From an uncultured Parvibacter sp. (GTDB lineage Bacteria > Actinomycetota > Coriobacteriia > Coriobacteriales > Eggerthellaceae): a stretch of DNA of 53,677 bases. The translations under genes and the position numbers were made by a program. The stretch is taken from contig CANSTH010000004.1 in NCBI GenBank assembly GCA_947649875.1, positions 1 to 53,677 of the forward strand, in the 5' to 3' direction. A model generated the notes under the pieces. That model did not search any database, was not told the DNA's origin, and saw only the letters and a list, made by a program, of their open reading frames with translations. Numbering within the stretch: the first letter of the stretch is position 1; each line of letters opens with the position of its first letter. Shown here piece after piece: positions 1 to 53,677 of the stretch.

Positions 1-1
1 C

Positions 2-3000
2 ACCTCCGATGCGGCCGACACGGAAGGCCAGTGGCTGGCAGGCCAGCTGCCCACCGCCTTCGTAGACGACCACGACAATTACTACCTGGCTGCTTATCAG
101 GCAGAGCTGGCCAACCTCTACGGCGAGCACAGCAATGCCATCGATGACACTAACAACAGCTGGCTGCTCACTCGCTACCACGAGAACGATGCCGACGGCA
201 CCGTGACTGTGGAAGACGTGAACGGCAGCGCCACTGTGATGGGCGACTCCGATGTGCGCGTGGAGAGCTTCGACGAGGCCACCACCGGCGTGGCGGGCGG
301 CATGATCATCGCCAACCGCGTGAACACCCATACCACCCATGAGGGCACCACGGTGGAGAGCACCGGCGTGGCCTCCGACGGCACCGCACTGGACGCCACC
401 GATTGGCAGCCGCAGACCACCCGCAACCATGAGGGCCTTACCATTTTGGCCCACCAGGTGGCCATGCCGGCTGACTTGGCCGATGATGCCACCGATGAGC
501 AGAAGGCCGCCTACGAGAGCGCCAAGCGCGCCTTCGAGGCCAACCCCGACGCCCACATCACCTTGCCCGCCGGCAAGGGCCAGGGCCAGACGGAGGAAAC
601 CTACGACTGGATTCTGGAAAACGTCATCGAGGCCACCCCGGTCGAGGGCGACGGCGAGGCCGCTATCAACACCTACGCCTATCCGCTTGTGGCTGCCGAG
701 GCCGGCGATGTGGGCCAGGTTGAGGCGCCGCGTCAGAGCATCTCCGGCATCATCTGGGACGACCTGGACAACGACGGCATCCGCGACCTGTTCACCAAGC
801 GTCAGGTTATGGAAACCCAGTGGGATGCTACCGGTACCATTGCCACCCAAGTGCCGAAGTACGAAGCCGATGGCGTGACTCCCGTCATGGAGACCGTGCC
901 CGGCGAGCCCGGCATCGAGGGCATCGCCATCGCGCTGGAGCGCTACTACGTAGTGGTCAGCCAGGAGGCGGACGGCTCCTACGCCATGGCCACCGACGGT
1001 GCTTGGACGCTGGACACCAGCTGGGCCGACGATGCCAGCTTCACCAATTACAACAACGACGCCACCAATGGCCTTACCAAGACCATCGGCGCTGACCCCT
1101 TCGCTCGCACCACCACTACCGATGCGGACGGCAACTTCTCCTTCGACCACCTGCCCAGCCATGCGTGGGTGACCGTGGGCGAGGGCGATGCCGCTCATAC
1201 CGAGCTGCGGGTGTACGGTTATCGCACCCGCGTGATCGACAGCAGCCTGTGGGATCGCAGCCTGACCGTGGCCAAGTACCTCCAGGGCACCACCACCGCC
1301 ACCGATGGCGACGGCAAGGTGTACGAGGCCTACGAGGTGGATTCCGACCTCATCTACAACAGCGGCTACCTGATGGCCGACGGCGAGTACGCGGTGCTGC
1401 TGAACACCATCACCGAGGAAAGCCCGCGCACCAACCATGTGAAGCTGCTGGCCTCCGGCAATGCCGGCCAGAACCTGGTGGACCGCAATGGCGGCATCCC
1501 GGCTGCTGTGGCCAGCCGCTATGGTGCCAGCCTGGTGGACACCGTGGCCGCCACTGGCCTGCCCACCGCCTATGCGCCGCTGTACGACCGCGTGGCCAAC
1601 TACGAAGGCAACGCCGCCAACGGCAGCCGCAGCTATCTGGTGGCGGATCGCAGCGAAGGCGACGTGCCCACTTACTATTATGTATACGACCTTGGCCTGG
1701 GCGCCAACCGCACCGCCAACGACGGCGGCATGCGCCAGCCGGCCCAAAGCTCCATCGCCGGCCAGGTGTTCAACGATGCCGACTACGACGGCACCACCAA
1801 GCACACCGAGACCGATGACGAGGGCAACAGTGTGGTGACTGCCGATGCCGGGTTCGCCGGCAAGAAGGTGCTGCTGAAGCAGTGGTACTTCGTGCCCGCC
1901 ACCGTGGACGGCTGGAACGAGATGGCCGTCGAGGCGGCCGCCAACGGCGCTGGCGTGCTGTGGGTGGCGGCCGATGGCTCTACCACCGACAACGCTGCCA
2001 CCATCGATATGGCCACCGCCCAGGGCGCTTGGATCCAGAACATCGTGTTCGGCCATGACTACTACACCAAGGCCGCCAACACCGATCTCACCCCGGCGGA
2101 CGCCGCGGTGTCCAGCCGCCAGTTCGTTATCAACAATGCCACCTACGACAGCAGCTTCGGCGGCGTGTGGGTGCTCACCGATGCGGACGACGCCACCGAT
2201 CCCGCCAACATCAAGGTGGCGGGCAACTACCTGTTCGACCATCTGCCCAGCCGCTTCGTGGAGGAGCGCAAGGTGGATGAGGACGGCCATGTGGGCTTCG
2301 CCACTGAGTACCTGGCCGGCTACACCGTAGAGGTGTTGGGCAACGACGATTCCGCCGATATGTCCATGAACGGCCTGCCGGTCACTCGCGTGCAGGTGGA
2401 TGCCAACGGCCAGGAGACAACGGCTGCGAGCTTCGCCACCGATGCCATCAACTCTACCGTGGTAAGCGCCCAGCAGAACACCGATAGCCGTTACGAAACC
2501 GGTAACTACCCGGTGCGCTGGAACGAGGCCACCACCCAGGTGGAGCAGACCACTACCATTTCCGAAGAGGGCACGGTGGGCGAGTACCTGTTCACCAAGG
2601 CCACTTTGGACGGCATGATCATTCTGGCCAAGAAGGCCACCACGGCGGCGCTGGATGCAAGCCAAGACCTGGCCGCCAACGGCGCCACCCATGCGGACTA
2701 CACCTACAACGCCACCCGCGATGGCAAGAACGTCTCGTTCGACATCACCGTGGGTCAGGACGAGCTGCGCATGAACGCCGGCTACGGCCTGTTCGGCACC
2801 ACCACCATCAGCGGCAAGATTTGGCAGGACGCCAACTTCGACGGCCTGCTGAACCCTGGCGAGACGCTGCTGGCCGACAAGGGCCTGCGCCTCACCCAGT
2901 GGTACTACGTGCGCGGCGAGGCCGTGGCGAACAACCTGGGCGAGAACGCCATCGAGTACACCGTGCGCACCGCCGATGGTCCCGAGACCCGCTACTTCAA

Positions 3001-6000
3001 GCCCGCCGCCGGCGAGCTGGTGGCCTCCAACGTCATTGACGTGGTGTACGGCGGCGCTACCGACACCAAGGGCACCGTGGTGGGCGCCTGGGTGCAGGTG
3101 CCGCGCAACTCCTACAAGCTGGAGAACGCCACCACTGCGAACAACAGCTTCGGTTACTTCGCCGACACCGCCGTCACCGATGCGAACGGCGTGTACAACT
3201 TCAGTGGCCTGAACAGCTTCGTGTACGTGGAGCGCGAGGGCACCGGTGCTGCTGCCACCACTACCGTGTACCAGCCCGGCACCAAGACCGTGGGCAACAT
3301 CGCCACGGCCGACAACTACGCGCCGCTGGAGAACAAAGACAACGTGACCACCGACAAACTGTACCTGGCCAGCTACCGCATCACGCTGGACGAGGTGGCG
3401 CCGGTGTTCAGCCTCACCACGCTGCATGTGGGCATCAACGTCTCCAACGACGAATTCACCACTACCACCGACGCCAACGGCGTGAAGCACACCACGGTGG
3501 AGCACAAGACCACCAACCCGAGTGGCGCCGATGTGGCTGTTTCGCCTGAGATGGGAGCCGGCACGGCTGGCGACACCGGCCACACCGCTCGCGAGGATGC
3601 TCTTACCAACGCTGCGGCCGATACGTACGTGGATCCGGCCGAGGCTCGCGAGGATCTGGACTCTGATGTCATCCGCACCGAGGACGGCACCATCCAGATG
3701 CGCGAGGAGTTCTTCGACCAGGTGAACGAGATGTGGCGCACCGACGGCTACGTGATCGTGGCCGACCATGAGGTGGCGGGCGACGGTCACCGCTACAGGC
3801 AGGCCTATGGCAGCAATGGCACCGGTGTCATCAACTACGATGTACCCGATCCGATGGGCAGCCAGCGCGGCGGCAACGCCGGCCTGGTGGCGGTGCCGCG
3901 CAGCTCCATCACCGGCATGGTGTGGAACGATGGCCAGCTGGGCTACGGCAACGCCGCCACCTACAACGGCAAGCGCGACGAGGGCGAGCAGGGCATCCCC
4001 GACCAGGTGGTGTACCTCACCCAATGGTACTGGGTGCCCGACGAGTCCACTGCCGATCCGGCCGATGGCCAATGGGTGCAAAACACCCAGTTCGGTCGCG
4101 ACCGCTACACCTCCAACCGCGACGGCGCTTACCAGACCGCCGGCGCCGAGGCCCTGGTGAAGGCGGGCGACACTAAGATGGTGAATGGTGCGCCGGTGGT
4201 TGAGCCGCTGACCCCCATCCTGTACAACGGCAACACTATGGAGCCGCTGAGCTACGTGTACGCCGATGCGGACGGCAACCAGGTGGACGCCAAGGGCAAC
4301 CTGCTGGCGGACGGCGCTGGCATGACCCTGGTTGAGGGCGTGCTGGCCACCACCACTGGAAATCTGTACACGAAGGACGTGGCCGGCGAGGACGGCACCC
4401 TGGTGCCCACCGAGATGCACGACCAGCTGGGCCTGTACCACTTCGCCAACCTGCCCACCGCTTACGTGGACGACAACGACAACCACTACCTGGCCGCCTA
4501 CCGGGTGGAGCTGGCCGATGTGCGCCACACCGCCAACGATGACGGCACCGACAACCAGTGGCTGCTCACCCGCTACCATGTGGCGCCGGCCGATGGTGCC
4601 ACCGACGATGAGAAGCTGGCGCTGATCGATGCCGACTCCGATTCCAACTATGTCACCGACCTTGGGCCCGCTGGCGGCATCAAGATCAAGCAGCTGTACC
4701 TGAACGACGTGAACAGCGCCGGCACCGTGGACGTGGACGCCCGCACCGAGACCCGTGCCAACGATGGCCAGATCATCCTGGCTGCCCGCAGCAACGATGC
4801 CTCTGCCACTGCCAACAACGGGCCTCACGTGCTGGTGGAGGGTGCCTCCGATGCCAAGCCGCTGGGCGAGGCCATGGACACCACCAACGAGGTTATCTAC
4901 AACTGGACCGAAACCGCCAAACTGGCCGACGGCACTCCCGGCGTGCTGGGCGGCAGCGTGGGCGAAGTGAAGGCCCCGGTGCAGAAGATCACCGGCCGCA
5001 TCTGGTTCGACGACGACAACGACGGCCTGCTGAACGAGGCCGCCACCGATACGGACGTCGGCACCGGCGCCGACACCATGGCCGCTGGCATGCAGCTGAC
5101 GCTGGAGCGCTACTTCACCATCGTGGACACGCAAGTGGAAGACGCCACCGTGCCCACCACCTGGCAGCGCGACGATGAGTGGGATGCCGCCACCTTTGGT
5201 GCCAAGAGCGCTTGGCTGGCCGACGCGAACGCATGGGCCGCCTACGACGCCGATCCCACCGCCACCCTGGGTGACGCGGCGGCTCACGCCAAGGCCACCG
5301 ACACCGCGGCGGCTGCCGGCATGGGCGACGGCGTGGCCCGCACCGTGACCACCGATGAGAACGGCGTCTTCGCCTTCGAGAATCTGAAGACCCAAGAGTG
5401 GGTGGAAATCGACGGCAAGCAGACGCTGGTCATCTACGGCTACAAGGTGCGTATGACTGACAACCGCTTCTGGAACCGCTACTACGGCGCTGCCAAGTTG
5501 CGGGTAAGCGGCCAGACCGATGCCAAATACACCTATGACTCCGACCTCATCTACGAGGACGGCTACCTGATGGCTGCCGATGAGTACGATGTGCTGCTGC
5601 AGCTGGCAGACGCCAACTGCACGCCGGTGTCCAACAAGAAGACCGGCGCCGGCAGCGGCAACGCCAACATCGAGGCCGATGAGGCCACTACCGGCCCGAA
5701 CGAGACCGGCTTCGACGCCGATGCGTTTGCAGCTGAAGTGAATGCTGCCACCCGTGTCTACGACCTGGCGTGGGGCATCGATCGCGTGTCCAACGACGGC
5801 GGCCTGCGCAAGCCGCAACTGCAGTCCATCTCCGGCCTGCTGTGGCAAGATGCCTCCGGCACCATGCAGGGCCTGAATACCGCTTCCGACTACAACGGCA
5901 AGCTGGACGACGGCGAGAAGGGCCTAGCGGGCAAGCAGGTTATCCTGAAGCAATGGTTCTACGTGCCTGCCACCGCCGCTGGCTTCAACGCTGCCGTGGC

Positions 6001-9000
6001 GGCTGCCGAGGCGCAAGACCCGGCCGCTGCCATCTTGTGGCTGGACAACAGCGAGACGCTGGGCACCACCCGCCCCGACGCCGATGATCTGTTGGGCGCT
6101 TGGATCCAGAACACCTACTTCGGCAACGACAACTACGTGCGGGCTTCCGCCAACGCGGCCGATGGCGCCGGCGCCACCCTTACCGTGGTGCCCGACTCCG
6201 AGTACCTGCCCGCTTACGGCGGCATTGCGGTGCTCACCGGCAGCGTGGTGAAGACTCCCGTGATGGATCCGAACGATCCCACCCAGCAGCTGGTGCAAGA
6301 CGGTGTGCCGCAATTCACCTACGACGACAGCAAGCTGGGCCAGTACCTGTTCGACAAGTTGCCCACTCGTTACGTGGCGCCGTACCAGCCTGGTACGGTG
6401 GGCGGCGCTGCCTACGTGGCCGGCGCCGAGTACCTAGCGGGCTACACCGTAGAGGTGCTGGGCACCGAAGACGCTACCGCCACCAACGGCAAGGCGGTGG
6501 AGGGCCTGCCTGCTAGCTTGAAGCAGCAGGTGAACCAGCCGGTGGCCGCCGACCGCGGCTCCAACGCCCTGTCCACGGTGAACTCCGGCGCCAATCTGGC
6601 GGCGCAGCTGCCCTACAGCGATGGCAACTACGGCCTGCGCTGGAACGACACCACCGCTCAGGATGCATGGGCCGACGGCGAGGGCACCAACCGCAAGCAC
6701 ACCCTTAACGGCTTCATCCTGCTGGCCGGGGTAGCCCAGGTTGACGATACTGCCAATGGCATCTTCGCCAGCCCCCACTACAGTGTTGTTTCCGGCACGA
6801 CCACCAACCGTGGCGATGCCAATACGGAAGTGACATTCGATTGGAACCTGGGCCGCGACGAGCAGTACCTGGACGGCGGCTTCGGCGCCTACGGCCTGGG
6901 CAGCTTGACTGGCTTCGTGTTCCAAGACAAGAACGTGGACGGTTTCTACAACAATCCCACCCAGCCCATCACCCCCACCGACAAGGCGGACGTGGCGCTC
7001 TCTGGCATCAGCCTGCAAATCCAGCAGTGGTTCTTCGTGCCCGACGTACAAGACGCTGATGACAACTGGATGGAGAACCCGCTGGTGGCTCAGCTGGAGG
7101 CGGCCGGCTACGTTGATACTACCTACAACGGCGATGGCACCTACAACGCCAAGAAGCTGGATTCCTCCGACATCGATCGCATCACTGCGGGCGCTGCCGG
7201 CACCGGCACTGCCGAGGCGCGGGTATTTGGCGCCGATCGCGGCGTGTGGGTGAAGTCCAAGAGCTTCCGCTACGTGAATACCAACTACGTGGCGCCCGCC
7301 GATGACGACACCGCCGGCGGCACGGGCGACGGCACCGAGACCGCCTCGCTGGTGGCCGCGGGCACCTTGAGCCTGGCCGGCCTGCCGCTGTACGCGGCCG
7401 CTGCAAGCGAAACCGACCCGAAGACCAGTACCAAGGTGTTCAACCTGCCCACCGGCACCACCTCTGATGCAAATGGCAACTATCGCTTCGACGAGCTGCC
7501 CACCTTCGTGTACGTGGACAACGTGGTGCGCGAGGCCGACAAGGACAACGCGGCCGCCGTGGCCAGCTTGGGCGACGTTCAGGCCTACTTCGGCAGCTTC
7601 GACGAAACCGGCAAGGCCACTGACGGTACCCTCACCCATGTGTACGCTTCCGCTTACGAGGCGCAGCAAGTGACCAACGACCGCGTGTTCATGACTGGCT
7701 ATCGGGTGCAGCTGGACGAGGTGGAGCCCAACTACGCCATCACCTTCCCCAGCCAGGGCGTGGTGGCCGCCACCAACAAGGCGGGCGACATCGACAACGA
7801 CTCCGACGCCATCCGCGGCGCCGGCAACGTGGTGAACCTGGTAGAGGAGATGGACGGCGAGGCCTACGCGCATCGCGGCAAGAACTACAACGGCGTGGAG
7901 CACCGTATGGACGGCTACTCCATTGTTGCGGCCGAGCTGCGGCTGGGCGCCGACGGCCACACCTCCACCGCCAATACTGCTATGGACGCCACACTGAACA
8001 GCGCGCCTGTGGCCAATGCCACTGTGGCAGCCGACAGCTCGCTGGCGGGTCAGTACCGCACTCAGGACATCTCCGGCACTGCCGTGTTCTACAACGGCAA
8101 GGCCTACGATGTGCCGCGTCCCGCCCCGGCCGCTGTGAAGAGCGGTGACGTGGGTCTGGTGGAACTGCTGAAGAGCAAGATCACCGGCCGCGTGTGGGAC
8201 GACTCCTACAACTACGACGGCCTGCAGGCCACCAAGACTGAAGGGGAGGGCGCTTCCGCCAAGCGCGTGCTTGACGAGGCGGCCGAGCCCGGCATCCCGA
8301 ACGAGGAGATGCGCCTCACCCAGTGGATCTACGTGAAGCCCGCCAAGTGGGTGGCCTTCGCCGAGAACCACAGCGACCTGGTGGACGCCATGCAGGCAGA
8401 TGCCAAGCTGTGGGCCGAGATCTCCGGAAGTTTCGAGTACGACGGCGACGACAACCTGATCACCGAGAAGGAAATCGACGGCGAAACCGTCACCAGCGCC
8501 TACGGCTTCATCACCAAGGGCGTGTGGGTGCGCAACATCCGCTTCGGCGAGGACCGCTACACTGCCCTTACCACTGGCACTGCTCCGGCGCTGCTGCATA
8601 AGCCCTACATGACCGGCAGCCGTTACCTGGGCAATGGCGTGGTGGCCGTGGATACCTCCGCGGGCGCTTTGAACGCAACCACCAATGTGCTGGAGGGCGC
8701 TGGCATCTACACCTTCGACAAGCTGCCCACCGTCTCCGTGGTGCAAAACGCTGATTACGACGAGTTCTACCTGGCCGCCTACCGGGTGGAGATTCCCGCC
8801 ATGGAGAACACCGCCGCCCTGAACAACAGCGGTCATATGACCGACGGCGAGAACGACACCTGGCTGCTCACCCGCAGCCGCACCTACGGCGACGACCCCG
8901 CCAACTTGCCCAGCACGGTTACCCCGGCTGCCGACATCATGTTCGACTCCGACGTGACCAGCCTGGCCGACAGCAACATCGGCGTGGCCGGCGGCTACAT

Positions 9001-12000
9001 CGTGGCCCAGCAGCAGGGCATCGCTGCCGATGCTGGCAAAGAGACCCTCACCCGTCAGCTGAACGGGCAGATCATCCTGTCCCAGAAGCTGGTCCAGGGC
9101 GAGCCGGGCAACTCCAATACCACCGAGGACGTGGACAACACCAACAACATGGCCGACGTCACCGACAAGTACGACTGGATGAAGGAAGCTGCCGAGGGCC
9201 TGGAGAGCGGCTTTGCCGGCGGCGATGTGGGCGAGGTGCGGCCTCCCTACACCTCCATCTCCGGCATCGTGTGGCTGGATTCCAATAACAATGGCATGCG
9301 CGATGCGGTTTCCGGCACCGATGAGGTGGCTCCCGAGCCGGTGCAGGTGTCGCTGGAGCGCTACTACTACGATGCGGCCGCTGTGAACGATGACGGCACT
9401 ACCGGCAAGTGGGTATGGGACACCCAGTGGGCCGACGAGTACCCCGCCCAGTATGGCGATAAGTACCGTCCCTACAACGCCACCGCATCTACGGCGTCCG
9501 GCGCCGCCCGCAACCAGATGTTCCCCGGCGTGGGCAAGAACTGGGTGGACGAAACCCTGGGCACTGCCAATGAGGACCACAACAACTGGACCTTTAAGCC
9601 GATGGATTACGCCAACACCCTCACTGACGCCAACGGCCAGTTCACCTTCAGCAACCTGAAGTCTTCCGACATGCGGGTGCTGGTGGAAGGCGAGGAGCCG
9701 GTGCGCGTGGTGTACGGCTACAAGTTGCGCATCTCCGACGAGAAGTTCCGCAGCCGCAACCTGCTGGCCGCTAACTGGCGGGTAGACGAGGCCCAGCCCA
9801 ACTACACCATCGACTCCGACCTGGATTACAAGACCGGCTACCTGATGGCCGAGGGCGAGTACGCCGTGCTGCTGAACGTGGCCGACAATGAGGATTACCT
9901 GAACAACGCCAATCTGAACAGCGACAGCATCGTGAACGCCAAGGGCGAGAGCACCAAGCTGCGCTACGTGTCGCAGGTGTCCAACCTGTCCGATGCCGCG
10001 GGCACCTACGCCAACTCTTACCGTGCGGCGGGCAATTCCTATAACAAGGCCCAGAACGAGAAGGACATCTACGGCCGCAAGCCCGTTGTGAGCCTGGTGG
10101 ACGCTTCCACCCCGGTTACTGCCGGCAAGCCGGCAAACGAGATAGCCGCCGATCCGTTCAGCGTAGAGCTGCTGGCCGCCAATGGCGCCGTGGTGGATGT
10201 GCTTACCAAGGCTTCCACGCTGGCGGGCGCCTACTTGGCCGATAGCTACAAGGCCACGCTTGACCAGGCGGCCAAGGCGGCGGCTGACGGCAGCGATATC
10301 AACCCGCTGCTGGTATACGACCTGGCGAAGGGCGCGAACCGTCGCCACAGCGATGCCGGCTTCATGGAGATTCCCACCCAGACCATCTCCGGTTACGTGT
10401 GGGCCGACGCCGATTACGACGGCATCGCCCATGCGAACAACGCTAACGAGGCGCTGGTGGATTACGACGATGCCAGCACAGTGCGGTTCTCCATCGACGG
10501 CACCGGCTACAACGAGCACGGCCTGGTGGGCAAGACCGTTACCCTGAAGCAATGGTACTTCGTGCCTGCCAATGGCAACGGCGAGGCGTCCGAGGACAGC
10601 ATTACCGGTTACGCCGGCGGCAACGGCGGCCAGTGGATCCTGAACACGGTCACCACCGTGACCGGCGAGGGCGACGATGCCACTGCCACCACTTCCGATG
10701 CCGTGTTCGTCACCAACACGCTGGCTGGCGATGGCGCCAACTACTCCGACGGCTATTACGAGTTCAAGAACCTGCCCATCTACATTGCCGTCGACGGCGT
10801 GGAGCGGCTAGCGGGCTACACGGTGGAGGTGCTGGGCGGCACCCAGGCCAGCGCGGCCGACAACCTGGCCAACCAGCTGGGCGACTTCAACAACGTGACT
10901 ACTCCCGAAGGCTTCGAGGCGGGCGCGGTGAACTTCCCCGTGACCAAGATCGAAGCGGCCGATGCCCTGTACGCCTCTACGGCGCGCACCGTGGGCACCA
11001 CGCTGCTGGGCCAAGCGGCCGATGCGGCCAACAACCTGGCGGATGTCACGTACAACAAGTTCAACGCTGCCGGCGTCTTGCAGCCGCAGCGCGTGTACGA
11101 CGAGGGCAACTACCCGCTTCTGTGGAACAACCTCACCGGTCAGGCCAAGAAGACCGACGGCTCCGACGAGCTGGTGGGCACTGCCGACACCTCGGCAACC
11201 CTGAACACCTCCAACTCCACGCTGGACGGCATGATCATTCTGGCCGGCAACGTGACTGCCTACACCCAGGACGACAACTACCAGGTGGTGCAGCGGCGCG
11301 CCATGGTGGATGCCAGCGGCAACATCGTGTACGGCACCGTGGCCTTCGACATGGCCACCGGCCGCAGCGAGAATCGCGCAAGCGCCGGCTACGGCTACTT
11401 CGGCACCTCCGCCATCGAGGGCGTGGTGTGGCGCGACGGCGACTTCGACGGCCTGCTGAAGACTATGGGCCACGGCGCCGATCAGCTGCTGAACAACGTA
11501 ACGGTCGAGCTCACCCAGTGGTACTACCTGGAGGGCAGCCTTGCCACCAATGTGGATGGCGCCAAGGTGTTCACGTCCAACGAGGTGAAGGCCAACGATG
11601 GCACAGTGCTACGTCACAGCGGCACCTTCGCCGTGAACGTGAAGGACACCAGCGTGCTGCCCGCCGTTTGGGTGGACGATCTGGAGAATATCGAAGTGGT
11701 GTACGGCGCCGACGGCACCACCGTGGTGGGTGCTTGGATCCGCAACGCCAACTTCGGCGACAAGGTATATGGCACCGACGATCCGGACACCGCGGACGTG
11801 GACGAGAGCACGGTGGCCGCCGGCTACGCGGGCAAGAAGGTCACCAAGACCGTCATGCCCGCCGTATTCGACACCAACCCCGACAGCACCGCCCCAGGCG
11901 CTCAAAGCTGGAACTACCGCTTCGACGAGCTGATGCCCTATGTGGCCTTCGAGGCCGACGGCGCCGATGGCACCCTGGGCGCGCCGCTGGCTGCCAGCCA

Positions 12001-15000
12001 AGAGCAACTGTCCGGCCTGGCCAATGCTTCGTCCGACTTCCTGGCGCCGGCCGCCTATCGGGTGACGGTGCCCAACCTGCCCGACAAGCACGTACTGACC
12101 GCCTACCATGTGAACGATCCGGCCAACACCACCGAGAACGACTCCGATGCCAAGCGCGATCTGAAGCGCCTGGATGCCAAGGGCGATGGCACGGTGACCA
12201 GCTATCCGCAGTTCACTGCTGCCAATAGCGCCGTGCAGCCGGATGGCAGCTATGCCGAAACCACCGGCTTCATCCTGCTGGCCAACAGCGGCACCGCCGC
12301 CGATGTCAGCTACGGTGCCACCAGCTTCGACGCCACGCCTTATAACGCCAGCTTCGGCGGCGTGGCCTACGACCTGGCCAACCAGGTGGCCAAGCGCCGC
12401 CAGGTGAACACCGGCGTGTACAAGATTCCCGCCTCCACCGTGACTGGTGTGGTGTGGGACGACACCGAGAAGAACGAGAACACCGCCGCCAACGGCAAGC
12501 GCGATGAGAGCGAAGAGGGGCTGGCAGGCCAGCAGGTGCTGCTCACCCAGTGGTACTACGCCGATGCGGATGTGACGCTGGCGGATGGCACCCAGGTGCA
12601 AGCGGGCCAGTGGTACCAGTCCGATGCCTTCGGCAGCGAGTGGCTGACCACCTACGAGGTGCCCGCCGTTGTGGTGAACCCGGGCGACCCGGCCACCAAG
12701 CGCGTGCCGGTGGTTACCGGCGGCACCTCTGTGGCCGACAAGGCGGGCAACTTCTCCGCTGTGGCCACCGATACCTACGACGGTGCTGCAACTATCGTAT
12801 ACAACAACTACACGGGCGACGTGCTGGGCACTGCCGCTACCGCCGAGGCCGGCCAGGCCATGGCCGATGAGGCGGCTGCCAAGCTGCCCGAGGGTTCGCC
12901 GGTCACCTACACGGTGGTCACCCCCGACAAGGGCCGCTACGTGTTCGACAACCTGCCCACCGCCGTGGCTCGCACCGACGAGAACGGCAAGGACATCTAC
13001 TTCCTGGCCGGCTACAAGGTAGAGCTGGCCCAGACGAACGACACCACCGCCGATGGTTCCGACCCGTGGCACCTCACCTCCCTCTATCAGGGCACTGATG
13101 CCACCATCGACACCACCGATGCGGCAGGCACTGCTGGCGAGAACAAGACCGCCGAAGAGCGCACTGTTACCCAGGAAGAGTCCACTGCCAACGCCACCGA
13201 CAAGGCGGCTGCGGCGGGCATCGCGGGCGACTATCGCATCGTGAAGCGCTACACCGACGTTGACAACGGCAACGCCGTAACCCAGCGTGGCAACGATGGC
13301 TTGGTGATCCCCTCTACGGTGGTGGACGGCGCCACGGTGGCCAACCCGCTGGCGAAGCTGGATGTGGATGCCGGCAATGCCATGGACACCACCACCGCTG
13401 CCACCTATCGCTGGACGCAACCGCTTGAGTTCGCCGAGGGCGGCGACGTGGGCGAAATCGCCCCGGCTTATGCGGCGATCGCCGGCTATGTGTGGTGCGA
13501 CAACAATTACCGCGACGGTGCTTACAGCCTTACCGCCACAGCGGGCGATGGCTCCAACCCGTTCTATGATCCCTACACCCAAACTCAGGTAGAGCTTGAG
13601 GCGGCCGAGGCCGGCTACCACGATGGCGCCGATGCCAAGACCGTGTACCTGCGCCAGTGGTACTACGTGCCCAATACCGGCGCTGGCTGGGATGCGGCGG
13701 TGCCCACCACCGGCGCTTCCGTGATGTGGGTGAAGGCCGATGGCGTGACTACCAACGACAAGGCGCTGGCCGACGTGGCCACCGCAAAGGGTGCATGGGT
13801 GTCTTCGCCGAAGGTGGCCGGCGGCTACAACAGCAGCCACGTAAACGCCAACTTCGCTTATAAGACCACCACTACCAAGGCCGAGAACACTGCTCGCGGC
13901 ACCAAAGACGGCTACTACGAGTTCACTAACCTGCCGGTGCGCGTGATCGTGGACGGCGTCGAGTATCTGGCTGGCTACACGGTGGCGGTGCTGGGCAACT
14001 GGACGCTCATGAACACCTACGTAGAGGTGGACCACACCGGCGACTACAACATCTTCAACGATCAGACCTACACGGATCCTGAGGGCCATGGCGGCGCCGG
14101 CTATTACTGGAATGCCAATTATCCTGCTACCAACCAGATGGACCAGTGGAACTCCAAGGCCCGCAGTATGGTGCGCAGCGCCCTTACCGGCGTGATTGAT
14201 TCCACCACCCGCTACGGCACCGAGGTGTTCCCGGTGCGGCGTGAGCAGGCTTACAGCTACGATGGCAACATCCACACGCTGGATTCGCTGTTGGTGCTGG
14301 CGGGCTCCACTGCCGCCGACGCCCATACGCTTGCGGACGCCACCGCTACCCAGGCTCCCAGCCAGTACGCGGCTGGCGCCTCGGTGGCCACATCGCCGGT
14401 TGTCAATGGCGGTACCTTCGACCTCACCTTCGCCAAGAGCGAGAAGCGCATGAACGCCGGCTTCCTCGAGCCGCCCAGTGCCCCCATCGTGGGCTACATC
14501 TGGGAGGACGCAAATTACGATGGCATTCGCCAGGAGGGCGAGTATGTAGAAAATGCCGATGGTACCGTGACGCTTAAGTCTGGCGAGCGCGGTATCGAGG
14601 GCGTAGTGGTGAAGATCAGCCGCTACTTCTACAGCCCCACCACTGATGGCACTGGCGCCTGGTTCAAGGTGCCCGGAGCCGACCTGACTGCCATCACCGA
14701 CAAGTACGGCCGTTACGAAACTCAGAAGATGCCCACTAAGATTGCTCTGCTGTACGAAGATGCCGGCGGCGGTGCTCTGGGCAACCTGCTGGGCATGGCC
14801 GACACCTCTGCTGGCAGCGAGGACTTGCCGGCCGGTGTGGTGTCGGAAGAGCGCCTGGCCGGCTACCAGGTGCGCATCGAGAGCCTGCCGGAGGGCGCCA
14901 CCCTGACGCTTCCGCATCAGGGCATTGTCACCGGCGATGGCACCGATGTAACCAAGAACACCTTTACTGTTGAGTCCGACGCCTACCGCACCTCCGCCGG

Positions 15001-18000
15001 TGCCACCGCCAACAGCAATGTGGCGCTGGTGAATCGCCAGGTAGAGCAGCAGGGCGGCCATGACGCTGCCCAGCCCTATCAGGTGCGGGCCGATGGCATG
15101 GTTATCACCGCTGCCCGCCAGGCGGCCGACGTGAACGCCGATTACCTGGTGGACTTCAATGGCGTAACCTACGACGTGTCCTCCAATGTGGTGGAGGCCG
15201 AGGGTGGCGACGCCGGTCTGGTGTACATCCCCGAAACCGCCATCAGCGGCATGGTGTGGGACGACAGCTACCAGCCGGTGGAGAACGACACAACGTTGGA
15301 CCAGGCTGCCAAGAACCGCTCCTACAACGGTCTGCGGGAAACCTGGACCAACCCCGATGACAGCATCCATGCCGAGCCCGGCCTGGCCGGTCGCACCCTG
15401 CTGCTGTCCCAGTGGCAGTACAGCAAGTCGGCCAACAACTCCGACAAGAGCGAAGGCACCTGGAACCGTGTGGCTGGCTTCGGCAACGAAGACGGCCATG
15501 TGACCTGGGGCTGGGTGGACACCGATAACGATGCTTCGACGCCCGCCGTGTGGCAGCGCATCACCGCCGACAACGTGGGCACTGCGCGCGAGGGCTTCCG
15601 GTCCACCGTCTCCGGCAACGTGACCTTCAGCGAAGGCTACGGCTCCACCAGCTGGACCTGGGCCAATGACACGCGTCCCGACCACACGGACGAAACCCTG
15701 TGGAACCGTTCCACCAACCTCGACGTGGTGGAGGGCAACGGGTCCGTTACCCTCGAGGCCGATGGCACCACCGTCAAGGGCGACGACAACGGTAACTACA
15801 TATTTGACCAGTTGCCCACGGCTGCCATCCAGATCCAAACGGAAGTGGAAGGCGCCACCATTCAGGCAGACGCCGCCAACCGCATTGGTACGGCGGGCCA
15901 GCAGCGGCTGCTCACTACGCCCTTCGACGAGGACAACAACGTTGTGGCCGGTTACCAGCCGGTGCCGGTGCCTGACCTCTATGGCGACGACTACTACTTG
16001 CTGTCCTACCAGCTGGAGGCGGCGGGCCTGGATCACGACTACAGCAACGGCGCCTACCTGGCCACCCGTTATCATGCCGCTGGTGCTGCCGGCAGCTCGG
16101 TGGATTCCGACCTGGCCGCCACCGACCGCAACGGCGTGGGCTCGGCGAACGCTGCTGTTGCCGACAAGGGCATGGTGGTAAGCGACATCGCCACCGTGGA
16201 CGAGGTCAAGGACGGCGCTGACGTGAGCGCCACCGGCACCCGCGTGGCCGCTGGCGACAACCCGGCCAATGCCGGCGCCCGCATCGTGCTGGCCAGCGAA
16301 GGCGTGCAGCCGACGGCCGGCGCAAGCTTGGTGGCAGAGGGCGACCCGGTAGCGGCTGCTGCCAAGAACGCCACCAACCTGTTGTATGAGAAGAATTACA
16401 TCCAGCTGCCGCTGTACCAGTTGGTGAAGCCGGACGATGCCACTGCCAACCTGGCCGGTGCCACCTCCTACGACTGGCTGACGGTGGATCGCACTGGCAA
16501 CGGCAACGCCCTGGAGGCGCTGGTGACCACCGCCGGTGGCAACGTGGGCGTGGTAACCCCCACCCTGAAGCGCATCACCGGTCTGGTGTGGGAAGATGCC
16601 AACAACAACGGCCTGCAGGACAAGCTGGAAGACGGCAGCGGCTACGAGCCGGCTCGCGATGGCTACCAGGTAACCCTGGAGCGCTACTACTCCGTGGGCG
16701 GCTCCGGCACCTGGGTGAAGGACACCTCCGCTTGGGGCGACCTGGTGAACGGCGCGCGCGTCGACTACCGCACCATCATCACCGGCGATGTGGAGATGCA
16801 GCAAGCGGCGAAGGATGCCACCGAGCCGCTGGCCGTCAAGGCGCTGGGCGAGCACAACCTGCTGAACGACCTGTGGCGCCATGGCACCTACGAGTTCGAC
16901 AACCTGGAGACCTCCGGCGTGGTAGGCGACCAGTGGGTGGTCTACGGCTACAAGGTGCGGGTATCCGATTCCCGCGTGACCAACGGCAGCGTGCTGAAGG
17001 CCAAGAACCGCGTGGCCACCAAGGCCAACCCCGCCTATGATGGCACCGACCCCTTGGTGCCCGCCACCATCGATGTTTCCTATACCGAGGACTCCGACCT
17101 GTTCAGCGACAACGCGCTGGTAGATAACGGTGCCCCCGAAGAGCTGATCGTGCTGCTGGATCAGGTGGACGTGAACGGCCAAACCGCCGACGGCCGCACT
17201 TCCGTGGCTTCCAACATGATTTCCGCTCCCGCTTCGAACAACGGTGCGGTGGAAGCGGTGCTGACGGAGACTGGTCGCACCGCCATGATCAAGGACGGCC
17301 TGGCGGTATACGACCTCATGAGTGGCTACGACCGCGACCACAACGATGGCGGCATCGTGCCGGTGCCCACCTACCAGATCTCCGGCTACCTGTATGAGGA
17401 CGCCGACTACGACGGTCTGTACAACTACCTGCCCGAGACCCGCACCGACACCGTGACCGGCAAGCCGGTCACCTACAGCGAAACCGGCTACAACAACAAG
17501 TCCGTCTACCTGCAGAAGTGGTTCTACGTGCCCAACAGCGGCACCGGCTGGGATAGCGTCATTCCGGCGGGCGCCACCGTGAGCTGGGTGAAGGCCGACG
17601 GCACCGCTGTCAATTCCCTGAGCACTGCCGACAAGGCTACCGCCAAGGGCGCGTGGGTGATGCTGGACGAGGCCAACGCCAACACGCCGGCGCTCAGCTT
17701 CTACGGCGTGGACAAGGACAATGCCTACACCGTTGACACCGCTGCCGCTATCGACGGCCGCGTGGAAACTCGCACCAACACCTATAAGACTATTACTGAC
17801 ACCGATCGCACCGTCACCGTGGCCAAGACCAACAAGGACGGCCAAGCGGTGGTGGATGAGAACGGCAAGCTCACCTACGAAACCGTTACCACCGATGTGG
17901 ATGGCTACTTCCGCTTCGATAAACTGCCCACCGCCGGCTTCCTGACCGATGGGGCTGGCAACCGCACCTGGTATCTGATGGGCTATACCCTCGAGGTGGA

Positions 18001-21000
18001 TGGCTCCAATGCCGAGAATGGCATGTTCTCGCTGTTGGTGACCAGCTACGAATGGCAGACCACGCCTTCTGACGCCATCAACTCCGATGTGCAGCCGATG
18101 CTCACCGACGATCAGGTGTATGCCGACGACGCTCATAGCACGCGCGATGCGGAATGGCTGGGCTACAACAGCGGCAATTATCCGGTGTATCTGGACGAGT
18201 CCACGGTACAAACCGGTACCGCCAAGCACCACACCGACTGGGTGGAGACGGTGGTGAATGCCGACGGCAGCACTCAGCAGATCACCCACGAGGGCAGCAA
18301 GGCCAACCCAAACGCTGCTCTTACCACCGACGGCGTGAACATTTACGGCAACGATGCCCAAATCACCCAGCGGGTGCAGGGCGGCGTGGCCCGCTTGAAC
18401 GGCGTTTCGAAGAATGCGCTGGACGGCAAGCTGGTGCTGGCAGGCATGGCCGATGGCTCCACCAACGCCTCTCAGAAGGTGGCGGGCAGCCGCACCCAGA
18501 TCAGCACTACTGCAGCTGGCTCGGTGGAGAGCACCGTAAATTACGGCTTCGACTTCGCCTCTGGCCAGAACCAAGAGGCCATGAACGCCGGCTACGCGCC
18601 GCCAGACCACACCAACCTCTACGGCGCGGTTTGGTTCGACAAGAGCTACACCGGCATCTACGACCCGGTCGAGGGTCTGAAGGGCTTCAAGGTGGCCCTC
18701 AGTCAGTACTACTTCGTGCCCGACTACAACGCGCTGGGCTACCAGCAGTTCGAGGACGAGGACGACAATCTGTTCCACTACGAGCACGATGACGCTCTGG
18801 GCCGCGATGTGCTGCATCTGGATTACTCTGCCAAGGGCAACGTCATCGTGGGCAACGGTTCCGACGGCGCCAATACGGTGTATCTGGTACGGGCCGGCCG
18901 CGCCTACAAGTACCAAGACCTGGTAGACGCTGGTAGCCGCAAGCTGTTCGCTTCTGGCACCTGGATGCTGAACCGCGACTTCGCCGGCAATGGCAATGAG
19001 TACCGCCCGGCCAAGCTTGAGTTCGACGGCAATGCCGCCGGCCTGACGGATGCCAGCGGCAACCCGGTGACGGTCACGGGGGCAACCAAGACCATCAACG
19101 GCAACAACTCCGCCCAGGTGACGCTGCCCGACTGCGGCTTCGCCGCCGCCGGCTACCACTTCGTGGGCTGGAACACCCAGGCTGACGGCCAGGGCGCCAC
19201 CTACAACGTGGGCGACCAGTTCACGCTGGACGAGGCCGGCACCACCCTGTACGCCATGTGGGAAGCCGATGGCACCACCACCTTCCAGACGCTGCGCACC
19301 TTCGGCGCACGGTTGTTCTCGGCTCTGAGTGCCGGCAGCTCTGCCAAGGCCGCCAATGCTGTCAATGGCATCGCGGCGCTGGCCGAGGGCGATGCCACTG
19401 CCAAGCCTGCCAAGACTGAGGACTGGGAGCTGGTCACCCTCACCCAGGAGAAGGGCGAGTACCGCTTCTACGATCTGCCCGCTTATGTGGTGGTGGACGA
19501 TGAGGTGGGCGATGTGACCGATCCGAACGCCATCAAAGACAACGTGTACCAGCCGCAGTCCGAGTGGAACCGCGTCGACCGTTATCAGAAGGGTGCCATT
19601 GCGGTGCAAGGCCCCGACGGTGATGTGCTGTACTACATGCCGCCGGCTGGCTATGATCCTTACGACACTGCCACCCCGTACCTGGTGGGCTACTCGGTGC
19701 GCGTTATCAACGACGACCCCGAAACTGCTGAGTACATGGTGTCCAAGTACCACGTGGACGCTCCGGGCCAGCGCACCTCCGACATCACGGAGTTCAACGC
19801 CAGCCTGAACGGCGACTACAACGTGGACGGCAACAAGGAAGAGGCCTTCGCCGTTGTGGCGCAAGAGTCCAAGAAGGAATCCGATATCGAGTTCGGTACC
19901 GACCGCTACGAGATCACCTACCGCGGCGTGCGCTACGACCTGGCCAACCGCCTGTACGAGAAGCTGGCGGGCGACGCGGGCCTGGTGCTGCAGAACCCGG
20001 TGCTGATTGCCGGCAAGGTGTGGGAGGACGCCGACGCCAACGGCCTGCAGGACGCCGAGGAAATCGGCATCCAAGGGGCTGTAGTGAAGCTGGAGCGCTA
20101 CTGGTACGACACCTCCGGCCTGGGCTCGCTGGAGCCGCAGCCGGGCGAGACCGTGCCGGATATCACCCCCGACTCCACCAGCCTCACCGCCGAGCAGATT
20201 GCCGAGATTTACGCGCTGGGCGGCATGACCTATCCCGCTCCCGATGGTGCCGAGATCGAGGTGCCGCAAGACTTTACCGACGGTCAGATTGCGGCCATGG
20301 TGAACTGGATCAAGGAAATCCAGACGAAGGTGGAGGCCATTAACGCCAAGGTGGCGGGCAACGCTGCCCTTACCGAAGAAGAGACCGCTTACAAGGCCTC
20401 GGCTCTGAACCGCCTGCTTACGTTCGAGCGCATCTACAGCGACCTGGCCGATGGCTACTGGAGGCCGGTGGAGGGCTCCGATGGCAACTCTTCGCTTGAG
20501 CACGTCGATGCTGACGAGCGCATTGCCACGCCGCTGCAGGCCGCCATCTTCGTGGCCAGCGCCGATGCCGCCGACATCGTGGATGAGAGCGAGAAGGGTG
20601 TGTGGCGCCGCGACTGGACCTTCACCCAGGACAAGACCTTCGTGATGGTGGAGGGCGACGAGCTGTCCGCCGACAGCATCGACACCCGCCTCACCGATGA
20701 GGATGCCATCAACATGGTGGGCGACAACGGCGATAACCGCGACCAGATCTACTTCGACCAGAACGGTGCCGCCTACATCCCCGGCTCCGCCTTCGACACT
20801 ACCGTTTCCTCCGGCGACTGGGCCTTCCTGGCTCCGGGCACCGGTACCCATAAGGTGGGCAGCACCGCCGAGTTCAAGGTGCTCTACGGCTACCGGGCGC
20901 GCATCATCAGCTACCCGAACGCCGAAGACTACCTGCACACCATCCAGCACGCCGGTGTGAGCATGGTGAACAACGCGGGCGCGGTGAACACCTACAACGA

Positions 21001-23533
21001 GGATGTGGCCGGCATCGACCGCATCAACTCCGACTACGACTACGCCACCCAGGCGCTGCGGCCCAACTATGACGACAAGAAGCTGGCATCGCTGCTCAGC
21101 GACAAGGTGCAAGTGGACGACAGCCTCACCGACCTCGAGGTGGGCGACCTGATTGTGGTCACCCGCCTGGCGGACGACTCCGAGCGCTCGTTCACCAACG
21201 GCCCGCGTGCTAAGTACGTGGATATCAACGGCGAGGGCCTGGTTACGGTTACCTTCGATGCCAACGGTGGCACGGGGGCTGCGATGGAGTCCCTCACCGG
21301 CCTGCTGCAAGAGTCGGTGATAGTGCCCGAGTGCACGTACACGCGCAATGGCTACGTGTTCATCGGCTGGAACACCATGGCCGATGGCTCGGGTACCACC
21401 TTCATGCCGGGCACCAACCCCAGCTTGAGTGGTCGGGTTTCCACCGTGTATGCTCAGTGGCAGCTGGATCCGGCTCTTGTGGGTACCGATGCCACGGTGA
21501 GCTTCGATGCCGGCGTGGCTTCTGCCACCGGCGAAACGACGGCGCTGGATGTGAAGTTCGGTGACTCCGTGACGCTGCCCGAGTGCGGCTTTGCGCTGGC
21601 TGACCATGAATTTACCGGCTGGAACACTTCTGCCGATGGCAAGGGCACTGCCTACGCCGCTGGCGAGACGCTGCTGGTAGATTCCGCCGCCATCACCCTC
21701 TACGCTCAGTGGAAGGTGCCGGTGGTGGACGAGAACAACAATCCGATCGCACGCATGAATGCTCGCGCCGCCGCGCCGGCTGCTCGTGCGGCCGACAAGC
21801 CCAATCCGCCGGTTAACCCGGACGGCTCCGACACATGGGCGCCGTTCCCGCCGGCAGGGGAGACCGAAACCCAAGCCAAGGCGCGCCTGGAAGGCTATCT
21901 GCTGCAGCTGTGGCCGCAGGGCGGGGCCACCGATGAGGCGGCCGTGAATGCGGCCATCGCGGCGGGCGTGGACTGGATCTCGAAGGCCAGTGTGTCCGAC
22001 CTGCGCGATATGTCCGGCCTGCATCGCTCGGTTATCTTCGGCGATCCGGTGGACAAGTTCGACAACAATACCGGTGCAGCGGGCGCCGATGGCAAGCAAG
22101 ACCTCAAGTACGACTCCTACACCGACGAGTGGGTGCGCGTGCACGAGGGCAACGGCTTCGATGCTCTGAACAAGGCCTATGTGGCCCGCATGGAAGACCT
22201 CAACCGCGAGGCCACCTACCGCTGGTCCGACGTGAAGTGGTTCGACTCCGTGAACCACGACTTCGGCCTGGTGCCGGTGGCGCGGCAGTCCATCAGCGGC
22301 ATCGTGTGGCAAGACACCAACTACGATGGCCTGCAGTCGGCAGGGGAGAGCCGTCGCTTCGCCAACATTCCCGTCACCCTTGAGCGTTTCTGGTGGGGTG
22401 TCAAGGCCGATGGCACCACCGGCTGGGTGGCCGACGACGACTTCAACAACTCCGAGCGCGCCCATACGGTGAGCGACGCCAATGGCTTCTGGATCTTCGA
22501 GGAGCTTGAGGTGGCCGGCACCACTGGCACCGGCTCGAAGGTGTACGGCTACCGCGCCAAGGTGGACAGCCTGCCGGGCGGCTACGGTGTGACCCACATC
22601 AACCGCGGCAATAATGGCGCTGTGGACTCCGACCTGAATGAAGACAACAAGATCCTCGAGCCGGGCGAGCCCTACGACGGCATGATCATCCTGGCCGACT
22701 GCTACGAGGGCAATGACGCCAATGCTGCCGTGAATCCGAATGGCCCCGCCGGCACCGTGTGGATGATTGGCAAGGGCCACGACGACGAGCACAACGACAC
22801 CGGCTTGGTGCCCTACGCCACTGCGGCTATCGCTGGCATCATGTTCAACGATCCCGAGAACGATGGCCTGAAGGGCAGCACCTTCGAGCCCATCCCGGGC
22901 CAGACCATTTACCTGGATCGCATGGTCATCCCCATGCCCGACCAGCTGCCGGTAGGCTTCAACGCTGCCAGCTATGTGTCCACGGCCCTGCGCGACATCA
23001 CCGCGAGCGGCATCGTGAACAACAGCGGTTGGACTCAGGTGGCCAGCCAGACCACCGGCGCCGACGGCAGCTACCGCTTCGAGGGCCTGCCCATGGTGGA
23101 CGGCAACAACCAGCCTTACATCTACCGGGTGCGCGCTGCGAAGCCGGCCGAGGCGCAGTTCGTGGCCATCAACCGCGGCAACAACGACAACAACGACTCC
23201 GACTGGATGAACATGGTGGGCTCCGGCAGTGTGGGCATCACCTGCCCGATGGCCGTGCTGGGCGCCTTCGACGCCGTGCGCACCACCCCCAACGCCTACG
23301 GCCACATGTTCAACCTGCTCACCGCCTACAACTGGACTCCGGAAGTAGGCCGGGCGGTGGATCTGGGCGTCACCGGCGCCGACCTTGGCAAGATTCCGCC
23401 GCTGAAGAAACTGTTCCCCAAGCTGGGCGATAGCATCTGGCTGATGCTGGGCCTGGCCGCGGCGCTGCTGGCAGCCCTCATCCTGCTGCTCATCGCCCGC
23501 CGCAAGAAGAAGGAAGAAGAGGAAGAGAACTAG
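2..23533 (+). CDS. Giant SdrD-B-repeat surface protein, C-terminal anchor (5' partial)
   Basis: The frame is open from base 2 to the TAG at 23531-23533, giving about 7843 residues with the N-terminus outside the window. At least 21 modules open with a signature such as ISGIIWDDLDNDGIRD, the Ca-binding-loop start of SdrD B-like/Cna-B-like domains, at roughly 738, 1752, 2809, 3909, 4989, 5829, 6907, 8180, 9257, 10388, 11414, 12439, 13480, 14486, 15243, 16574, 17380, 18617, 20008, 22292 and 22832. Three InlB-B/Flg_new-type repeats (GWNT motif) are interspersed near the C-terminus. The end is a hydrophobic helix followed by RRKKKEEEEEN, with FPKLGD in front of it where a sortase substrate would carry LPxTG. 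Cysteine is very scarce. The family supports an elongated cell-surface stalk or adhesin; the ligand cannot be told. The downstream PrsA-like foldase is a plausible helper. Confidence 0.9.
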   Translation, partial: TSDAADTEGQWLAGQLPTAFVDDHDNYYLAAYQAELANLYGEHSNAIDDTNNSWLLTRYHENDADGTVTVEDVNGSATVMGDSDVRVESFDEATTGVAGGMIIANRVNTHTTHEGTTVESTGVASDGTALDATDWQPQTTRNHEGLTILAHQVAMPADLADDATDEQKAAYESAKRAFEANPDAHITLPAGKGQGQTEETYDWILENVIEATPVEGDGEAAINTYAYPLVAAEAGDVGQVEAPRQSISGIIWDDLDNDGIRDLFTKRQVMETQWDATGTIATQVPKYEADGVTPVMETVPGEPGIEGIAIALERYYVVVSQEADGSYAMATDGAWTLDTSWADDASFTNYNNDATNGLTKTIGADPFARTTTTDADGNFSFDHLPSHAWVTVGEGDAAHTELRVYGYRTRVIDSSLWDRSLTVAKYLQGTTTATDGDGKVYEAYEVDSDLIYNSGYLMADGEYAVLLNTITEESPRTNHVKLLASGNAGQNLVDRNGGIPAAVASRYGASLVDTVAATGLPTAYAPLYDRVANYEGNAANGSRSYLVADRSEGDVPTYYYVYDLGLGANRTANDGGMRQPAQSSIAGQVFNDADYDGTTKHTETDDEGNSVVTADAGFAGKKVLLKQWYFVPATVDGWNEMAVEAAANGAGVLWVAADGSTTDNAATIDMATAQGAWIQNIVFGHDYYTKAANTDLTPADAAVSSRQFVINNATYDSSFGGVWVLTDADDATDPANIKVAGNYLFDHLPSRFVEERKVDEDGHVGFATEYLAGYTVEVLGNDDSADMSMNGLPVTRVQVDANGQETTAASFATDAINSTVVSAQQNTDSRYETGNYPVRWNEATTQVEQTTTISEEGTVGEYLFTKATLDGMIILAKKATTAALDASQDLAANGATHADYTYNATRDGKNVSFDITVGQDELRMNAGYGLFGTTTISGKIWQDANFDGLLNPGETLLADKGLRLTQWYYVRGEAVANNLGENAIEYTVRTADGPETRYFKPAAGELVASNVIDVVYGGATDTKGTVVGAWVQVPRNSYKLENATTANNSFGYFADTAVTDANGVYNFSGLNSFVYVEREGTGAAATTTVYQPGTKTVGNIATADNYAPLENKDNVTTDKLYLASYRITLDEVAPVFSLTTLHVGINVSNDEFTTTTDANGVKHTTVEHKTTNPSGADVAVSPEMGAGTAGDTGHTAREDALTNAAADTYVDPAEAREDLDSDVIRTEDGTIQMREEFFDQVNEMWRTDGYVIVADHEVAGDGHRYRQAYGSNGTGVINYDVPDPMGSQRGGNAGLVAVPRSSITGMVWNDGQLGYGNAATYNGKRDEGEQGIPDQVVYLTQWYWVPDESTADPADGQWVQNTQFGRDRYTSNRDGAYQTAGAEALVKAGDTKMVNGAPVVEPLTPILYNGNTMEPLSYVYADADGNQVDAKGNLLADGAGMTLVEGVLATTTGNLYTKDVAGEDGTLVPTEMHDQLGLYHFANLPTAYVDDNDNHYLAAYRVELADVRHTANDDGTDNQWLLTRYHVAPADGATDDEKLALIDADSDSNYVTDLGPAGGIKIKQLYLNDVNSAGTVDVDARTETRANDGQIILAARSNDASATANNGPHVLVEGASDAKPLGEAMDTTNEVIYNWTETAKLADGTPGVLGGSVGEVKAPVQKITGRIWFDDDNDGLLNEAATDTDVGTGADTMAAGMQLTLERYFTIVDTQVEDATVPTTWQRDDEWDAATFGAKSAWLADANAWAAYDADPTATLGDAAAHAKATDTAAAAGMGDGVARTVTTDENGVFAFENLKTQEWVEIDGKQTLVIYGYKVRMTDNRFWNRYYGAAKLRVSGQTDAKYTYDSDLIYEDGYLMAADEYDVLLQLADANCTPVSNKKTGAGSGNANIEADEATTGPNETGFDADAFAAEVNAATRVYDLAWGIDRVSNDGGLRKPQLQSISGLLWQDASGTMQGLNTASDYNGKLDDGEKGLAGKQVILKQWFYVPATAAGFNAAVAAAEAQDPAAAILWLDNSETLGTTRPDADDLLGAWIQNTYFGNDNYVRASANAADGAGATLTVVPDSEYLPAYGGIAVLTGSVVKTPVMDPNDPTQQLVQDGVPQFTYDDSKLGQYLFDKLPTRYVAPYQPGTVGGAAYVAGAEYLAGYTVEVLGTEDATATNGKAVEGLPASLKQQVNQPVAADRGSNALSTVNSGANLAAQLPYSDGNYGLRWNDTTAQDAWADGEGTNRKHTLNGFILLAGVAQVDDTANGIFASPHYSVVSGTTTNRGDANTEVTFDWNLGRDEQYLDGGFGAYGLGSLTGFVFQDKNVDGFYNNPTQPITPTDKADVALSGISLQIQQWFFVPDVQDADDNWMENPLVAQLEAAGYVDTTYNGDGTYNAKKLDSSDIDRITAGAAGTGTAEARVFGADRGVWVKSKSFRYVNTNYVAPADDDTAGGTGDGTETASLVAAGTLSLAGLPLYAAAASETDPKTSTKVFNLPTGTTSDANGNYRFDELPTFVYVDNVVREADKDNAAAVASLGDVQAYFGSFDETGKATDGTLTHVYASAYEAQQVTNDRVFMTGYRVQLDEVEPNYAITFPSQGVVAATNKAGDIDNDSDAIRGAGNVVNLVEEMDGEAYAHRGKNYNGVEHRMDGYSIVAAELRLGADGHTSTANTAMDATLNSAPVANATVAADSSLAGQYRTQDISGTAVFYNGKAYDVPRPAPAAVKSGDVGLVELLKSKITGRVWDDSYNYDGLQATKTEGEGASAKRVLDEAAEPGIPNEEMRLTQWIYVKPAKWVAFAENHSDLVDAMQADAKLWAEISGSFEYDGDDNLITEKEIDGETVTSAYGFITKGVWVRNIRFGEDRYTALTTGTAPALLHKPYMTGSRYLGNGVVAVDTSAGALNATTNVLEGAGIYTFDKLPTVSVVQNADYDEFYLAAYRVEIPAMENTAALNNSGHMTDGENDTWLLTRSRTYGDDPANLPSTVTPAADIMFDSDVTSLADSNIGVAGGYIVAQQQGIAADAGKETLTRQLNGQIILSQKLVQGEPGNSNTTEDVDNTNNMADVTDKYDWMKEAAEGLESGFAGGDVGEVRPPYTSISGIVWLDSNNNGMRDAVSGTDEVAPEPVQVSLERYYYDAAAVNDDGTTGKWVWDTQWADEYPAQYGDKYRPYNATASTASGAARNQMFPGVGKNWVDETLGTANEDHNNWTFKPMDYANTLTDANGQFTFSNLKSSDMRVLVEGEEPVRVVYGYKLRISDEKFRSRNLLAANWRVDEAQPNYTIDSDLDYKTGYLMAEGEYAVLLNVADNEDYLNNANLNSDSIVNAKGESTKLRYVSQVSNLSDAAGTYANSYRAAGNSYNKAQNEKDIYGRKPVVSLVDASTPVTAGKPANEIAADPFSVELLAANGAVVDVLTKASTLAGAYLADSYKATLDQAAKAAADGSDINPLLVYDLAKGANRRHSDAGFMEIPTQTISGYVWADADYDGIAHANNANEALVDYDDASTVRFSIDGTGYNEHGLVGKTVTLKQWYFVPANGNGEASEDSITGYAGGNGGQWILNTVTTVTGEGDDATATTSDAVFVTNTLAGDGANYSDGYYEFKNLPIYIAVDGVERLAGYTVEVLGGTQASAADNLANQLGDFNNVTTPEGFEAGAVNFPVTKIEAADALYASTARTVGTTLLGQAADAANNLADVTYNKFNAAGVLQPQRVYDEGNYPLLWNNLTGQAKKTDGSDELVGTADTSATLNTSNSTLDGMIILAGNVTAYTQDDNYQVVQRRAMVDASGNIVYGTVAFDMATGRSENRASAGYGYFGTSAIEGVVWRDGDFDGLLKTMGHGADQLLNNVTVELTQWYYLEGSLATNVDGAKVFTSNEVKANDGTVLRHSGTFAVNVKDTSVLPAVWVDDLENIEVVYGADGTTVVGAWIRNANFGDKVYGTDDPDTADVDESTVAAGYAGKKVTKTVMPAVFDTNPDSTAPGAQSWNYRFDELMPYVAFEADGADGTLGAPLAASQEQLSGLANASSDFLAPAAYRVTVPNLPDKHVLTAYHVNDPANTTENDSDAKRDLKRLDAKGDGTVTSYPQFTAANSAVQPDGSYAETTGFILLANSGTAADVSYGATSFDATPYNASFGGVAYDLANQVAKRRQVNTGVYKIPASTVTGVVWDDTEKNENTAANGKRDESEEGLAGQQVLLTQWYYADADVTLADGTQVQAGQWYQSDAFGSEWLTTYEVPAVVVNPGDPATKRVPVVTGGTSVADKAGNFSAVATDTYDGAATIVYNNYTGDVLGTAATAEAGQAMADEAAAKLPEGSPVTYTVVTPDKGRYVFDNLPTAVARTDENGKDIYFLAGYKVELAQTNDTTADGSDPWHLTSLYQGTDATIDTTDAAGTAGENKTAEERTVTQEESTANATDKAAAAGIAGDYRIVKRYTDVDNGNAVTQRGNDGLVIPSTVVDGATVANPLAKLDVDAGNAMDTTTAATYRWTQPLEFAEGGDVGEIAPAYAAIAGYVWCDNNYRDGAYSLTATAGDGSNPFYDPYTQTQVELEAAEAGYHDGADAKTVYLRQWYYVPNTGAGWDAAVPTTGASVMWVKADGVTTNDKALADVATAKGAWVSSPKVAGGYNSSHVNANFAYKTTTTKAENTARGTKDGYYEFTNLPVRVIVDGVEYLAGYTVAVLGNWTLMNTYVEVDHTGDYNIFNDQTYTDPEGHGGAGYYWNANYPATNQMDQWNSKARSMVRSALTGVIDSTTRYGTEVFPVRREQAYSYDGNIHTLDSLLVLAGSTAADAHTLADATATQAPSQYAAGASVATSPVVNGGTFDLTFAKSEKRMNAGFLEPPSAPIVGYIWEDANYDGIRQEGEYVENADGTVTLKSGERGIEGVVVKISRYFYSPTTDGTGAWFKVPGADLTAITDKYGRYETQKMPTKIALLYEDAGGGALGNLLGMADTSAGSEDLPAGVVSEERLAGYQVRIESLPEGATLTLPHQGIVTGDGTDVTKNTFTVESDAYRTSAGATANSNVALVNRQVEQQGGHDAAQPYQVRADGMVITAARQAADVNADYLVDFNGVTYDVSSNVVEAEGGDAGLVYIPETAISGMVWDDSYQPVENDTTLDQAAKNRSYNGLRETWTNPDDSIHAEPGLAGRTLLLSQWQYSKSANNSDKSEGTWNRVAGFGNEDGHVTWGWVDTDNDASTPAVWQRITADNVGTAREGFRSTVSGNVTFSEGYGSTSWTWANDTRPDHTDETLWNRSTNLDVVEGNGSVTLEADGTTVKGDDNGNYIFDQLPTAAIQIQTEVEGATIQADAANRIGTAGQQRLLTTPFDEDNNVVAGYQPVPVPDLYGDDYYLLSYQLEAAGLDHDYSNGAYLATRYHAAGAAGSSVDSDLAATDRNGVGSANAAVADKGMVVSDIATVDEVKDGADVSATGTRVAAGDNPANAGARIVLASEGVQPTAGASLVAEGDPVAAAAKNATNLLYEKNYIQLPLYQLVKPDDATANLAGATSYDWLTVDRTGNGNALEALVTTAGGNVGVVTPTLKRITGLVWEDANNNGLQDKLEDGSGYEPARDGYQVTLERYYSVGGSGTWVKDTSAWGDLVNGARVDYRTIITGDVEMQQAAKDATEPLAVKALGEHNLLNDLWRHGTYEFDNLETSGVVGDQWVVYGYKVRVSDSRVTNGSVLKAKNRVATKANPAYDGTDPLVPATIDVSYTEDSDLFSDNALVDNGAPEELIVLLDQVDVNGQTADGRTSVASNMISAPASNNGAVEAVLTETGRTAMIKDGLAVYDLMSGYDRDHNDGGIVPVPTYQISGYLYEDADYDGLYNYLPETRTDTVTGKPVTYSETGYNNKSVYLQKWFYVPNSGTGWDSVIPAGATVSWVKADGTAVNSLSTADKATAKGAWVMLDEANANTPALSFYGVDKDNAYTVDTAAAIDGRVETRTNTYKTITDTDRTVTVAKTNKDGQAVVDENGKLTYETVTTDVDGYFRFDKLPTAGFLTDGAGNRTWYLMGYTLEVDGSNAENGMFSLLVTSYEWQTTPSDAINSDVQPMLTDDQVYADDAHSTRDAEWLGYNSGNYPVYLDESTVQTGTAKHHTDWVETVVNADGSTQQITHEGSKANPNAALTTDGVNIYGNDAQITQRVQGGVARLNGVSKNALDGKLVLAGMADGSTNASQKVAGSRTQISTTAAGSVESTVNYGFDFASGQNQEAMNAGYAPPDHTNLYGAVWFDKSYTGIYDPVEGLKGFKVALSQYYFVPDYNALGYQQFEDEDDNLFHYEHDDALGRDVLHLDYSAKGNVIVGNGSDGANTVYLVRAGRAYKYQDLVDAGSRKLFASGTWMLNRDFAGNGNEYRPAKLEFDGNAAGLTDASGNPVTVTGATKTINGNNSAQVTLPDCGFAAAGYHFVGWNTQADGQGATYNVGDQFTLDEAGTTLYAMWEADGTTTFQTLRTFGARLFSALSAGSSAKAANAVNGIAALAEGDATAKPAKTEDWELVTLTQEKGEYRFYDLPAYVVVDDEVGDVTDPNAIKDNVYQPQSEWNRVDRYQKGAIAVQGPDGDVLYYMPPAGYDPYDTATPYLVGYSVRVINDDPETAEYMVSKYHVDAPGQRTSDITEFNASLNGDYNVDGNKEEAFAVVAQESKKESDIEFGTDRYEITYRGVRYDLANRLYEKLAGDAGLVLQNPVLIAGKVWEDADANGLQDAEEIGIQGAVVKLERYWYDTSGLGSLEPQPGETVPDITPDSTSLTAEQIAEIYALGGMTYPAPDGAEIEVPQDFTDGQIAAMVNWIKEIQTKVEAINAKVAGNAALTEEETAYKASALNRLLTFERIYSDLADGYWRPVEGSDGNSSLEHVDADERIATPLQAAIFVASADAADIVDESEKGVWRRDWTFTQDKTFVMVEGDELSADSIDTRLTDEDAINMVGDNGDNRDQIYFDQNGAAYIPGSAFDTTVSSGDWAFLAPGTGTHKVGSTAEFKVLYGYRARIISYPNAEDYLHTIQHAGVSMVNNAGAVNTYNEDVAGIDRINSDYDYATQALRPNYDDKKLASLLSDKVQVDDSLTDLEVGDLIVVTRLADDSERSFTNGPRAKYVDINGEGLVTVTFDANGGTGAAMESLTGLLQESVIVPECTYTRNGYVFIGWNTMADGSGTTFMPGTNPSLSGRVSTVYAQWQLDPALVGTDATVSFDAGVASATGETTALDVKFGDSVTLPECGFALADHEFTGWNTSADGKGTAYAAGETLLVDSAAITLYAQWKVPVVDENNNPIARMNARAAAPAARAADKPNPPVNPDGSDTWAPFPPAGETETQAKARLEGYLLQLWPQGGATDEAAVNAAIAAGVDWISKASVSDLRDMSGLHRSVIFGDPVDKFDNNTGAAGADGKQDLKYDSYTDEWVRVHEGNGFDALNKAYVARMEDLNREATYRWSDVKWFDSVNHDFGLVPVARQSISGIVWQDTNYDGLQSAGESRRFANIPVTLERFWWGVKADGTTGWVADDDFNNSERAHTVSDANGFWIFEELEVAGTTGTGSKVYGYRAKVDSLPGGYGVTHINRGNNGAVDSDLNEDNKILEPGEPYDGMIILADCYEGNDANAAVNPNGPAGTVWMIGKGHDDEHNDTGLVPYATAAIAGIMFNDPENDGLKGSTFEPIPGQTIYLDRMVIPMPDQLPVGFNAASYVSTALRDITASGIVNNSGWTQVASQTTGADGSYRFEGLPMVDGNNQPYIYRVRAAKPAEAQFVAINRGNNDNNDSDWMNMVGSGSVGITCPMAVLGAFDAVRTTPNAYGHMFNLLTAYNWTPEVGRAVDLGVTGADLGKIPPLKKLFPKLGDSIWLMLGLAAALLAALILLLIARRKKKEEEEEN
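738..20007 (+). repeat. A-B-C-D four-module super-repeat inside the giant gene
   Basis: The modules fall into four classes by internal motifs. A has LERYY, then YGYKVR and DSDLxYxxGYLMAxGEYAVLLN. B has KQWYFVP, LAGYTVEVLG and LDGMIILAG. C has TQWYYV or QQWFFV and YRVxLDEVxP. D has LAAYRVEL followed by WLLTRYH. The order is D(partial) A B C D A B C D A B C D B C D A B C, then three degenerate A-like modules. A-to-A spacing is 4251 and 4268 bp; D-to-D spacing is 4271 and 4259 bp. One A is absent at the D-to-B junction near 13460. Copies have diverged, so the tetrads are old duplications and not a recent tandem expansion. Confidence 0.8.
19013..19266 (+). repeat. Flg_new / InlB-B-type repeat 1 in giant protein
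   Basis: This segment encodes LEFDGNAAG, then GYHFVGWNTQADGQG and ends in LYAMWE. That is the consensus layout of Listeria-Bacteroides (InlB B-type) repeats: FDGNGG, GYxFxGWNT, then YAxW. It sits inside the last C-class module. Confidence 0.75.
21238..21720 (+). repeat. Two tandem Flg_new / InlB-B-type repeats in giant protein
   Basis: Two consecutive units read VTFDANGG ... GYVFIGWNTMADGSG ... VYAQWQ and VSFDAG ... HEFTGWNTSADGKG ... LYAQWK. They lie between the 20008 and 22292 SdrD-B-like modules and are followed by an Ala/Pro-rich linker. Repeats of this type are known in surface adhesins. Confidence 0.8.
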
Positions 23534-23601
23534 ACATTTCCGCAGCACGGGATTGCCGACCCCGATCCCGCTGCCACCACGGGCCGTCTACCCCACGGCC
23601 C

Positions 23602-23640
23602 ACAAGGAGCCCCGCTTACCCCGGCGGGGCTCCCTTGTTT
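23602..23640 (+). terminator. Intrinsic terminator of the giant surface gene
   Basis: GGAGCCCCGC pairs with GCGGGGCTCC over an 8-nt loop, extended by ACAA/TTGT outside a single-base bulge, and followed by TTGTTT. It lies 70 nt after the stop codon. Confidence 0.8.
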
Positions 23641-23908
23641 ATGCCTGCTCGGGCTCTTGGGGTCTTAAAAGGTCGTAGATAAAGGGCTTTTTATGAGCTG
23701 AAAGGTCGGACTTTTACAACCCGGGGCGGATTCAAAGCCCAAACTGCGCGCGGTATCTTTTCCCTATCGAGAAGGACTCGAGGGGAGTGCTTTACCGGGC
23801 GTTTTGGGGTAACGCTACATTCATCATCACCTCCCTTCGATCTCTTTCGTGTCTTGAGGGTTCCGGTGGCCAAGCGTATGGAGCAAGGCCGGAGAAGGGA
23901 GTTCGGGT

Positions 23909-24052
23909 ATGGCACGTAAAAAGATCTTCTATGGGTATAGGTTTATGAGCCGCCCGACATCTCATCGCGGGGAGGCCCCGGCGAGCGGTTCGCCGAGCGC
24001 AGGCCTGTCGAACCGGCCCACCTCCGGGAGAGCGGCAAGCGAAAACCTATAG
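23909..24052 (+). pseudogene. Possible truncated serine-recombinase-like ORF (47 codons)
   Basis: An ATG preceded by a GGAGAAGGGAG Shine-Dalgarno-like stretch opens a 47-residue frame beginning MARKKIFYGYRF. The K-YGYR pattern recalls the short segment opening the Recombinase domain of large serine recombinases and related mobile-element proteins. After residue 13 the sequence becomes Ser/Pro/Gly-rich and unrecognisable, and the TAG stop lies inside the 22-bp palindrome. It may be a mobile-element scar or a chance ORF. Confidence 0.3.
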
Positions 24053-24060
24053 GTTTTCGC
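23971..24060. repeat. Nested hairpin plus 22-bp perfect palindrome
   Basis: GGAGG (23971-23975) faces CCTCC (24021-24025), with CGGTTCG (23986-23992) facing CGAACCG (24009-24015) inside. Immediately downstream, 24039-24060 is a perfect palindrome whose half is GCGAAAACCTA. A further copy of its core, TATAGGTTT, occurs near 23936. It could be an operator, a recombination site or a mobile-element end. Confidence 0.55.
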
Positions 24061-24309
24061 CATCGGTTTCTTCGCAGAACCACCACATATAGTCCCTGGA
24101 GGGGGGTTAAATATGCAAGTTATGTGCAATATCGGCCCTGAGCTGCCCAAGGGTTTTCCGAGGGGTGCAAAATTACCCGAGGCAAATTGTCAAGGGGTCG
24201 GCTCGATTTGGTTGCCAATTGGTAAAGGCGCGCAACGCCAAAGAGCGTATGCAGCACCGTTCGCGGCGATGTCCCATGGCATATAGCATCTAATAAGGAG
24301 GTCAAGTAG

Positions 24310-25644
24310 ATGTTGAAGTTTAACCGTCTGAAGATGGCCGGTGCCATTGCCCTTACCATCGCACTCGGCGGGACCATGGTGGCTTGCGGCAACAATGGTG
24401 CCGCGAACGGCGGTATTTCCGACACGTCCCAAGGCGTGGCTGCTACGGTTAAGGTCAAAGACAAGGACGACAAAGAGCTTACCCTGCAGATTGGCGAGAA
24501 GATTGTCACCGAGTACGTGCAGGATTTCCGCGAGCGCCAAGAGCTGACCGATGACGAGGCATGGGCCAAATGGATGGCGGACAATGCGCTCACCCCGGCC
24601 GATGTGCGCACCCAGGTCATCAATTTCTACGAGCAGGAACTGCTGCGGGATGAAGCCGCCAAGATGTACGATGTGAAGGTGGAAGAGTCCGAGGTGCAGG
24701 AGGCCTTGCAGTCGATTAAGGATCAGTTCGACAGCGACGAGGCCTATCAGGAGGCCCTGGCCGCCACTGGCATGTCCGAGGAAGAGTACGTAGAGAAGGT
24801 GCTGGAGCCCAATACCCTGCAAACCAAGCTGGCTGAGGCGGTAGAGGCCGCCGAGGGCAACAACACCGATGTTGACGCCCAGGCACTGGCCATGGCCCAG
24901 AGCATGGAGAGCGTGCTGGACGGCGCCCGTCGCTCCAGCCACATCCTGTTCAACGCTGAGGACGAGGCCACTGCCAATGAGGTGGTTGCCCAGCTGCGTG
25001 ATGGTTCCTTAAGCTGGGACGATGCTGTGGCCCAGTACAGCATCGACGACTACTCCAAGTCTAACGGCGGCGACAACGGGTGGAACGCGATCAACACCTT
25101 CGTTGAGGCTTACGACAATGCCCTGGTACAGCTGAACGCCGACGAGATTTCCGATCCGGTTACTTCCGACTACGGCATTCACATCATCAAGTGCACCGAG
25201 GTGTACCAGGTGCCCGAGGGCGGTATCACCTCCCTGGATCAGCTGCCCACTGAAATTGCCGAGGCCATGCGCCTTCAGGTGGAGAACTCCTCTTCCGACA
25301 CGTTCACCGCTTGGTTCTCCAATTTCCTGAACAGCGCTCAGCTGGACGTTCATGACATGCCGTCCGGCCTGCCCTACGATGTGGACATGAGCGCCTACAC
25401 CGCCTCTAACGACGAGGCCACCCAACAGCCGGAGAACGGTGTTGAAGGTACCGAGGCTCCCGTCGAGGGCGACCAGCCCGCCGAGGGCGAGCAACCTGCC
25501 GATCAGCCTACCGAGGGCGGCAACGCTGCCGACCAGCAGCCCACCGAGGGCGCTGAAGGCGGCGAGGGCACCGAGGGTGCTCAACCTGCCGACCAGGCGG
25601 CCAATGAGGGCGGCGAAGGCGGCGAGGCCACTCCGGCTCAGTAA
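24310..25644 (+). CDS. PrsA/SurA-like peptidyl-prolyl isomerase lipoprotein
   Basis: The 444-residue product starts with a lipoprotein signal: basic MLKFNRLKM, a hydrophobic core, then a lipobox-like MVAC at about residue 27. A SurA/PrsA N-terminal helical region follows. A parvulin (PPIC) rotamase domain spans about residues 207-297 (RRSSHILFNAED ... GGDNGWN ... YGIHIIKCTE). Residues from about 367 onward are low complexity, rich in Glu, Gly, Pro and Ala with EGG/PAD/PTEG repeats. Such proteins act on the outer face of the membrane to fold secreted proteins. The start is set by AAGGAGG 8 nt upstream. The giant surface protein just upstream is a plausible client (inference). Confidence 0.85.
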   Translation: MLKFNRLKMAGAIALTIALGGTMVACGNNGAANGGISDTSQGVAATVKVKDKDDKELTLQIGEKIVTEYVQDFRERQELTDDEAWAKWMADNALTPADVRTQVINFYEQELLRDEAAKMYDVKVEESEVQEALQSIKDQFDSDEAYQEALAATGMSEEEYVEKVLEPNTLQTKLAEAVEAAEGNNTDVDAQALAMAQSMESVLDGARRSSHILFNAEDEATANEVVAQLRDGSLSWDDAVAQYSIDDYSKSNGGDNGWNAINTFVEAYDNALVQLNADEISDPVTSDYGIHIIKCTEVYQVPEGGITSLDQLPTEIAEAMRLQVENSSSDTFTAWFSNFLNSAQLDVHDMPSGLPYDVDMSAYTASNDEATQQPENGVEGTEAPVEGDQPAEGEQPADQPTEGGNAADQQPTEGAEGGEGTEGAQPADQAANEGGEGGEATPAQ

Positions 25645-25702
25645 CAGCCAACCCGCGGGCCGCATAGCCTGCAGGCTTTTGGCCAAATCGCAGCCTTTCA
25701 AA

Positions 25703-25731
25703 GGGCAATGCAGCCAGCATTGCCCTTTTTT
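25703..25731 (+). terminator. Intrinsic terminator after the PPIase gene
   Basis: GGGCAATG pairs with CATTGCCC across a 7-nt loop and is followed by a run of six T, 60 nt past the stop codon. Confidence 0.9.
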
Positions 25732-25754
25732 GTGCCTTTTTGCGGGCGTTTTCG

Positions 25755-25782
25755 TTGACAGGGGTTGTGGGCGGCTTATAAT
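25755..25782 (+). promoter_or_regulatory. Sigma70-type promoter for rplM-rpsI
   Basis: A perfect TTGACA (25755-25760) and a perfect TATAAT (25777-25782) are separated by 16 bp. It is the strongest promoter match seen in the window and fits a ribosomal protein operon. The start codon lies about 240 nt downstream, leaving a long leader. Confidence 0.85.
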
Positions 25783-25792
25783 GCAAAAGTTC

Positions 25793-26020
25793 GCTTTCAA
25801 AAGCCCCGTATACGCATGGCTTGACAAGGAAGCGCGGCGGATGGGAGTCCAGGCCCGGATGCGCGCGTCGGCGTAGGAAACCGGCATCCAAGTCACCTGC
25901 ACTTTTGAAAACTAACATCTCTGGCGGACGGTTTCTGTTCTGCTATCGCGGCTGCCACGCCGACGCAGGCCAGGAGGCTTCACCCGCCCGGCAGAACCTG
26001 CAACTATTTGGAGGATTACA
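25793..26020 (+). promoter_or_regulatory. Long 5' leader of rplM-rpsI
   Basis: About 228 nt of untranslated leader lie between the promoter and the GTG start. GTTCTGC (25937-25943) can pair with GCAGAAC (25991-25997), enclosing a GC-rich loop just before the ribosome binding site. L13 autoregulatory leaders are known in other bacteria; whether this is one cannot be settled here. Confidence 0.4.
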
Positions 26021-26455
<435 letters not shown>

Positions 26456-26458
26456 ACC

Positions 26459-26851
26459 ATGGCGAATGAAGCTCTGTATTACGGCACTGGCCGTCGCAAG
26501 AACGCCATCGCGCGCGTGCGTTTGGTTCCCGGCACTGGCAAGGTAACCGTGAACGGCCGCGAGGGCGCCGAGTACTTCGGCCGCGAGCAGCTGCTGAAGA
26601 ACGCGCTGGTTCCCTTCAAGGTAACCGACACCACCGACCACTTCGACGTGATCGCCAACATCCATGGCGGCGGCGTCTCCGGGCAGTCCGGCGCTCTGCG
26701 TCTGGGCATCTCCCGCGCCCTGCTGCAGGCTGGCGATTATCGCGCCGAGCTGAAGAAGGCCGGTTTCCTCACCCGCGATGCCCGCGTGGTGGAGCGCAAG
26801 AAGTACGGCCTGAAGAAAGCCCGCAAGCGCCCGCAGTTCAGCAAGCGCTAA
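26459..26851 (+). CDS. rpsI: 30S ribosomal protein S9 (uS9)
   Basis: The 130-residue product carries the S9 pattern: [14 protein letters not shown] at the N-terminus, [15 protein letters not shown] in the middle, and the basic tail [18 protein letters not shown] that reaches the ribosomal P site. It is co-transcribed with rplM. Length and C-terminal SKR are canonical. Confidence 0.98.
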
Positions 26852-26858
26852 GGTTTAT

Positions 26859-26884
26859 TTCGGCGGCCTATCGGCCATCGGAAT
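26859..26884. repeat. GGCC hairpin after rpsI, similar to one at 53584
   Basis: TTCGGCGGCC and GGCCATCGGAA pair around a TATC loop. Its right part, GGCCTATCGGCCATCGGAA, differs at only two of 19 positions from the hairpin after the last ferredoxin gene at 53584-53611. Confidence 0.6.
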
Positions 26885-26905
26885 GTTGGGAATCTTCCAG
26901 CAACG

Positions 26906-26939
26906 AAAAGAACCCGCCCTTGTGGCGGGTTCTTTTTTG
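26906..26939 (+). terminator. Intrinsic terminator of rplM-rpsI
   Basis: AAGAACCCGCC pairs with GGCGGGTTCTT across CTTGT and is followed by a T run. Confidence 0.95.
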
Positions 26940-26959
26940 TGTCAAACACCGTCGCCTCA

Positions 26960-27102
26960 TTTAACTCAATTGGGGAAATTGAGTACAATTGAGTTAAAAA
27001 TCGGGTCAAAATTTAACTCAATTAGAGCTATAACGTTCAATTGAGTTAAAAAATGATCTCAAATTTAACTCAATTAGCGCCAAATCATGCAATAGTGTTA
27101 AA
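26960..27102. repeat. Phased array of six 12-bp elements, 52-bp period
   Basis: TTTAACTCAATT occurs at 26960, 27012 and 27064. Its reverse complement AATTGAGTTAAA occurs at 26987 and 27039, with a degenerate copy (AATAGTGTTAAA) at 27091. Each orientation repeats at exactly 52 bp, and the spacers are constant (15 and 13 nt) but unrelated in sequence. The array lies between the rpsI terminator and the 3' end of metA, so it is not an obvious promoter. It is AT-rich against a GC-rich background. This layout looks like a protein-binding array with about five helical turns per period. Confidence 0.85.
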
Positions 27103-27126
27103 CAGGGCGACAGATGGGCTGCCACC

Positions 27127-28050
27127 CTATTCCCGTCCTGCGTCCTCGATGCGGTAGGGGGTGGTTTGGTACACGTAGTAGTTCAGCCAATTGGTGTACA
27201 GCAGCTGGGCATGGGCCCGCCAGGTGGCGCGAGGCGTAGCGGTGGGGTCGTCACCGGGGAAATAGTGGGCCGGCAGCGCCATGGGGAGCCCCTTCGCGAT
27301 GTCGCGGTCGTACTCCGCCTTCAAGGTGTCGCGGTCGTATTCGGGGTGGCCGAACACGAAAAAGTGGCGGCTGTCCACGCTTTTGGCGATGTACACTCCC
27401 GCCTCGGGTGATGAGGCCACCACTTCCAGCTGCGGGTGGGCATCGATGTCTTCTCGGGCCACGGTGGTGTAGCGGGAGTGCGGCGCGTAAAAGCCATCGT
27501 CGAACCCGCGCATGAGAGGACTGAAGGGTTTTTCTACCTCATGTTGGAACACGCCGAACATCTTTTGCGGTAGTTCGTGCTTGGCCACTCCGTAGTGGAA
27601 GTAAATGCCCGCCTGCGCTCCCCAGCAAATGTGCAGCGTGGAGTGCACATGGGTGAGCGACCACGCCATGATCTCGCACAGCTCGTCCCAGTAGTCCACC
27701 GACTCGAAGTCCAACAGCTCCACTGGTGCGCCGGTGATGATGAGCCCGTCGAAGTGCTGATCGCGAATCTCTTTGAATGTGGTGTAGAACGACTCCAAAT
27801 GCTCGGCGGTCACGTTCTTCGCATCGTGGGACGCGGTTTGCAGCAGCTCCACCTCTACCTGCAAGGGAGTGTTCGACAACTTGCGCAGGATTTGCGTCTC
27901 GGTGGTGATTTTGGTGGGCATAAGGTTCAGCAGCAGTACACGCAGGGGACGGATGTCCTGGTGCATGGCGCGGTACTCGGTCATTACAAATATGTTTTCG
28001 GCTTCCAACGCCGCCGTTGCCGGCAGCGAGTCGGGAATGCGAATGGGCAT
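27127..28050 (-). CDS. metA: Homoserine O-acyltransferase (predicted acetyl-CoA type)
   Basis: This 307-residue MetA-family enzyme activates homoserine for methionine synthesis. Cys142 (HICWGAQAG), His235 and Glu237 (FGHPEYD) form the known catalytic set. Residue 111 is Glu (TGAPVELL); in published MetA work Glu111 marks acetyl-CoA use and Gly111 succinyl-CoA use, so homoserine O-acetyltransferase is predicted. The start is ATG with GAAAGGAAC upstream. It is divergent from a Cys/Met-metabolism PLP enzyme that could use O-acetylhomoserine. A 21-bp dyad lies between the two genes. Confidence 0.95.
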
Positions 28051-28124
28051 AGTGGTTCCTTTCTACCTGTTCAAGAAACTATAGCGAATGGAACAAATGG
28101 CGAAAGGGGCGTCTCGGCATTCGG

Positions 28125-28145
28125 GTTATCCGATTATCGGGTAAC
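28125..28145. promoter_or_regulatory. Dyad between divergent metA and metY-like genes
   Basis: GTTATCCGA and TCGGGTAAC form an imperfect inverted repeat (one mismatch) around TTA, midway in the 195-bp divergent intergenic region. This is the position expected for an operator shared by both methionine genes. No SAM riboswitch was recognised. Confidence 0.45.
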
Positions 28146-28245
28146 TGGCTATAACGAATTCATGCCCCAGTTTCGCCGGTTTCTGAAGCAGCAGCGTCAA
28201 AGTTCCAACTAGAATTGCTGCCGTTGTTTTTTGAAAGGAACTGCA

Positions 28246-29529
28246 ATGACTCAGTCTATCGATACTGTTTGCGTGCAAGGGGGTTATCGGCCTGGCGATG
28301 GCGATCCGCGCCAAATTCCCATCTACCAGAACACCACCTGGAAGTACGACACCTCCGAGCATATGGGCAAGCTGTTTGACCTGGAAGAGTCCGGTTACTT
28401 CTATACTCGTCTGGCCAATCCCACCAACGATTTCGTGGCGGCGAAGATTGCCGAGCTGGAAGGTGGCACGGCGGCTATGCTCACCAGCTCGGGACAGGCG
28501 GCCAACTTCTTCGCGGTGTTCAACATTGCCGGTGCAGGCGATCACGTGGTGGCATCCTCGGCCATCTACGGCGGCACTTACAACCTGCTGGCCCACACCA
28601 TGGGTCGTATGGGGCTGGAGTGCACCTTCGTGGATCCCCATTGCTCCGATGAGGAGCTGGAGGCGGCTTTCCGCCCCAATACCAAGTGCGTGTTCGGCGA
28701 GACCATTGCCAATCCGGCGTTGGCCGTTCTGGACATCGAGCGCTTTGCGGCGGCGGCCCATTCCCACGGGGTGCCGCTGATCGTGGACAACACCTTCCCC
28801 ACACCGGTGCTGTGCCGCCCCTTGGAATGGGGGGCCGACATCGTAACCCACTCCACCACCAAGTACATGGACGGCCACGCCGCCACGGTGGGCGGAGCCA
28901 TTGTGGACGGCGGCAAGTTCGACTGGTGCGCCCATGTGGACAAATTTCCCGGCTTGTGCCAACCGGACGAGAGCTACCACGGGGTGGTGTACACCGAGCG
29001 CTTCGGGCTGGAAGGGGCCTTCATTACGAAGGCCACGGCGCAGCTGATGCGCGATCTGGGCTCCATCCAGAGCCCCCAGAACGCGTTCCTCATCAATTTG
29101 GGGCTGGAGAGCCTGCACCTGCGCATGGCCCGGCATGCGGAGAACGGCCGTGCGGTGGCAGAGCACTTGGCCGCACATCCGAAGGTGACTTGGGTGCGCC
29201 ACCCCTCCCTTCCGAGCGATGAGGAGTTCGCGCTGGCGCAGAAGTACCTGCCAGACGGCAGCTGCGGCGTGGTGAGCTTTGGCGTGACCGGTGGCCGCGC
29301 CGGGGCCGAGGCGTTCATGAAGAACCTGAAGCTGGGGCAGATTGCCACCCATGTGGCCGATGCCCGCACCTGCGTGCTGCACCCCGCCAACGCCACCCAT
29401 CGCCAAATGAGCGATGCCGAGCTGGTCGCGGCCGGCATCAGCCCCGACCTCATTCGCCTCTCCTGCGGCATCGAGTCCGCTGCCGACCTCATAGCCGACC
29501 TGGACCAAGCGCTGGCAGCTGTGGAATAG
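28246..29529 (+). CDS. Cys/Met metabolism PLP enzyme, probable O-acetylhomoserine sulfhydrylase
   Basis: A 427-residue fold-type I PLP enzyme. SSGQAANFFAVF, SAIYGGTYNLL and the Schiff-base lysine in STTKYMDGH (Lys206) are typical of the cystathionine gamma-synthase/O-acetylhomoserine sulfhydrylase family. The length and the divergent acetyl-type MetA favour direct sulfhydrylation of O-acetylhomoserine to homocysteine (MetY role), but a cystathionine gamma-synthase or gamma-lyase role is not excluded. The ATG at 28246 is preferred over an in-frame TTG 15 nt upstream because GAAAGGA is correctly spaced to the ATG. TAGAAT at 28210 may be the -10 box. The stop is 10 bp from the convergent helicase gene. 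Confidence 0.88.
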   Translation: MTQSIDTVCVQGGYRPGDGDPRQIPIYQNTTWKYDTSEHMGKLFDLEESGYFYTRLANPTNDFVAAKIAELEGGTAAMLTSSGQAANFFAVFNIAGAGDHVVASSAIYGGTYNLLAHTMGRMGLECTFVDPHCSDEELEAAFRPNTKCVFGETIANPALAVLDIERFAAAAHSHGVPLIVDNTFPTPVLCRPLEWGADIVTHSTTKYMDGHAATVGGAIVDGGKFDWCAHVDKFPGLCQPDESYHGVVYTERFGLEGAFITKATAQLMRDLGSIQSPQNAFLINLGLESLHLRMARHAENGRAVAEHLAAHPKVTWVRHPSLPSDEEFALAQKYLPDGSCGVVSFGVTGGRAGAEAFMKNLKLGQIATHVADARTCVLHPANATHRQMSDAELVAAGISPDLIRLSCGIESAADLIADLDQALAAVE

Positions 29530-29539
29530 CCCGAGGCGT

Positions 29540-31894
29540 TTAGCCTGCCAAAAACGGCGAAGGGCTTTGACGGTAGAGGATGGTCAGGCGGTGCATGGCG
29601 CGGGTGATGGCCACATATAACAGGTGGCGGTCCGCTTCGGTGGCGTACTGGCGGTCGTCAACGTCTAACAGCACCGCTTCGTCGAATTCGAGGCCCTTCG
29701 CCAGCCTCACTGATGTGACGGCAATGCCGGCAGGGAAGATCTCGGTACGGTCGGTAATAAGCGCAATAGCAGGAGAAGCGCCCGGCAATTGCGGGTTTAC
29801 CGTGCCTTTTTCGTCGATGGCGTCTGGCTGATCGTCCCTCTGGGCGATTGGGGCTTGCGCCCTTTCTTCGCTGCTGCCGCTATCTAACTGCCCACCGTTT
29901 TGAGCTGCGAAGGCGTGTTCTTGCCGCACCTGCAGAAGCTCTGCGTAACGGGCAGCTAGCAGGTCGGACTTGCAGATAATGCCCAACGTGCGATGTTCTG
30001 AGCCTTTCCAGCGCTCGATGGCTTCGTCCAGCGCGGCCACTACCCCTAACGTGTCGCCGCAACGTACCAAGCGGGGCTCTTCTCCGTGTCTCTCCATTGC
30101 CATGAGCCCTTCGACGGGCATAACCCGTTGCGCCAACTGGGCAATTTCCCAGGTAGAGCGGTAGCTGCGCATCAGTTTTACCACACGCACGCCTCCCGCT
30201 CGCCCGGACGCTTCATAACGGAAGGCAATCGCCTCTGGCGTTTCGCCGTTGCGGCCATCTACCAGCTGGTTCACATCTCCCAGAAGCGTCTTATCGCAAG
30301 AAAACAGCCGCGCCAGAGCTTCGTGCTGCACGGGGGACAGATCCTGCATCTCGTCTACTACAAGCTGCTTCACCTGCGCAGTTTCGAGAAAGCCGTCCGC
30401 TCCTTTGAAGGCCAGGGCGCAAAGGAGCAGCGGGAAGGCGTCCTCCCATTCCACTGTTCCCTGTGTCGGAGAATGAAAGAGCTTGCTCTGCCCGGTGTCT
30501 GCCAAAAAGCGCTTATACAGTGCCAATGGGTTTTTCGCTCGCATCATGCGCAGCAGGCGCCCCTTTAGCTCTTTGCGTGTTGGCATAGCGTGGGCATAGC
30601 GGCCGAAAGTGCGGGTGCTGGCCAGGGAGAGGGTGTCTCCGGCCATGAGGTCTAGCCGCTCTTCGAAGGGCACCGGCGCGTAGACATCAAATCGTTCTGC
30701 AAGCCATTCTGCCTCTGCAATGTCGCCGCCCACGGCAAGGTCGCGAGGCTCGAACAGGGGCGTAAGGGAGGCGTGATGCCGCGAGAGCGATTGGGGCGAG
30801 TCGTCCGGAGGGTTTGCCCTTTTGGCTCCCTTGGTGGTCTGCTGCGTATCGACGCGTCCTTTTTCGCTGGCCAGCACGGTGCCTGCCCGAGAATCTGCAC
30901 ATTTCGCCAGTTGCGCATCCAGCCATTCAACTAGTTGACGGGCGAAGGCGGGGGTGCTCTTTGCGGCAGCCCGCTGTGCGCGGGCGGCGTCGGCCTCGTC
31001 GGCGAAGGAGCGGGGCGGCTGCACCTTCGCCGTTCCCTCAAGCAGCTGCTGTGCCAGGCCGTGCAGGCTCCACTGGCGCACTGGCTCTTCTCCCAGTTCC
31101 GGCAGCACGCCGGAAATGTAGTCGGAAAACACGCTGCTAGGGGAGAGGATGGCCACCGATTGCGCGTTCAGGCGGTCTTTCTGCTGGTAGAGCAAGTAGG
31201 CGATGCGATGAAGCGCGATGGAGGTTTTCCCCGATCCGGCCACCCCTTGAATGACCAGTGTGCCCGGCTGTTCGTCGCGGATGATGGCGTTCTGCTCCTT
31301 CTGGATGGAGGATACGATGTCGTGCATTTTGGCGTCTGAGGCGCGGGACAGGGCGTGGGCCAGCACCTCATCGCGTACGCTGGAGTCGGAATCCACCGCA
31401 TAGGCAAGTTGGCCGTGCTCGATGGCCAGCTGTCGTTTCAGCACCAGTTTGCCTTCGCGCCTGCCCGATGGGGCGTCGAAAGTGGCTGGCCCCGGCTCGA
31501 AATCATAGAATAGGCTGGCCACGGGGCTGCGCCAGTCGGAAATCACCGAGTTGCTTCTCCAGCTGAAAGCCGATCGGCCAATATATGTGGCGAAGGTGTC
31601 GGAAGCTTCGCAAAAGTCCACGCGGGCGAAATAGGGGGAGTCCAGCAGTTTGCGCAACCGCTGCCGCGAAAGGGCAGCCGAGGCGGCTTGCTGATCCATG
31701 CGGTTCAACTCGAAGGCGGAAAGATGGGCCTCTTCGGGCGATAGCTCGCCGCGGGCATCCGCCAAGTATGCGCCAGTTTCCCGATGACCTTCCGCCATGC
31801 GGGCGCTGAGGGCATCCGCCCGCGCCACGGCGCTCTCCACTAGTTGCAATACTTGTTTCAGATGAGCGCGCTCTTCGCTTTCGATACTTGTCAC
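29540..31894 (-). CDS. HelD-like UvrD/Rep superfamily 1 helicase
   Basis: A 784-residue SF1 ATPase. Walker A is VIQGVAGSGKTS at about residue 220, Walker B is VVDEMQDLSP, a late motif is LAKGLEFDEAVLLD, and LLYVAITRAMHRL lies near the C-terminus. The N-terminal long helical region (residues 1-100) preceding the Walker A domain is typical of HelD (helicase IV-like) proteins, which bind and recycle stalled RNA polymerase. The GTG start (MTSIESEE) is chosen because GAAGGAG sits 5 nt upstream, five codons inside the longest frame. A Gln/Ser/Asp-rich insertion lies about 100 residues before the end. Confidence 0.85.
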   Translation of the reverse strand: MTSIESEERAHLKQVLQLVESAVARADALSARMAEGHRETGAYLADARGELSPEEAHLSAFELNRMDQQAASAALSRQRLRKLLDSPYFARVDFCEASDTFATYIGRSAFSWRSNSVISDWRSPVASLFYDFEPGPATFDAPSGRREGKLVLKRQLAIEHGQLAYAVDSDSSVRDEVLAHALSRASDAKMHDIVSSIQKEQNAIIRDEQPGTLVIQGVAGSGKTSIALHRIAYLLYQQKDRLNAQSVAILSPSSVFSDYISGVLPELGEEPVRQWSLHGLAQQLLEGTAKVQPPRSFADEADAARAQRAAAKSTPAFARQLVEWLDAQLAKCADSRAGTVLASEKGRVDTQQTTKGAKRANPPDDSPQSLSRHHASLTPLFEPRDLAVGGDIAEAEWLAERFDVYAPVPFEERLDLMAGDTLSLASTRTFGRYAHAMPTRKELKGRLLRMMRAKNPLALYKRFLADTGQSKLFHSPTQGTVEWEDAFPLLLCALAFKGADGFLETAQVKQLVVDEMQDLSPVQHEALARLFSCDKTLLGDVNQLVDGRNGETPEAIAFRYEASGRAGGVRVVKLMRSYRSTWEIAQLAQRVMPVEGLMAMERHGEEPRLVRCGDTLGVVAALDEAIERWKGSEHRTLGIICKSDLLAARYAELLQVRQEHAFAAQNGGQLDSGSSEERAQAPIAQRDDQPDAIDEKGTVNPQLPGASPAIALITDRTEIFPAGIAVTSVRLAKGLEFDEAVLLDVDDRQYATEADRHLLYVAITRAMHRLTILYRQSPSPFLAG

Positions 31895-31928
31895 GGTTTC
31901 TCCTTCCACGCGTTGGGCTCACGAGGTG

Positions 31929-31951
31929 AAAAGCCTGGCAATTCCAGGCCT
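31929..31951 (-). terminator. Terminator downstream of the Fic gene
   Basis: On the minus strand GCCTGG pairs with CCAGGC across AATTG and is followed by TTTT. It lies between the Fic stop and the helicase start, in the correct orientation to end the Fic transcript. The rest of the spacer to 32133 shows nothing recognisable. Confidence 0.6.
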
Positions 31952-32133
31952 TCTGCTGTTCCAACGAGCGGTCGGCTTTTGTGCCCAAGGGGCTGTCCGG
32001 GCAAGACGACATCGAGGTGGGGGAGTAATCCTAGTGATGCATTGGCGCAGCTGATCCTTTGCCGCACCGACCTTCATAAAATGTACATACTGGGCTGCCG
32101 GATTAGGCGTTGCAGCAGCGGGTGGGGAGGCAG

Positions 32134-33072
32134 CTACCTCATAGGCTGCCAGCACTCGGTTTCCAGGAACTGCTTCACTGCGGTGTTGGTGCTGTCCTCG
32201 TAGTAGCCGATGAGCAACGGCTTGAATTCGCCCACCTTCGATTCAGGCACAATCAGGGTACCGCCGCCCTTTCCGATGAGGTACTGGTTGGCGAAGATAA
32301 AGGCCGTCCGTTTGTTGCCATCGATGAACGTTTGGGCTTTCATGCAATAAAGGGCCAGGTCGATGGCAGTGGCAATGGGCGATCTGCCTTGTGCCACGAT
32401 AGACGCCAGAGCCTCCTTCACCGATGCCTCTTGCGGAATCAGTGGAACGTAATCGGTGCCCCCTATGATTACCGGCACGCTGCGCAATTGGCCGCCGTAT
32501 TCGAAGAATCCCTCGTTGACGAGTTTGGCGATGTGACACAAAAGCGCCAGGTCGGTGGGGCACTCGATAGTGCTTTTGTCCAGCACGAATTCCCAAGCGT
32601 GTTTCAGGTTGAGGATCTTTTGGACATCAGATGCCTTCATGCCGTTGACGATGCCGTTGTCGATGATCTCTTCCGTTTGGGGGAAGGTGGTGGACACGCC
32701 CTCAAGAATTGCCTGGTCGTAGATGAGAGATTTCATGCGCGAGCGGGCAAAATCGATATTGAGCAGCACGTCTGGCGGCAGCTCTTCTTGCGCGTAGCCT
32801 AGAAGCGCCAGCTTTTTGTCGATGGCCCGCAGCTGGCGCTTGATGGCGCGAAGTTCGATGGCCTGTCGTTGCAGAAGGCCGTAGAGCTCGTCAGAGTAAA
32901 CGTCCAGGTAGGTTGACGTGTTTCTTCCCGCAACGCGAGAACGGGCATACAAAAACCGCTTTCCACCGCGCTCTTTCACCTCGATGCTACCATCGAAGGG
33001 GATGAGGGCACGGCGGGCATTTAAGTCAGCGCGCTGCTCTAAAAGGATTCGTTTTTCATCTATAGGGCTCAT
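32134..33072 (-). CDS. Fic-domain protein with catalytic His replaced by Gln
   Basis: A 312-residue protein with a C-terminal Fic/Doc fold. Fic enzymes use H-x-F-x-[DE]-[GA]-N-[GK]-R to transfer AMP or phosphate. Here the motif reads QTFIDGNKRTA, with Gln247 at the histidine position while Phe249, Asp, Gly, Asn, Lys and Arg are kept. Canonical AMP transfer should be impaired; a regulatory or altered-chemistry role is possible. The N-terminal 100 residues are charged and helical. The ATG at 33072 is preferred because AAGAAAGGTG precedes it; the longer frame would start inside an operator-like array. That array (33084-33190) suggests autoregulation. Confidence 0.8.
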   Translation of the reverse strand: MSPIDEKRILLEQRADLNARRALIPFDGSIEVKERGGKRFLYARSRVAGRNTSTYLDVYSDELYGLLQRQAIELRAIKRQLRAIDKKLALLGYAQEELPPDVLLNIDFARSRMKSLIYDQAILEGVSTTFPQTEEIIDNGIVNGMKASDVQKILNLKHAWEFVLDKSTIECPTDLALLCHIAKLVNEGFFEYGGQLRSVPVIIGGTDYVPLIPQEASVKEALASIVAQGRSPIATAIDLALYCMKAQTFIDGNKRTAFIFANQYLIGKGGGTLIVPESKVGEFKPLLIGYYEDSTNTAVKQFLETECWQPMR

Positions 33073-33083
33073 GAGCACCTTTC

Positions 33084-33190
33084 TTGGGGTACGTTTTTGG
33101 AAGATTCTAGCAGGTTTGCACCCCAATGAGTGGCAACAGAATACCTATTGGGGTACATTCTTGATAAACATCAACGAGTTTGTACCCCAA
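33084..33190. promoter_or_regulatory. Operator-like array upstream of Fic, 64-bp period
   Basis: TTGGGGTAC occurs at 33084 and 33148; its inverse occurs at 33118 (GCACCCCAA) and 33182 (GTACCCCAA). Each orientation repeats at exactly 64 bp, with a 34-bp step within each inverted pair. The array lies directly upstream of the Fic ribosome binding site, so it is best read as a multi-dyad operator. Confidence 0.8.
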
Positions 33191-33216
33191 TGGAGAAGTA
33201 ACTGCGCGCCTTGTGC

Positions 33217-33453
33217 CCAGAACAAGCGCCTATTCTGGGCACTTTACCCGTGATGAGGTTTTGCGTGGCGGTTTTCGCACCGCCAAGCCCAGAACAAGCG
33301 CCTATTCTGACCACCTGGGCTGCAACCGCCCCCCTCGGGGCTACCCACACGCCCTTGCGCCCAGAACAGGCGCCTATTCTGACCGCCTTCGCAGTGAGCA
33401 CGTCCGGAAGGGCAGCAGGCTGGGTGTAATGGCCAGAACAAGCGCCTATTCTG
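33217..33453. repeat. Four near-palindromic elements, 72-bp period
   Basis: AGAACAAGCGCCTATTCT, flanked by conserved CC and G, occurs in units starting at 33217, 33289, 33361 and 33433; the third has one change (AGG for AAG). The period is exactly 72 bp and the three 51-nt spacers are unrelated. The 18-mer is nearly palindromic (AGAAyArGCGCyTrTTCT). Because 72 is a multiple of 3, the repeats also keep an artificial open frame. They lie between the divergent Fic and OPT genes. From 33454 to 33689 only a possible TATACT (33612) for OPT is seen. Confidence 0.85.
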
Positions 33454-33689
33454 GCCGCTCTGTCTGGTGTTCTGCCGCTTGGGAGGGGGAGCGGAGACTG
33501 AGTGGGGAGGTCGTCTGGGCGGGGGGAGTGGGACCTAGGCGGGAGGTGCCGCTTGGAGCGGTGACAGGCGCCGCTTTCCGGGAGGCGCTAACTTCCACCG
33601 TCCCCTTCCCCTATACTGGGCGCATCCTAATGGGCGTAGCCCGACTTCCCGATAGCGAGGGGAAGCGGGCATATGACAAGGAGCAAACA

Positions 33690-35600
33690 ATGAGCAAAGG
33701 CACCAATGGCCTTCAGGGGTGGCTTGCCCCCCTGCGCGGCCAACTTACCCTGCGCGGCTGCATTATCGGCTTGGTGGGGTGCATCATCATCACCGCTTCG
33801 TCGGTGTACACGGCGCTCAAATTGGGCGCGCTTCCCTGGCCCATCATCTTTGCGGCCATCATTTCCCTGTTCTTCTTGCGGGCGCTGGGCAGCCGCTCGC
33901 TTAACGAGGCCAACGTCACTCACACCATCATGTCGGCGGGCGCCATGGTGGCGGGCGGTCTTGCCTTCACCATTCCCGGTGCGTGGATGCTGGGGCTGGC
34001 GGACGAGGTTTCCATTCCCGAGATATTCGTGGTAACGCTGGGCGGCGTGGCGCTGGGCCTGGTGTGCACCGGGCTTTTGCGCCGCTACTTCATCGAGGAG
34101 GCGCGGCTGGAGTTTCCCATGGGCGTGGCGGCGGCCGAGGCGCTAAAAGCGGGCAATGCCGGCGGCAAGGTGGGGAAGAAGCTGTTCGGCACCATGGGGC
34201 TGGCGGGGCTCTATACTGCGCTGAAGAACTTCGTGCCGGGCATCCCCGCCATTTTCTTCGGCAATGTGTCCATTCCCGGTGTGGCGTTCGGCATCTACAA
34301 CTCACCCATGATGCTGGCGGTAGGCTTTCTGGTGGGCACCGGTGCCGTGGTGGCGTGGTTCATCGGCGCCCTGTTCGCTAACTTCGGCATCGTGGTAGGG
34401 GGCACCGCGCTGGGGCTGTGGACCCAAGAGGCAGCCGGCGGCATCGTGTCTAGCCTTGGCATGGGGCTCATGATGGGCTGCGGCTTCACCGTTATCCTGA
34501 AGAACATCCTTCCCTCTGGCCTGCGAGCCCTGCGCAAGGCCGTGTGCAGGGACGCTGCAGCAAGCAACGGCACTGCGGCTGTGCAGGGTAGCGAAGGCGG
34601 TGCAGACGCGCACGCTGTCAGGCAGGGACTCACGAATGCTGCCGCCGATCCGTTTGCTTCCGGCACCGAGCCCCTTGTCGACCAGGGAATTGCTGGCGAA
34701 GGGCAGGCTGCCTGTTGCCAGGGGAAGCTGGTGGGCGGCGAGGGCGCTCATACTTCCGTTTCGTTTGACTCTGGAGATGCCGACCAATCTTCGCGGCGCC
34801 GCAGCATCGCCGGTTTGGCGGCGCTACTGGTGGCGGCCGCCGCGCTTGCGGTGTGTCTGGGGCTGGGGGTGTCGCCGCTGGTGAGCATCGTGGTGGTGGC
34901 CCTTACCTTCGTCACTACTGCCATGAGCGCCCAAAGCGTGGGCCAGACCGGCATCGACCCCATGGAGATTTTCGGTCTCATCGTGCTTCTGCTGGTGGCG
35001 GCGTTCTCGTCCACGGCGCAAGCGGCCCTGTTCCTCATTGCGGCGTTCGTGGCGGTGGCCTGCGGCCTGGCAGGAGATGTGATGAACGACTTCAAGGCGG
35101 GCCACGTGCTGGGCACTAGCCCCACGGCACAGATGGTGGGCCAGGCTATTGGCGCGGTGGTGGGCAGTTTCGTGGCAGTGGCAGTGGTGGTGTTGCTGCT
35201 GAACGCCTACGGCCCCGATGCCTTCGGTCCGGGCAAAGAGTTCGTGGCCGCGCAAGCCAGCGTAGTGGCCACCATGGTCACTGGCGTGCCCAGTGTTGCG
35301 GCATTCGCCATCGGCATAGTGGCGGGCATGGCGCTGCAGTGGGCGGGGCTGCCGGCCATGATGATCGGCCTGGGGGTGTACCTGCCCTTCTACATGTCCT
35401 TCAGCGGCTTTCTGGGGGCTATGGTGAAAGTGGCGGTGGACGCGGTGCAGAAGCGCCGCTTGGCGAACCTGACGCCCGAGCAGCGTGCCCAGCGCGAGGC
35501 CGATGCGCAGGAAACCGGCCTGGTAATAGCCTCCGGCGTCCTGGGCGGCGAGTCTATCGTAGGCGTGATCCTAGCCATGCTAGCCGTCTTCGCGGGGTAG
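33690..35600 (+). CDS. OPT-family oligopeptide/metal-chelate transporter
   Basis: A 636-residue polytopic membrane protein. The N-terminal block (LRGCIIGLVGCIIITASSVY, TALKLGALPWPIIFAAIISL, NEANVTHTIMSAGAMVAGG) matches the OPT family of proton-coupled oligopeptide or siderophore-like chelate transporters. About 14 hydrophobic segments are visible. A hydrophilic loop of roughly 85 residues (286-372) with several Cys, Asp and Gly interrupts the middle, as in many bacterial OPTs. The ATG at 33690 has ACAAGGAG 7 nt upstream and gives the family N-terminus. The frame is open another 510 nt upstream only because it crosses the 72-bp repeats. Confidence 0.9.
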   Translation: MSKGTNGLQGWLAPLRGQLTLRGCIIGLVGCIIITASSVYTALKLGALPWPIIFAAIISLFFLRALGSRSLNEANVTHTIMSAGAMVAGGLAFTIPGAWMLGLADEVSIPEIFVVTLGGVALGLVCTGLLRRYFIEEARLEFPMGVAAAEALKAGNAGGKVGKKLFGTMGLAGLYTALKNFVPGIPAIFFGNVSIPGVAFGIYNSPMMLAVGFLVGTGAVVAWFIGALFANFGIVVGGTALGLWTQEAAGGIVSSLGMGLMMGCGFTVILKNILPSGLRALRKAVCRDAAASNGTAAVQGSEGGADAHAVRQGLTNAAADPFASGTEPLVDQGIAGEGQAACCQGKLVGGEGAHTSVSFDSGDADQSSRRRSIAGLAALLVAAAALAVCLGLGVSPLVSIVVVALTFVTTAMSAQSVGQTGIDPMEIFGLIVLLLVAAFSSTAQAALFLIAAFVAVACGLAGDVMNDFKAGHVLGTSPTAQMVGQAIGAVVGSFVAVAVVVLLLNAYGPDAFGPGKEFVAAQASVVATMVTGVPSVAAFAIGIVAGMALQWAGLPAMMIGLGVYLPFYMSFSGFLGAMVKVAVDAVQKRRLANLTPEQRAQREADAQETGLVIASGVLGGESIVGVILAMLAVFAG

Positions 35601-35755
35601 GGGAAGCGAGGCAGCCCCATATCCTCATCGTACAACTTGGGACGGCCGGCGGTTATTCTTCCGCAGCCTTCCCAAGTTCCCTCCCCATACTCTTTGGCTA
35701 TAGCGTCTAGCATTTCATCGGTGAGAGCTGTTTCGTTTTCAGCTTTAAACCCCAT
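35390..35755 (-). pseudogene. Possible truncated RHH-type antitoxin remnant
   Basis: An ATG at 35755 with AAGAAGGGAA upstream starts a frame reading TDEMLDAIAKEYGEGTWEG, then GRITAGRPKLYDEDM. This resembles the N-terminal region of actinobacterial ribbon-helix-helix antitoxins (acidic helix, then GRPxLxDEEM). The expected RHH segment does not follow; the frame runs antisense into the 3' end of the OPT gene to 35390. The start is only 11 bp after the DUF4143 ATPase stop, on the same strand. It may be a decayed antitoxin or a small uncharacterised partner. Confidence 0.35.
35634..35678. repeat. Long inverted repeat after the OPT gene
   Basis: AACTTGGGA (35634-35642) and TCCCAAGTT (35670-35678) are perfect arms, with GCGG/CCGC inside. 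It could act as a bidirectional terminator-like hairpin for OPT, although no T run follows. Confidence 0.5.
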
Positions 35756-35766
35756 TTCCCTTCTTT

Positions 35767-36996
35767 CTACAAAAGTCCGGCGGGGATTATGAGGGTGTTC
35801 GCGTTCAAGGCGCCGAACATTTGCGCGGCGCACACTATGGCTCCGCGGCCAACAGGCATCGAGCCTTTATCCAGTGTTTTGAAACTCCTGATCATCCCCA
35901 GGTTCGGCGATGCGGTCTTCTTGATCTCGATGGGGTGCAACACGCCGTTCTCTTCGATTATCAGGTCTATTTCTTTCGCGTCGTGATCGCGGTAGTAGTA
36001 CAAGGGCGGCTCCACGCCAGTATTCAAGAAACTCTTGTACACTTCGGACACCACGAAGTTTTCCACAAATGCCCCCGCCATCGCACCTGCTCCTAGTGTT
36101 TCTGGGCTTGACCAGCGGGTGAGGTGGGCAACTAGGCCACAGTCGTGGAAGTACAGCTTTGGGGCGCGTACCGTGCGCTTGAGCTGGTTGTTCGAATAGG
36201 GGTGCAAGTAAAAGATGATGCCTGACTTCTCCAGCACTGCCAGCCATGCCTTCGCCTTTTCCTGCCGAATGCCAACGTCTTGGGCTATGGAGGCCACATT
36301 GAGCAGCTGCGAGCATCGGGCGGCGGTGGCCCTCATGAAATCGGCGTATTGCAGGGCATCCACCGAGCCCAACAGTCGCCGCACGTCCCGCTCGATGTAG
36401 GTTTGAATGTAGCTGGAGTAGAAGACAGGCAGGTTTGCCTGCTTTCCTGAGTCGATACTGGGCATAGAGCCCTTGAAGATGGTGTCGAACAACTGTGAGA
36501 TGGACAACGGCGAGGCGGTTTCTTGACGCTTCCGCCAGAAGTCGATGTCCAACGAAAATGCCCCTCCAGACAGCTGTCTCACCTCTTTTTGGGTGAGGGA
36601 TGATAGTGGGAGTATGGCAGCACGGCCCGCCAGCGATTCCCCTGCTAGCTCCATGAGCCTGAACTGCTGCGACCCTGTTAGCCAGAACGAGCCGGCGGGT
36701 GCCCCCTTATCCACCATCATCTTGATTTCGCTAAAAAGATTGGGGGCATATTGCACCTCGTCCACCAGGATGGGGGGGCGATGGATTTGGAAGAACATCG
36801 CCGGATCCTCGGTGGCAAGTTGGCGATTTGAGAGGTCGTCGAGCGTAACCTGCTCAACGGTCTCGTCGCGCTGCTGGAGAACATGCTGGAGCAGTGTCGA
36901 TTTTCCTACCTGGCGTGGGCCGGTAACCAAAATTGCGGAGTATTCGGCTGCAACGGAGCTGACCAGGGGCTCTATGGCACGATCGATATAGGACAT
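35767..36996 (-). CDS. AAA_14/DUF4143 ATPase (COG1373-like)
   Basis: A 409-residue P-loop ATPase. Walker A is GPRQVGKST (residues 26-34), Walker B is PPILVDEVQYAP, and a sensor-like LTGSQQFRLM follows. The C-terminal DUF4143 region ends with DAKEIDLIIEENGVLHPIEIKK, a PD-(D/E)xK-nuclease-like pattern (Asp, Glu, Glu-x-Lys). Members are widespread, often single genes of uncertain role, sometimes linked to mobile or toxin-like loci. An inverted pair ATCGGGTA/TACCCGAT lies just upstream and may be its operator. Confidence 0.85.
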   Translation of the reverse strand: MSYIDRAIEPLVSSVAAEYSAILVTGPRQVGKSTLLQHVLQQRDETVEQVTLDDLSNRQLATEDPAMFFQIHRPPILVDEVQYAPNLFSEIKMMVDKGAPAGSFWLTGSQQFRLMELAGESLAGRAAILPLSSLTQKEVRQLSGGAFSLDIDFWRKRQETASPLSISQLFDTIFKGSMPSIDSGKQANLPVFYSSYIQTYIERDVRRLLGSVDALQYADFMRATAARCSQLLNVASIAQDVGIRQEKAKAWLAVLEKSGIIFYLHPYSNNQLKRTVRAPKLYFHDCGLVAHLTRWSSPETLGAGAMAGAFVENFVVSEVYKSFLNTGVEPPLYYYRDHDAKEIDLIIEENGVLHPIEIKKTASPNLGMIRSFKTLDKGSMPVGRGAIVCAAQMFGALNANTLIIPAGLL

Positions 36997-37015
36997 AGTG
37001 TGTGCTCCTGACTAT

Positions 37016-37052
37016 ATCGGGTAAAATACAACTAACATGGATTATACCCGAT
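37016..37052. promoter_or_regulatory. Inverted pair upstream of the DUF4143 ATPase
   Basis: ATCGGGTA (37016-37023) and TACCCGAT (37045-37052) are perfect inverse octamers 29 bp apart, 20 bp upstream of the ATPase start. The layout matches one unit of the Fic upstream array, and both motifs contain GGGTA. Confidence 0.55.
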
Positions 37053-37437
37053 TTATGAGGGAATAGCTTGTGAGCGCGCCAGCCCAGTCGTGGGCGATGG
37101 TGCCATGCACCCAACTGCCGATCTTGACCATTACGGCAGGAGGCTTTCTTTCCCGCGAAGAATGTGCGAGCTCGAACGCTAGGCGGGTGCCATTTTGGTT
37201 CATGGCGTGACGGCCTGGATTTTCGGATTGCAAGTTTCCAAGGCGTTTTGGAACAGAGCGCTTTTGGTTCCATGGTTTGTCTCCTCGGCTCTGGTGCGCC
37301 CAGTTGCCTGCAGTTTCGCAGTTGATATCATGGCCACCGGCGAAAATGGCTCAGCGCTGGTGTGTTCCCCAACAAGGGACGCAAGTGGTGGTGCTTTTTT
37401 GCAGTCGATAGTTACGCTAATTGAAGGAGGTGAGAGG
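37053..37437. other. 385-bp spacer without recognisable gene
   Basis: No supported gene is seen. A short minus-strand frame here lacks a ribosome binding site. Upstream of the small gene there is a strong Shine-Dalgarno (GAAGGAGGTGAGAGG) but no clear promoter. Confidence 0.4.
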
Positions 37438-37716
37438 ATGTCGAAGAAGCCTAAGGCGAAAGTGCCGAAATCAGGTACGGTATGGCGCCAAACAGCCGAT
37501 GAAGCCACATTGGTCCAGAATCCGCGCTACAACGGTTTTGCTTGCGGCCATGGAGTCCATGGCGAAACGAAGTACAGCCGAGCGAAAGCCAAACGCGCTT
37601 GGCAAAAGCAACTGCGACAAGAAGGAGCCTCTCGGGCCCCCTTCCCTTTTCATGGGCTTGTATCCTCCTTTTGTGACCAGAATTGCGCGTTTTCGAGTTT
37701 CGGTTCCAAGCTCTAG
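37438..37716 (+). CDS. Small basic protein, copy 1; candidate self-limiting ribosome-rescue factor
   Basis: A frame of up to 92 residues starts at an ATG with GAAGGAGGTGAGAGG directly upstream. Residues 1-67 parallel copy 2 (44865): MSKKxKxKVPKxGxVWRQTA, DEATLxQNPRYNGFACGHG, then basic KYxRxKxxRAWQKQLRQEG. A hairpin with a T run falls inside the frame 183 nt from the start, exactly as in copy 2, so transcripts may end near codon 71 without a stop. In 21 compared codons 14 differ, 12 of them synonymously, so the protein is under selection. Small size, basic charge and in-frame terminator recall ArfA/BrfA. The rescue function is inference; the family is otherwise unrecognised. Confidence 0.7.
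   Translation: MSKKPKAKVPKSGTVWRQTADEATLVQNPRYNGFACGHGVHGETKYSRAKAKRAWQKQLRQEGASRAPFPFHGLVSSFCDQNCAFSSFGSKL
37621..37650 (+). terminator. Terminator-like hairpin inside small gene copy 1
   Basis: GAAGG pairs with CCTTC and, after a small internal loop, GCC with GGC around TCTCG, followed by CCCTTTT. It is weaker than in copy 2 but at the identical offset. It lies in the coding frame ahead of the stop at 37714. Confidence 0.55.
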
Positions 37717-37871
37717 GCTTCAAGCTCTAAATTCCAGGCTCCAGATTCTGGTGGCATCTGATCGGGCTAGGGTGGCCGTGCGTGGATTATCGTGAAGGCG
37801 GGGTAGGGCGGCCAAAGACTCAGCCTGCGGCCGAAACTATCCTTCGAAGAACTCCTCGCGGGCATGGGCCA

Positions 37872-38063
37872 ATTCTTGGAAGGTTGGCAAGTGCCGATGA
37901 GCTGGACGGCGCCTGCGACTATGCAGGCATCGTGGCGAAGCGCCTTTCTTTCGGCGATCACGCGCATCCCTATACCGATGCCGATATCCACCATGTGGTG
38001 AACGTGGGAAACAATCCCTCCTACGTGTATGTACTGCGAAACCACGAATGGAAGGTGGGCTAG
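37872..38063 (+). pseudogene. C-terminal remnant of a DmsB-type ferredoxin subunit
   Basis: The frame ends HPYTDADIHHVVNVGNNPSY, VYVLRNHEWKVG. This matches the C-terminus of the intact ferredoxin at 42401-43009 (VHTLTDVGNHPSFLYILRDH, TWRG). All four Cys clusters and a proper start are missing, so this is a decayed fragment. It indicates that a further molybdoenzyme operon once stood on the far side of the LysR gene. Confidence 0.7.
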
Positions 38064-38097
38064 CGCTTGCGCGTATCGGCGCGTAGGCGTATATCGT

Positions 38098-38136
38098 GGA
38101 ACAGGGATCGGGGGCAGTATTCAGCCCCCGGTTTCC
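38098..38136. terminator. Hairpin between ferredoxin remnant and lysR
   Basis: CGGGGGC (38109-38115) pairs with GCCCCCG (38124-38130) around AGTATTCA, with weak outer pairing and a T-rich plus-strand flank. It lies at the convergent end of lysR. Confidence 0.6.
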
Positions 38137-38140
38137 GTCT

Positions 38141-39094
38141 TTAGGGTTTGGCGATATTCAGGGTTTCCAGGAATGATTGGAACGCCTCGGTAAAACAATG
38201 GCCTGCTAGGTCTATGAGTGGCGCCTTGTGTCCCTTCAGCGAGAGCAGCTCCAAGTTCAGCGTAAACACATCGGTGCTGATGGGGATGATGACGATATCT
38301 GGATTTGCCGCAACCGCCGGAAGCACCAAAGGCCCTGGTACAAGATATAGGTTCAGGCCCATGTTATCCACGTAGCGAACCGCATCGTATTCGCTATCTG
38401 CCGGCACGGGGGCCACGGTGAAGGTTATGTCGGCCTTTTCAAGTAGCTTCCGATAGGCGTGGAAGTGCGGCGAGAAGTCGGGGCCCACGAACTGCACGAA
38501 GCAGCCGCCATTCAGCATGTCCCTGTTTATAAGGCGCTCTTTGGCCAAAGGGTGCTCGCGGCGGACAGCCAAGGCCATCGGAAGCTTGCCCACAAGCATG
38601 TGATCAATATCGCTATAGGCCGCTTCGTCAAAGCACGAACAGTAGATCAAGGCGCCATCGGCGTTGTCGGCGCGCAGCTCTTCCACCTGGCCGGCGATAA
38701 GCGGGCTCGTATTGCGCTCGATATGCAGGGTGGCTGAGGGATCGGCCTCATGAAAAAGCTGCTCAGCCTGGCGAACAAATCCGTACAGGGAAGGATTGCC
38801 TATTACGCCGCTGAGTCGCAGGTGGTGTTCTCCTGCGAAAAGACGTTCCATGTGCTCTTGGGATTGCTGGAAGTGCCCCCAGATGGATTCAGCGTAATCT
38901 AGCAGGAAAGCGCCCGCATCAGTCAGACGAACAGAATGCTTATCGCGTGTGAAAAGCGCCACATTGTAGTGTGATTCCAAAGCAGCGATATGACGACTCA
39001 GAGCCGATTGGGATACGTGCAGCTTCTGGCCAGCCTCCCGGAAATTCAACTCCCGAGCAAGTGTGCAGAACTCGTTGAAGACATTGATGTCCAT
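38141..39094 (-). CDS. LysR-type transcriptional regulator
   Basis: A 317-residue LTTR. The N-terminal helix-turn-helix spans about residues 1-60 (EFCTLARELNFREAGQKLHV, SQSALSRHIAALE), and the C-terminal two-lobed effector domain covers the rest (DGALIYCSCFDE, MALAVRREHPLAKE). It is divergent from the molybdoenzyme/ferredoxin pair at 39444, the usual arrangement for direct control by a substrate-sensing LTTR. A perfect T-N11-A dyad (39201-39223) lies between them. The inducer is unknown; an aromatic or other reductase substrate is the natural guess. Confidence 0.92.
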   Translation of the reverse strand: MDINVFNEFCTLARELNFREAGQKLHVSQSALSRHIAALESHYNVALFTRDKHSVRLTDAGAFLLDYAESIWGHFQQSQEHMERLFAGEHHLRLSGVIGNPSLYGFVRQAEQLFHEADPSATLHIERNTSPLIAGQVEELRADNADGALIYCSCFDEAAYSDIDHMLVGKLPMALAVRREHPLAKERLINRDMLNGGCFVQFVGPDFSPHFHAYRKLLEKADITFTVAPVPADSEYDAVRYVDNMGLNLYLVPGPLVLPAVAANPDIVIIPISTDVFTLNLELLSLKGHKAPLIDLAGHCFTEAFQSFLETLNIAKP

Positions 39095-39200
39095 ATTGAA
39101 TTATCCCCCCTTTGTTCGTGGGAAAAGTATGGCAGTAACGGGGTGGATGTTCAAGGCTGCTCTCCTTTCTCAGTTTCATCTGACATGTGATTATGGAGCC

Positions 39201-39223
39201 GGTGATGCGGAAAGTGCATCACC
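39201..39223. promoter_or_regulatory. LysR box candidate
   Basis: GGTGATGC and GCATCACC are perfect 8-bp arms separated by 7 nt, containing the classical T-N11-A (T39206, A39218). It lies 107 bp upstream of lysR and about 220 bp upstream of the molybdoenzyme start. The rest of 39095-39443 holds no gene; half-sites resembling TTGTCGCA occur near 39250 and 39313. Confidence 0.65.
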
Positions 39224-39443
39224 AAAGTCAAGAGTCACAAGATGAAAGGTCATCGTCGCAATAGCGGTTCGTTCTTATCAATAGGGCCTTACGCAATGCA
39301 GCACCCGCTTAATCGTTGTCGCATTACTTTGGGAACGGGCCTTGGCGAAGGGGGCTGGTCGAAACTCGAACAGCATAAAGTCTGCTCAGAAGCCCTGCAA
39401 CCCAAGTGCCTTGTGCAGAAACCTTGGAGACGAAGGAGGAGGT

Positions 39444-42398
39444 ATGGCTGCATTAAAGCTTTCGCGACGTTCTTTTCTGAAAGTCGCAGCGGCGGCAGGA
39501 GCGGCGGCAAGCGTAGGAGCAATGCCGACGGTGGCGCTGGCCGCATCATCCGAAGGGGCGCAGACCTCAACGGGCGCTGTCGAGCGCATTCGCACGTGCT
39601 GTCGAGGCTGCGGCAAAATGGAGTGCGGAGTGTGGGTGACCGTGGAAAACGGTCGTGCGGTAAAGATCGAGGGCGATGAAAGCGCTCCTCACACTATGGG
39701 CAGCTGCTGCAATAAGTCGGTGGCATCGCTGCAAGCCTGCTATCACCCCAACCGTCTGTATTACCCCATGAAGCGCACGGCGCCGAAGGGCGAAGATCCG
39801 GCGTGGGTACGTGTAGGTTGGGATGAAGCGCTGGACCTCATTGTTGCCGGCGTCGAGCAGGTGAAGGGGAAATACGGCGGAGAATCGCTGTTAACCATGG
39901 GCGGTACCGGGCGTATCTGGAGCATGTCCCCCTACAACGGGTATGACAATTGGTTTATGACTCCCAATAACGTGGTGGCTTGGCAGGTGTGCAAGGGCCC
40001 GCGCCACTTTGCATCGGCTCTCACCTCCGAGTTCAACCACAGCTGGTCGGCTACGGTAGAACGTCCCCCTGTGTTTACCATCTGGGCCTCTACGCCCGAG
40101 GGATCGAACTATGATGAGGCGGGGCGCTCAGTGGTGGATGAGGCCATGCAGGCTCAAACGTTTATTTCCGTCGACCCGCGCACCACGAACCTGGGCAAAG
40201 AGGCCGATATCCACCTGGCACTCAAGGGCGGCACCGACACCCCGCTCGCTTTGGCAATGTGTCATGTCATCATTGAAAACGATCTCGTAGACTGGCGATT
40301 CGTGAAGCGCTGGACGAACGCCTGCTTCTTGGTCGTGGACGACAAGGAGCCGTCTGGGCCGCCCATTCCCCATACCTACAATGCGACCACTATGGTGAAG
40401 ACGAAGCTGCTCACCCAAGCGGATTTGCAGGAAGACGGAAGTCCCTGGAAGTATATGGTGTGGGACAAAGCCTCGAATTCGCTGAAGTGGTTCAATGCTT
40501 CGGCAGACCAGGCAAGGGCCAACCCCGATTACGATCCCGCCACTGATCCGGAATGCGGCATTTGGGAAGGGGAAAAGCCTTACAAGCGCTATGACGGAGC
40601 TGGCTTCGAAGAGCATTGGTCGAAGGAGAACTTTCCGGGCCAATGGGGCGAGGCGAACGTGCGGGAAGGTCAGATTCAGGCATGGTCTCCCGATCTAGAT
40701 GATTTCGAGTCCATCGATCCGGCCACCGAAGGGGAATTCGAGGTAACCTTCGCTGACGGTTCGAAGCACATTGCCATTCCCGTTTGGCAAAAGTTTGCCG
40801 AGCGCTGTGCCGAGTACGCACCGGAGAAGTCGGAGGCTATTACCGGAGTACCGGCGGAAAAAGTGACCGAAGCGGCAATGGTGTACGGTACGCGCGTCGA
40901 TCCCCGTTGGGGCAACGGCGGCATCATGTACCAGTTGGCGGTAGAGCACCACGGTAACGCCATCATGAACTGCCGCGCCATCGAGCTTTTGACCGCCATC
41001 ACTGGCAACACTGATGGTCCCGGCGGCCAACGCGGCTCCACCAAGATCGACGTCACCTACATGGGCTCGTTCGACAGCCTTCCCCAATCGCCTCTTCTGG
41101 ACAATCCGAAGTTCCATCCGGAAATCATGGCAAAACAGCTGGGTCGCGACACTCATCCGCTTTTCGAGTGGTGGGTGAACTGGGCAAATGCCAATACCGT
41201 TTGGGAAGCAGGTGTTACCGGCAAGCCGTACCCGGTAAAGGGGTGCGTCTGCCAGTCCGGTGACTTTTTGAACATGGGCAATACCACCATGGCGTGGGAT
41301 ACGCTTGCCCAGCTCGACTTCATGTTCGATATCGATCTGTGGCATCACCCCACTGCCGAGATGGCCGATGTGCTGCTTCCGGCCCAGCATTGGCTGGAAG
41401 TGCCCTCCCCGCGCCAGAGCCAAGGTTCAGGCGGTGCGCTGGGTCTTTGCGTGCCCTGTGTGGAGGCTCCGGCCGATACGCGCTACGATCCGCAAATTGT
41501 TGAGGATCTTTACGAGCGCGCTGGCTTGCCGTGGGGCTGGGACGTGGACAATCCCTATCCAACCATGGAAGAAATTCTCGACCATACCGTGCGCAAGGTT
41601 GGTCCCACTTGGAAGGGGCTTGTGGAAGAATTCCAGCAAAATGGCTGGTGGGATGTGAAGAAACTGCGTCCCGACGACTGGGGAACCTACTATCGCTTCC
41701 AAACCGGCTTCTTGAAGAAGTCGATGACGGAAGACCCCACGCCGTCCAACGTCATTCCTGGATTCAACACTCCCACTATGAAGCAGGAGATCTGGTGCAC
41801 CATCATGGAGACCTACCACGGTGCCGAAGATGCGCTGCCCGATTATCGTCCGCATCCGGACACCATCGACAAGAACCCGGATCTGTGGAAAGAATATCCC
41901 GTGCAGTGCCTGACCGGCCGCCGCATCCCGGTGTACTTCCATTCCGAGCATCGCCAGCTGCCCTGGTGCCGTGAGGTGTGGCCAACGCCGCGAGTGGAGA
42001 TGAATCCGGAAGACGCTGCCGAGTGGGGTATCGAGCAAGGTGACTGGGTGTGGATCGAAAGCCCTCAGGGCAAGATTCGCCAAACGGCCGATCTTTACTT
42101 CGGCATTCCGAAGGGAGTTATCAACGCCGAGCATATGTGGTGGTATCCGGAAATGCCCGCGCCCGAGCACGGCTGGCGTCTCTCGGCTGTGAACCAGCTG
42201 GTCAACAACGATATCGATGATCCTCATTGCGGCGCATCGGTTGTGCGTGGCTATCCCGTTAAGGTGTACAAGGCCACGCCGGAGAATTCGCCATTCGGCA
42301 ATCCATGCCCGTGTTCCGATGACGGCGTAGAGATCATCCACGATGCCAATGACCCGCGCTTGAAGGACTGGGCGCCGGTTTACGAGGGGAGGAACTAG
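39444..42398 (+). CDS. Tat-exported molybdopterin oxidoreductase, catalytic subunit
   Basis: A 984-residue DMSO-reductase-superfamily protein that would bind bis-MGD molybdenum or tungsten and one [4Fe-4S] cluster. A Tat signal (SRRSFLK, residues 7-13) and Ala-rich h-region end near residue 33. Cluster ligands are Cys53 (or 52), Cys56, Cys61 and Cys88 (or 89), i.e. Cx2Cx4Cx26C, unusual against the common Cx2-3Cx3C. The C-terminal cofactor domain includes LTGRRIPVYFHSEHRQLPW. The ATG is set by AAGGAGGAGG. A ferredoxin follows 2 bp downstream and LysR is divergent. The Cys-Cys-Arg-Gly-Cys-Gly start and absence of an anchor gene suggest the hydroxylase/dehydroxylase-like branch (pyrogallol transhydroxylase, catechol dehydroxylases); the substrate is not determinable. 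Confidence 0.88.
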   Translation: MAALKLSRRSFLKVAAAAGAAASVGAMPTVALAASSEGAQTSTGAVERIRTCCRGCGKMECGVWVTVENGRAVKIEGDESAPHTMGSCCNKSVASLQACYHPNRLYYPMKRTAPKGEDPAWVRVGWDEALDLIVAGVEQVKGKYGGESLLTMGGTGRIWSMSPYNGYDNWFMTPNNVVAWQVCKGPRHFASALTSEFNHSWSATVERPPVFTIWASTPEGSNYDEAGRSVVDEAMQAQTFISVDPRTTNLGKEADIHLALKGGTDTPLALAMCHVIIENDLVDWRFVKRWTNACFLVVDDKEPSGPPIPHTYNATTMVKTKLLTQADLQEDGSPWKYMVWDKASNSLKWFNASADQARANPDYDPATDPECGIWEGEKPYKRYDGAGFEEHWSKENFPGQWGEANVREGQIQAWSPDLDDFESIDPATEGEFEVTFADGSKHIAIPVWQKFAERCAEYAPEKSEAITGVPAEKVTEAAMVYGTRVDPRWGNGGIMYQLAVEHHGNAIMNCRAIELLTAITGNTDGPGGQRGSTKIDVTYMGSFDSLPQSPLLDNPKFHPEIMAKQLGRDTHPLFEWWVNWANANTVWEAGVTGKPYPVKGCVCQSGDFLNMGNTTMAWDTLAQLDFMFDIDLWHHPTAEMADVLLPAQHWLEVPSPRQSQGSGGALGLCVPCVEAPADTRYDPQIVEDLYERAGLPWGWDVDNPYPTMEEILDHTVRKVGPTWKGLVEEFQQNGWWDVKKLRPDDWGTYYRFQTGFLKKSMTEDPTPSNVIPGFNTPTMKQEIWCTIMETYHGAEDALPDYRPHPDTIDKNPDLWKEYPVQCLTGRRIPVYFHSEHRQLPWCREVWPTPRVEMNPEDAAEWGIEQGDWVWIESPQGKIRQTADLYFGIPKGVINAEHMWWYPEMPAPEHGWRLSAVNQLVNNDIDDPHCGASVVRGYPVKVYKATPENSPFGNPCPCSDDGVEIIHDANDPRLKDWAPVYEGRN

Positions 42399-42400
42399 CG

Positions 42401-43009
42401 ATGACCCAATACGCAATTGCCGTGGATTGCAACCGCTGCGTAGGCTGCATGGCCTGCAACGGCGCCTGCAAAATGGTAAACAACGTGCCAATCGGCAGTT
42501 TCTGGAACAAAGTGCTGCGCATAGGACCCCAGGAACGGGGTGTGGGCGAGGTGCCGAGCCATGACTTCTATATGCTGCCGGTCCAATGTCAGCACTGCGC
42601 CGATCCTGAGTGCGTGAAGGTGTGCCCCACCGAAGCAAGTCACAAGATTGCCGATGGTACGGTGCAGGTGGACAAAGAGAAGTGCATCGGTTGCCAGTTC
42701 TGCGCCATGGCCTGCCCCTACGGGGTGCGCTACCTCAACGAAGAAGAGCGGGTAGTGGAAAAGTGTACCCTCTGCGAGCAGCAGATCGCTCAAGGGGAAC
42801 TGCCCCAATGCGTGATCAACTGCGTGGGCATGGCGAAATGGTTCGGCGATGTGGATCAGGGCATTGGCTCGTTCCGCGGCCCTCGCGGCGAGACTATCGA
42901 CAGCTTCTGCGAGCCCTTCGACAAAGTGAACGACGTGCACACCTTGACCGATGTGGGCAACCATCCCTCGTTCCTCTACATTTTGCGCGACCATACCTGG
43001 CGCGGCTAA
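42401..43009 (+). CDS. Four-cluster [4Fe-4S] ferredoxin subunit (DmsB-like)
   Basis: A 202-residue electron-transfer partner of the preceding catalytic subunit. Four Cys groups are visible: CNRCVGCMACNGAC, CQHCADPECVKVC, CIGCQFCAMAC and CTLCEQQ with CVINC. These are the usual ligands for four [4Fe-4S] clusters. It has no signal peptide and would be carried through Tat with the catalytic subunit. It starts 2 bp after the upstream stop with GAGGGGAGG as ribosome binding site. Its C-terminus matches the remnant at 37872. No membrane subunit follows. Confidence 0.93.
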   Translation: MTQYAIAVDCNRCVGCMACNGACKMVNNVPIGSFWNKVLRIGPQERGVGEVPSHDFYMLPVQCQHCADPECVKVCPTEASHKIADGTVQVDKEKCIGCQFCAMACPYGVRYLNEEERVVEKCTLCEQQIAQGELPQCVINCVGMAKWFGDVDQGIGSFRGPRGETIDSFCEPFDKVNDVHTLTDVGNHPSFLYILRDHTWRG

Positions 43010-43263
43010 TCGGCGGCCACGCCTGAATTCTCTCCGGCGGGCCTGCCCTCCCATCTTATCGGCAGGTCCGTTTGGCTCCCTCCAACGACCCCGTATTCCA
43101 GAGCTTTCCCTTCCCCTTGCAAACGACAGCTCAGGATGCGGGGTCGCATTGTATGGACAGGGGATAGGTGCGCTCCCTTTCGCTGCATCAATCTGCGCTA
43201 TCTTTGTCATTTCACTGCTTCGTGCAGGACGCATTAGGCTCATGCGGGATGCGTTGGGCCTCT

Positions 43264-43497
43264 CTACGAGACGAACCATTCCAGGTGACCGCATTGGGTG
43301 CATTCCAAAACCCGCGCGGTGGTGTTCAGGAAGTCGAGGTCGAGAAACGTCATTCCTGCAGTGTTCAGCTGGGCATCGCGCTCTTGGAAATGGGTTCCAC
43401 CGCAATGGCTGCACGTAACTGTGATGCCGGCAACTTCAAATACATCGCCTGCGGGTTCGCCGTTCATGGCCTTCTGCATGTTGCCGAAAAATCCCAT
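43264..43497 (-). CDS. Small zinc-ribbon protein
   Basis: A 77-residue protein with CSHC and CTQC 43 residues apart, a two-knuckle zinc ribbon, in the context VTCSHCGGTHFQERDAQLNT and LECTQCGHLEW. Such proteins are common and of unknown function, perhaps nucleic-acid or protein binding. The start MGFFGNMQKAM is chosen for its GAGGAGG ribosome binding site; the longer frame has none. It is divergent from the CoaX-like gene. The spacer 43010-43263 shows no supported feature. Confidence 0.75.
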   Translation of the reverse strand: MGFFGNMQKAMNGEPAGDVFEVAGITVTCSHCGGTHFQERDAQLNTAGMTFLDLDFLNTTARVLECTQCGHLEWFVS

Positions 43498-43608
43498 AGT
43501 GCGCCTCCTCGTACAGGTATGCTGAACGCAAGCGCAACTATACCATGGCCTGAACCGATTGCCTGGCATGGTGTAGGCGTGGTTCACGCAAGGAAGGGAA
43601 GGCGAAAC

Positions 43609-44622
43609 GTGCAGGAACAGGGCATACTGGCGGTAATGGTAGGGAATGCCGTGACCGAATTCGGCCTGTTTGAGGGCGGACAGATGACGGCATCATGGCA
43701 GTTGAGCACGCCGGAGCGCCTTACCGTCGATGAGGCCAGGCTGCAGTTGGCATCTGGCCTGCAACGCTTTGCAGTGGCGACCGCAGCCGATGGCAGGGTG
43801 GCGGCGAAACCGTGTGACGCGCCCCAAGACGACGGCGGCTGTAGCGGGGCCGAGCATGGTGTCCCCACAGATGCGGCTGCACGTTCTGCCACGGCAGCCC
43901 TCATCTCGAAGACAGGCTTTGAACGAGACTCGTTGGAAGGCGCCAGCGTGGCGCAGGGGGTCATAGCGATCCTCGGCAGCGTGGTGCCGGGGCTCACCGA
44001 TGTGTGGCGTGATGCGCTGGCGGCGGAGACGGGCTGCCGGCCGCTGGTGTTGGGCCCGCGGCTCAAAACCGGCATGGCCATCGCCTGCAAGAACCCGGGT
44101 GAGGTGGGGGCCGATCGCGTGGCGGATGCCATGGCCGCTAAGGCCCTGGTGAGAGCGCCTGCCATCGTGGTGCACCTGGAGGCAGCTACGGCTATCACTG
44201 TTGTAGATGAGTGCGGGGCTCTGGCTGGCGGCATCATCGCTCCCGGCTTCGAGGCATCTGGCGCCGTTCTGGCGCAGCTGGCCGCCCGGCTTCCGCGGGT
44301 AGAGGCAGCGCCGTCCAAGCACAAGGTGGGCAAAACCACCCAGGAGGCCATCGCCTCCGGCATCTTCTGGGGCGAAGTGGCTCGCATCGACGGCCTTGTG
44401 GCCATGGTGCGGCAAGAGATGTTTGGCAACGGGGGAGCTGGGAGTCTCGATACTCGTGCGGAGGTGGGGGAGCCTAGCTCCGAAACTTCCGTCTCCGTCC
44501 TGATAACCGGTGAAGGAGCCGCGCTTCTGGCGCCTTATCTACGCTGCCGTTCCCAGTTGTTCCCCCACCTCACTCTGCAAGGTCTTGCACTCTGTGCCCA
44601 AAATGCCTTGAGCCGCCCTTAG
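43609..44622 (+). CDS. CoaX (type III pantothenate kinase) homologue with lost active-site residues
   Basis: A 337-residue ASKHA-fold protein clearly homologous to CoaX (LGPRLKTGM, NPGEVGADRV, GGIIAPGFEASGAVL, KTTQEAIASGIFWG). Key residues are altered. The ATP-loop DxGNT reads MVGNA (Met10 for Asp), and DFGTATTFD reads HLEAATAITV (His189 for the catalytic Asp). Pantothenate kinase activity is therefore doubtful; it may be a non-catalytic paralogue. A Cys/Asp/Gly-rich insertion lies near residues 66-100. The GTG start is fixed by AAGGAAGGGAAGG. An active CoaX or CoaA elsewhere would be needed for CoA synthesis. Confidence 0.8.
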   Translation: MQEQGILAVMVGNAVTEFGLFEGGQMTASWQLSTPERLTVDEARLQLASGLQRFAVATAADGRVAAKPCDAPQDDGGCSGAEHGVPTDAAARSATAALISKTGFERDSLEGASVAQGVIAILGSVVPGLTDVWRDALAAETGCRPLVLGPRLKTGMAIACKNPGEVGADRVADAMAAKALVRAPAIVVHLEAATAITVVDECGALAGGIIAPGFEASGAVLAQLAARLPRVEAAPSKHKVGKTTQEAIASGIFWGEVARIDGLVAMVRQEMFGNGGAGSLDTRAEVGEPSSETSVSVLITGEGAALLAPYLRCRSQLFPHLTLQGLALCAQNALSRP

Positions 44623-44690
44623 CCGGGCATGGCGCACGTGATGCTTTCGCCTCGATGGTGGTGTTAGGTAAGGCACTCTGTCGGATTTGC

Positions 44691-44696
44691 TATAAT
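44691..44696 (+). promoter_or_regulatory. -10 box upstream of small gene copy 2
   Basis: A perfect TATAAT lies 18 bp upstream of a structured leader. The -35 region is weak (TTAGGT at 44664). Transcription would start just before the leader's first stem. Confidence 0.55.
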
Positions 44697-44713
44697 GCGC
44701 ATCCGCAAATGTC

Positions 44714-44825
44714 GAAGGTCGGGCCATTTGCCATCTTGCCGTTGGGGCATGATAGGGGATGACCCGTTTGTCGACTAGGGCAAAAGACAATGAGGCCGAA
44801 TCAGACGACAAATGATCCGACCTTC
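44714..44825 (+). ncRNA. Structured 5' leader of small gene copy 2
   Basis: GAAGGTCGG (44714-44722) pairs with CCGACCTTC (44817-44825). TTTGTCG (44767-44773) pairs with CGACAAA (44806-44812) inside. A third stem can form from ATCTTGCC and GGGCATGAT. The result is a nested multi-stem RNA of about 112 nt between promoter and Shine-Dalgarno, resembling a riboswitch or other cis-regulatory RNA; no known class was recognised. Confidence 0.5.
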
Positions 44826-44864
44826 AGCACTCAGCCCATCTGCGTTCGAAGGAGGTGAGAGGGC

Positions 44865-45137
44865 ATGTCGAAGAAGCGCAAGCGGAAGGTGCCGAAAACC
44901 GGTGCCGTGTGGCGTCAGACGGCAGACGAGGCCACGCTGGCCCAAAACCCCCGCTATAACGGCTTCGCCTGCGGCCACGGCGCCCATGGCAGTGCGAAGT
45001 ACAACCGCACCAAGGAAAACCGCGCCTGGCAAAAGCAACTGCGACAAGAAGGAGCCCCTCGGGGCTCCTTCCCTTTTCTTCGGTTGCGGTTGCTATGGCG
45101 AAGCGGTTGGCCAGTGCCCCTTCGCGCCTTCGTTTAG
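44865..45137 (+). CDS. Small basic protein, copy 2; candidate self-limiting ribosome-rescue factor
   Basis: A frame of up to 90 residues, paralogous to 37438-37716, with GAAGGAGGTGAGAGG before the ATG. It opens MSKKRKRKVPKTGAVWRQTA and contains CGHGAHG (one Cys, two His) and the basic KYNRTKENRAWQKQLRQEG. A strong intrinsic terminator (45048-45080) lies inside the frame, so most transcripts should end near codon 72 with no stop codon. The last 10 conserved codons (45027-45056) are identical to copy 1 at every base and use A-ending codons (CAA, CGA, GAA, GGA) unusual here, while upstream codons vary mainly at synonymous positions. This suggests RNA-level selection on the 3' part. ArfA-like rescue function is inference. 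Confidence 0.75.
   Translation: MSKKRKRKVPKTGAVWRQTADEATLAQNPRYNGFACGHGAHGSAKYNRTKENRAWQKQLRQEGAPRGSFPFLRLRLLWRSGWPVPLRAFV
45048..45080 (+). terminator. Intrinsic terminator inside small gene copy 2
   Basis: GAAGGAGCCCC pairs perfectly with GGGGCTCCTTC, then CCTTTTCTT. It starts 183 nt from the ATG and precedes the stop codon at 45135 in the open frame. Confidence 0.85.
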
Positions 45138-45164
45138 GCAGATCGACCGCGAGCGGCACTATCA

Positions 45165-45193
45165 TTGACTTCCCTCAAGCTCGGTGGTACAAA
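45165..45193 (+). promoter_or_regulatory. Promoter candidate for the EamA gene
   Basis: TTGACT (45165-45170) and TACAAA (45188-45193) are separated by 17 bp, about 45 bp upstream of the EamA start. Confidence 0.5.
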
Positions 45194-45238
45194 ACCATGG
45201 CTCGAGTTGGGCGATTGGATCGAGAAGGGAAGGAACGG

Positions 45239-46258
45239 ATGGCGTCTGGGGGCAGGCCCCTGTGGGTGTACAAGGCAATGATCGTGGCGGCCACCATAAT
45301 CTGGGGCCTTTCGTTCGTTGTCATGAAAGATGCCGTTGATGTGGTGGCACCGGGCTACCTTCTTGGTATCCGTTTCGTGGCTACCGGCATTCTGGTGGCT
45401 CTGCTGTTCTGGAAGAACTTCCGCCGTGCTCTTAACCCTCAAGCCATCCGCACGGGCATCATATTCGGTGTGCTGCTGTTCGCCGCCTACTGGACCCAAA
45501 CGGTGGGGCTTGTTTATACCACGCCGGGGAAGAACGCGTTTCTGACAGCGGTGTACGTGGTGCTGGTGCCGTTTTTGTGCTGGCCCCTGCAGAAGAAACG
45601 CCCTTCGGCGGTTCGCGTGGCGGCCGCCTGTCTGTGCCTTGCCGGCATTGGCTGCGTGTCGGCATCGGGCGAGTCGCTGATGCTGGGGTTTGGCGACCTC
45701 ATGACGCTGGTCTGCGCTGTGTTTTTCGCCCTTCACATCGTGTACGTGAACCAAGCGTCGCCGCAGCTGGACATGATGGGCATGACCGCCATTCAGTTTC
45801 TCACGATGGGGGCGTTGGGCCTGGTTTTTGGTCTCTTCACCGAGCAGCCGCCGGCCCTTGGGGCGCTGCTTGTCCCCGATTTTCTGTGGAGCATGGTTTA
45901 CCTGGTGGTGTTTTCCTCTGCTATGGGATTGGTGTTTCAGAACATCGCGTTGGCCCATCTGCCTGCCACCACGGCATCGCTTCTGCTGTCCTTGGAGTCG
46001 GTGTTCGGGGTGCTGTTCTCGGTGCTGCTGTTTGGCGAGGCGCTTACTCCGATCCTGGTGCTGGGTTTCGCCATTATCTTCGGGGGCATCGTGGTCAGTG
46101 AAGTAGGGCAGCCGCTGTGGGAGAAACGCCAGGCTGCCAGGGCAAGTGCGACTTCTAGCCCTCGCAGAGGCATTGCATCCGCCGCGAATTCCGCTCTTCG
46201 CGTGGATGCCTCTTCGTCAGCCCTTTCCGACGAGCTTGCTTTCAATCAACGGGATTAG
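45239..46258 (+). CDS. EamA/DMT-family permease
   Basis: A 339-residue membrane protein with about ten hydrophobic helices in two homologous halves. The first half has IIWGLSFVVMKDAVDVV and TTPGKNAFLTAVYVVLVPFL; the second has LPATTASLLLSLESVFGVLF and LVLGFAIIFGGIVVSE. These are hallmarks of EamA (drug/metabolite transporter superfamily) exporters. The start at 45239 is chosen for AAGGGAAGGA upstream; an earlier in-frame ATG (45197) lacks one. A polar Ser/Arg-rich tail of about 45 residues follows the last helix. The substrate is unknown. Confidence 0.85.
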   Translation: MASGGRPLWVYKAMIVAATIIWGLSFVVMKDAVDVVAPGYLLGIRFVATGILVALLFWKNFRRALNPQAIRTGIIFGVLLFAAYWTQTVGLVYTTPGKNAFLTAVYVVLVPFLCWPLQKKRPSAVRVAAACLCLAGIGCVSASGESLMLGFGDLMTLVCAVFFALHIVYVNQASPQLDMMGMTAIQFLTMGALGLVFGLFTEQPPALGALLVPDFLWSMVYLVVFSSAMGLVFQNIALAHLPATTASLLLSLESVFGVLFSVLLFGEALTPILVLGFAIIFGGIVVSEVGQPLWEKRQAARASATSSPRRGIASAANSALRVDASSSALSDELAFNQRD

Positions 46259-46280
46259 GGATGCTCGTCTGCTGTCTGTC

Positions 46281-46376
46281 GTCGTCCCCGGCCCCCGCGA
46301 CATGCAACCAGGCATGTCGTCATCCCCGTCCCCCGACATGCATGCATCTGTCATCGTCCCCGTCCCCCGACATGCA
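46281..46376. repeat. Three imperfect repeats with CATGTCG/CGACATG ends
   Basis: The unit TCGTCCCCGTCCCCCGACATGCA (written in parts: TCGTCCCCG, TCCCCCGACATGCA) recurs with variations, its CATGCA core at 46301, 46337 and 46371. CATGTCG before the second copy and CGACATG at its end are inverse. It lies between the EamA and P-loop kinase genes and resembles an interspersed short repeat. Confidence 0.6.
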
Positions 46377-46484
46377 GCCTGCGCTTCTCTGGGTTTCCCC
46401 CGGATGAGCAACGGTTTGGGTGCTCGGCAAAGGCGCAAGGGCGTTGGAGTATAATCGCGCCGTTATAGAAGAAGGGAAGGCCCC

Positions 46485-47012
46485 ATGAAGGAAAAATGCA
46501 ATCAGCCGGGTAAAGACAACATCATTCTCATTGGCATGCCGGGCGCCGGTAAGTCTACGCTGGGAATTGTTCTGGCAAAGATACTCAACTACAACTTCGT
46601 CGATGCCGACCTGGTAATCCAAAACCAATGCGACAAGACGCTGCAAAAGCTCCTGGACGCATGCGGCCCTGATGGCTTCATCGAGATGGAGAACCAGGTG
46701 CTTTCCGACATGGAGTTCGAGCGCACCGTAGTGGCCACCGGCGGTTCGGCAGTGTATTCCGACAAAGCCATGCGCCACTTAAGCAGCATAGGGCGTGTGG
46801 TGTACCTGAAGATCAGCTTCGAACAGCTGCGAGATAGGCTGTGCGATTTTCAGGATCGCGGCGTAGTGCTGCGCAACGGCATATCCATGAGCCTGCGGGA
46901 ACTTTACGATGAGCGCCTGCCCCTCTACGAGATGTATGCCGATGTCACGGTGGATGTGAATGATCTGTCCATCACCGCTGCCGCCCGTAAAGTTGCCAGC
47001 GCTTTGCAGTAA
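46485..47012 (+). CDS. Shikimate-kinase-like P-loop kinase
   Basis: A 175-residue protein with the AroK/NMP-kinase fold: Walker A GMPGAGKST (residues 17-25), FVDADLVIQ, ATGGSAVYS and a lid-region RLPLYEMYADV. Two shikimate-site features differ: the Arg of the usual FRxxE motif is Ile66 (FIEME), and the usual GGG is GGS. The substrate may therefore not be shikimate. TATAAT at 46450 with GAAGGGAAGG before the ATG marks its own transcript. It stands alone, not with other aro genes. Confidence 0.75.
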   Translation: MKEKCNQPGKDNIILIGMPGAGKSTLGIVLAKILNYNFVDADLVIQNQCDKTLQKLLDACGPDGFIEMENQVLSDMEFERTVVATGGSAVYSDKAMRHLSSIGRVVYLKISFEQLRDRLCDFQDRGVVLRNGISMSLRELYDERLPLYEMYADVTVDVNDLSITAAARKVASALQ

Positions 47013-47083
47013 CAGTCTTGTTGGGTCGGTGCGCCGCCCGGGGGCGGGCAGATTTGTTGAAAGCCCAGCGTGCATCCCACACG

Positions 47084-47117
47084 CGAAACGGCCTCTCAGG
47101 TGAGAGGCCGTTTCTTT
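47084..47117 (+). terminator. Terminator after the P-loop kinase
   Basis: GAAACGGCCTCTC pairs with GAGAGGCCGTTTC around a short loop, followed by TTTG. Confidence 0.9.
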
Positions 47118-47318
47118 GCATTGGAGAGAGGCACGCCTAAAACACGTTCCCAGGAGGAGGGGTCTGGCCGAGTTAGGACGGTTTTTCGATGCCCTGCGAG
47201 GACTATTCTACCGAAGAGCCGCCTTAGCAATCCCATAGCAACGCCTTAAGAATTCCTTACCTTCGCGCAATTGCGTGTCGGGATGGTTGCGAAGCGCGGC
47301 ACGGCAATCTTCTCATGC

Positions 47319-47361
47319 ATTGTCGTAATGGCTTGCGACAATATGGCAACGTTGCTACTAT
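47319..47361 (+). promoter_or_regulatory. Dyad operator overlapping the NrfD-operon promoter
   Basis: ATTGTCGTAA (47319-47328) and TTGCGACAAT (47333-47342) form a dyad with one mismatch. Its right arm contains the candidate -35 TTGCGA (47333-47338), 17 bp from TACTAT (47356-47361). The same dyad recurs at 50121-50144. Overlap with the -35 suggests repression. Confidence 0.65.
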
Positions 47362-47392
47362 GGCATCGGCGGGGGAGCCGGCGAGAAAGTGC

Positions 47393-48433
47393 ATGCGCGA
47401 AGCCGCAGAGGCAAGGTGCCTGCGGAGGAAGCGCAGCGAGAGGGGCGCGTTGTTCAACGGACTGACGATAGGGTACTTGTTCCTGGGCGGAACCGGTGGA
47501 GGTGCTCTAACGGTTTTGTGCTCGCTGAGCTTGGTAGACATGTTCCGCATATCGCCCCATGCCGTGCGTCTTTCCCGGCAACACGGCATGTACGCCTGGA
47601 GTGCCTGCCTGCTGCTGTTGGTGCTGGGCGTGTTGTGCCTGGTGGCTGATATGGGCGTGCCTGAACGGGCGTTGGGCTTTCTCTTCCCGCGGGAAATCAC
47701 CGTCACCCTGGTTGGCGCATGGGCATTGCTTGTGGGAATTGCCCTTTGCATGGTTTTCTGGTGCGCGCTCATGTTCGACAATGTTGTCCTGTGGCGCCCG
47801 CTGATGGCGGCTTTGGCCGGGGTGGGAATCTTGGTTGGTTTGGCGATCTCCCTGTACACGGGCGTTTTGCTGTGGTGCATGGTGTCGGTGCTGGCTTGGC
47901 AGACGCCACTGGTGGCGCTGCTGTTCTGCCTCTCGTCGCTTTCGGGTGGCATTGCGGTAGTGCTGGCCATGGTGGGCTTTGTGCCGGCTCGGGCACACCT
48001 CATGCGCCGGGTGGAGGCGCTGTTGCGGGCAGACTGGCTGATCATTGTGCTGGAATTGGTGCTGCTTGCTGTGTATGTGGCATGGCTGTTGCTTGGCTCC
48101 GACACGTTCCATTTCGGTGTGGCTCTGGTGGTGGGGAACGAAGCCGTTCTCTTCTGGCTGGGGCTGGTAGGGACAGGCCTTTTGCTGCCGCTGGTGCTGG
48201 AGCGTTCGGTGACCTATTCCAATCATCGTACCCAGTTGCTGTTTGTGGCCGCCAGCGTGCTAGTGGGGGGCCTTGCGCTGCGCATGGCGGTGGTGGGGCT
48301 GTTTCCGCTCGATCTGTCGCAAACCACTGAAGCCTTGTTACAAGCGGCATCGGCGGCTACGGCCCAGCCCCTGCCGGGGGTGGAGGGCCCCTCGGGCATC
48401 GTGCCTGCGGACTGGGGGCCGATGCCGTTATGA
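47393..48433 (+). CDS. NrfD/PsrC-like integral membrane subunit
   Basis: A 346-residue protein with eight or nine hydrophobic helices. The pattern GLTIGYLFLGGTGGGALTVL, ISLYTGVLLWCMVSVLAWQT, LVALLFCLSSLSGG and LGLVGTGLLLPLVLE is typical of NrfD/DmsC-type quinol-oxidising anchors. Such proteins pass quinol electrons to a ferredoxin and molybdoenzyme. Here no ferredoxin or catalytic gene is adjacent; SPFH and GntR genes follow. The ATG at 47393 is chosen because the candidate -10 (47356-47361) lies across earlier ATGs. It shares an operator with the reductase operon at 50447, which lacks a visible anchor. Confidence 0.75.
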   Translation: MREAAEARCLRRKRSERGALFNGLTIGYLFLGGTGGGALTVLCSLSLVDMFRISPHAVRLSRQHGMYAWSACLLLLVLGVLCLVADMGVPERALGFLFPREITVTLVGAWALLVGIALCMVFWCALMFDNVVLWRPLMAALAGVGILVGLAISLYTGVLLWCMVSVLAWQTPLVALLFCLSSLSGGIAVVLAMVGFVPARAHLMRRVEALLRADWLIIVLELVLLAVYVAWLLLGSDTFHFGVALVVGNEAVLFWLGLVGTGLLLPLVLERSVTYSNHRTQLLFVAASVLVGGLALRMAVVGLFPLDLSQTTEALLQAASAATAQPLPGVEGPSGIVPADWGPMPL

Positions 48434-48467
48434 ATGAAGCACGACTGCAGGAAAGGACTCGACTACT

Positions 48468-49439
48468 ATGAGAAAACGCAGGGCTCCGCGCATGATAAAG
48501 GATGCGCCCTACGAGGTAACGGATCGCCAGGCAGAGATGTGGGCCGCCACTTCCTATGTGCCGCGGAAATCATCGCGAAACGGTGCCACAATTTTCTCGA
48601 TTGCCCTGTTTTTGGGCACGTGCGCTGTGGTGCTGGGGCTTTCGATGGCCCTGAGCGGCCGTATTACTCTGGCGGCCATCATCCTCATGGTCCTCGCGGC
48701 GCTGCTGGTAATCTCATCGGTTCACACGGCACTCTCTTGGGAAAAGGTGGTGGTGCTGCGGCTGGGCAACTTCAACCGTGTGGTGGGGCCGGGCCTCTAT
48801 TTCACCATTCCCATCATCGAGCACGGTACCATCCGAGTGGATCAGCGCACTATTGCCACCCCCTTCTCTGCCGAGAAAACGTTGACGGCCGACCTGGTGC
48901 CGGTGACGGTTGATGCGGTGCTGTTCTGGGTTGTGTGGGATGCGAAGAAGGCCTGCACCGAGGTGGAGGACTACTACGCCGCTGTGTCGTTCTTGGCTCA
49001 GACGGCGCTGCGGGAGGCGGTGGGGCGCTCGACGGTAGCCGAGGTGGCTCTGCGGCGCGATCAGCTGGATGCCGAGATAAAGGCCGACATCGAGAAAGAG
49101 GCGGCTGATTGGGGGCTGGACATCATTGCGGTGAAGGTGCGTGACATCGTGATTCCCGATGAGCTGCAAGATGTGATGAGCCTGGAAGCCCAGGCGGACC
49201 GCGAAAAGAACGCCCGCATGACGGTGGCTGCTGCCGAGGTGGATTTGGCAGACATGTTGAAAGACGCCGCCGCCCTGTACGGCAGCGAGGACGCCGCCAT
49301 GAAGCTTCGTACTATGCTGATGCAGTACGAGACGGTGCGCAAATCGCACGGCACGGTGGTCACCGTGCCCACTGCCATCAGCGATGGGTTTGTCGATGGC
49401 GAGGGAAAACCGCTCCCCAATCCGAAAAAACCCAGCTAG
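48468..49439 (+). CDS. SPFH/stomatin-family membrane protein
   Basis: A 323-residue band-7 protein. Two hydrophobic segments at about residues 45-85 precede the SPFH domain (VVVLRLGNFNRVVGPGLYFT, IPIIEHGTIRVDQRT, TALREAVGRSTVAEV). A coiled-coil-forming tail follows (EAQADREKNARMTVAAAEVD). Stomatin-like proteins form oligomeric membrane microdomain scaffolds. It lies 34 bp after the NrfD-like gene and 30 bp before gntR, so all three are probably one operon. No NfeD partner is present. Confidence 0.9.
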   Translation: MRKRRAPRMIKDAPYEVTDRQAEMWAATSYVPRKSSRNGATIFSIALFLGTCAVVLGLSMALSGRITLAAIILMVLAALLVISSVHTALSWEKVVVLRLGNFNRVVGPGLYFTIPIIEHGTIRVDQRTIATPFSAEKTLTADLVPVTVDAVLFWVVWDAKKACTEVEDYYAAVSFLAQTALREAVGRSTVAEVALRRDQLDAEIKADIEKEAADWGLDIIAVKVRDIVIPDELQDVMSLEAQADREKNARMTVAAAEVDLADMLKDAAALYGSEDAAMKLRTMLMQYETVRKSHGTVVTVPTAISDGFVDGEGKPLPNPKKPS

Positions 49440-49469
49440 AATGCTTATATGAACCGAGAAAGGTAATTT

Positions 49470-49871
49470 ATGGCGCCCAACCCCCTCAATGAGTTCGAGA
49501 TAGATCAGAACAGCGGTATTCCCACCTGGATCCAGGTGAAGAACCGGCTGTCGTACCTTATTGGCTCGGGCGCCTATCATGAGGGGGATCAGCTGCCCAC
49601 GGTGCGCGCACTGGCCATCGATTTGGACATAAGCTACAACACCGTGAATCGCGCCTATCAGGATTTAGAGCGGGAAGGCTACATCTCCACCCGCCGCGGG
49701 CGCGGCACCTTCGTGGCCCAACGCCGCGAGTGCGGGGCCGATCGTATGACGTCGTCGCCCATCGAGCTGGTTATCGACGACATGATCCGTGCCTGTGTGA
49801 ACGAGGGCCTGGACGATGACGACATCATAGCCATGGTAGGCGCCCGGCTCGATCATCGTAAGTACCTCTAA
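49470..49871 (+). CDS. GntR-family regulator (YtrA-like)
   Basis: A 133-residue protein with an N-terminal GntR winged helix (residues about 18-85: IQVKNRLSYLIGSGAYHEGD, QLPTVRALAIDLDISYNTVN, RGRGTFVA) and only a short helical tail of about 45 residues. That size and tail fit the YtrA subfamily. It ends the NrfD-SPFH operon and is the nearest candidate to bind the dyad at 47319 and 50121 (inference). Confidence 0.9.
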   Translation: MAPNPLNEFEIDQNSGIPTWIQVKNRLSYLIGSGAYHEGDQLPTVRALAIDLDISYNTVNRAYQDLEREGYISTRRGRGTFVAQRRECGADRMTSSPIELVIDDMIRACVNEGLDDDDIIAMVGARLDHRKYL

Positions 49872-49946
49872 GGGAGCGTCTGCTAATCCAGGACTGCAAA
49901 GCTTGCCAAATTTGCTGGATCGAAACAGGATTGCGTCGCACATTTT

Positions 49947-50036
49947 TTTCGTAGGGCAGAGGTTCTGTCTCTGCCTAAACGGACAACCCGTACTTGCTTG
50001 CGGTCCAGGCATGCACAGAGTGCCTGCCCTACGAAA
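49947..50036. mobile_element. 90-bp MITE/REP-like element
   Basis: TTTCGTAGGGCAG (49947-49959) and CTGCCCTACGAAA (50024-50036) are perfect 13-bp inverted ends. Inside are two further hairpins, GGCAGAG/CTCTGCC and CAGGCA/TGCCTG, so the element folds as a cloverleaf. It has no coding capacity and sits in a 575-bp spacer. No target-site duplication is clear. Confidence 0.65.
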
Positions 50037-50120
50037 GGTGTCGGGTCGAGGGCGCTTGGATTAATTCCGGCACATCAAAGAGATGCAAGCTATCCTCAAA
50101 ATAGATAAATCAATGACTTG

Positions 50121-50144
50121 ATTGTCGCAAGTGATTGCGATAAT
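50121..50144. promoter_or_regulatory. Dyad operator upstream of the second molybdoenzyme operon
   Basis: ATTGTCGCAA and TTGCGATAAT form a 10-bp-arm dyad (one mismatch) around GTGA. It matches the dyad at 47319-47342 in arm sequence and in 4-nt spacing. It lies about 300 bp upstream of the start codon. Confidence 0.65.
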
Positions 50145-50446
50145 GTGACACTCATCAGAATTTGGCCGATTCTTGAGGGAAGAGCGTTGGAGTCGCGAGG
50201 GCGGCTGCAACGAAAGCGAAAGGGGAGAAACGGTCAGGAATTCTTCACGCAGTGCAATGGCCTTACAATTCACCGATGCTTGCCGAGCGGGAGCCGACTT
50301 CCGGAAAATGATGCGCGGCTGGTCCCAGGTGAATGGTGTTTGGGATGGCGCTGTGGCCCTTGGCGCTGAAAGCTGCTAAGCCGGAAGCCACCAAGAGCGG
50401 GGGACTGAGGCGTTTCTTCTCTTCGACTGACATCGAAGGAGGAGCA

Positions 50447-52954
50447 ATGTCAAAAACGGCAAGTCCGAAGGCGAGCCTGTCGCGCAGGAGCTTCCTTAAG
50501 ACCACTGTTGCGGTGGCCGGGGCAACTGCAGTTGTCGGGGGTGGCAGCACCCTTATGGCAATGGCCGCCGATGCGCCGGCAACAGGCGCTCAGGAGGAAG
50601 TGTATCGCGGGGTATGCCGCCCCAACTGCTTCGGCTTCTGCCATCTGAATGTTCATGTGCACGATGGCAAGGTGATGAAAACCACCCGTGCCCCCTACAA
50701 CGAGGCCTGCTACAGCCGCATCTGCCAGCGCGGGCTTTCCCATGTGCAGCGCATTTACGATCCCAAGCGCCTGCAGTACCCCATGCGCCGTGTTGATGGT
50801 ACCGAGCGTGGTGCCGGCCAATGGGAGCGCGTGAGCTGGGACGAGGCGTTGAGCGAGATCGCCAGCAAGATCCAGGAGATCCAGGGCAAGTACGGCGAGT
50901 CTGCCGTGGCGTTCCTCACCGCTTCGGGCAACCAGTCCGTAGGCGTCACCGGTGTTTACAGCCGCCTCATCGCGCTGCTGAACGCCTCCAACATCGGTCC
51001 CTGCCTGGATATGGGCAGCTACTATGGCATGAACGCCGTATGCGGCACCTTTGTCGGTCCTCTGCTGGGCTACATGATGTGGAACGGCAACGAGCCCACT
51101 GATGCGAAGAACGCCAAGACCATCATCACCTGGGGCGCAAACGTGACCGATGCCCAAATCCAAAACTGGCATCTGGTGCATGAGGCCATGGAGGGTGGCA
51201 CCAAGCTGGTGGTCATCGACCCCATCTACACCCAGATTGCCTCGAAGGCCGACCTGTGGGTTCCCGTTCGCCCCGGCTCCGACACGCTGTTGAAGTTGGG
51301 CCTCATGCAAATCGTGCTGGAGCGTGGCGCCCAAGACGTGGCCTATCTGAAGGCTTCCACCGTTGCGCCTTTCCTGGTAAAGGAAAGCGACGGGCTGTTC
51401 CTGCGCCGCTCCGACACCGGTGTGGCTCCGGTGGATACGGGCCAAGTGGATCCCACTACCCAGCAGCCCATTATGGACGATCCTTTCATGGTGCTCTCTG
51501 GTGGTCAGCTAGTAGAGCTGCGCGAGGGTGTGGATCCGGACATCGAAGGCACCTACGATTTTGATGGCGTGCAGTGCCGTTGCGCCTTCGAGTTGTTGAA
51601 AGAGAACATTTACGAATACACGCTGGATCAGATTTCCTCGATGACCGAAGTGCCCGTCGATACCATGAACCTGCTGGCGGATTATGTGATTGATGGCCCG
51701 GTGTACCACTATGAGGGCTATGGTCCGCAGGCTTACAACAACGGCGGTCAGACCACCGTTGCCGGCCTCACCCTGTGCGCGCTGCTGGGCAACCTGGGCA
51801 AGCATGGCGCCTCCTACGGTGCCTTCTGGGGCCTTGGCCTTGCGGGCAGCATGAGCGACTATACCGCTCCTGCCGGTCCTTCCACAGGGTTGAGCATTGC
51901 CAGTGTTGACCTGAAGAACGTGATTGAGTCTGGCCAGTTCATGGGCCAACCGGCCAACATCAAGATGCTGTGGATCTACTCCGCCAATCCGTTGAACACC
52001 CATACCGACACCGGTGCCTTCACCGATGTCATCGTTCCGGCTTTGGAGTACATGGTCACGGCCGATTCCGTTATGACCGACACTGCCGCGTATTCCGACA
52101 TGGTGCTCCCCATTGCCCAGTGGTTCGAGCTGGAGGAAGTCTCCAACGCTGGTCAGTGCATGTCCTACAACTTCAACGAGAAGGCCATTGAGCCTCCGTA
52201 CGAGTGCAAGTCGGACTTCGACATCATCACCGAGTTGGCCCCGAAACTTGGGCTGGGCGATTACTTCACCATGACCTGCGAAGAGGCCTTGAAGTACCAA
52301 ACTTCTGGCGATTTGCCTGCGATGCTGGGCGCCGATTATGACACCTTGAAGGAGGCCAAGCAGGTACGCTTCATCATGGGCAATGCCGAGACCGAGCCCT
52401 ACGTTGCCTACGAGGGCGGCGTCTTCGCCACCCCCACTACTCGTTTCGAGTTCTACCGCGAGAACCCGCTGCCCCGCGTTCCCGCAAACGTGCAGCCCAC
52501 CCCCGAGCAGATTCAAGCGGAACGCCTGCCCCACTTTGAGCCGCCGCTGGAGGCCTGGCCGGAAAACCCGCTGTATGAAAAGTATCCGTTCGTGCTGATG
52601 AGCGAGCGTCCGCGCTACCGCGTGCACTCCCAGTGGTGCACCACGCCGTTGCTGCGCGAAATCGACCCCGAGCCCATTGTGAAGATCAACCCGGCCGACG
52701 CGAAGGCCAAGGGTATCGAGGACCAGTCTTACTGCGAGTGCTTCAATGATCGCGGCACCGCGGTGGCGAAAGCCATCTACTCCGAGGCCATTAAGCCCGG
52801 CACCATGGTGTACCCGAAGGGCTGGCAGCTTGACCAGCACAAGGGAGGCGGTTGGTCGTATCTCAGCTCTACCGAGTACGACCCGTTCATTGTGAACAAT
52901 AACTTCATGGACGTGCTGTGCGATGTGCGTCCGTGGAAAGGGGGTGAGGCATAA
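50447..52954 (+). CDS. Tat-exported DMSO-reductase-family catalytic subunit
   Basis: An 835-residue bis-MGD oxidoreductase. The Tat motif SRRSFLK is at residues 12-18, with signal end near residue 41. Cluster ligands are Cys57, Cys61, Cys65 and Cys93 (Cx3Cx3Cx27C), the DmsA-type pattern. GKYGESAVAFLTASGNQS, TIITWGANVTDAQIQN and the C-terminal MSERPRYRVHSQWC are typical of the DMSO/TMAO-type anaerobic reductases. The ATG follows GAAGGAGGAG. Its stop overlaps the ferredoxin start (TAATG), so the two are translationally coupled. The substrate is unknown; an anchor gene may lie beyond the window or be the NrfD-like protein at 47393. Confidence 0.9.
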   Translation: MSKTASPKASLSRRSFLKTTVAVAGATAVVGGGSTLMAMAADAPATGAQEEVYRGVCRPNCFGFCHLNVHVHDGKVMKTTRAPYNEACYSRICQRGLSHVQRIYDPKRLQYPMRRVDGTERGAGQWERVSWDEALSEIASKIQEIQGKYGESAVAFLTASGNQSVGVTGVYSRLIALLNASNIGPCLDMGSYYGMNAVCGTFVGPLLGYMMWNGNEPTDAKNAKTIITWGANVTDAQIQNWHLVHEAMEGGTKLVVIDPIYTQIASKADLWVPVRPGSDTLLKLGLMQIVLERGAQDVAYLKASTVAPFLVKESDGLFLRRSDTGVAPVDTGQVDPTTQQPIMDDPFMVLSGGQLVELREGVDPDIEGTYDFDGVQCRCAFELLKENIYEYTLDQISSMTEVPVDTMNLLADYVIDGPVYHYEGYGPQAYNNGGQTTVAGLTLCALLGNLGKHGASYGAFWGLGLAGSMSDYTAPAGPSTGLSIASVDLKNVIESGQFMGQPANIKMLWIYSANPLNTHTDTGAFTDVIVPALEYMVTADSVMTDTAAYSDMVLPIAQWFELEEVSNAGQCMSYNFNEKAIEPPYECKSDFDIITELAPKLGLGDYFTMTCEEALKYQTSGDLPAMLGADYDTLKEAKQVRFIMGNAETEPYVAYEGGVFATPTTRFEFYRENPLPRVPANVQPTPEQIQAERLPHFEPPLEAWPENPLYEKYPFVLMSERPRYRVHSQWCTTPLLREIDPEPIVKINPADAKAKGIEDQSYCECFNDRGTAVAKAIYSEAIKPGTMVYPKGWQLDQHKGGGWSYLSSTEYDPFIVNNNFMDVLCDVRPWKGGEA

Positions 52955-53577
52955 TGACTCGCTATGGCTTTGTAATTGAAAGTAAAGCTTGCATTGCATG
53001 CCATTCCTGCGCGGTGGCCTGCAAGGTTGAGAACAACTTGCCGGATGACATTTGGTGGAACCGCATTCTTACCAATGGCGGTGCGAATATGGACACTCCG
53101 GCCGGCACCTATCCCAACTTGTCCATGTCGGTGTTCCCCATGGCCTGCCAGCATTGCGAGAACCCTGCCTGCGTGAAGGTGTGCCCCGTGGGCGCTACCT
53201 ACAAGGACACCGAGACCGGTGTAGTGCGGCAAGACTACGACAAGTGCATCGGCTGCCGCATGTGCGTGGCCGCGTGCCCCTACACCGGCGTGCGCAGCTT
53301 CAACTGGGAAGAGCCCCAGTATGCTATCGGCCAGCCCATGGGCGCGTTGGACATTCCAGTGCACGAGAAGCACGTGGTGGAGAAGTGCACCATGTGCTGG
53401 CATCGCCTGGCGAAGGGCGAGCAGCCGGCGTGCATCGAGCCGTGCCCTGCGCGCATCCGCCACTTCGGCGATTTCGATGACCCCAATTCAGAGGTGTCGA
53501 AGCTGCTGCGTGAGAACGAGACCGTGCAACTGCTGGAAGACCGCGGTACCAACCCGTCCGTCTATTACGTGATGTAG
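52954..53577 (+). CDS. Four-cluster [4Fe-4S] ferredoxin subunit (DmsB-like)
   Basis: A 207-residue DmsB-like electron carrier. Cys groups are CIACHSCAVAC, CQHCENPACVKVC, CIGCRMCVAAC and CTMC with CIEPC, enough for four [4Fe-4S] clusters. It starts within the stop of the catalytic gene by a 1-nt overlap. It is longer in the loop between clusters than the ferredoxin at 42401. Confidence 0.95.
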   Translation: MTRYGFVIESKACIACHSCAVACKVENNLPDDIWWNRILTNGGANMDTPAGTYPNLSMSVFPMACQHCENPACVKVCPVGATYKDTETGVVRQDYDKCIGCRMCVAACPYTGVRSFNWEEPQYAIGQPMGALDIPVHEKHVVEKCTMCWHRLAKGEQPACIEPCPARIRHFGDFDDPNSEVSKLLRENETVQLLEDRGTNPSVYYVM

Positions 53578-53583
53578 GTTTTT

Positions 53584-53611
53584 GTTCCGCTGGCCTGACG
53601 GCCATCGGAAC
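53584..53611 (+). terminator. Hairpin after the last ferredoxin gene
   Basis: GTTCCGCTGGCC pairs with GGCCATCGGAAC (one mismatch) around TGAC, 7 nt after the stop. The T run precedes the hairpin instead of following it, so its role as terminator is uncertain. It is nearly identical in its right half to the hairpin after rpsI. Confidence 0.5.
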
Positions 53612-53677
53612 TACTCGGCGCTGCGGCGCACTGTGACCACCCGCCCTTGCCCCTCAGGCCTTTCCCTCACGTGCGAA

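What the first reader, a model, noticed from the sequence alone, without database searches (positions are those of the whole stretch)
37438..37716. Second copy keeps the same terminator offset
A paralogue 7.4 kb away has its hairpin at the identical offset (183 nt) from the ATG. In 21 compared codons 14 differ, 12 synonymously, so the protein is selected. Yet the 30 nt leading into the hairpin (37600-37629 and 45027-45056) are identical, including A-ending codons rare in this genome. That switch from synonymous drift to full nucleotide identity points to an RNA-level constraint at the 3' end of the conserved part. Recent gene conversion is a less likely alternative.
Basis: seen in the sequence. 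Interest (0 to 1): 0.78.

Follow-up and report, generated by a model that had tools for sequence, protein, structure and literature searches.

The report
Stop-less ribosome-rescue gene pair (candidate)
Two copies of a small bacterial gene end in a transcription-stop hairpin before any stop codon is reached, the design seen in emergency ribosome-rescue genes of E. coli and Bacillus, and relatives carrying this gene never carry the usual rescue enzyme ArfB, so it is probably a new rescue factor family of gut actinobacteria.

Summary
In detail: both copies (37438 and 44865, a Parvibacter-like Eggerthellaceae genome) have the hairpin 183 nt after the ATG, and 37600-37629 equals 45027-45056. In all 55 distinct full-length homologues from Eggerthellaceae the frame stays open through the terminator, and homology ends at the T-tract. 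Synonymous suppression is real but confined to the hairpin arms (codons 62-64: 0.16 of expected, and 67-68). The 21 nt leading in vary freely across the family (1.06), so the proposed 30-nt constraint is mostly refuted. Hairpins covary. The protein is basic (net charge about +12), lacks Pfam, NCBIfam, PHROGs or PDB relatives, and shows no detectable relation to ArfA. The genome has tmRNA, SmpB and two RF1/RF2-class proteins, no ArfA and no ArfB. Across 395 genomes of the order, none of 66 carriers has an ArfB-like gene, while about 143 non-carriers do. Best reading: a tmRNA-controlled, ArfA/BrfA-type alternative ribosome-rescue factor, unrelated in sequence to ArfA. Rescue activity itself is inferred, not shown.

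The parts
37423..37437 (+). Shine-Dalgarno block GAAGGAGGTGAGAGG of the second copy
   Evidence: sequence; the block is shared by the genus and an AGGAGG-type site precedes nearly every homologue start
37438..37629 (+). conserved coding part (64 codons) of the second, non-syntenic copy
   Evidence: 81% identical to the other copy; dN/dS 0.06; 55-member alignment
37621..37650 (+). in-frame terminator-like hairpin plus CCTTTT, weakened 3' arm
   Evidence: fold -11.5 kcal/mol, z 0.35; two mismatches in the family structure
37651..37716 (+). unconserved frame beyond the hairpin up to the first stop codon (37714-37716)
   Evidence: homology ends at the T-tract
44848..44862 (+). Shine-Dalgarno block GAAGGAGGTGAGAGG of the first, syntenic copy
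   Evidence: sequence; blastn homology between copies starts here
44865..45056 (+). conserved coding part (64 codons) of the first copy; shares its upstream neighbour with L003
45048..45080 (+). in-frame intrinsic terminator GAAGGAGCCCCTCGGGGCTCCTTC + CCTTTTCTT, expected mRNA 3' end
   Evidence: fold -21.7 kcal/mol, z -3.2; among the strong terminators found in the window, the only one crossed by a short SD-led open frame; consensus scan; covariation
45081..45137 (+). unconserved frame beyond the terminator to the first stop codon (45135-45137)

Best explanation
Both genes encode a small, basic, conserved protein whose mRNA normally ends at an intrinsic terminator inside the coding frame, so that the message has no stop codon. 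SHOWN from sequence: the open frame through the terminator in the whole Eggerthellaceae family set, conservation and covariation of the hairpin, an abrupt end of homology at the T-tract, tmRNA and SmpB in the genome, and mutual exclusion with ArfB. INFERRED: ribosomes that translate this mRNA stall at its 3' end. In healthy cells tmRNA/SmpB tags the product (tag GKKSYQSAPALAMAA) and it is destroyed. [quoted passage not shown] It would thus be a self-limiting back-up ribosome-rescue factor that works like ArfA/BrfA, and takes the place of ArfB in these genomes.
For: No in-frame stop up to the hairpin end in any of 55 distinct homologues, against 17 and 9 of 55 in the other two frames over the same 45 nt. 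Hairpin pairs covary: 18 both-sided changes in one class (99% paired) and 17 in a second, 0/500 shuffles each. Homology runs from the SD to the T-tract and stops there. More distant relatives keep the design with quite different hairpins, e.g. L106 GAGAGCCTCCGAAACGGAGGCTCTTTT and L107 with a GGAGGGCG..CGCCCTCC stem and TTTTTT. The own genome has tmRNA and SmpB, two RF1/RF2-class proteins and no further one, and the genus has no ArfA. 0 of 66 carriers has an ArfB-like gene, while 162 of 395 order genomes match the ArfB model at E<=1e-7 (143 at E<1e-8); naive P 4e-15, or 0.002 outside Eggerthellaceae. Net charge averages +12; the predicted C-terminal helix 42-63 has pLDDT near 84. BrfA has the same arrangement of an intrinsic terminator inside its frame, with tmRNA-dependent degradation (PMC6881298).
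Against: No detectable sequence relation to ArfA (hhalign probability 0.2%), to Pfam or NCBIfam families or to any PDB chain. No expression data: termination at the hairpin is predicted, not measured, and the T-tract (CCTTTTCTT) is only moderate. The 37438 copy has a weakened hairpin. Two distant relatives (L108, L110) have an ordinary stop codon, so the design is not universal in the wider family. About 60 Eggerthellaceae genomes have neither this gene nor ArfB, so no back-up of these kinds is obligatory. The ArfB exclusion is inflated by shared ancestry, and the ArfB-like proteins score below the NCBIfam cut-off.
Confidence: 0.72

Rival explanations
1. A small basic protein of other function (for example RNA- or ribosome-binding, or a stress protein) that is merely kept at low level by non-stop decay through tmRNA; not a rescue factor.
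For: No sequence link to a known rescue factor. Two distant relatives lack the non-stop design, so the protein can exist without it.
Against: Mutual exclusion with ArfB is explained by a rescue role and not by a random one, and it also holds for the relatives that have stop codons. The size and positive charge fit rescue factors. The two well-described genes with this design, arfA and brfA, both encode rescue factors.
Confidence: 0.17
2. The open frame is a regulatory leader: translation into the hairpin lets RNA polymerase read on into a downstream gene (translation-coupled attenuation).
For: Reading frame and terminator overlap; ribosomes near the hairpin could melt it.
Against: No downstream same-strand gene is shared by more than 3 of 55 loci, and neighbours differ throughout. 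The peptide is under strong amino-acid selection (dN/dS 0.05-0.22) along 64 codons. Homology stops at the T-tract.
Confidence: 0.05
3. Ordinary protein gene: transcripts read through the weak hairpin and the protein ends at the distal stop codon.
For: An in-frame stop does occur later (37714, 45135), and the T-tract is interrupted.
Against: The extension is random in length (first stop 75 to 561 nt after the anchor) and sequence, while the hairpin itself is conserved by compensatory change.
Confidence: 0.04
4. One reading: a separate RNA element of about 30 nt leading into the hairpin is under nucleotide-level selection.
For: The 30 nt are identical in both copies and in a third gene of another species (L003) although codons 1-54 are diverged up to saturation.
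Against: Codons 55-61 show no synonymous suppression in the family (1.01 in all, 1.06 in the same hairpin class). Only the 9 nt that form the hairpin arm do.
Confidence: 0.04

Closest known systems
BrfA (YqkK), Bacillus subtilis
   Same: Small basic protein; rho-independent terminator inside the coding frame before the stop codon; about 62 codons before the mRNA end; tmRNA and RF2 in the genome; Gram-positive host (PMC6881298)
   Different: No BrfA chain among profile hits in the PDB. BrfA has an N-terminal alpha-helix and a Lys-His motif; this family has a basic N-terminus, invariant W16, P29, N32 and R48 and a predicted long C-terminal helix. Host is Actinomycetota
ArfA (YhdL), E. coli; Pfam PF03889
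   Same: Non-stop mRNA, tmRNA control, 55-72 aa basic protein; P-x-[F/Y] followed by a basic stretch is superficially similar (inspection only)
   Different: No Pfam ArfA match in 55 members or in the genus; hhalign probability 0.2%. ArfA is recorded from Gamma/Betaproteobacteria and the B. subtilis group, and from 1 of 3,213 Actinobacteriota (PMC11633108)
ArfB (YaeJ)
   Same: Apparent functional replacement: distribution is mutually exclusive
   Different: ArfB has its own GGQ hydrolase domain; this protein has none. The ArfB-like genes of the order are GGQ-containing open frames
ArfT, Francisella
   Same: Small basic RF-dependent rescue factor (PMC6299226)
   Different: ArfT is 40 aa and apparently not controlled by a terminator or RNase III in its frame; no relation tested by sequence here

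Membership tests
ArfA family (PF03889) | Sequence match to the ArfA model | tested here: not met
   0 of 55 members match even at E<=1; no PF03889 match in the genus while the E. coli control rings; hhalign 0.2%
ArfA/BrfA kind (tmRNA-controlled rescue gene on non-stop mRNA) | Transcription terminator or cleavage hairpin before any in-frame stop codon | tested here: met
   55/55 distinct homologues; covariation
ArfA/BrfA kind (tmRNA-controlled rescue gene on non-stop mRNA) | tmRNA and SmpB present in the same genome | tested here: met
ArfA/BrfA kind (tmRNA-controlled rescue gene on non-stop mRNA) | Partner release factor RF1/RF2 present, no own GGQ motif | tested here: met
   two PF00472 proteins in the genome; no GGQ in the protein
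ArfA/BrfA kind (tmRNA-controlled rescue gene on non-stop mRNA) | Transcript ends at the hairpin in vivo; product tagged by tmRNA | not testable with these tools
   needs 3'-end mapping and western or mass spectrometry
ArfA/BrfA kind (tmRNA-controlled rescue gene on non-stop mRNA) | Peptidyl-tRNA release on non-stop ribosomes; synthetic lethality with ssrA/smpB loss | not testable with these tools
   bench test; indirect support from exclusion with ArfB
BrfA family | Sequence or fold match to BrfA | tested here: inconclusive
   profile search of PDB to E 10 lists no BrfA or ArfA chain, but no BrfA sequence was aligned directly and the AF2 model is weak (pLDDT 63)
ArfB family (NF006718) | GGQ hydrolase domain | tested here: not met
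   no family match and no GGQ

The most novel reading that the evidence does not exclude
An independently evolved family of tmRNA-controlled, release-factor-dependent ribosome-rescue factors, the first of this design recognised in Actinomycetota (Coriobacteriia). It repeatedly replaces ArfB, and some relatives (L108, L110) have regained or kept a normal stop codon and so escape tmRNA control.
Probability: 0.6. Interest if true: 0.85.

Novelty: new variant of a known kind. Interest (0 to 1): 0.74.

Why it matters
A published survey finds ArfA in 1 of 3,213 Actinobacteriota genomes, RqcH in none and ArfB in about 70% (PMC11633108), so how the rest survive failure of trans-translation is open. 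This family gives a concrete, testable answer for many gut Coriobacteriia. It would also show that the trick of leaving the stop codon off a rescue gene arose again with an unrelated protein. The genomic signature (short SD-led frame open through a conserved terminator) could be used to find more such factors.

Tried and rejected
Pfam, NCBIfam and PHROGs scans: nothing. PDB profile search: only chance hits. ArfA hhalign: no relation. Phage, plasmid and viral collections: no homologue, so not a mobile-element gene in those collections. Rfam: no match in the window. AlphaFold model: only the C-terminal helix is usable, so no fold search was run. Shared downstream gene as sign of attenuation: none.

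Full report
WHAT IS THERE. The window lies in an Eggerthellaceae genome whose nearest named relative is Parvibacter caecicola (same genus). Two open frames of 64 conserved codons start at 37438 and 44865, each behind the block GAAGGAGGTGAGAGG. They are 81% identical as proteins. The hairpin begins 183 nt after the ATG in both copies, and 37600-37629 equals 45027-45056. Outside that stretch the copies are diverged: over codons 1-54, pS 0.71 and pN 0.12, dN/dS about 0.06 with dS saturated. The 44865 copy shares its upstream neighbour with the related genome G079 (L003). The 37438 copy does not, and its synonymous sites are near saturation against all three others, so it looks like an extra, older or imported copy.

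THE MISSED POINT. Neither frame has a stop codon before the hairpin. The hairpin is translated in frame as EGA-S/P-RGSFPF, and the first stops come at 37714 and 45135. In a normal gene the stop codon precedes the terminator. I collected homologues from 57 of 138 family genomes. For the 55 distinct full-length genes a terminator-like hairpin lies about 39 nt after the conserved KYNR, and no in-frame stop occurs before the hairpin ends; the first stop is 75 to 561 nt after that anchor where the contig reaches it. Over the 45 nt that span the hairpin, 0 of 55 sequences have a stop in the coding frame, against 17 and 9 in the other two frames. blastn between the loci of the genus starts at the SD block and ends at the T-tract. 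Among the strong terminators of the window that my scan found, only the one at 45048 is crossed by a short SD-led frame; the other frames crossing a hairpin cross weaker hairpins.

Synonymous scan over the alignment. For the hairpin class of the window, observed/expected synonymous difference is 0.88 (codons 5-54), 1.06 (codons 55-61), 0.16 (codons 62-64) and 0.00-0.12 (codons 67-68); codons 62-69 are the hairpin. So suppression begins exactly at the hairpin arm, and the 21 nt before it are free in the family. Their identity between the two copies also extends to L003, and nearly to L004, so inheritance within the genus, a genus-specific preference, or conversion of the 3' end remain possible; I cannot choose between them. 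The hairpin itself is under selection for pairing. In the 24-nt class 99% of cells pair with 18 both-sided changes. In the 28-nt class 88.6% pair with 17 both-sided changes. Both beat 0/500 shuffles on these measures. The shuffles do not remove relatedness, but the slid controls, which do keep it, fall to 42-75% and 39-58%.

DISTANT RELATIVES. Profile searches find 66 carriers among 395 genomes of the order: 57 in this family, 4 in a second family (f6) and 5 in a third (f4); one of the five, G286, is weak and was not inspected. An even sample of 396 genomes of the phylum gave hits only in this family. The f6 relatives (L103-L106) and two of the f4 relatives (L107, L109) keep the frame open through a hairpin, with different hairpin sequences and in L106 a different offset. 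Two other f4 relatives (L108, L110) have an ordinary stop codon and no such terminator. Two Eggerthellaceae copies are decayed (L074, L075).

WHAT THE PROTEIN MAY DO. It is short, strongly basic (mean net charge +12), with invariant M1, W16, P29, N32, G39, G42 and R48, and it has no match in Pfam, NCBIfam, PHROGs or PDB. AlphaFold gives a usable helix only at residues 42-63 (pLDDT about 84; mean 63). The two well-described genes with this architecture are E. coli arfA and B. subtilis brfA. brfA has an intrinsic terminator inside its frame, makes a roughly 62-codon non-stop product, is destroyed through tmRNA, and accumulates when SmpB is lost (PMC6881298). Positively charged C-terminal extensions that enter the mRNA channel are common to ArfA, BrfA, ArfB and SmpB (same paper).

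GENOMIC SUPPORT FOR A RESCUE ROLE. The own genome has tmRNA (tag GKKSYQSAPALAMAA), SmpB and two RF1/RF2-class proteins; the genus has no ArfA and no ArfB-like protein. The assembly is 86% complete, so absences are checked on its two relatives, which agree. In this family 18 genomes have a third, ArfB-like protein with GGQ and a basic tail; none carries the non-stop gene (P 3e-5 by genome, 0.03 by genus). Over the order, 162 of 395 genomes match the ArfB model at E<=1e-7, a few of them perhaps only through RF1/RF2, and 143 match at E<1e-8. None of the 66 carriers is among them, including all 9 outside this family (naive P 4e-15; 0.002 outside the family). Within genus g90, G208 has the small gene and no ArfB while G306 and G720 have ArfB and not the gene. 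Ancestry inflates these P values, but several separate lineages show the exclusion.

HOW IT MOST LIKELY WORKS. Shown: frame, hairpin, selection, gene content. Inferred: transcription stops after the hairpin; the ribosome reaches the mRNA end and is rescued by tmRNA, which tags the product for destruction; if trans-translation fails, untagged product accumulates, binds non-stop ribosomes through its basic C-terminal helix, and recruits a release factor, probably RF2. About 85% confidence for the non-stop, tmRNA-controlled expression; about 70% for the rescue function.

MEMBERSHIP. It works like ArfA/BrfA in design but is not a member of the ArfA family by any sequence test here. Whether it shares a remote origin with BrfA is open, because no BrfA sequence was aligned directly.

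Noticed in passing
44688-44827: Long 5' leader of the first copy: extended -10-like TGCTATAAT at 44688-44696 and a long inverted repeat GAAGGTCGGgcCATTTG / CAAATGatCCGACCTTC ending near 44827 (fold z -1.9). No blastn homology to this stretch in L003.
   Followed up: partly
L108 and L110: Relatives of the protein in two genomes of another family (f4) have an ordinary stop codon and no terminator in frame, so the same protein exists with and without the non-stop design.
   Followed up: partly
L074 and L075: Decayed copies (frameshift or truncation) that keep the hairpin.
   Followed up: yes
L054 and L055: Second copy of G079 is identical over the gene and frame to that of a genome from another genus: binning contamination or recent transfer.
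   Followed up: no
Eggerthellaceae genomes such as G011, G022, G024-G027: About 60 genomes have neither the ArfB-like gene nor this gene; they may hold a further rescue factor.
   Followed up: no
44848-44862 and 45048-45054: The 7-mer GAAGGAG of the Shine-Dalgarno block is repeated as the hairpin 5' arm, so the hairpin 3' arm could pair with the gene's own SD; not kept in the other hairpin class.
   Followed up: no

Follow-up and report, generated by a model that had tools for sequence, protein, structure and literature searches.

A terminator inside the reading frame characterizes a candidate ribosome-rescue gene family of Coriobacteriales

The gene and its surroundings

The window analysed here, a stretch of 53,677 nucleotides from an uncultured Parvibacter sp., carries on its plus strand, at 44865-45137, an open reading frame of 90 codons that begins with ATG and encodes a small, basic protein (MSKKRKRKVPKTGAVWRQTADEATLAQNPRYNGFACGHGAHGSAKYNRTKENRAWQKQLRQEGAPRGSFPFLRLRLLWRSGWPVPLRAFV). 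It is preceded by a near-perfect Shine-Dalgarno sequence, AAGGAGGTGA (44849-44858, plus strand), and a strong one stands ahead of 49 of 54 homologues. The frame stays open through a strong intrinsic terminator, recognizable both in the sequence and by RNA folding (-21.9 kcal/mol, z -2.6), which consists of a 10-bp hairpin with a tetraloop, GAAGGAGCCC-CTCG-GGGCTCCTTC (45048-45071, plus strand), and a U-tract, CCTTTTCTTC (45072-45081, plus strand), where the 3' end of the mRNA is predicted. The nominal stop codon, a plus-strand TAG at 45135-45137, comes only 21 codons beyond the terminator. With the mRNA ending at the U-tract, a product of ∼71 residues that ends near 45078-45081 is expected. Structure prediction for the protein was uninformative, with a low confidence (pLDDT 60) and helices at residues 20-26 and 48-63 only.

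Farther upstream, TGCTATAAT (44688-44696, plus strand), which has no -35 match, is possibly an extended -10 promoter element, while in the relative genomes G315 and G245 TGCTACAAT precedes the gene's start codon by ∼45 nt. The 5' leader also holds an inverted-repeat element of ∼110-130 nt (44710-44829, arms at 44714-44730 and 44809-44825) that the gene's leader in these two relatives apparently lacks; the end sequence of the element is found twice more in the genome of the window (G000, C7:34330 and C2:25812). Such an inverted repeat could represent a small mobile element.

Four other strong terminators of the window (at 23606, 25700, 26905 and 47085) each come after an apparent gene of their own strand, 54-73 nt past its stop codon; among the strong gene-end terminators of the window, only that of the 44865-45137 frame comes before its stop. 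A search of the window against Rfam gave no match and no regulatory element. Elsewhere in the window, a single open reading frame at 203-23533 encodes a giant surface protein, 7776 residues long and built from repeated units, whose terminal tail resembles a membrane anchor (LLALAAALLAALILLLIARRKKKEEEEEN).

At 37438-37716 the plus strand carries the gene a second time, with 77% identity to the first copy. In this second copy the hairpin is degraded (GAAGGAGCCTCTCGGGCCCCCTTC, folding at -11.9 kcal/mol, z +0.8) and the frame is still open past the hairpin, while dN/dS is 0.07-0.08 against both the first copy and the gene of G315. With a decayed hairpin and a conserved protein, this copy has possibly escaped self-silencing or is losing it.

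The family and its in-frame hairpin

Neither Pfam, searched up to an E-value of 10, nor NCBIfam holds a match to the protein, and PHROGs yields sub-threshold matches only (E ∼0.2). Of 398 Coriobacteriia genomes, 52 gave homologues in a search with the sequence, and with a profile 69 of the 397 Coriobacteriales genomes were matched, the weakest few matches being fragments or chance. A pattern scan of one genome per species (84,980 species), with patterns that pick up close relatives only, returned 34 loci. Nearly all of them are titled Eggerthellaceae or member genera (Adlercreutzia, Enterorhabdus, Slackia, Parvibacter, Ellagibacter, Candidatus Aphodovivens and uncultured Gordonibacter); two bear no closer title than Coriobacteriia or Coriobacteriaceae, and another two that of 'uncultured bacterium'. 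In the rest of the phylum, matches outside the order all had E-values of at least 0.0025 and were treated as chance, and a search of viral contigs gave no homologue. The protein thus appears to represent an undescribed family that, within the searches made, does not extend beyond Coriobacteriales (Eggerthellaceae and neighbours), which agrees with the suggestion of an earlier note on this DNA that it is new and actinobacterial. The family shares the core A-x-E-A-T-L-x3-P-x-Y-N-G-x-A-C-G-x-G-x-H-G-D-x-K-Y-N-R-x-K-x-K-R-x-W. Its gene stands alone: neighbours vary between genera and none is common to more than 5 of the 34 loci, the larger clusters of the neighbour analysis being overlapping frames of the gene itself.

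After removal of one duplicate, three chance matches (L135, L137 and L138) and three broken or remnant copies (L055, L136 and L050), 65 of 72 loci were taken as intact, a set that includes a few close pairs with identical core. A strong hairpin with a T-tract lies in frame and ahead of the stop codon in 61 of these 65. Among the four exceptions, the hairpin of G225, 14 bp long, is followed by a poor T-tract, the second copy in the window has the degraded hairpin described above, and the distant genes of G280 and G114 (L053 and L054), from another family of the order, have ordinary stop codons before any hairpin. As these two keep the motif GVHGDTKYNRRK despite their ordinary stops, they are a naturally occurring counterpart against which the role of the non-stop design can be judged. 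Taken through the same script, E. coli arfA shows the same in-frame arrangement of the hairpin; the ArfA genes of Photobacterium and Pseudoalteromonas have the alternative one, with an ordinary stop.

The hairpin occurs in 47 distinct versions among the loci, with pairing kept almost throughout: depending on the species, stem positions hold G-C, C-G, A-T or, at times, T-A. Since the residues encoded by the hairpin differ between clades while its stem pairs covary, it is the RNA structure that is kept. Upstream of the hairpin the protein is under purifying selection, with dN/dS of 0.04-0.34 in the related pairs for which it could be computed. Downstream, a single-T insertion or deletion in the U-tract separates the close species Adlercreutzia caecimuris (G036) and A. 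muris (G052) and shifts the frame beyond it, the core protein being nearly identical.

The stop codon itself is apparently unselected. With a median of 30 codons (range 4-166), its distance from the hairpin in the reading frame is no different from that in the other two frames (medians 28 and 27.5 codons; P = 0.47 and 0.90). Stops within 3 codons of the hairpin, however, are absent from the reading frame (0/61) and present in the other frames (13/121, P = 0.005). The +1 frame is open through the hairpin in 56 of 64 cases and the +2 frame in 58 of 64. An open frame past one hairpin is therefore not rare by itself, and what carries the argument is conservation, not a single locus. Taken together, the in-frame hairpins of 61 of 65 loci, stems that change yet stay paired, purifying selection and a random distance to the stop indicate that a non-stop mRNA is almost certainly intended, and we regard it as close to certain, judging by these comparisons of sequence, that the design of the gene yields one. 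The terminator ahead of the stop codon that the earlier note had pointed out at this locus is thus real (it spans 45048-45081, with the stop at 45135), and the note's proposal of a gene built like arfA and brfA finds strong support across the family. The note had also named homologues with stop codons ahead of the hairpin as an argument against the idea; such an order exists in only 2 of the 65 loci, both distant, and the hairpin comes first in 61.

Several copies of the gene are decaying. L055, L136 and L050 are remnant or frameshifted, and in them the hairpin outlasts the protein-coding part, which indicates that some species are losing the gene. A separate observation concerns L035 and L036: the second copy of G315 and the copy of an uncultured Adlercreutzia (G362) agree over core and hairpin region, ∼200 nt, with no difference, as would follow from a transfer of recent date or from mixing within a metagenome bin.

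Proposed function and its alternatives

The genome of the window (86% complete) contains tmRNA and only two proteins with an RF-1 domain (PF00472). Both have the length of release factors and were taken as RF1 and RF2, and since no other protein has this domain, no ArfB is seen in this genome. Across Eggerthellaceae, 77 of 79 genomes gave a tmRNA match, and the two that gave none are non-carriers of the gene. An ArfB-like GGQ protein is present in 18 of 79 Eggerthellaceae non-carriers and in 0 of 59 carriers (Fisher exact test with kinship ignored, P = 1.8e-5). This protein, of which one example (L160) was read, is short, bears GGQ and a basic tail, and scores below the NCBIfam cut-off; a single clade with large genomes may lie behind its exclusion from carriers. 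Among Eggerthellaceae that lack the gene, the majority lack ArfB as well, so a back-up of this kind is not indispensable. Among the 3,213 genomes of Actinobacteriota in a published survey, a single one has ArfA and none has rqcH (PMC11633108), and the openly accessible journal literature searched by us made no mention of ribosome rescue together with Eggerthella or of trans-translation together with Coriobacteriia.

The gene design, the size and basic character of the protein, the presence of tmRNA, RF1 and RF2, and the lack of ArfB in carriers lead us to propose a back-up ribosome-rescue factor, probably dependent on release factors, whose transcription ends inside its own frame and which trans-translation silences. 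By analogy with the known genes of this design we consider such a role likely. RNA polymerase would stop at the in-frame terminator and leave most of the mRNA with no stop codon, a step that the sequences strongly support. Ribosomes would then stall at the 3' end of the message, and the tmRNA-SmpB system, as the design and the presence of tmRNA imply, would tag the ∼71-residue product for degradation, so that the protein would be scarce as long as trans-translation works. Once trans-translation is saturated or absent, untagged protein would accumulate, as for ArfA and BrfA, and, again on the model of these two, its basic tail would enter the empty mRNA channel and recruit RF2 and/or RF1, upon which the peptide is released.

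All the comparative evidence on the design would fit equally well a non-stop gene under the control of trans-translation whose protein does some other job when tmRNA is overloaded, for example to slow ribosomes down, to shield them or to control a stress response, and the motif of the family is indeed unlike that of any known rescue factor. However, arfA and brfA, the two known genes so designed, both encode rescue factors, the size and basic character of the protein match such factors, and ArfB is missing from carriers; we thus hold another job to be unlikely. Another view is that the gene is merely compact at its end, the hairpin serving as an ordinary terminator or RNase III site, with tagging incidental or constitutive and no feedback. 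The hairpin is strong, terminators in general are common and a frame open through a hairpin is no rarity, but the other gene-end terminators of the window come 54-73 nt past the stop, and the family-wide loss of the stop ahead of a hairpin whose sequence changes would mean a stop codon forfeited for no reason, which makes a compact end quite improbable.

Least probable of all, and scarcely to be expected, is that the frame is a leader whose translation controls, by attenuation, transcription into the downstream gene for an EamA-type transporter. The frame is short, the terminator overlaps its end and the downstream gene lies on the same strand, yet neighbours vary by genus with none conserved, the whole 60-residue protein is conserved under purifying selection, and the window is devoid of Rfam regulatory elements. 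A back-up role in ribosome rescue, the reading that we prefer, can be tested directly in cultured gut species of Adlercreutzia, Slackia and Parvibacter.

Relation to known rescue factors

ArfA (E. coli YhdL, PF03889) is a small basic protein whose gene has an in-frame hairpin ahead of the stop. The candidate resembles it in these properties and in the silencing by trans-translation to be expected, and both families include members with ordinary stops (here those of G280 and G114). The lengths fall in one class as well, with 72 codons for ArfA, 71-72 for BrfA and ∼71 residues for the candidate. Unlike this likeness in design, no relation in sequence to ArfA was found, and the lineage is different. 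A search for PF03889 in 99 Coriobacteriia genomes found none, with a positive E. coli control. The sequences used for comparison came from E. coli K-12 and from plasmid-collection records; hhalign against ten of them gave a probability of 0.5% with the N-terminus alone aligned, hhalign against a single ArfA was also negative, and in local alignment shuffled ArfA scored equally well. The KGKGS motif of the ArfA tail that occupies the mRNA channel is absent, the corresponding conserved segment being GxHGDxKYNRxK. Membership in the ArfA family was rejected on the failure of both profile and motif. The earlier note was thus right that the sequence is not recognizably ArfA, while the loose EA-L...Y-R-K pattern it saw as shared with ArfA is not significant. 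An origin from ribosomal protein bL32 was rejected as well, since a weak PDB match (E 0.22) and a local alignment vanish against 20 bL32 sequences of Eggerthellaceae.

BrfA (Bacillus subtilis YqkK) is encoded by a gene of 71-72 codons with an intrinsic terminator in frame; it is repressed by trans-translation, accumulates only on loss of smpB or ssrA, and releases peptides with RF2 (PMC6881298). The mRNA of ArfA and that of BrfA both lack a stop codon, and trans-translation silences the two factors (PMC8012679, PMC6881298). The candidate is like BrfA in gene length, in-frame intrinsic terminator and Gram-positive host, a likeness drawn from the description of BrfA and not from its sequence; unlike the candidate, BrfA is known only in Bacillus. 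ArfT of Francisella, with 40 residues and the motif KKGGSTNKK, acts with RF1 or RF2 and has no terminator ahead of its stop (PMC6299226). It shares with the candidate a small size, basic character and narrow lineage, and it recruits a release factor, whereas the candidate has ∼71 residues, another motif in place of a KKGGSTNKK-like tail, and the terminator. With ArfB (YaeJ/ICT1), whose GGQ-bearing relative occurs in Eggerthellaceae that lack the candidate gene, the protein would share the role of back-up rescue, but it has no GGQ hydrolase domain.

Further rescue factors are expected, and it has been noted that sequence similarity may miss them and that genetic screens may be needed (PMC8012679). 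The gene design itself, a covarying in-frame hairpin before an unselected stop, can also serve to find candidates. On balance we lean towards an independently evolved family of rescue factors that recruit release factors, following ArfA, BrfA and ArfT and the first in Actinobacteriota, with a contact motif of its own (ACGxGxHGDxKYNRxK), which would have converged on non-stop self-silencing and stand in for ArfB in part of Eggerthellaceae. If this is true, Actinobacteriota would possess a second back-up system besides ArfB, and the same self-silencing circuit would be found in a third family, suggesting that it is the circuit, rather than the protein, that evolution repeatedly reinvents.
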